From a virus: a DNA stretch of 28,094 nucleotides. The stretch covers positions 1 to 28,094 of IMG/VR virus record IMGVR_UViG_3300027608_000123. The stretch is one strand, 5' to 3'. Under the pieces are notes generated by a model that was not told the origin of the DNA, searched no databases, and worked only from the letters and a program-made list of their open reading frames with translations. A program made the position numbers and the translations under genes. Numbering within the stretch: the stretch's first letter is position 1; every line of letters begins with the position of its first letter. Shown piece after piece: positions 1-28,094 of the stretch.

Positions 1-100
1 CAGTTAAAATGAATGGCGAACCATCAGCTTGATCCAAAGAAATGGACGTATTAAAGTTTGAACCTTGTTCTAGAAATAATTCTTGGTAACCAGCTGGCAT
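1..100 (-). CDS. Partial virion structural protein (N-terminus only)
   Basis: An open frame starts at an ATG at 100..98 and runs off the left edge of the window, so only 33 residues are visible (MPAGYQELFLEQG...). An AAAGGGG Shine-Dalgarno lies about 7 bases before the ATG, and a perfect TATAAATA late-promoter box lies just upstream of that, which supports this start. The opening resembles a small family of structural or hypothetical proteins that I recall next to tail-fibre genes in T4-like cyanophages; that is recognition from memory, not a search. Its position directly after two fibre genes fits a virion role. The function is unknown and the rest of the gene is outside the window. Confidence 0.6.
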   Translation of the reverse strand, partial: MPAGYQELFLEQGSNFNTSISLDQADGSPFILT

Positions 101-106
101 TATTTA

Positions 107-128
107 ACCCCTTTTGAAGGTATTTATA
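107..128 (-). promoter_or_regulatory. Late promoter box and ribosome binding site for the leftmost gene
   Basis: Reading the minus strand, TATAAATA (128..121) matches the T4 late -10 consensus at all eight positions. An AAAGGGG ribosome binding site (113..107) follows, then the ATG at 100. A start of transcription 6-7 bases after the box would give a short leader that still carries the Shine-Dalgarno, so the arrangement is coherent. No -35 element is expected for T4-type late promoters, which rely on the phage sigma factor gp55 and the sliding clamp. Confidence 0.65.
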
Positions 129-163
129 CTCAAAGGAAATGATAAAAAGTAAATTCGTTTTTT

Positions 164-213
164 GGACTTTTGCATCTGTCGGAGAAAATTCTTGGGCCGG
201 AACGCAAAAATTC
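164..213 (-). repeat. Conserved 50-bp intergenic element, copy 1
   Basis: This non-coding stretch lies between the stop of the S74 fibre gene (225) and the late promoter at 121-128. On the minus strand it holds the blocks CGTTCCGGCC, AAGAATTTTCTCC and CAAAAGTCC. It matches 22001-22050 at 46 of 50 positions in the same orientation; three of the four differences are transitions. Weaker similarity continues on both sides, for example the agtaaa at 149-154. An AT-only inverted repeat (about 206-220) sits next to it, just past the upstream stop codon. No strong GC-rich hairpin is visible, so neither a terminator nor a structured RNA can be claimed. Confidence 0.75.
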
Positions 214-224
214 GAAATTTGTAG

Positions 225-1523
225 TTAAATACTATTTTTCAATTCTTTAACTTCTGCACGTAATTCTTTGATACCTTCGATTAATAATGGAACTAATTTT
301 TCGTAATGTACTGTTAAATATTTATTGTTGATTGGTGCAGGTACAACTATGTCACAGTCAGGAAGTTGTTTTTGAACTTGTTGTGCAGACACACCAACTT
401 GACGATGTTTCGTATACCCCAATAATTCTGCTAATTCATTTTCTTCATAATAGAAACCACTTAGTTCATCAATTTTGTCTAGTGCATTTTCAATATTACC
501 AAGTTTAGTTTTTAATCTATCATCAGAATATCCCGCAGTAACACCACCTGACGCACGAATTTCTCCGGTTATAGTACTGGCTGCAACACCAATGCCTAAT
601 GAGTTAAATTGAGTATTTGAAGTAGTAGCAATTCCTTGGGGAGGAGAATATGTAGCCGGTTTATTCAAAATCTGTGCGAGGCCGCTGGTAGCATTAAAAT
701 CAGCATTTACTGGCGCTGTTATCGTAGGTCTTCCAGACAAATCTCCGTATTCTCCAGTTGTTGCAACACTCGCTAAACCAGAAACTGCACCAGCACCAAT
801 TGCAATGCTAGTTGCCGATGCAGCTGTGACTCTACCTTTTGCATCTACTGTAATTGTAGGAACTGCTGAAGCTGTACCATACGTTGTTGCGATTACACCA
901 GAATCGGCCAATCGTGCAGTGTTTAATGTACCAGCAATAATAAAATTAGCATTTGTTGTATCTGTAGTTGCTGAGGCTGCTAATCCTGAAACTGCACCAG
1001 AAGCAATTGCGATTGCAACATTAGATGCGCTAGTTATTCTGCCTTTTGCATCAACAGTTACTCGACTAACACTTGAAGCTGTACCATACGTTGTTGCGCT
1101 TACACCAGAATCGGCCAATCGTGCAGTGTTTAATGTACCAGCAATAATAAAATTAGCATTTGTTGTATCTGTAGTTGCTGAGGCTGCAAATGTTGGATAA
1201 CCAGTAATTTGTGCTGTTGTGATTTGTATTGGAACGTTTGCGGCGGATTTAATTCGACCTTTAGCATCCGTAACAATTGCAATAGCAGTATTTGTATTGC
1301 CTCTACCAGCACTTGCGGTTAAATCTGCTTGTGCTGGTAATCTTGCATCCGCCAAAGTACCAGAACCTAATTGGCTTGTATCAATACTGATGTTATTATT
1401 TCCCGCACTAACAATTCTACCCTGTGCATCAACAACTATTGATAAAGAAACTGAAGCACTACCATAATATCCTGATGTTACAGCTGTATTTGCTAGTACT
1501 GACGGCGTAATCTTTGTTGTCAT
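225..1523 (-). CDS. Tail fibre protein with C-terminal S74 intramolecular chaperone
   Basis: This 432-residue protein is built mostly of fibre-like repeats with the motif VDAKGRI(T/V)SA followed by NTARLADSGV. Two copies of one 69-residue unit (around residues 113-219) are almost identical. The last ~100 residues are an S74 peptidase, the chaperone domain of endosialidase-type fibres: SDDRLK starts at S333, VGVSAQ is near 376-381, and a coiled-coil tail (EKLVPLLIEGIKELRAEVKEL) closes the protein. In this family the domain trimerises the fibre and then usually cuts itself off at the conserved Ser. The start codon overlaps the upstream fibre stop as ATGA, which suggests translational coupling. 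It probably acts at the distal end of the tail in host recognition. The receptor cannot be inferred. The protein is short for a complete long fibre and may be an accessory or tip subunit. Confidence 0.8.
   Translation of the reverse strand: MTTKITPSVLANTAVTSGYYGSASVSLSIVVDAQGRIVSAGNNNISIDTSQLGSGTLADARLPAQADLTASAGRGNTNTAIAIVTDAKGRIKSAANVPIQITTAQITGYPTFAASATTDTTNANFIIAGTLNTARLADSGVSATTYGTASSVSRVTVDAKGRITSASNVAIAIASGAVSGLAASATTDTTNANFIIAGTLNTARLADSGVIATTYGTASAVPTITVDAKGRVTAASATSIAIGAGAVSGLASVATTGEYGDLSGRPTITAPVNADFNATSGLAQILNKPATYSPPQGIATTSNTQFNSLGIGVAASTITGEIRASGGVTAGYSDDRLKTKLGNIENALDKIDELSGFYYEENELAELLGYTKHRQVGVSAQQVQKQLPDCDIVVPAPINNKYLTVHYEKLVPLLIEGIKELRAEVKELKNSI
867..1187. repeat. 114-bp direct repeat, two copies, inside the short fibre gene
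   Basis: Positions 867-980 and 1074-1187 are identical except for one base (A versus C in gcgAtta/gcgCtta). The offset is 207 bases, exactly 69 codons, so the reading frame is kept. The intervening spacer has diverged more. This pattern points to a recent duplication or gene conversion in the fibre shaft. Confidence 0.9.
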
Positions 1524-4500
1524 TTAATTTGTCCCTTTAATGTTTCCATCTGAGCCTTTAATTCTTCAATTTCTTTTTCGGAATCAAGAACTCGCTGTGC
1601 AAGTTTTATACAAGCTACTAAAGCTGCATTTCCATATGCAACAGATAATTTACCTTCTGCATCTTCCATAATAGCGTGTTCAAGTAATGGACGCAAAGAT
1701 TGTGCTGAAACACCAACTTGTGTAATCTCTTGGTCTGTACGGTCATAGATACCATGTTTAACTTCTGCAAGTTTATCGACAAAGTTTTCTGGAAGTTCAC
1801 GCCAATTTTTCTTTACACGTTCATCTGAAAAAGCGGTGATATTACCAAGTACGGTTAAAGCACTAGTTGAACCTTTAAATAGAGCAATTTCAGTGCCTTT
1901 ACCATTTCCGACACGAAAATCTCTAAAATAAGCAAGCGCATCGTTATAACCACGATAGTTGATCCACATATCAGCATCATTTGCCGCAGAACCAAATCCA
2001 CTATTTAAAGTATTAGCGTTAGTTGGTGAAATATAAATGTTTGAAGAACCGTATAAAGAAGCAGCACTAATACCCCAATTGCCTGAAGCACCTGTTCCTG
2101 TCAGTGTTGGTGCATATGTATTGTAGTTGCTTGAATTTAAATATGTCACCCAAGCGCCATAAACTCCAGCACTTATGTTTCTGGTTCTAAGTGCGTTTGC
2201 ATTATCTTCCCAACCCCATGCAACCTGTGTTCCCCATGCATTAGTTGCGTTGGTGTGTCTGAAATTCTCTTGGAACCACCATCCTGCGGTAGGAGCGTTA
2301 GTGCCTCCATTAACATCTCCAGCAATTTTCACACTACCAGCAAGAGTGTTTGTAAAATCTGTATTCCAATTACCAGAAAAAATTTGTGTTTTATTATTAC
2401 TATACTCAGAATAAGTAGATGTACCACCATTAGCCGGTGCAGAACCTGCTGTTGTTGCATAACTAACACTTTTAACAGAGTCTGCTGTGTTATCAACGCT
2501 ACCTAAACCAACCTCAGACTTTGTGTATGAAGGTTTTGCAGCTGTTTTTGCCCATGCATATACGTCTGTTGCTGGTGCTCCACCCGCTGTTGCAGCATAA
2601 CTAACACTCAATGAAGTGGTTTGATATGTACGTAGGTTTGCACTGGTGCCTGTATCAATTGATCCCAAAACATAAGTTGGACTTGCTGTAACTTTTTCAT
2701 GTGCTGAAGTGTTAATATATTTAACACTTGTGTTGCCCGTTGCATCTGTACGAACAATAGTATTTGCACTTTGGTTTCTTCCCTCACTACCGTATGCTTG
2801 TACAGATAAACCACCAGCTGTAACTGCATTTCCATCAATAGATACACCACTTAATGTTTGTGAAGCAGATCCACGATTCAATGCAATTCCAGTTGTACCC
2901 ACATATACTGTGGAGTTCGCAAGTGTTGTACTTGGAATTGTACCAAGAGATAGTTTATTCGCAGATAACGATGTTATAAATGATGGATTCGCATAATCCA
3001 CTGTTGAATATAAACCATTTGTTACTGTGCCTGCATTACCTGTTATACTCTGTGTAACTGTATAACCCGCATTTGCTCTTGCCGACACAAAACTGGTTGT
3101 TGCAAAAGAAGTGTTTGAGATTGCAGTTGGCATAGTCAAACCAATAACATCTCCAACGAATGTACCGCCACTTTTTGGCATCTTTCTAGATTCTATGTCA
3201 TCAATCGCAAGTTGAATTGTGGTTGCGCCTGCGTCAATAGAACCAGTTCTTGGTCCGTATGTGATATTGTTTGCATAATACTCATATGTTGTATAACCAT
3301 CAACTTCAACTAAAATAGTATCACCAGTATAAGGTGCTGTAGACATTGTAACTTTTGGCAACAGTGGGTTGCTGTTGTTTAGTGTGTATTCAGATTCTAA
3401 TTGTCGAACACCGTTGATGTATATTCTTACTTGGTTTGCTTGACTGAACGTTGGTGTTGCGAACAGTGTTGTCGTTGAATCGCCCGAATATGACAATCGA
3501 CTTGATGTTATTCTTGTACCAGGTGTTGCACCGCCGCCACCTCCCGTGCCGGCTGAAGTCCAATAGTAATTACCTGCGCCGGCAGTTGCAAGAACATAAC
3601 CAGAAGTACCTGCACCTCCTGTTGCAGCTCGAACCATATTGTCAAATGATGATGATAGTGAGGTGTAACCTGTACCACCATATGGTGCAGTCAAAGGACT
3701 TGTTAATGATAAAGCAGCAAAAGTTGGTGAAGCACCAACTTGTAAATCTTGTGAAGTGCTAACTGCAAATGTATTTGATGAAGTTGCATAAAAAACAATA
3801 CCATTATTACTCTTAAGTGTCAATGAAGCATCAGTTGGTGATACAGAACCGGTTGTACCTTTAATTTGACTTGTTGCTGAATTTGCTTTGTTAAAAGCAC
3901 TATTTGCGTGATTAAAAGCTGGTAGAATTTGTGGAGCAACATTGTTTGCCGCTTCAAATGAAGCATTAGCGTGTGCAAAAGCAGTATTTGCAAATAAACC
4001 ACTGATGTTCTGTGATGTATAAGATGAATTGGCTCTAACAAAAGCACCATTCGCAAACGAATCTGCTGTATCAATACGTTCTTTTAAGAAAGTATTTGCT
4101 GTTTGAATGTTGTTATTTAATGTATTTGCAGCTGCTGAAGAAGCGGCTAAAATTGTACTTGTTGATGTTGTTGAACCACTGATTTGTTGTTCTGTAATGA
4201 TTCTATAATAGTCGCCTACTGTTGTAACGTCTTTGATATCAAAATAATCTTGTGCCTCATTCCAACGAATTTGTGCATTTGCAAAAACGGAATTTGCTAA
4301 TTGTAATGCATTATTTGTTCTATAAACAGTATAATAAGATGTTCGATTTGGTTGATTAGAACTTAAAATGAATTCATTTATGTTATAAACTGTTTTTCCA
4401 TTGATAACAAAATTACCACCAACAGAGAAATTATTTTCTACCTCAAGACTACTAAAAAATGCTGAAGCATCATTTGCATCAATTAAATTTGTAACTGTAA

Positions 4501-5971
4501 TAGTTGGTGTCCAAACAATATTATTTGCATATAATGTGTTTGAACGCACCGTATCAGAAGCAAAAGAATTCGTTGTGCGAGAATAGGTGTTTGCTAATAA
4601 GATATTTGTGGATGTTGTACCAGTAACAGACATTGTTCTGGTATTGGCTACACTATTTGCTTGTAATGTGTCTGTGTATGTGGTGTTGAATATTGATATA
4701 CTTGCAGTATTAACTGAACTATTTGCTTGTAATGTGTCGGTGAATGTTGTACCAGTAACAGACATTGTTCTGGTATTGGCTACACTATTTGCTTGTAATG
4801 TGTCTGTAGATGTTGTATCAGTAACAGACATTGTTCTGGTGTTGGCTGAAGTATTAGATTGCAAACTATTTGTGAATGTCGTACCGGTGACCGACATTGT
4901 TCTGGTATTGGCTGAAGTATTTGCTTGTAATGTGTCAGTAAAAGATGTTCCTGTCACCGATAATGTTGTTGTATTTACTAAATTATTGGCTTGTAATGTG
5001 TCAGTAAAAGATGTTCCTGTCACCGATAAAGTTTCTGTATTAACTGTAGCATTAGCTTGTAAAACATTTGTAAAAGTATTACCAGTTACAGATAAAGTTT
5101 CTGTATTAACTGTAGCATTAGCCTGAACACTATTTGCATATAGAGTCCACATAATACTTGCATTAGAAGTGTTTGTTGAACTATTTGCTTGCAAAAAATT
5201 TGTGTAAGTTGTATTTACAACAGACAGAATTGAAGTATTTACAGAAGTATTAGATTGCAAACTATTTGTGAATGTCGTACCGGTGACCGACATTGTTCTG
5301 GTATTGGCTGAAGTATTTGCTTGTAAAACATTTGTATGAGTTGTACCACTAACCGATGCTTCTGCGGTAAGTATTTCATTATTAGACTTTAAGGTTTGTG
5401 TCAACACATATGTATTGGCTTGCACATAATTTGTGTAAATTGAACTATTCGCAACAGCAACATCGGTTAAAATGCTAGTGTTGGCTTGAAGTTTATTTGC
5501 ATAAACACTGTGTACAATAGATGCGCTTGTTGTATTAACTGTATTATTTGCTTGTAGTGTTCTTGTAATTGTTCCATAAGAAACTGCAACATTACCACCA
5601 ATTACTGCATTATTTGCAACAATAAATGAGTTACCTGAACCTAAAACTTCTAAAGTTTTGCCAACATTTGCATTGCCGGTTGTTGCAAGACTTAATGTTG
5701 AATTTGTGAAATAAGCTTGACCTTGTACATCTAAATTTTTCTCTATTAATGCGTAGGAACCAATACCTTGTACTATCAAAGCCTTCTGTACAATTACATT
5801 ACCGTTTGACTGTAATGCACTTTTTGTTGATTCTGAAAGATATAATGTACCAGAATCTTTACTGTAATCGTCTTTACCTAAAGTGTTATTCTCAGCAATC
5901 AAAGCATCTGTCGCAACCATCCAATCACCGAATGTGTTGGCATAACTTAATGTGGTAACTGTATTAGCCAT
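1520..5971 (-). CDS. Long tail fibre protein with S74 chaperone domain
   Basis: A 1483-residue fibre. An N-terminal section of ~135 residues may attach it to the tail. It is followed by about 16 copies of a 22-residue repeat anchored on LQAN (residues ~138-460). Next come a short ANSAF-type stretch like that in the 796-residue fibre-like protein (~625-690), a glycine-rich linker, and shaft modules with NQVRIYINGVRQLES, KSGGTFVGDV and GLGSVDNTADS, all common in phage fibres. A probable tip section contains GWWFQENFRH and WGTQVAWGW. The last ~100 residues are an S74 chaperone: SDERVKKN with S1382, VGVSAQSL at 1420-1427, and a terminal coiled coil. By family analogy it is a trimer whose chaperone is removed by self-cleavage before S1382. 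The start has an AAAGG Shine-Dalgarno overlapping the stop of the small coiled-coil gene. It is the best candidate for the main host-range fibre. T4 gp37-like function is inferred from architecture, not from alignable sequence. Confidence 0.85.
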   Translation of the reverse strand: MANTVTTLSYANTFGDWMVATDALIAENNTLGKDDYSKDSGTLYLSESTKSALQSNGNVIVQKALIVQGIGSYALIEKNLDVQGQAYFTNSTLSLATTGNANVGKTLEVLGSGNSFIVANNAVIGGNVAVSYGTITRTLQANNTVNTTSASIVHSVYANKLQANTSILTDVAVANSSIYTNYVQANTYVLTQTLKSNNEILTAEASVSGTTHTNVLQANTSANTRTMSVTGTTFTNSLQSNTSVNTSILSVVNTTYTNFLQANSSTNTSNASIMWTLYANSVQANATVNTETLSVTGNTFTNVLQANATVNTETLSVTGTSFTDTLQANNLVNTTTLSVTGTSFTDTLQANTSANTRTMSVTGTTFTNSLQSNTSANTRTMSVTDTTSTDTLQANSVANTRTMSVTGTTFTDTLQANSSVNTASISIFNTTYTDTLQANSVANTRTMSVTGTTSTNILLANTYSRTTNSFASDTVRSNTLYANNIVWTPTITVTNLIDANDASAFFSSLEVENNFSVGGNFVINGKTVYNINEFILSSNQPNRTSYYTVYRTNNALQLANSVFANAQIRWNEAQDYFDIKDVTTVGDYYRIITEQQISGSTTSTSTILAASSAAANTLNNNIQTANTFLKERIDTADSFANGAFVRANSSYTSQNISGLFANTAFAHANASFEAANNVAPQILPAFNHANSAFNKANSATSQIKGTTGSVSPTDASLTLKSNNGIVFYATSSNTFAVSTSQDLQVGASPTFAALSLTSPLTAPYGGTGYTSLSSSFDNMVRAATGGAGTSGYVLATAGAGNYYWTSAGTGGGGGATPGTRITSSRLSYSGDSTTTLFATPTFSQANQVRIYINGVRQLESEYTLNNSNPLLPKVTMSTAPYTGDTILVEVDGYTTYEYYANNITYGPRTGSIDAGATTIQLAIDDIESRKMPKSGGTFVGDVIGLTMPTAISNTSFATTSFVSARANAGYTVTQSITGNAGTVTNGLYSTVDYANPSFITSLSANKLSLGTIPSTTLANSTVYVGTTGIALNRGSASQTLSGVSIDGNAVTAGGLSVQAYGSEGRNQSANTIVRTDATGNTSVKYINTSAHEKVTASPTYVLGSIDTGTSANLRTYQTTSLSVSYAATAGGAPATDVYAWAKTAAKPSYTKSEVGLGSVDNTADSVKSVSYATTAGSAPANGGTSTYSEYSNNKTQIFSGNWNTDFTNTLAGSVKIAGDVNGGTNAPTAGWWFQENFRHTNATNAWGTQVAWGWEDNANALRTRNISAGVYGAWVTYLNSSNYNTYAPTLTGTGASGNWGISAASLYGSSNIYISPTNANTLNSGFGSAANDADMWINYRGYNDALAYFRDFRVGNGKGTEIALFKGSTSALTVLGNITAFSDERVKKNWRELPENFVDKLAEVKHGIYDRTDQEITQVGVSAQSLRPLLEHAIMEDAEGKLSVAYGNAALVACIKLAQRVLDSEKEIEELKAQMETLKGQIK
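4588..5560. repeat. 22-codon tandem repeats of the long tail fibre
   Basis: About 16 units of 66 bp encode variants of NTxTLSVTGTTFTDxLQAN. Some stretches are identical over long lengths: 4612-4675 equals 4744-4807 (64 bp, two units apart), and 4848-4930 equals 5244-5326 (83 bp, six units apart). Every offset is a multiple of 66, so recombination between copies would keep the frame and change only the shaft length. Confidence 0.88.
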
Positions 5972-5972
5972 T

Positions 5973-6194
5973 TTAACCTTTTTCTAATAGTTTTATTATC
6001 AAACTTTTTATTTCCGTCAAATCTTCTTTGAGTTCTTTAATTTCCGATTTAACATTATTTATTTCTTCTTTTTGAGACTCCAATAATCGGCGCCTGTTTA
6101 AGTACGTTTCCAATCCATTTTTATCTTGGTTTATGATTGCACCATTTCTGGTATCTCTAACCAATTTTGTTCCTTCAACTCTCAAATATGTCAT
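5973..6194 (-). CDS. Small coiled-coil protein between the DUF4815 and fibre genes
   Basis: A 73-residue protein. Its N-terminal half (TKLVRDTRNGAIINQDKNGL) looks like a short globular or binding segment. Its C-terminal half, from about residue 35, is a heptad-like coiled coil rich in E, K, I and L (EEINNVKSEIKELKEDLTEIKSLI). It starts 2 bases after the DUF4815 stop, and the long fibre starts 1 base after its own stop, so it belongs to the same transcription unit. I recall similar small proteins at this place in marine T4-like phages, but no function. A connector or assembly factor for the fibre is a guess from position and coiled coil only. Confidence 0.7.
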   Translation of the reverse strand: MTYLRVEGTKLVRDTRNGAIINQDKNGLETYLNRRRLLESQKEEINNVKSEIKELKEDLTEIKSLIIKLLEKG

Positions 6195-6196
6195 AT

Positions 6197-9100
6197 TTAA
6201 CCAAGCACACTATTGATATTTGAAGGTAGAGCAATACATCTCATATCTGTTAGGAATGGTACAGACGTTTTATCATTAGTTACTAAAACAATTTTAATTG
6301 CAAACTGATTGAATGCATTATATATTTGGCCATTATTTGTGGATTGGTAAGAAATATATCCTTGGTCAACACCGCCGGTACCTGGAGCAAACGTGAATTC
6401 ATTCAAATCATCTCTATTTTTAGAAAATAGTGTGTTTGAATTTTTTGTCTTAGTCATTAATTGCCAAGAACCGTCATCGAAACTTTGTGTGTCGTTTCTA
6501 TTTAATATTTTATAGTATACCAATATATCAGTATTAACTGGACGATATGCTGATATATACACACTCAAATCACCTGAGTCAAATCCTGCATCCAGTACAA
6601 CTTTCTTAGTTATATAACGTGTTGCTGCTGGCCCACCATTTTTTGATGTTTCTCCAGCAATAATTGCGGATGCACCTGATGCAGAACCTGATTCAGTAAC
6701 AATTGAAACCGTAGGTGTTTCAATGTATCCAGAACCTGTATTTGTAAAGTTAATTTCCGTAATTACACCACCAACGATAACTGGTGTGACATAAGCTTGT
6801 TGTCCGTTTTGACCCGTTGGTGCAGAAATGGAAACTGTTGTGTTACCTGTAGCGTATTGGGTACCACCAGAAACAATTGCAATTAAACTGTTTGATAATT
6901 CACAATTATTAATATTGTATTGTATTGCAAATAAAGATGTTCCTGCATCAGACAACATAGGAGACACTGCATCATCATCTGAAGATAATTGTGCATACAA
7001 TGAGAATGATGTGTCTGAATTTGCGTTCAACAATCTTTCACCCTGGTTATCATCCAAATGAATGTGGTCATACATTGTTGTTCCATATTTACCTGGATTG
7101 ATGTATTCTGCACTCGTTGAAGCACCGGTCTGTAATGTTGCACTATAATTATAATTAATTGAAGTTGATGATGGTATAAAATCTGTTGTTGTTACATTAA
7201 ATGCATCAATCAACGAATTAGTGTTTGTAACTGATCCGGTAGTATTAGTCATATTATTTGCATTACTGTAATAATCGACTTTATTTTCCAACAATGTTCT
7301 TTGTGGTAATTTTTTAGGAACAACCATTCTAATAGTAGGTGTTTTAGTTTTATCGAATTTAGCACGTTCAATCGTAAACATCATGCTTTGATTTTGGTCT
7401 GCGGTCCAAGTTTGTGAATTCTGTGATAAGAACAGAGCACCAATATATGGTGCTGCAGAAATTTTTGTAATTGAACTTGGATAAGGATCAGTTGAAAGAT
7501 TCTTAACAGATGATGCTAGTGCTGTGTCACCATTTGATGCTGTCCATAAATTATATTCATTTGAAGGAGATTTTACAATAAATGAATATAGTGTTCCGGC
7601 CTGAATATAAACTGGCGACTTGAATAAAAATTCTGTATAAGTTGTTGAATCTAGATATTGTGGTGTATCAGAAATTTTTATCTGAAATCCAGGTAAAGTA
7701 ACTATTGAATTATCCAATGTTACACCATTTGGATATCCGTTTAGTGTTCCAACAATAGAAAGTGTTACTGAAGCAGCATCTGTTGCTGGTTTTGAAGAAA
7801 AGAATAATCTAATAGAAGATATGTATGCACCATTGGGGTAATTTGCTTCATCGATAATAAATGTTTGTGCAACAGGATCATATGGTGTATAGAAAAAACT
7901 CTTAGTTACTTTTGCTTGTGTAGATTGAGTTACTACATCTCTCTTATTTACTTGTGTGAAAGTATCTTTTGCGCCTGCTGGAGATGCACCAAAATCAATA
8001 TTTTGTTTATTGGTTTGCAATCCTTGTGCATAGAAACTACCCTCTGCAAATGTTGTTATTGTTCCTTCATTACCGTTTATACGGTTATCCATGCGAAACA
8101 CTCTTGTGCCTGTATGGAATGTATTTGCTGGTACAGTAAATATACCATAGAAACTACCTTCTTCATTGGTTTCAAATGTGCCAATAGAATAAATGTCATT
8201 TACTGCACAAGTTATCGCTGTACCTAATGTTGCAACCTTTGTTTCTCCGTTATATGCAGTAATGGCTGCGTAATATCCTTGGCCAGTCCCTGAAGTTACA
8301 TATAAAGTTTGGCCAACATAAGTTGTATTTGAAGTAGTTGCTAATGATGAAAGTGTTATTGAAGTTGTACTACCAACAGTTCTAATTAGTCCACCAGAAT
8401 GTGTTTGACTATTAAAGGTTCCGTAAGCTGTTCTATTTTGATAAACACCATCACCATTGAAGTTTGCATTTTGTAATATAAGTCCGTTGTGGTATGTGGT
8501 TGTTTTTCCATCACCAGCAACATACAATCTCATGTTGTTTGTGGTTGGATAATCATATATTCCAATAACAACACCTGTTGGTGTAAATGTTCCGGATGAA
8601 AAATAACCAATAACATCATTTTGTTCAAATGTTCCAGTAACATTGGTTAATTCAATAATGTTTGTTTTTCTCACATAATTATCAACACCGATGGTATCAA
8701 AAAAACTAAAGACTTGAGTTTTATACAACATGTTTGTTGCGGTAATTGCAATTTCTTGTTTTCTCATCCAAGGAAGAATACTGATATCTGTCACATATCC
8801 ATTATTCAAAGAATATGTATTGTCCAACTGAGTATATTTACCTAATAGGTTATTTTGAGTTTGGTTGGCAACATTTGTATAAGTTGATGTTGTTGTTGTT
8901 TCCGTTACACGTTCTGTATATCCAACATTATTACCAAATGGACCATTAAAAGCACCATGGTTCGGAACATTTCTGGTAGATGAACCTGTTACAGCAGAAG
9001 TTGTTTTTAACAGAGTGCTTGTTCCAGACACTGTTTGCCAATCACCAGCACTCAGTGTATTTATTGTGTCTGAACCTTGCCATATGTGTAAATTAGGATC

Positions 9101-12100
9101 AGTAATCAATAAAGAAGGTGAATATGTTGTGTCAACCCAATTATCAACGTTTGGAGATAAAGATATCGTACCTTTTGCGTTTGAGACAGAGAAAGGATTT
9201 AAATTAACTTTTCTACTTGCTAATCTTTGTGAAGCCATATTTGTTGAAGTGTATGGCAACATAAAATAGTTTGTAAATCCATCATTGCTCCTATAAAAAT
9301 TCAAAGAAGAAATATAACTTGGTGTTGCATTATTCAGGCTATAAACCAAAGCCAAATTCTTCAATGGATAATTAACTACTGTTTGGCTCGCAGTCATTCG
9401 TTTTGTTCTGCGATTAACAGATGCACTAAAATCTGTTATATTAGCATCCGAAGCTGAATAACCAGAGAAATCATCAACCATAATACCATTTTTAAATCGA
9501 TTTAATCCATATGCATCAGAAATTTGCAATGAGTTGGCGTTTTGTTCTAATACATTAAGTGCTGTATAATATTCGATACGATTAATTCTGTTGTCTAAAC
9601 CAGCAATATCCGACATTGTATAACGGCGATGTTGAGTTTGTTCAATAGACAAGTCTGATAATCCAGATACTAATTCTGTTGGAACATAACTTGTATAAGG
9701 TCTATGTGTGATAGTTGCAAGTACTAGACATCCATCTGGTTCATTTGGTAGTAACGGATTTAGCGAAGGTGATCCTTCAATAATCTGCAACGATTTATCT
9801 TTGGTTAAAATTAATTTATCTTTACGGCCAAGGTAGTAAGAATAATCACAAATGAAACTAGATGAGTCAACAGGTGTCAATGCACCAAATCTTGTATCAG
9901 AAGGATTAGAATAACGGAAAACAAAATTTGCTTGAGCATTTTCTCTTGCTGGTCTAAAATCCAAACAATCTCTTAAAGAATATGTTGTACCATTTTTACT
10001 GGTGTATGTTGGAATTTCTCTATAATCATCTGGTGAATTTGAAATATCAATATAAGACCTTTTATTAAAATAACCATCACCACCCGAGTGTTTGTAATAG
10101 TCTACCAATACTAATAAATTACCGGCTGGTTTTGCAGCGCCAGGCTTCAATGTAATTGAAGCATGGTCATAATAACCATCTCTTTGTCCATCATCAAACA
10201 AATATCTAGTTGTAACATCATATGTTGAATTAGTAAACATGGATGTTATTGGTGCTGTACCTGAATCTTTGGTGTCAATAATTTTCCAAATTCTTTTTAC
10301 ATCGGAAAGATATAGTGATTGGTTTACACCTGGATTTGCAACACCAGCTTTTTGTATGTAAATTTGACCGGTAGAAGAATTGCCATCATCAACATAAGTA
10401 TAGGTATTTACTTGTGTTCCTCCAGTGGCCACAACAGTATTTGCATTTGCACTAACTAAATTTTTGATTTTTAAAATAACGCTGGAATTTGTTGCAACCG
10501 GTATAGTAGCTTTATATAAAATAGTTGCTGTGAATGCTGTTAAATCAGATGTGGTTGTTGTTAATGTTGCAAGTGATAAATCTGAATTCAATGCAATACT
10601 TCTACCACTTATTGTCCAAGGAACAATATCACCAACATCAAATTTGCTGTTTGAACCTTTAGATGTTACTATAATTGTAAAATTTTCTTCAACTAAATCA
10701 GAAGTAAGTGTGGTGTTTTCTGTTCCTATATGTTTAATAAGACCCAAATAACTTCCTGACAAAGGTAATGTAGCAGACAATGTGCTACCAGAAACACCAA
10801 AAGTAACACTTCGACTTTGCAAATAAGTTGTATAAGATGCATCGGTAATATCGGAAACATATGGCAAACCTATAGGAAAAACTAATTCCGGTTTACTTGG
10901 ATTTTCAAAAATAGTATCACCTGATGTTAAACTATTTTGTTTTCCATCATCATCAATTTTTGCTTTACCGTATATTGTTGCTGGATAAGAACTAGTATCA
11001 GCCTGTATTATACTTTCAATATCAGTTGTGTCAAAATTCAATACAAATGCTGATGTGGCATCTGGCGTTACACTCCAGGATTTATTTACTGTTGCTGTTC
11101 TTGTTGAACCAACATAACCTATAATTGTTCTTGTTTCACCAGAATTTGTTCCTGATGTAATTGAAATGTCTACACCAACATAAGCATCATTAACCGAAGA
11201 TGTTTTTCCATTTGTTGCTGGTAAAACAACAGCAATAGAGTTTGCAGAAGTTAATAGACCACTTAATGCTTGGTTTTGTAAGTCGTATACAAAAGCTTTA
11301 TAAATGTATGTATTGGCATCAGAATTCGTTGGACTACTTTGAAAATCTAAGCCACGAATATAACCCTTGGCCACCAACGTTGAATTATAAGTTGAGGTAT
11401 TTGTCGTAACTACATTTGGTGCAGTAACACAGTGAAAATCCGCTGTGTTTGATGTGGTTACATCAAATGTTTTTGCATTTGCACCAACAACACCAGAAAC
11501 AATAAAATAACTACCATAATTCAAAACTGTTGTATCATTGTTTATTGATGATGTTGTTCTAGAACGATTGGAAGTAATATTTAATGGTGCTGGATTCTCC
11601 ACACGATAACCACGAACATATGCAAGGCCTTTGCCAACATTCATTATATACTTATCATCATCATCATCATTAACTTTAGGTGTTAATTTGAAATCTTCTA
11701 CAATATAATCACCATTAGTTTCATAATCACGTTTAGCAAAATAATCATCAATGACTGCATAAACAGAACCATCGACCATTTTAAAAACATTACCATCCTC
11801 AACACGAAGTAACTCAACGAACAATTGGTCATCACCAAAATATAGAGGTTTAGTAGTTAATGTCAAACTAATTAAATACCTATCTGCACCTGGAGCTTGG
11901 TAATTAGATGCTCCCACAGCTGGATCCAATAATGATGAGTCATTTGCAAAATCATAAATGGTTTCGGTAATTTCCAAACCAACACGTTTAGAAGGTGTGT
12001 TGTCATATTTACCTAATATGATTGTTGTTGGTTCAATCTGTACAAAATTACCAAGAACGAAGAAAACACCTTTTGCAATAGAAACTACGGAAGATTGTCC

Positions 12101-12574
12101 AGTTGACGAATTTGTAATTGCTTGACAAGCTTTGTTGGAATTTACATCAAAGATGACATCATTGTCTGTAAATTGTGTTCCTGATTTATATACAACAATC
12201 AAAGTTGGTGGATCACCTTCTCCAGCTGTGCCTGTTGCAACAGCTGTTGCAATAACTCTTGCTACAACTGTTCCATTTGCATTTGTTAATAATAATCCTT
12301 CAAAGTCTGCAACATCTATAACAACACTATTGTATGTTGATTGTAATTTTATATAATAACAATTAAAATTTGTGGTAATTTGACCACCAGTAATTGGAGA
12401 ATTTTCTTTGAATATATTATTTGCAAATTTGGTAATTTGATCTTGCAATATTGTTTGAGCCTGTGTTAATTCTCTGGCCTGTACCGCCTTACCTGGTTTA
12501 AATAGAATTCGATGAAAGTTTTTCGCATCATCGAAATCATCATAGTAAGGATCAACGTTAAAATTTAAAGCCAT
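6197..12574 (-). CDS. Giant DUF4815-family baseplate or proximal tail protein
   Basis: At 2125 residues this is the largest gene in the window. Residues ~1-70 carry the recognisable DUF4815 opening: DPYYDDFDDAKNFHRILF, then PGKAVQARELTQAQTILQ. The family is a large virion protein of T4-like marine phages. An Asp run (DDDDD, near residue 305) lies in the first part. Near the C-terminus is a glycine/tyrosine beta module (about 6650-6895) like those in gp6, gp7 and gp8, followed by a final domain ending FAIKIVLVTND...DMRCIAL. It sits just after gp8, where T4 has gp9, gp10 and gp11, and just before the fibres. A role linking the wedge to the fibres is therefore likely but inferred. The ATG is preceded by AAGGGA overlapping the gp8 stop codon. 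No catalytic domain was recognised. Confidence 0.78.
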   Translation of the reverse strand: MALNFNVDPYYDDFDDAKNFHRILFKPGKAVQARELTQAQTILQDQITKFANNIFKENSPITGGQITTNFNCYYIKLQSTYNSVVIDVADFEGLLLTNANGTVVARVIATAVATGTAGEGDPPTLIVVYKSGTQFTDNDVIFDVNSNKACQAITNSSTGQSSVVSIAKGVFFVLGNFVQIEPTTIILGKYDNTPSKRVGLEITETIYDFANDSSLLDPAVGASNYQAPGADRYLISLTLTTKPLYFGDDQLFVELLRVEDGNVFKMVDGSVYAVIDDYFAKRDYETNGDYIVEDFKLTPKVNDDDDDKYIMNVGKGLAYVRGYRVENPAPLNITSNRSRTTSSINNDTTVLNYGSYFIVSGVVGANAKTFDVTTSNTADFHCVTAPNVVTTNTSTYNSTLVAKGYIRGLDFQSSPTNSDANTYIYKAFVYDLQNQALSGLLTSANSIAVVLPATNGKTSSVNDAYVGVDISITSGTNSGETRTIIGYVGSTRTATVNKSWSVTPDATSAFVLNFDTTDIESIIQADTSSYPATIYGKAKIDDDGKQNSLTSGDTIFENPSKPELVFPIGLPYVSDITDASYTTYLQSRSVTFGVSGSTLSATLPLSGSYLGLIKHIGTENTTLTSDLVEENFTIIVTSKGSNSKFDVGDIVPWTISGRSIALNSDLSLATLTTTTSDLTAFTATILYKATIPVATNSSVILKIKNLVSANANTVVATGGTQVNTYTYVDDGNSSTGQIYIQKAGVANPGVNQSLYLSDVKRIWKIIDTKDSGTAPITSMFTNSTYDVTTRYLFDDGQRDGYYDHASITLKPGAAKPAGNLLVLVDYYKHSGGDGYFNKRSYIDISNSPDDYREIPTYTSKNGTTYSLRDCLDFRPARENAQANFVFRYSNPSDTRFGALTPVDSSSFICDYSYYLGRKDKLILTKDKSLQIIEGSPSLNPLLPNEPDGCLVLATITHRPYTSYVPTELVSGLSDLSIEQTQHRRYTMSDIAGLDNRINRIEYYTALNVLEQNANSLQISDAYGLNRFKNGIMVDDFSGYSASDANITDFSASVNRRTKRMTASQTVVNYPLKNLALVYSLNNATPSYISSLNFYRSNDGFTNYFMLPYTSTNMASQRLASRKVNLNPFSVSNAKGTISLSPNVDNWVDTTYSPSLLITDPNLHIWQGSDTINTLSAGDWQTVSGTSTLLKTTSAVTGSSTRNVPNHGAFNGPFGNNVGYTERVTETTTTSTYTNVANQTQNNLLGKYTQLDNTYSLNNGYVTDISILPWMRKQEIAITATNMLYKTQVFSFFDTIGVDNYVRKTNIIELTNVTGTFEQNDVIGYFSSGTFTPTGVVIGIYDYPTTNNMRLYVAGDGKTTTYHNGLILQNANFNGDGVYQNRTAYGTFNSQTHSGGLIRTVGSTTSITLSSLATTSNTTYVGQTLYVTSGTGQGYYAAITAYNGETKVATLGTAITCAVNDIYSIGTFETNEEGSFYGIFTVPANTFHTGTRVFRMDNRINGNEGTITTFAEGSFYAQGLQTNKQNIDFGASPAGAKDTFTQVNKRDVVTQSTQAKVTKSFFYTPYDPVAQTFIIDEANYPNGAYISSIRLFFSSKPATDAASVTLSIVGTLNGYPNGVTLDNSIVTLPGFQIKISDTPQYLDSTTYTEFLFKSPVYIQAGTLYSFIVKSPSNEYNLWTASNGDTALASSVKNLSTDPYPSSITKISAAPYIGALFLSQNSQTWTADQNQSMMFTIERAKFDKTKTPTIRMVVPKKLPQRTLLENKVDYYSNANNMTNTTGSVTNTNSLIDAFNVTTTDFIPSSTSINYNYSATLQTGASTSAEYINPGKYGTTMYDHIHLDDNQGERLLNANSDTSFSLYAQLSSDDDAVSPMLSDAGTSLFAIQYNINNCELSNSLIAIVSGGTQYATGNTTVSISAPTGQNGQQAYVTPVIVGGVITEINFTNTGSGYIETPTVSIVTESGSASGASAIIAGETSKNGGPAATRYITKKVVLDAGFDSGDLSVYISAYRPVNTDILVYYKILNRNDTQSFDDGSWQLMTKTKNSNTLFSKNRDDLNEFTFAPGTGGVDQGYISYQSTNNGQIYNAFNQFAIKIVLVTNDKTSVPFLTDMRCIALPSNINSVLG

Positions 12575-12583
12575 TTTTTTCCC

Positions 12584-13951
12584 TTAGTAACCTAATACAA
12601 ATTTAAATTGTTCGATGCCATCAACACTTCTCTGTACACCACTCCTATTTTCAATGTACGACAAATAACCCGAATGAATTGCAAAATTTGGAGTGTTATA
12701 AGACAGTAATGTTCTTGTAATTTTTGAATTCAATCCAAATATTGGACCATTTTCTGATGGAGTTCCAGATGTATTTATTAGCTTAATTATATTGGAACCA
12801 ACATCAAAACTCAAAACAGTTGCAGTAAATGATGGATTGGTAGATGAACCTTGATAAACAACTTCATCCATACTAAAACCAGCGTCAGCACCAGGCGCCA
12901 CAACGATATTTGTTGTCGTGCTATAAATTGATCCGTTAGCATAAGTTGGATTAGATTGTCTTGTTGTCGGATTTATTATTAGTCCTAATTGATGAAAGTC
13001 AATGTCTGTTGGAATATAACCACTCTCATTGCCTTCAAATTGGCATGTTAACATAATGTGGTCGCATCCTAGTTCAGAAATTGGATCAAATCCATGGCCA
13101 CCGACTGGTGATGTTGCAACAAAAAGTGATGAATTGCCACCAAGAGTAGAAGTTATTGATGCATTAGCATAAGTGTAATTTGAACCAGAATTGGTAACAA
13201 TTATATCTAGTATTGAACCACCAGAAATATTTGCGGTTGCAGCCGCACCAGTTCCATCTCCTGTTATTGTAACATACACCACAGCGTTACTAGGATCGTA
13301 ACCTGACCCACCATTAACAACATTGATAACATCTAGACTTCCTATTCCCGCAGTGGTAACCAATGGATTTGGTGTATTTGATCCAATTGCCACTGGAATC
13401 CATTCATTATCCATAAATTTTAATTTTAAACCAGTGTCGATAGTATATATAAACTTCCATTTATAACCATCATCACCTTTGAATATTTTATTCGCACCGT
13501 ATGTACCTGGTTCAAAATATGGTTCTAATGTGGAAGGTTGTGTATTGTTATTCCATAAACATTTGAATACTTGGTCATATTTATTTTTAACATAAAAAGT
13601 TTTTCTCAAAAAACCATTTACATCTTTTTCAAACATATCAATTTCATCTGAAAAATAATCGTATGTTACACCAGAAGTCCAATCCACCCTTTGTATGACT
13701 GGAGCTATGTCATTAGGTTTTAATTGTTTTACTACAAATATATTTTTAAATATTTGTTTGATTGATTTTAAATCTGTTGTTGGTACAGGAGGATTCACAT
13801 TATCCGTCCAAGGCAAAGGTTTTGCCAAGAAACAATAATAACTGTTTATTGGTTCGGTTAGATTTGGTGGCACAACAGCGACCGTCCCATAGTACATCAT
13901 CTCTATTTGAGAAACTTTTGAACCGATTGTGAGAGTATTTTTATTTGTCAT
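12584..13951 (-). CDS. 8: Baseplate wedge subunit gp8
   Basis: This 455-residue protein matches the gp8 family in the segment WTSGVTYDYFSDEIDMF (91-107), FYVKNKYDQVFKCLWNN (119-135), then STLEPYF and DGYKWKFIYTI (161-171). gp8 is a structural subunit of the six wedges around the hub and, in T4, is a dimer binding gp7 and gp10. It is longer than T4 gp8 (about 330 residues). Part of the extra length is a beta module at residues ~205-282 (NGGSGYDP...GDGTGAAA), which also occurs in neighbouring wedge proteins. Only 17 bases separate it from the upstream fibre-like gene. That gap contains GATAAATA three bases before the ATG, which could be a late-promoter box or merely an A/T-rich start region. 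Confidence 0.88.
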   Translation of the reverse strand: MTNKNTLTIGSKVSQIEMMYYGTVAVVPPNLTEPINSYYCFLAKPLPWTDNVNPPVPTTDLKSIKQIFKNIFVVKQLKPNDIAPVIQRVDWTSGVTYDYFSDEIDMFEKDVNGFLRKTFYVKNKYDQVFKCLWNNNTQPSTLEPYFEPGTYGANKIFKGDDGYKWKFIYTIDTGLKLKFMDNEWIPVAIGSNTPNPLVTTAGIGSLDVINVVNGGSGYDPSNAVVYVTITGDGTGAAATANISGGSILDIIVTNSGSNYTYANASITSTLGGNSSLFVATSPVGGHGFDPISELGCDHIMLTCQFEGNESGYIPTDIDFHQLGLIINPTTRQSNPTYANGSIYSTTTNIVVAPGADAGFSMDEVVYQGSSTNPSFTATVLSFDVGSNIIKLINTSGTPSENGPIFGLNSKITRTLLSYNTPNFAIHSGYLSYIENRSGVQRSVDGIEQFKFVLGY

Positions 13952-13955
13952 GATT

Positions 13956-13963
13956 TATTTATC
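13956..13963 (-). promoter_or_regulatory. 8: Possible late promoter box just upstream of gp8
   Basis: The minus strand reads GATAAATA immediately before the gp8 ATG, differing from TATAAATA at one position. It lies so close to the start codon that transcription from it would begin at or inside the ATG, giving an essentially leaderless message. No Shine-Dalgarno is seen. It may be an A/T-rich translation start rather than a promoter. Confidence 0.3.
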
Positions 13964-13968
13964 TGTCA

Positions 13969-16359
13969 TTATGAACTATAGGCGAAATATATGCCTGCTG
14001 TATTAGCAATATTAATATTACCAATCATTGATCCATGAGCGGAACAACGATACTTGTAATTGCCAACAGATGTGTGTGGAATTCTCCATAATAATAATCC
14101 ACTTGTTTTACCTTGTGCGGCTGATCCATAAGAAATTGTTCCTGTAGGTGAAATGTGAACTAATCCTGTGTCAAAGTCAGCACTATTATCACCTGTTCTA
14201 ATATGAAATGGATGGGATGCAGAAACAGAAGCTAGATTAAATCCTAAAGTTGTAGCACTAAAAGTTGATATATTAGGATTGTTTAATCCTGTATATTGAG
14301 AAAAAATATAAGCTGAGGATCCGCTTGCAGATACATCCAACACAGTCGTAGCACTAAATGTTAATAATATATTTGAAGTAGTATTTGCAAAGTTAAAGGC
14401 TGCTTGTGCATTTGTTGCTGCTGTGTTAGATTTATCGAAAGCACCATTAGCGAATGATGCACCAGAATTGGCTGTTAAGAAGGCACCATTAGCGAATGAT
14501 GCACCAGAATTGGCTGTTAAGAAGGCACCATTAGCGAATGATGCACCAGAATTGGCTGTTAAGAAGGCACCATTAGCAAAAGATGCTCCCGAATTTGCTG
14601 TATCATATGAATTGTTGGCTTGTGTTCTAACCCAAGTATCGGTACCACCAGTATTTGCTTGAGCATAAGCTGCATTAGCTCTATCAAAGGCACCATTAGC
14701 AAATGAACCTGCTGAGTTTGCCTGTTCATAACCATTATTGGCTGTTACAAAAGCACCGTTAGCAAAAACTGCACCAGAATTGGCTGTGTTGTATGCATTA
14801 TTAGCTTGTATTCTTACCCATACATCCGAACCACCTGTATTTGCTTGAGCATAAGCTGCGTTAGCATGAGCATACGCTGCGTTGGCAAATATGGCTGCCG
14901 AGTTTGCTCTTAATGGTAACCAAGCCGCTGAACCGCCTGTGGCCAAATCTAAGGCAGATTGTGCAACTGTAAAAGCTTCTTGTGCAATTGGTTCAATAAC
15001 ATCCAATCGACCTGCTTGAGTGCCCGCCAAACTAAATGCAGAATTTGCTTTGGTCCATCCAGAATTTGCAGAAGTGAATGCACCATTAGCAAATGATGCA
15101 GCAGAGTTAGCTGTGTTGTAAGAATTGTTTGCCTGAGTTCTTACCCACACATCAGTACCACCCGTATTTGCTTGATCATAAGCTGCGTTAGCATGAGCAA
15201 AAGCACCATTAGCAAAAGATTGTGCAGATGTGATGTTTGTATTTTGTGTTAAATCAACACCTTGTGTAGTTATTGTGTTAGATGAAGCGCTATTGGCCAC
15301 CAAGAAAGCGCTGTTAGCAAAAACTGCACCAGAGTTTGCAACACCATAACCTGAATTTGCCCGGTTAAAAGCTCCGTTGGCATTTGTTGCAGCCATCACT
15401 GATGAATTGGCTGCTGTGAAAGCACCGTTAGCAAATGAAGCTGCTGCATTAGCGGTTACAAAAGCACTGTTAGCAAATGAAGATCCACTATTAGCAGTTA
15501 CAAAAGCACCATTAGCGAATGAAGCAGATGAATTGGCTTTGTTGAAAGATCCATTAGCAAAATCTGCTGATGAATTGGCCGTTATAAATGCACCGTTAGC
15601 GAAAGATGCGGCCGCATTAGCGGTTTCGAAAGCACCATTAGCAAATGAAGCTGCTGCATTAGCAGTTACAAAAGAACCATTGGCGAATGATGCACCAGAA
15701 TTTGCTTGGTCATAACTTGAATTGGATCTTAAAAATGCACCATTAGCAAAACTTGCTGATGACGTTGATGTACTAGTTGCGGATGTGTTTTGTGTTGTGC
15801 CGTCTGCGAAAATTAATGGTTTCTTCAGTAATTGAAAACCATCAGTAGACAGTTGTGCAACATAATCTGTATTTGATGTGCCACCAGCAATAAATTTAAT
15901 CGTTTTACCTGTTGTTGCAGTACCAATTACTAAATTACCACCTGCATCACCGGAACTATTACCCTGTGAATACAAGTAGGTGTCTAAAGGTAAAATTGCA
16001 CCATAATCAACATCATTATCAGTGGAACCAGCAATACCGAAATCACCATAGTAAATTGAATCTGTTCCGTTATTAGCTGTTACAACAAAATCTGATGAAC
16101 CAGAACCATTTTTATTTTGTAGATTTATTTGCAAATAATTTTCATTATTTCCAACAAATTGTGCAACAGTTCCAGGAAATGTAATTTGGTTATTGCCCAC
16201 ATTTAATGGTGTGTTTGCATATAATACATCAGCAAGAACCTTTGCTGTAAATCGGCCAGTAACACTTGTGGATATATCAATACCAACTAAAATAGTATTA
16301 GATGTGTTACTACCTAAACTTGTTAAAATTGGTAGTTGCGAAATTTTTACTGTTGACAT
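13969..16359 (-). CDS. Repeat-rich fibre-like virion protein with C-terminal cupredoxin-like domain
   Basis: A 796-residue protein lying between gp7-like and gp8. The N-terminus starts MSTVKISQLP, and residues ~70-190 form a beta-rich head domain (SSDFVVTANNG...YYGDFGI). Residues ~198-655 are repeats of ~14 residues (ANSGASFANGAFLT type), with longer inserts such as YAQANTGGTDVWVRTQANNSY. These are probably an elongated, oligomeric shaft. The last ~130 residues resemble a cupredoxin (blue copper) fold. They hold an HPF motif with H716 and the loop YRCSAHGSM with C772, H775 and M778, the His-Cys-His-Met set of a type-1 copper site. Copper binding is inferred from the motif; similar YxCSAHxxM endings occur in marine phage structural proteins. 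The ATG follows the upstream stop by 3 bases. A fibre, whisker or baseplate decoration is plausible; the exact place in the virion is unknown. Confidence 0.75.
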   Translation of the reverse strand: MSTVKISQLPILTSLGSNTSNTILVGIDISTSVTGRFTAKVLADVLYANTPLNVGNNQITFPGTVAQFVGNNENYLQINLQNKNGSGSSDFVVTANNGTDSIYYGDFGIAGSTDNDVDYGAILPLDTYLYSQGNSSGDAGGNLVIGTATTGKTIKFIAGGTSNTDYVAQLSTDGFQLLKKPLIFADGTTQNTSATSTSTSSASFANGAFLRSNSSYDQANSGASFANGSFVTANAAASFANGAFETANAAASFANGAFITANSSADFANGSFNKANSSASFANGAFVTANSGSSFANSAFVTANAAASFANGAFTAANSSVMAATNANGAFNRANSGYGVANSGAVFANSAFLVANSASSNTITTQGVDLTQNTNITSAQSFANGAFAHANAAYDQANTGGTDVWVRTQANNSYNTANSAASFANGAFTSANSGWTKANSAFSLAGTQAGRLDVIEPIAQEAFTVAQSALDLATGGSAAWLPLRANSAAIFANAAYAHANAAYAQANTGGSDVWVRIQANNAYNTANSGAVFANGAFVTANNGYEQANSAGSFANGAFDRANAAYAQANTGGTDTWVRTQANNSYDTANSGASFANGAFLTANSGASFANGAFLTANSGASFANGAFLTANSGASFANGAFDKSNTAATNAQAAFNFANTTSNILLTFSATTVLDVSASGSSAYIFSQYTGLNNPNISTFSATTLGFNLASVSASHPFHIRTGDNSADFDTGLVHISPTGTISYGSAAQGKTSGLLLWRIPHTSVGNYKYRCSAHGSMIGNINIANTAGIYFAYSS
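14385..15765. repeat. Alanine/asparagine-rich repeats of the fibre-like gene
   Basis: The basic unit is 42 bp (14 codons). Three copies at 14441-14482, 14483-14524 and 14525-14566 are identical, and a fourth (14567-14608) has begun to diverge. Elsewhere the units are more varied and interrupted by a longer TGGTDVWVRTQANN-type unit that itself recurs three to four times. All spacings keep the frame, which is consistent with slippage or unequal recombination changing shaft length. Confidence 0.88.
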
Positions 16360-16362
16360 TGT

Positions 16363-19300
16363 TTACCCCAATAGGATTGTTCTTCCATCTTCCGTTAATA
16401 ATGATTCGCCAACTTCTGTGGCAATCTCTGGTATATATTGTAGCCCAATTGGACCTAATATCTTAATTTGATTTGACGATACGGCGCTATTTGCAATGAA
16501 TTTTCTTTTTACAGAAAGTATTGAATTTTCATTTACAGCCAAATTTGTTGTTAAAACTAATTTATCATTCAAATAGTCTACTGTTTGAATTGTGTAGGTG
16601 TTACTATTCACTTGAACAGAATCACCACCGTAAACAATATCCTTTAAAGGATAACTTGTATTACTGTAAACTCCATTATTTTCATAATCAAATTGGCCCG
16701 TCAGTGATGTAATATTTAGTGTATTGGTACCAGAGGTGCCACTAACAACAGCTACATTCCCAAATGTTAACCATACATTACTTGCGATTGTGATGGTATT
16801 GGCTAAGTTATTGACTCCGGTTACCAATGATTTGATACTTCTACCACGATCCGATGCAATTTCTATAATAGTTTGATTTGGGAATATAAATGTTTCTAAA
16901 TTTGCACCAAGGGTATTATTAAATTTAATAATATTATTACTCTTATTGGTAAAACTGGTATTAATTGTTAATACATCAGATACATAGTTACCGAGATAAT
17001 AAGCTAATGCTTTACCGCCATATAATCCTTCTTGTGAATTATAGAACATTTTATTATTAGATTTTAATGCATAACGACCTAGCACTCTTGTGCCTGTTGG
17101 ATGTAAAAGATTCAATAATACATCTTTATATTTTGAAATTTCTTTTTCTAGTGTAATTTGATAGGTAAAATTATTATACTTATCACTTTGTAAAACATCA
17201 TAAGAACTTGGTTGTCCTTGTGTCGTTAGATATTGTCCTTCACCAATAACCAAACCATTCAAGAAAGTTGCATTTGCTTTTGCTGAACCATCACCGTAAT
17301 TTATAACACCATATTTGTTATATTCTCTTGTGTATAACGTTTGATTTCCTACGGCATCAAAATAATTATAAGTTCTTGCGAATTCTGGATAAGCAGAATT
17401 TCCCATTTTATAATTCAAATCTCTTTCATCAATTTTTAGTATCAAATCAGGATTTGGATTAGTATTGTAGTTAAATACTCTCAAATTGAAAAGTGATAAT
17501 TCAGAATTTGCATCAGTTGATAAACGGGATACCGAATTAACTTTTGCTACATATGTTGAAAGATTTATTGATGGTCCTTGATAGACCACATCATCTTTAC
17601 GTGGCAAATTGCCAATTGAAACATTTGAAACAACGATATCTTGTACTTTTAATGATATCGATGGTCTACTTTCATAATCTTGTCCATAATCTAAAATGTT
17701 TACTGTAGTTATTGAACCAACTCTATCTACAACTAATGAGAATGTTGCACCTGTTCCGAGTGTTCCAGGAACAAACAATTCTGCGCCAGATGCCTGTGCA
17801 TTTGCTGATTGTATTGTTAAACCTGGTATATATTCATTTACATAACCCATTCCGCCTAATGGATATAGAGGATAAGGATAACTCGGATCAAATGCATATT
17901 CTGTAGCTGTGATTGCGCCGTTCGCATCTACAGATTTTACGTTTGCGTATGCTCCACGGCCGGTGCCGCCAGTAATGATAATTCTATCATTTGCTTCATA
18001 ACCTACACCGCTCTTAAAAATTTGAATTGGTCCTAATATGCCTAGAGTCGCCAGATCACCATAAGAAGCAAAAAATTCATCAGCCGAATCGTCTGTTCTA
18101 TATGTTGATATGGCTTGCACTTGAGGGAGTTGAGAAATTCCACCACCACCGTTTTCAACAATAATGGATGAAATTGGAAAAGTCGAGAAACTAACAAATG
18201 AAAATGCGTTAGCTAATGTGGTGTTTGCATTTGCTGTCAAGGTTTTTGCAAAATTATATTGTGCATTACCTATGGTAATATTCCTTTTAAAACCTATAAT
18301 GTCTGTTGGTATAAAAGAAACATTTGCAATCGCATTACCAACAGAAGAAGCTGTTCTAATGATTGCATTAGATGCTAAATTATTGGATGATTGTACCGAT
18401 GCTGTGATGCCAACAATAGCTCTTGCGTTTACGCTTGCGCTGTAAGTAATATTTGTTATGGTACCATTTGCATTAACGCTGGAAACATATGCAATTGCAG
18501 CATCATCATAAATTACCGAATCGTTAATTTTATAACCTTTACCACCATTTACGATAGTGAATGAAGGAGGTAAAAATGGTGATATGGAACCAACATTAGC
18601 TTTTGCACCTGCTGCTCCTGTTATTCTAATTGTTGTGTTTGGTTTTGTTGAATAACCAAACCCACCATTTACCATATTGATGCGTTGAATAGAACCTTTT
18701 GTAGTTTCTCCAACAATCGCTGTAGCACCAATTGGAAAAGGAACATTTGCGTTTAGACCATCATAAACAACAATTGGATCACCTGGTTGGTATAATTGTC
18801 CTCTGTTCGTTGAATTAATTTTAATTTGACTAATTTGGCCAAGAATTTTAGCACGAAGAATTGAACCATCAAATAAAACATCTTGATTGTTATTATCAAC
18901 AATTCGTACAAATTCACCAGATTGAAACAATCTTTCTATATTGGAAATGAATATTTCTATTTTATCACCAACAATTACAGCACTTTCTATTGTTGCAATA
19001 GATTTAGATTCTTCGCCAAAAATTCTATAATTTTTAGTTTGTAAAAAATTATCATTGTTTGATAGTAATTTTAAACTTTTTGCAATATACCATGATCCTG
19101 CGGATGCTTTAAAAATTGCATCCTTGGTGTAAAAAATATCAACTTCTGAATTGTAGAGAATACGAAACAAGAATTCATATGAAGCTGGTGTGCCTTTAGA
19201 TTGATATAGTTGTTTCGCAACTTTTACTGTTTCTTGTTTACTTAATAATGAATCTTTTGGAAAATAAGGTAAAAAATCATTAGTGAAATAATCCAAAAAT

Positions 19301-19494
19301 TCATTAGTAGTTTCATCAACATCTTTGTATGATAGTAGATTTTTACTTCTCTCCGATACTTTTCCAGTTTGTTCCGTCCATTCATAATAAGCTTGAACGA
19401 ATCTGTGAAATTTGGCGTAATCCGGATTGTCACGAATATGTTCAGGTAATTGTTTAAGTACCTGAAGTGAGTTTAAATGACCATTTTCTATCAT
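16363..19494 (-). CDS. 7: Baseplate wedge protein, gp7-like
   Basis: A 1043-residue protein, close to the 1032 residues of T4 gp7 and in the same place between gp6 and gp8. Its N-terminal ~150 residues are helical and charged (HRFVQAYYEWTEQTGK, FTNDFLPYFPKDSLLS, GTPASYEFLFRILYNS). The middle (about residues 265-620) is a string of beta modules with the signatures NGGFGYSTKP, NGGKGYKIND, SGVGYEANDR and DYGQDYESRP, similar to modules in gp6 and gp8. The C-terminal part is beta-rich with no recognised domain. In T4, gp7 is the central organiser of the wedge, holding gp10, gp8 and gp6. The name rests mainly on size, synteny and vague similarity, so it is less certain than gp6, gp8 or gp25. Its ATG overlaps the gp6 stop (ATGA). 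Confidence 0.65.
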   Translation of the reverse strand: MIENGHLNSLQVLKQLPEHIRDNPDYAKFHRFVQAYYEWTEQTGKVSERSKNLLSYKDVDETTNEFLDYFTNDFLPYFPKDSLLSKQETVKVAKQLYQSKGTPASYEFLFRILYNSEVDIFYTKDAIFKASAGSWYIAKSLKLLSNNDNFLQTKNYRIFGEESKSIATIESAVIVGDKIEIFISNIERLFQSGEFVRIVDNNNQDVLFDGSILRAKILGQISQIKINSTNRGQLYQPGDPIVVYDGLNANVPFPIGATAIVGETTKGSIQRINMVNGGFGYSTKPNTTIRITGAAGAKANVGSISPFLPPSFTIVNGGKGYKINDSVIYDDAAIAYVSSVNANGTITNITYSASVNARAIVGITASVQSSNNLASNAIIRTASSVGNAIANVSFIPTDIIGFKRNITIGNAQYNFAKTLTANANTTLANAFSFVSFSTFPISSIIVENGGGGISQLPQVQAISTYRTDDSADEFFASYGDLATLGILGPIQIFKSGVGYEANDRIIITGGTGRGAYANVKSVDANGAITATEYAFDPSYPYPLYPLGGMGYVNEYIPGLTIQSANAQASGAELFVPGTLGTGATFSLVVDRVGSITTVNILDYGQDYESRPSISLKVQDIVVSNVSIGNLPRKDDVVYQGPSINLSTYVAKVNSVSRLSTDANSELSLFNLRVFNYNTNPNPDLILKIDERDLNYKMGNSAYPEFARTYNYFDAVGNQTLYTREYNKYGVINYGDGSAKANATFLNGLVIGEGQYLTTQGQPSSYDVLQSDKYNNFTYQITLEKEISKYKDVLLNLLHPTGTRVLGRYALKSNNKMFYNSQEGLYGGKALAYYLGNYVSDVLTINTSFTNKSNNIIKFNNTLGANLETFIFPNQTIIEIASDRGRSIKSLVTGVNNLANTITIASNVWLTFGNVAVVSGTSGTNTLNITSLTGQFDYENNGVYSNTSYPLKDIVYGGDSVQVNSNTYTIQTVDYLNDKLVLTTNLAVNENSILSVKRKFIANSAVSSNQIKILGPIGLQYIPEIATEVGESLLTEDGRTILLG

Positions 19495-21572
19495 GTTGTT
19501 TTTGCAGTTATGTTAACAATAATTGATTGTGGATCAAATTCATCTACCGTAATAACTCTATTATATGATGAAGAAATGATTGTTGATGTTGGATTTGCGG
19601 TAACTGTTAGTAAACCCAAATCATTGTCAACATCTAAAAGTGAGAATGAGTTCAAAGTAACTATACCTAAATTATAATCTATTGTACCAATGTTACCATT
19701 GAATACTGTTTTTACATTTGTTGTATCATTGTAATAAGTTCTCAAAGTACCATATCGACCTTCAAGTGTAACACTGCCCGCACCTTGAGCACCAGTCGTA
19801 TCACCTGAAGCACTTGTAATTTTTACTATAGCTGATGTGTAACCTTTACCTGCGGTTAACACTTTAATTTCTCTAATATTACCATTATTTGTTAATACCA
19901 CTTCAGCTGTTGCGCCTGTTCCATCACCTAATATAGAAACAGATGGTTGATTTTGATAACCATATCCAGGATTTATTAAAGTAATAGATTCTACACCACC
20001 TGATGATGATGGAACTTCTTCAATATACAATCCTTCAATTCTAGCGGCCAAATTTAAAGGATTTCTATACACAACAGAAGGTGAACTTAGAATACCGCTC
20101 AAGAACATACCTTTCTTTAATGCTGTGCCGTAATACAATTTATATGTTGTTGGTGTCGTTAGGTTTGGATAGAATTTCTTTTGTACTTGTATACTTATTT
20201 CATTTGTAATTATAGATGAATCAACTGCATTAATTCTTACATTAAAATCAGATGCCTTAAATGTGGAATTAAATGTATTTAATGTTGTTTTTGCATATGA
20301 ATTAATTGCTGACCTAATTGCGGCTTTTATTTGTCCTGATGAGGAGGTTGTTCTCGTTGGATCATATAAAACATTTGCAGTTATTTGAATGTATGTGTAA
20401 TCCGGATCAACGAGAACCGGTTCTACTGTCATCATTGATATTGGTCTCAACACATCATTTTTTAATTTCAATTTTTGATTTTCTGTCATAGAGTAAGCAC
20501 CAGTTGGTTTTACACAAACAAAAACTTGTCCATAAATTGGCGGATCATTTTCTTGGCCACCCCAAACATTGACTGCATCAAAAGAATAACCTAGGTTGTT
20601 TTGTTGAATCGCTGTGATGTAATCTTCTTTAGTGATTGCTCGACCTTGTGCTGCATAACTTTTTGGTGCTTGAAATTTAATTGAATCAATAGACTCTTTC
20701 ACTGAACCTTGTGTTGTTGAAGTTACTGGAATTACGGCAGTGTTTCCATACCCACCAACTGTACCCATTAATACAAAATTGTTTGCACCAGTAGAACCTG
20801 TTCCTTTTGTTACAACATATGACACCCTAACAATGTTGCCATTCTTTAAAGATTTACCTAGCACATCATTACCAAAATAAATTTCATAGTAACTATTCAT
20901 ACCTTCTTGTAGAAAATATATAAGTGAATTATTATTCAACGTCAAATAATTCGAAGATGGAGAGTATGTTGTTGTGTAATTATTTGAAGAAGATTCTTGT
21001 ACTGCAACCAAAAGTGTGGTTGTATCAATACCAATTTCAGGTAGTTTGTAAAGAGATTTTGGATTATTTGTTTCATCAACAGTGAAAGAATAGGTTACGG
21101 CTTGGCCTTGTTTTAATGTTATATCATTAAACTGTGCAACACCATTCACAACATTTACTGTTTCTGAATCTGTGTTAACAAAATTATAATTGACTCCATC
21201 AATATTTTCTGAAAGAAAGTTTGTATATTTTGGTAAAGTTAATGACGCATCAGTTACTTCACTAACCCTTAAATTAATTGTGGCTGAAGGAGCAATTGCA
21301 GATTTTGGTACATAATTCAGTAGTTTTGCTTGAGAAACAACAGAGTTTCTTTGTAATGCAGTATCCATAAACATTTCATTTGCGACCATGTTTAAATAAT
21401 ATGCATTATATTGTGTATTGTATGCCAAAACATCCAACAAAGTGGATATAGCAGAACCTTCATAGTCATAATCCTGAAGAACACCATTGTTCTTCATATA
21501 ATCCTTTAAACTAGTTTTTATTGCACCAAAATCTAATTCAGTAATGTTGAAATTTGAGTTAGCACCTGCCAT
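19491..21572 (-). CDS. 6: Baseplate wedge subunit gp6
   Basis: This 693-residue protein has a clear gp6 N-terminus: FGAIKTSLKDYMKNN, then YEGSAISTLLDVLAYNTQY, AYYLNMVANEMFMDTALQ and VSQAKLLNYVPKS (residues ~15-92). A J-like baseplate core follows (GRAITKEDYITAIQQ, WGGQENDPP, then VLRPISMMTVEPVLVDP). gp6 forms the inner dodecameric ring of the baseplate and keeps the wedges together during sheath contraction. Near the C-terminus (residues ~528-603) there is a glycine/tyrosine beta module (NPGYGYQNQPSVSILGDGTG) that is not part of T4 gp6 as I know it. The start is 1 base after the gp25 stop; the end overlaps the gp7-like start by ATGA. Confidence 0.92.
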   Translation of the reverse strand: MAGANSNFNITELDFGAIKTSLKDYMKNNGVLQDYDYEGSAISTLLDVLAYNTQYNAYYLNMVANEMFMDTALQRNSVVSQAKLLNYVPKSAIAPSATINLRVSEVTDASLTLPKYTNFLSENIDGVNYNFVNTDSETVNVVNGVAQFNDITLKQGQAVTYSFTVDETNNPKSLYKLPEIGIDTTTLLVAVQESSSNNYTTTYSPSSNYLTLNNNSLIYFLQEGMNSYYEIYFGNDVLGKSLKNGNIVRVSYVVTKGTGSTGANNFVLMGTVGGYGNTAVIPVTSTTQGSVKESIDSIKFQAPKSYAAQGRAITKEDYITAIQQNNLGYSFDAVNVWGGQENDPPIYGQVFVCVKPTGAYSMTENQKLKLKNDVLRPISMMTVEPVLVDPDYTYIQITANVLYDPTRTTSSSGQIKAAIRSAINSYAKTTLNTFNSTFKASDFNVRINAVDSSIITNEISIQVQKKFYPNLTTPTTYKLYYGTALKKGMFLSGILSSPSVVYRNPLNLAARIEGLYIEEVPSSSGGVESITLINPGYGYQNQPSVSILGDGTGATAEVVLTNNGNIREIKVLTAGKGYTSAIVKITSASGDTTGAQGAGSVTLEGRYGTLRTYYNDTTNVKTVFNGNIGTIDYNLGIVTLNSFSLLDVDNDLGLLTVTANPTSTIISSSYNRVITVDEFDPQSIIVNITAKTT

Positions 21573-21573
21573 T

Positions 21574-21966
21574 TTATCTGTTTCTCTCTAAAAAAACTGT
21601 TACAGTAGTTGATTGTGTTGCATTTGCTATAAAAAATGTCATGGTAACATCATATGCATTTTTATCTGGATATGGTTGTACTGTAACATTTTTCAGATTT
21701 ATTCTAGGTTCATAGTTGGTTATTGCAACAGAAATTTCTTTTTCCAATGCCGATGCAGTCATAAATGAGATATTTTCAAACAAAAGTGCATCTATATTTG
21801 ATCCGAAGGCTGGGTTCCAAGGTTTTTCAAATTTCTTAGTCAATAATATGTTTCTGACCGAACGTATAATTGCTTGACTGTCATAACTCAAAGCAATATC
21901 ATTCACTGTTGGCCTCTTGGCCATGGTGAAGTCTATGTCGGAGTAAAGTTTTTGTATGGTTGCCAT
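21574..21966 (-). CDS. 25: Baseplate wedge subunit gp25
   Basis: A 130-residue protein, typical for the gp25 family (T4 132 residues). It shows the family hallmarks: RSVRNILLTKKFEKPWNP (35-52), FGSNIDALLFE (54-64), and the conserved EPR triplet at 86-88 (NYEPRINLKNVTV). gp25 joins gp6 and gp53 at the sheath-initiating centre of the wedge and shares a fold with type VI secretion TssE. It is the first gene after a 94-bp intergenic region that contains the conserved element and a CATAAATA box, so it may head its own late transcript. No good Shine-Dalgarno is seen before the ATG. Confidence 0.95.
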   Translation of the reverse strand: MATIQKLYSDIDFTMAKRPTVNDIALSYDSQAIIRSVRNILLTKKFEKPWNPAFGSNIDALLFENISFMTASALEKEISVAITNYEPRINLKNVTVQPYPDKNAYDVTMTFFIANATQSTTVTVFLERNR

Positions 21967-21970
21967 CTTT

Positions 21971-21978
21971 TATTTATG
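21971..21978 (-). promoter_or_regulatory. 25: Possible late promoter box upstream of gp25
   Basis: The minus strand reads CATAAATA, one mismatch from the T4 late box TATAAATA. It lies in the largest gap in the right half of the window, which favours a real promoter. However, it ends only 4 bases before the ATG, so transcripts would start at about the first codon unless another box further upstream is used. Confidence 0.4.
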
Positions 21979-22000
21979 TCTAGGAGTAAAACGCTTTTCT

Positions 22001-22050
22001 GGACTTTTGGATCTGTTGGAGAAAATTCTTAGGCCGGAACGTAAAAATTC
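22001..22050 (-). repeat. Conserved 50-bp intergenic element, copy 2
   Basis: This is the second copy of the element at 164-213, 46/50 identical and in the same orientation relative to transcription. It lies between the stop of the 274-residue gene (22061) and the gp25 promoter region. Both copies begin within about 12 bases after a stop codon and are followed 22-35 bases later by a late-promoter-like box. An AT-only inverted repeat (about 22042-22058: AAAATT, loop, AATTTT) touches its edge. The element is not protein-coding in any evident frame. Confidence 0.75.
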
Positions 22051-22060
22051 AAAATTTTGG

Positions 22061-22885
22061 TCATTGTGCAAGCCTTGTTTTGGCCTTTTCTGTACCAATT
22101 AGATTGTTCATCAAATACTTTCCAGTCTCACCTAAATCAGTAAGTTTCTTGGTTTCATTATATCCACTAATAAAAGCCTTGACGTTGGTATAAAAAGTTA
22201 CATCAGAAGTTCTTCTGTAATCCATATAATTGGTTAAATTTGTTATAAATGTATTGATTGTTGTTATCATTGAATTACTTAAATTTGATGATGTGATGAT
22301 ATGTCCAGTACTATTGGCCATTGGACCGATACTATTTAAAACACTAGATTCATATGTTATTAATGTATTACTATTTGCACTCAGCTGCGGTTCTATCAAC
22401 AGACTGGTCATGCTGCCCATAATTGGTGCGCTGTTTATAACACCATCTGTTTGATTTGTAATGTATATTAGAGTTCTACCACTACCTAAAACCATATTCA
22501 GATAAGGATTAACCAGGTCTTCACCCTCAAAAAGAGTTACACCTGAGAGTCTATTTGTATGGTTTAACATTTCAACTGCCGAATTTACAAGGTTTGCTGC
22601 TGCAGCTGCAGTATTGGCTAAGTTGATCACACCATTTGATCCAACATTAGCCAATTCTTGAGCACTTGTCTTAATTGACAAGGCCACACTTGCTATTGGA
22701 TTTTGATAGTAACCACCAAAATCTCTATTTGCGATATCTATTACCTGCCATGGCTCTACAAAGGCCGGCATAGAATTCATATGATCTTGTGTATCTGTTG
22801 ATAATATCTGTATGCGTCCATTCGGGTCATCGAAATTATAATTGAAAGTTTGCCAAAGTATTGCTGAATTCGCTATTGTTGTCAT
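22061..22885 (-). CDS. Unrecognised virion-region protein (274 residues)
   Basis: I do not recognise a family with a defined function. The protein has no signal peptide and no clear membrane helix. Residues ~85-125 are alanine/asparagine-rich and probably helical (NLANTAAAAANLVNSAVEML). The centre is hydrophobic and glycine-rich (LNMVLGSGRTLIYITN, then IMGSMTSLLIEP), and the rest is rich in S, T and N. It is real: an AAGGA Shine-Dalgarno overlaps the spike stop codon, and it sits in tight series between the spike gene and gp25. A minor structural or hub-associated protein is the reasonable inference from position. It is the last gene before the conserved intergenic element. Confidence 0.65.
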   Translation of the reverse strand: MTTIANSAILWQTFNYNFDDPNGRIQILSTDTQDHMNSMPAFVEPWQVIDIANRDFGGYYQNPIASVALSIKTSAQELANVGSNGVINLANTAAAAANLVNSAVEMLNHTNRLSGVTLFEGEDLVNPYLNMVLGSGRTLIYITNQTDGVINSAPIMGSMTSLLIEPQLSANSNTLITYESSVLNSIGPMANSTGHIITSSNLSNSMITTINTFITNLTNYMDYRRTSDVTFYTNVKAFISGYNETKKLTDLGETGKYLMNNLIGTEKAKTRLAQ

Positions 22886-22896
22886 AATTATGTTCC

Positions 22897-23769
22897 TTAT
22901 ACAAATAAACTAAATGGTGTTCCTGTTGCTCCGTGTGGTGCTGGATGCATGTGTGAATTAAATATATTAGAATTTATCATGTCAGACATTATTACTGACT
23001 TCAATATACCAATGTTACCTAAAGAAAAATTACCTATTGGTGCATTCATAGCTATGAATGCATTGACTGTTCCTAGTGCATTTATTTGGCCTGGAATTGC
23101 AATTGGTGATGCTGGTGTTGGGAAACCAGCGGATACACCACCACATGTGGTGAATCCATCTAAACCAGCAAACACACCTCCACCAAATGCATTACCAGCT
23201 GTGACTCTAGATTCTGCGGTCATAACATCCGCACTTACCATACCACGCACTTCCAAGTCTGATGATACCGAAACGTGGTCTGCTGCTCTTAGGAGCAATG
23301 TTCCACCAAAATTTTCAGATGCTGATAGTTCTACATCTCCATCACCTGAAATGACCAATGCACCTTTGGACCTAATACTAGTATCACCACCAACCAACAT
23401 ATCAAAATTACCACCAACTTGAACTCCTAAATTACCACCAACAGCTAGATGACAATTGCTGTCTATTTGTATGTTACAATTACCTGATATTCGGACTCCG
23501 TTATTTTGTACAATAATTGTGTAACCGTTACCAAAGACTTTGTGTACCTCGCTGCCATCAGGATGCATCTCAATGAATGTTCCTACACGATGAGATAATC
23601 GAATACGTTCTCTGGTCGGTGTGTCATCCATTTCAAGCTTGTGACCAGCTTCTGTTTGAGTAACATTATTGTATGGATATATTGGTTGATAGTCCGTGTT
23701 GGCCGCAGATTCGGGTTCTGTCCAGGCGCCTTCAACGAAAGGCATTTGATCTGAGTATATTGTTGTCAT
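22897..23769 (-). CDS. Central spike, gp5 C-terminal / gpV-like, with HxH tip motif
   Basis: A 290-residue protein. Residues ~38-75 carry a VgrG/gp5-type sequence (TEAGHKLEMDDTP, then RIRLSHRVGTFIEMHPDGSE). Residues ~76-160 are short regular beta repeats (GNGYTIIVQNNGVRISGN, CHLAVGGNLGVQVGGNF) of the triple-stranded beta-helix kind. A glycine/alanine-rich part and a C-terminal NSHMHPAPHG follow, with H273 and H275 forming an HxH motif. In P2 gpV and phi92 gp138 an HxH near the C-terminus binds iron at the spike tip; by analogy this may do the same. It corresponds to the needle portion of T4 gp5, here separated from the OB domain and lacking any lysozyme domain. Its place among hub genes fits a membrane-piercing role. 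No Shine-Dalgarno is obvious before the ATG. Confidence 0.78.
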   Translation of the reverse strand: MTTIYSDQMPFVEGAWTEPESAANTDYQPIYPYNNVTQTEAGHKLEMDDTPTRERIRLSHRVGTFIEMHPDGSEVHKVFGNGYTIIVQNNGVRISGNCNIQIDSNCHLAVGGNLGVQVGGNFDMLVGGDTSIRSKGALVISGDGDVELSASENFGGTLLLRAADHVSVSSDLEVRGMVSADVMTAESRVTAGNAFGGGVFAGLDGFTTCGGVSAGFPTPASPIAIPGQINALGTVNAFIAMNAPIGNFSLGNIGILKSVIMSDMINSNIFNSHMHPAPHGATGTPFSLFV

Positions 23770-23780
23770 AATTTAAGGAG

Positions 23781-24680
23781 TTAAGGAGTTGAGTTACTAA
23801 TTTCTTTGGGTAGTATACTTGCCGCAACACTATCGTTTGAAGGTAGCGTTGATTCATAAGCAGAAATTGTTTGATTTGCGGCATTCAGGTCTGCCTGTGA
23901 AACTGGAACTGCAAAACCGGCAGTAGCATAACCAGCAATTGTAACTGCGCCTACAGCAATAGCTGATGCTGTTTTAACTGTGGTGACTGCTTCGTTTATT
24001 GTATTTCTTGTTTCGGTAATAAGTGCAGCTGCACCTGTCGGATCTGATCCTGTTCCTAATTCGCTTAAGAAATCAGTAAACACATTTTTTACCAATTTTA
24101 AAAACTTAGCTAAACATTCAGCCAAAAGTTTTAATAATCTTGCAGGTAGACTTATGATCCATTGAATGATTGCTCTGATTTTAACTATGTATGCAAGAAC
24201 ATATTTTTGAAAATCGAGAACTTTTTTCAAATAATATTGAATGGTTTTCAACTCTTTCTGGATTGTTCTTAATCTAGCAATGATTGAAGTAAAAAAACCT
24301 GTTTTATCAGTAAACCCTAATGTTCTCATAACAAGACGTATGCCTTCTCTAATTACTCCAGCACTGGCTTTTATAAACTCTTTCAAATATACATTTTTAC
24401 GCATCTCATCTATGAAACCACAAACGTGTGTTCTTTTGGTGTTTGTATAATGTGTTGATGTTCCGAATATTTTACCTCTTGCTGCAGCGGGAATTGATGG
24501 TGTACCGGCAATCCGCCCATCATTTCCGAATCTACCTGGAGGACTTAAATTTGCTTCAGCACACTGCGCTGGCAAATCTTTAGGAGAATCTTTTGGATAT
24601 GTAAATTGTGATTGTGAAATGATATACGCTTGATATTCTTGTGCGGTAACTTCTGTACCATTGGGTAATGTAAATGCCAT
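23781..24680 (-). CDS. Unrecognised helical protein between the OB and spike genes
   Basis: The start at 24680 (MAFTLPNGTEV, 299 residues) is chosen over an upstream in-frame ATG at 24719 because a strong AGGAGG lies 5 bases before it, overlapping the end of the OB-fold gene. Residues 1-80 are polar with a proline-rich segment (NLSPPGRFGNDGRIAGTP). Residues ~90-215 are basic amphipathic helices (RLRTIQKELKTIQYYLKKVL, IIQWIISLPARLLKLLAE, KFLKLVKNVFTDFL). A hydrophobic Ala/Gly stretch (SAIAVGAVTIAGYATAGFAV) lies near residue 240. No known enzyme motif is visible. The place between the two halves of gp5 suggests a hub component, and the helices could associate with membrane. That is inference; similar unnamed proteins occur in marine T4-like phages as far as I recall. 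Confidence 0.68.
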   Translation of the reverse strand: MAFTLPNGTEVTAQEYQAYIISQSQFTYPKDSPKDLPAQCAEANLSPPGRFGNDGRIAGTPSIPAAARGKIFGTSTHYTNTKRTHVCGFIDEMRKNVYLKEFIKASAGVIREGIRLVMRTLGFTDKTGFFTSIIARLRTIQKELKTIQYYLKKVLDFQKYVLAYIVKIRAIIQWIISLPARLLKLLAECLAKFLKLVKNVFTDFLSELGTGSDPTGAAALITETRNTINEAVTTVKTASAIAVGAVTIAGYATAGFAVPVSQADLNAANQTISAYESTLPSNDSVAASILPKEISNSTP

Positions 24681-24681
24681 A

Positions 24682-25017
24682 TTATCCTCCTGTGTCCGTA
24701 ACTTCTGTGCTGGTTGCATATTCTGGTTTAACTATACCAGGTAAAACACCCATCATGATAGGCGCCTGTGCCGATTCACCATCCATAAAGAAACCAACAA
24801 TCCATTCACCTAACATAGGTGAAGAAAAGGATTTCGAATTGTTTAATGGATACATTGGTAAGGCCCAAGGTAGGTCCTCTGTAGGCAAATTCATTTTGTT
24901 ATCTGTGTGCCATCCAAAAATCCTGACACGGCACCTACCCAGTCCTAGTGGGTCTCCTCTAGACTCTAAAATTCCAACCCACCATATGAAACCATCTTTA
25001 CCAATAAAATTATTCAT
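24682..25017 (-). CDS. 5: Baseplate hub OB-fold protein, gp5 N-terminal domain only
   Basis: A 111-residue protein covering the OB-fold domain of T4 gp5. Motifs in order: WWVGILESRGDPLGLGRCRV (12-31), IFGWHTDNK, LPTEDLPWALP (44-54), GEWIVGFFMDG and MMGVLPG. In T4 this domain sits on the gp27 trimer and is fused to a lysozyme and a beta-helix. Here the frame stops right after the OB domain, with a TAA overlapping the Shine-Dalgarno of the next gene. The spike is a separate gene downstream. Both this gene and its successor have good ribosome binding sites (AGGA here), so the split looks like real gene architecture rather than a sequencing frameshift. Confidence 0.9.
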   Translation of the reverse strand: MNNFIGKDGFIWWVGILESRGDPLGLGRCRVRIFGWHTDNKMNLPTEDLPWALPMYPLNNSKSFSSPMLGEWIVGFFMDGESAQAPIMMGVLPGIVKPEYATSTEVTDTGG

Positions 25018-25029
25018 TTAATCCTCATT

Positions 25030-26319
25030 TTATATTACCACTGACTGACTTGGATGTTTTTGTTCCATAGTGTTTTTCGCCAACTCCAAAACTGTTTGAA
25101 AAACACCTTGTGCTTGTATAATATGTCTTAACGCAGTCACAAGATATTTACCGGAATAGTATGTATCTTCGGTCACTGAATTACCTTCATTAATACCTAA
25201 AGAAGGTAATGAAACATAAATTATTTTTCCTACAGTTATATCACTATTGCCTGGAATTATAGCTTTCATTATTGTGCGGTTGGCTAATGCAACTTGTGCT
25301 ATTCTATTTGGAATATATGTTTCTGCACGAATATCTTTTGCAACACTTTTTAGATCCTGCTTTATATAGTCTGTTTCGGATTGTGTTGAATTTCCTAATG
25401 CCAATTTTAAATTACTCTCATACATTTCTTCCGAATATTTATTAAATCTATTTAATGAGGTACCGGCAGAATCGTAACCACTTAAATCACCTTTAGTGAA
25501 ATATGTTATCGTTTTTGTCCTTGTTATGGCGTCAATTGTAATCAATTTACTTGCATAGATTCCAGCACTTGTTGCACTTAATGAATCGAAAGTTTTTATA
25601 AATTCATAATCCAAAATGGTGAAATAGTTATCAAGTTGCACACCAGCTAAATCTGATGGTTGATACTTATATACTGCAAAAGGATTTTTATCAAACAAAG
25701 TTTTCAATGAGTTAAAATAGAAACCTTTTTTGGTTTCAAAGAATAACATATCGGCCCCTGCACCTTCAGCTGGTAAAGCATAATTAGATAACCAACTTAT
25801 TGCTTCTAATGGTTTTAAACTTGGTATGACAAATTTATAGGTTCCGTAACTTTCCTGTATACCTTTAATTCTACCAATTTTCACACCCATACCTTGATTT
25901 TCATCATACAAAATTCTAGCAATCATGGTGCTTATATCCATTGCTTTGAAGGATCTGTTTATTTTTAATTGTTCTGATATAAACAATTCTTCAGAAGTGA
26001 AGTACATTGTGAAATGTTCTGAATTTTTATTACCTGTAGGTTTTCTATTGCCAATTTTGTATATTCTAAATTTTCTTTGATCTACTTCACCATCTGCAAA
26101 TTTCCTGTATCCCATATCAAGTATTTCAGAACCATCTAATTTTAATTTTTCAATTAATCCAAGAGCATCCTTCAATATTACATTGCCTGAACAAGTAAAT
26201 GAAAACAAGTCCTCAAATAGATTTAGTTCCACAAACATTAATTTGAGTTTGATAGATTGACCATTGTCAATAATAATATTAATCCATTCTAAACTAAAAT
26301 CTTGTGCGTAATTAGCCAT
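25030..26319 (-). CDS. 27: Baseplate hub subunit, gp27-like
   Basis: A 429-residue protein opening with a beta-rich tail-tube-like domain (DFSLEWINIIIDNGQSIKLK, FEDLFSFTCSGNVILKDALG) and later FRIYKIGNRKP and FTMYFTSEELF. The remainder has the mixed alpha/beta character of hub proteins (FVIPSLKPLEAISWLSNYAL, DLAGVQLDNYFTILDY, VGKIIYVSLPSLGIN, SGKYLVTALRHII). T4 gp27 (391 residues) forms the trimeric hub that adapts the six-fold tube to the three-fold spike. Position directly before the gp5-like OB protein supports the call. The start overlaps the end of gp53 by 8 bases. The sequence resemblance to gp27 is moderate; it could be called only a hub protein. Confidence 0.7.
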   Translation of the reverse strand: MANYAQDFSLEWINIIIDNGQSIKLKLMFVELNLFEDLFSFTCSGNVILKDALGLIEKLKLDGSEILDMGYRKFADGEVDQRKFRIYKIGNRKPTGNKNSEHFTMYFTSEELFISEQLKINRSFKAMDISTMIARILYDENQGMGVKIGRIKGIQESYGTYKFVIPSLKPLEAISWLSNYALPAEGAGADMLFFETKKGFYFNSLKTLFDKNPFAVYKYQPSDLAGVQLDNYFTILDYEFIKTFDSLSATSAGIYASKLITIDAITRTKTITYFTKGDLSGYDSAGTSLNRFNKYSEEMYESNLKLALGNSTQSETDYIKQDLKSVAKDIRAETYIPNRIAQVALANRTIMKAIIPGNSDITVGKIIYVSLPSLGINEGNSVTEDTYYSGKYLVTALRHIIQAQGVFQTVLELAKNTMEQKHPSQSVVI

Positions 26320-26944
26320 TTGTTTCCATCAATGTCATAAATTCTTTTTCCAATTGTCCAACATAATCTTTATTCAATAATTGTATACTTCTTTTAGATT
26401 CATTTAAATCATATTCATAATCAAAATTTGTAACTACTTTGGTCTCAATTAACATAGTTATATTTTCATTGGGTAAATTGTATGTATATGTTATTGAACC
26501 ATTTATTAAAGTTTGTGATAAGGTTTGATACTCTTCCGTTGAAATTTCATATTCTTCTACAGTGGTAGTAATATCATTATCCGTACCAGATGTTCGATTT
26601 GTTGTGGTTATGACTTTTTCATAGTGGTGTAAATTGTTTTTGGTATTACCCAACTTAGATTCAATAAAACTATCAAATTTACTACTACTTAATGGCCAAT
26701 CCCATTGTGGATCTATAATTTGATTTGAATATAATACTATCCAAAAACGATTCATGTCACCATAATATTTGTGAGCAACAATTTCGGGAGTGTCATCGTC
26801 TTTTATATCATATTGATAATAAGCGAGAACATTTCTCAAAATACTCGGAATAATATTGGCTCTAGTAATTAAATTGGTGTATATGGTGGATATATTATTA
26901 TTATCTCTGTATAGAATTTTTGGTAAAGCTTTGAAATATTGCAT
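26312..26944 (-). CDS. 53: Baseplate wedge subunit gp53
   Basis: A 210-residue protein (T4 gp53 is 196) with the gp53 signature: YFKALPKILYRDN at the start, then DTPEIVAHKYYGDMNRFWIV (51-70) and NQIIDPQWDWPL (74-85). The central part has a LysM-like fold in T4. gp53 clamps the inner wedge proteins gp6, gp7 and gp25, and joins neighbouring wedges. It starts 2 bases after the gp48-like stop codon and ends inside the start of the hub gene, consistent with coupled translation. T4 likewise places gene 53 close to gene 4 and gene 5. Confidence 0.92.
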   Translation of the reverse strand: MQYFKALPKILYRDNNNISTIYTNLITRANIIPSILRNVLAYYQYDIKDDDTPEIVAHKYYGDMNRFWIVLYSNQIIDPQWDWPLSSSKFDSFIESKLGNTKNNLHHYEKVITTTNRTSGTDNDITTTVEEYEISTEEYQTLSQTLINGSITYTYNLPNENITMLIETKVVTNFDYEYDLNESKRSIQLLNKDYVGQLEKEFMTLMETNG

Positions 26945-26946
26945 TT

Positions 26947-28014
26947 TTAATATCCTTCCATGATTTCATCTCTACCAATAAGTGAAGTTTCTTGAAATTC
27001 AAGAGTCAATATTGTTTGTACCGGTGCACCATCCGTGTGAGTTGTCCATCCATTTGGTGCATAATTAACATCAATATTGTTAATAACGCATTTTTGTAAT
27101 TTTGGTAAATGTTTATTGTGAGTGCCATTCATTCTAAAATCAATTTCAAAGAGTGCTGGTGGAACCCAAAACATATTTTTATTAAGACTTTCATTTCTTT
27201 TTGGTGCCGCATACATTCTAAATTTTTGAATTATTTGTTTAATTTGTTCAGCTTCAGCTTGTGAGTATGGAGTGAATGTAAAAGACATACTGAATTGCCT
27301 AAATTCAACACCCTGAAACAATACTTGTTTTTGTGGATTGAAAACATAACCTGCTCTATTCAAAGCAACCTGAACTGCGGTTTGGGGGCCACCAGTTCCA
27401 TCACCAATAAAATTTGTTGCTGACTTAATCATATTTCCCAACAATGGTAATGTACCTAGAGCCGAAGCAACACTAGTACTATCATCATAAGCTATAGCAG
27501 ATGATAAATTAAAAGCCTCAGGCATATATAGACTTATGTGACCAACATATTCTCCAGCTGGTTGTTTAAGAAAGCCACTATTTTTATCAATGAAACCTAC
27601 ACCAGTCACCAACGCATCAGTACCAAAATTCATGACTGACGTAACTGTATCTTTAGCGAATTGGAGACCAGTAGTTTCGTCCCATTTAGTTGTGAGCGCA
27701 CCAAGTTTATCCTCAAGAACATCTACACCACCGGTTACAGCCTTTTTAAGTGTTGCTGTATCAGCTTTGCTGACAGCATCCATTACAGACGCAGCTTGTT
27801 GTTGAACTATATTATTCAATTCCTCCAATGTAACTTCTTTTATTTCATAAATTCGGAAATTAACAGAATGTGATTTCGTTGCACTTTCTAAGTCTCTTGG
27901 ATACTTATACATGAATATTCCACCAACTTTATCCAAGTCTGATAGTGGACCATCAAATATCCCGCCCGGTATATTAATTCCGCCAATTGATGTTGGTATT
28001 GAGATTATTGCCAT
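26947..28014 (-). CDS. 48: Baseplate tail-tube cap protein, gp48-like
   Basis: A 355-residue protein (T4 gp48 is 364). The C-terminal third has the recognisable tube-like segment FQGVEFRQFSMSFTFTPYSQ followed by AEAEQIKQIIQKFRMYAAP (residues ~233-271), then a typical ending PVQTILTLEFQETSLI. gp48 and its relative gp54 form the layers on the hub on which tail-tube polymerisation starts. Residues ~65-125 form a long helical region. This is the first gene of the leftward block, 33 bases from the divergent gene on the plus strand. gp54 is a related alternative name; gp48 is preferred for length. Confidence 0.72.
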   Translation of the reverse strand: MAIISIPTSIGGINIPGGIFDGPLSDLDKVGGIFMYKYPRDLESATKSHSVNFRIYEIKEVTLEELNNIVQQQAASVMDAVSKADTATLKKAVTGGVDVLEDKLGALTTKWDETTGLQFAKDTVTSVMNFGTDALVTGVGFIDKNSGFLKQPAGEYVGHISLYMPEAFNLSSAIAYDDSTSVASALGTLPLLGNMIKSATNFIGDGTGGPQTAVQVALNRAGYVFNPQKQVLFQGVEFRQFSMSFTFTPYSQAEAEQIKQIIQKFRMYAAPKRNESLNKNMFWVPPALFEIDFRMNGTHNKHLPKLQKCVINNIDVNYAPNGWTTHTDGAPVQTILTLEFQETSLIGRDEIMEGY

Positions 28015-28033
28015 CGTTGTTTTCTAAAAAAGT

Positions 28034-28050
28034 GATATATACTATTTATG
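28034..28050. promoter_or_regulatory. Divergent late-promoter region
   Basis: On the minus strand CATAAATA (28050..28043) is one mismatch from the late box and would start transcription about 20 bases before the gp48-like ATG, giving a short leader. On the plus strand GATATATACTATT (28034-28046) resembles the extended T4 late promoter TATAAATACTATT, but it abuts the ATG of the gp4-like gene. The two candidates overlap, and the leftward box also overlaps that start codon. Confidence 0.5.
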
Positions 28051-28094
28051 GCATATTCAGGACGATTTAAACCTTCAAACCCACAGAAGTACAT
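28048..28094 (+). CDS. 4: Partial head completion protein, gp4-like (N-terminus only)
   Basis: Only 15 codons are visible before the window ends: MAYSGRFKPSNPQKY. T4 gp4 begins MAYSGKWVPKNISKY, so 8 of the first 15 positions agree, including MAYSG, P and N and the final KY. gp4 completes the filled head before tail joining. In T4, gene 4 also lies next to gene 53, so the synteny fits. This is the only plus-strand gene in the window and diverges from the baseplate block. Confidence 0.72.
   Translation, partial: MAYSGRFKPSNPQKY

Follow-up and report, generated by a model that had tools for sequence, protein, structure and literature searches.

Separate OB, middle, and needle genes in the place of T4 gp5, and a putative domain-swapping lysin in the tail region of related uncultured phages

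In an uncultured T4-type phage the counterpart of gp5 is encoded in pieces, as an OB domain, a 299-residue protein (p299), and a beta-helix needle, none of which carries a recognizable wall-cutting domain. The longer relatives encode a putative lysin in the tail region, and the most probable reading of the data is of a T4-type hub in which gp5 has no part in cutting the cell wall and a separate, tail-delivered lysin does so.

Results

The window (the entire 28,094 b of one virus record) is a fragment of an uncultured T4-type phage. Its gene array lies on the minus strand and begins with a tail-tube cap protein, gp53, a gp27-like hub protein, the OB gene, p299, the needle, and an adjoining protein of 274 aa (p274). 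Next come gp25, gp6, a gp7-like protein, one protein of 796 aa, gp8, and finally three large proteins. The baseplate tail-tube cap protein (26947..28014, minus strand, as are all genes below) was assigned from phrog_230 (1.3e-46) and the layout of relatives, and the gp53-like (26312..26944) and gp25-like (21574..21966) wedge proteins from PF11246 (2.9e-7) and PF04965 (3.4e-14), respectively. The gp27-like hub protein (25030..26319; 429 aa) matched phrog_350, a 'tail protein' (2.3e-67), and a phiM12 protein annotated as gp27-like (blastp, 2e-16). The OB gene (24682..25017; 111 aa), p299 (23781..24680), and the needle gene (22897..23769; 290 aa) had been described in a first-pass annotation as separate genes, and all three frames are open at these positions.

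The OB gene encodes the N-terminal OB domain of gp5 alone, based on PF06714 (26.8 bits against a cut-off of 25) and phrog_694 (2e-32), and tblastn matched it in 2196 of the 50,697 phage records searched, with a gp5 annotation on most of the matches listed. The needle gene encodes the C-terminal beta-helix spike, with residues 26–142 aligned to T4 gp5 382–500 (E = 2.5e-13) and a match to phrog_430 (9.3e-36). T4 gp5 consists of an OB domain (1–129), a lysozyme (174–339), and a needle (389–575), and is cut at 351/352 with both parts held in the particle (PMC7650644). Needle residue 26 corresponds to position 382 of T4 gp5, and needle residue 18 to position 379 of another gp5 (9f4a), such that, if the proteins are collinear, needle residue 1 would fall near T4 357–362 and the needle would start just past the T4 maturation cut.

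No peptidoglycan hydrolase was detected with Pfam and PHROGs among the 15 gene-array proteins that made up the hydrolase scan of the window, and for these 15 the earlier claim that the window holds no lysozyme-like domain stands. The sole hydrolase-type match in the array was a weak one between needle residues 26–76 and the endolysin phrog_181 (0.059), and no hydrolase profile matched p299 in the sequence-profile searches for a lysozyme domain between OB and needle. The name 'lysozyme' attached to gp25 is a legacy label. Two proteins at 225–5971 (432 and 1483 aa) have Peptidase_S74 matches near their C-termini; these are fibre chaperones and not wall hydrolases. The lysozyme family PF00959 was found in none of 28 related records, many of which are fragments.

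The division of gp5 is conserved across relatives. Scanning IMG/VR with p299 identified 28 loci, and profile scans identified 39 for p299 and 78 for p274. Of the first 28 p299 loci, 27 have the OB gene, 27 the needle, and 24 p274, and as far as seen the missing genes were cut by contig ends; in L027 a 262-b gap separates OB and p299. After redundant copies had been merged and OB frames truncated at a contig start excluded, the IMG/VR loci L001–L145 and the window provided 49 distinct OB and p299 sequence pairs, 38 of them split and 11 fused (L109/L110, L111, L112, L116, L117, L120, L123, L125, L127/L128, L129/L130, and L133). A tree of gp27 and gp25 placed L005 as the sister of the window and contained 24 split and 10 fused rows in an ingroup of 34, with at least three changes of state; OB and needle were on separate genes in all 34 rows. 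The tree is the product of a quick search and has long branches, and the direction of change between split and fused is not settled by it. Among the outgroups, OB and needle are in one chain in Mosig, phiM12, and OC and are split in Melnitz.

The p299 protein matched no Pfam family over cut-off and no PHROG, and three queries returned no tblastn match in the 50,697 phage records. Its longest frame spans 312 aa with a start at 24719, within the OB gene. Identity to the p299 of the window is 87% in L005 and 57% in the long contig G029, and the version in L028 (6936–8048) is 370 aa, approximately 70 residues longer, with a variable N-terminus. A PDB profile search returned 43 weak matches. These are largely helical proteins, coiled-coil designs among them, and include a single glycosidase (endoglycosidase F1, at 0.28); a lysozyme within p299 was rejected for lack of a match by Pfam, PHROG, or PDB profile. 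The predicted model is helical and of low confidence (pLDDT 47.8), which limits the structural claim to the helical nature of the protein. Of the 18 strongly amphipathic segments among 8855 overlapping 18-residue segments from the 15 window proteins, 15 are in p299, and the p299 core is net positive in all 39 aligned rows (from 44 extracted stretches).

Because OB and p299 form one chain in the fused relatives, p299 is probably the helical middle part of gp5, in the place held by the lysozyme in T4. The first-pass annotation had seen an inserted helical protein that might have taken a hub role. The term 'inserted' is misleading, as p299 would occupy the lysozyme-domain place and in some family members forms one chain with OB, and the suggested hub role gains support from these same gene fusions, with a single OB–p299 chain in 11 of the 49 pairs.

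The p274 protein (22061..22885) is a conserved helical protein adjoining the needle, known from a family of 78 listed loci in IMG/VR, of which 53 distinct stretches were extracted and 43 aligned. It matched no Pfam family over cut-off, no PHROG, and no tblastn relative in the 50,697 phage records. The AlphaFold2 (AF2) model (pLDDT 88.4) is helical with two short strands; lysozymes are also largely helical, so the helicity of p274 alone decides nothing. None of the fold matches was significant and none was a lysozyme among the best 50 of 464 (PDB) and of 361 (BFVD). The best VIA-align match (Z 9.5, to IncA) is at a level the tool warns of for helical bundles, and similarity to the DUF7217 proteins from phages Wc4 and 3M (TM 0.42–0.50, E of about 0.05–0.06) is a lead only. 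A lysozyme within p274 was rejected, with no Pfam or PHROG match and none among the fold matches listed. The absence of a hub lysozyme would, as stated in advance, be overturned if either p299 or p274 proved to have a lysozyme fold, and none emerged from the profiles of either protein or from the listed fold matches of p274. In one relative (L127, 2925–5165) p274 forms the N-terminal part of a 746-aa subtilase protein (PF00082, 4.4e-22) that adjoins the needle. The p274 homologues in L128, L129, and L131 are of the same length, with the subtilase call made for L127 only.

In the longer relatives, a putative lysin gene adjoins gp26 on the strand opposite to the hub genes, where gp26 was recognized by Pfam (PF12322) in G029 only and by size and place in the other records. 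The lysin has approximately 110 conserved N-terminal residues, a long linker rich in A, K, and E (in some also P), a variable middle, and a conserved C-terminus that ends in DRPAHQRK or similar. Lysins whose N-domains are identical or nearly so can differ in their middles; L022, L024, and G029, for example, have a common N-domain and different middles. Scanning for the N-domain identified 36 loci, with the swapped middles in lysins L161–L193. Frames were read for 35 (omitting L194, a 21-residue match), of which 29 were complete: 26 (505–754 aa) have the conserved C-terminus and three distant ones are without it.

Among 16 lysins scanned for known families (L024 by Pfam only), nine matched muralytic families, three were weakly VgrG3-like, two matched only phrogs of unknown function, and two matched no muralytic family. 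Four of the nine exceeded Pfam cut-offs, with SLT middles in L017 (3.4e-11) and L170 (6.1e-8) and GH19 middles in L026 (1.2e-6) and L181 (1.1e-5). The other five have middles that match endolysin phrogs (L171, 3.2e-13; L180, 7.2e-24; L188, 1.3e-18) or the transglycosylase phrog_4067 (L165, 3.7e-7; and L005, the tree sister of the window, 2.9e-5). The VgrG3-like matches (L011, L024, and L186) were about 1e-4, below cut-off. The middles in G029 and L189 matched only phrogs of unknown function, with phrog_37890 in both, and phrog_37890 also matches L171, which itself matches endolysin phrog_90. The lysins of L191 and the distant L193 matched no muralytic family, and PDB sequence searches with three lysin middles returned nothing useful.

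Compared with OC and Mosig tail proteins encoded in the corresponding region, the lysin N-domain reached E values of only 0.5 and 0.22, respectively. OC632 matches tape-measure phrogs, and phiM12 gp122, from the same region, was noted as tape-measure-like. A 479-aa neighbor of the lysin (L137, 3457–4896) may be a tape measure by its place, and the L026 copy of this neighbor weakly resembles the profile of the lysin N-domain (E = 6e-4).

In the relatives the lysin is located beyond the cap-gene end of the array, past gp26, and the window ends before that position. The presence of the lysin in the phage of the window is extrapolated from these relatives, as no near-identical record extends to the lysin position. 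The earlier suggestion that the enzyme may be encoded elsewhere thus agrees with the relatives, including L005, where the gene is beyond gp26, while the record of the window itself stops short of the place.

G029 (L136–L144) is 179,754 b in length, encodes a tmRNA and 26 tRNAs, and is taken as complete because of its exact 127-b terminal repeat. At least two further wall hydrolases are present, a SleB-like Hydrolase_2 protein and a GH19 protein, a minimum count based on Pfam scans of 129 of 235 picked frames (L138–L140, frames <75 aa, and others were omitted), with 25 families listed out of 39 and out of 33 in two of the three scans. Due to these two other hydrolases, the tail-region lysin of G029 need not be its endolysin. 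A DruA-like protein is also encoded by G029. Across 12 long records, Hydrolase_2 was found in six, SLT in one, and PF08291 in none.

Discussion

In the likely arrangement, drawn from homology and gene fusion, the OB part would dock on the gp27-like hub, p299 would form a helical collar or linker joining OB and needle, and the needle would sit at the tip and pierce the outer membrane. Cutting of the wall would fall to no part of gp5 and instead to a protein of its own, with its gene near gp26 and the putative tape-measure gene. This lysin may be delivered with the tail, presenting an interchangeable muralytic domain on a long flexible linker between conserved ends.

The order of OB domain, middle, and beta-helix needle, beside a gp27-like hub protein, is that of T4 gp5/gp27. 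The two systems differ in that T4 gp5 is one chain with a maturation cut and the window has three genes, and in that the middle is a lysozyme in T4 and predicted to be helical here. T4 gp5 is a trimer docked on gp27; in the window a gp27-like gene adjoins the OB gene. Elements of the divided hub are already present in known genomes. OB and needle are likewise on separate genes in Melnitz (EXVC044M, a Methylophilales phage of the Kyanoviridae), though the Melnitz OB gene, unlike that of the window, is extended by a VanY-like stretch (below cut-off at 1.1e-4), and its needle gene by one with very weak M15 similarity (0.04–0.07). In the Pelagibacter phage Mosig (EXVC030M), gp5 is one 361-aa chain of OB and needle with approximately 70 residues between the two matches, too few for a lysozyme. 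The p299 profile had no match in Melnitz or Mosig proteins.

In five marine cyanophages, S-ShM2 among them, gp5 has an OB domain followed by a hydrophobic middle, helical by eye, in a single chain of 794–857 aa, compared to the three genes of the window. The S-ShM2 protein (L032, 7962–10445), annotated as baseplate hub and tail lysozyme, has only the OB domain over Pfam cut-off, and Pfam detects no hydrolase in it. Comparison of p299 with this middle reached 0.0004 at best (MbCM1; hmmsearch with filters off, 15 sequences), with helical stretches out of order, and hhalign gave a 33% probability over 21 columns only. The Sinorhizobium phage phiM12 and the Ochrobactrum phage OC share a similar order around the cap, gp53, gp27-like, gp5, and gp25 genes, and both have gp5 as one chain; in phiM12 the gene that follows encodes an M15 peptidase, and in OC gp5 itself contains M15 and Phage_lysozyme2 domains.

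The spike of Anabaena myophage A-1(L) consists of an OB domain and beta-structure, with no enzyme domains described, and it is the hub protein of A-1(L), unlike the hub here, that bears lysozyme, endoglucanase, and peptidase domains (PMC10966104). Tail-associated lysins with transglycosylase domains in tape-measure proteins (PMC10194240) likewise have the muralytic domain in a tail-region gene. The lysin of the relatives differs from these in its long A/K/E/P linker and in the differing catalytic families held between conserved ends. In a published comparison of phages, gp5 was noted to be strongly divergent, with no tape measure identified (PMC7029224). Within the literature searched, as far as its accessible text extends, we found no description of a three-way gp5 division, the p299 family, or a domain-swapping lysin.

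Several other explanations bear on these observations. The split could be thought to originate from frameshifts in metagenome assembly or from wrong gene starts, as IMG/VR contigs are unfinished genomes and the OB frame of L018 (65 aa) really is broken, but with 38 distinct split pairs, a GGAGGA directly before the p299 ATG, and the same split in the terminally repeated contig G029, an artefact is exceedingly improbable. A more substantial challenge is that the wall is crossed mechanically by an enzyme-free hub and that the tail-region lysin of the relatives is a lysis-time endolysin and not a virion protein. The placement of the lysin in the virion is an inference, Mosig gp5 has no room for a lysozyme, and the contractile phiCD508 was reported to be without enzymatic domains for penetration (PMC11948020). 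Nonetheless, the lysin gene adjoins gp26 in G029, the matching place in phiM12 is flanked by gp26/gp51 and the tape-measure-like gene, and the two other hydrolases of G029 would be able to serve lysis. The lysin also has a long spacer, which is unusual in endolysins. On this balance, we regard purely mechanical entry as rather unlikely.

Two further proposals assign a different role to proteins of the array. As a separate chain, p299 could exit the hub when the tail contracts and target the inner membrane, in which case it would be a releasable, membrane-active helical protein that replaces the hub lysozyme, with wall cutting left to the domain-swapped lysin. The amphipathic segments and net positive core would be compatible with such a role, but a trimeric helical bundle would likewise give amphipathic helices, and we view this proposal as unlikely; if true, the split near the T4 cleavage site would remove the need for proteolytic maturation. 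Alternatively, p274 could be a present or former carrier of enzymes, a helical adaptor that bears fused enzymes in some relatives and has lost them here. The subtilase domain joined to p274 in L127 and the M15 peptidase (8.1e-19) in the phiM12 gene after gp5 point in this direction. Conversely, profile comparison showed no similarity between this phiM12 protein (gp110) and p274 (E = 0.62), the substrate of a subtilase is protein and not peptidoglycan, and just three of the 53 distinct p274 stretches come from 746-aa proteins, the rest being from frames of ≤304 aa, all of which makes the carrier role very unlikely. The preferred reading continues to be a gp5 in pieces without wall-cutting activity, served by a separate lysin that would act at entry.

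T4 gp5, with its lysozyme built in, serves as the model puncturing device, and the phages described here keep the OB domain and needle while the place of the lysozyme is otherwise filled. With the chain divided near the cut made by T4 itself and a candidate wall enzyme encoded nearby, these phages offer a natural test of the purpose of gp5 cleavage and of the gp5 lysozyme. Judging by the example of S-ShM2 gp5, the name 'baseplate hub and tail lysozyme' has probably been over-transferred. The lysins of the relatives further indicate that uncultured phages may place several wall enzymes on one scaffold.
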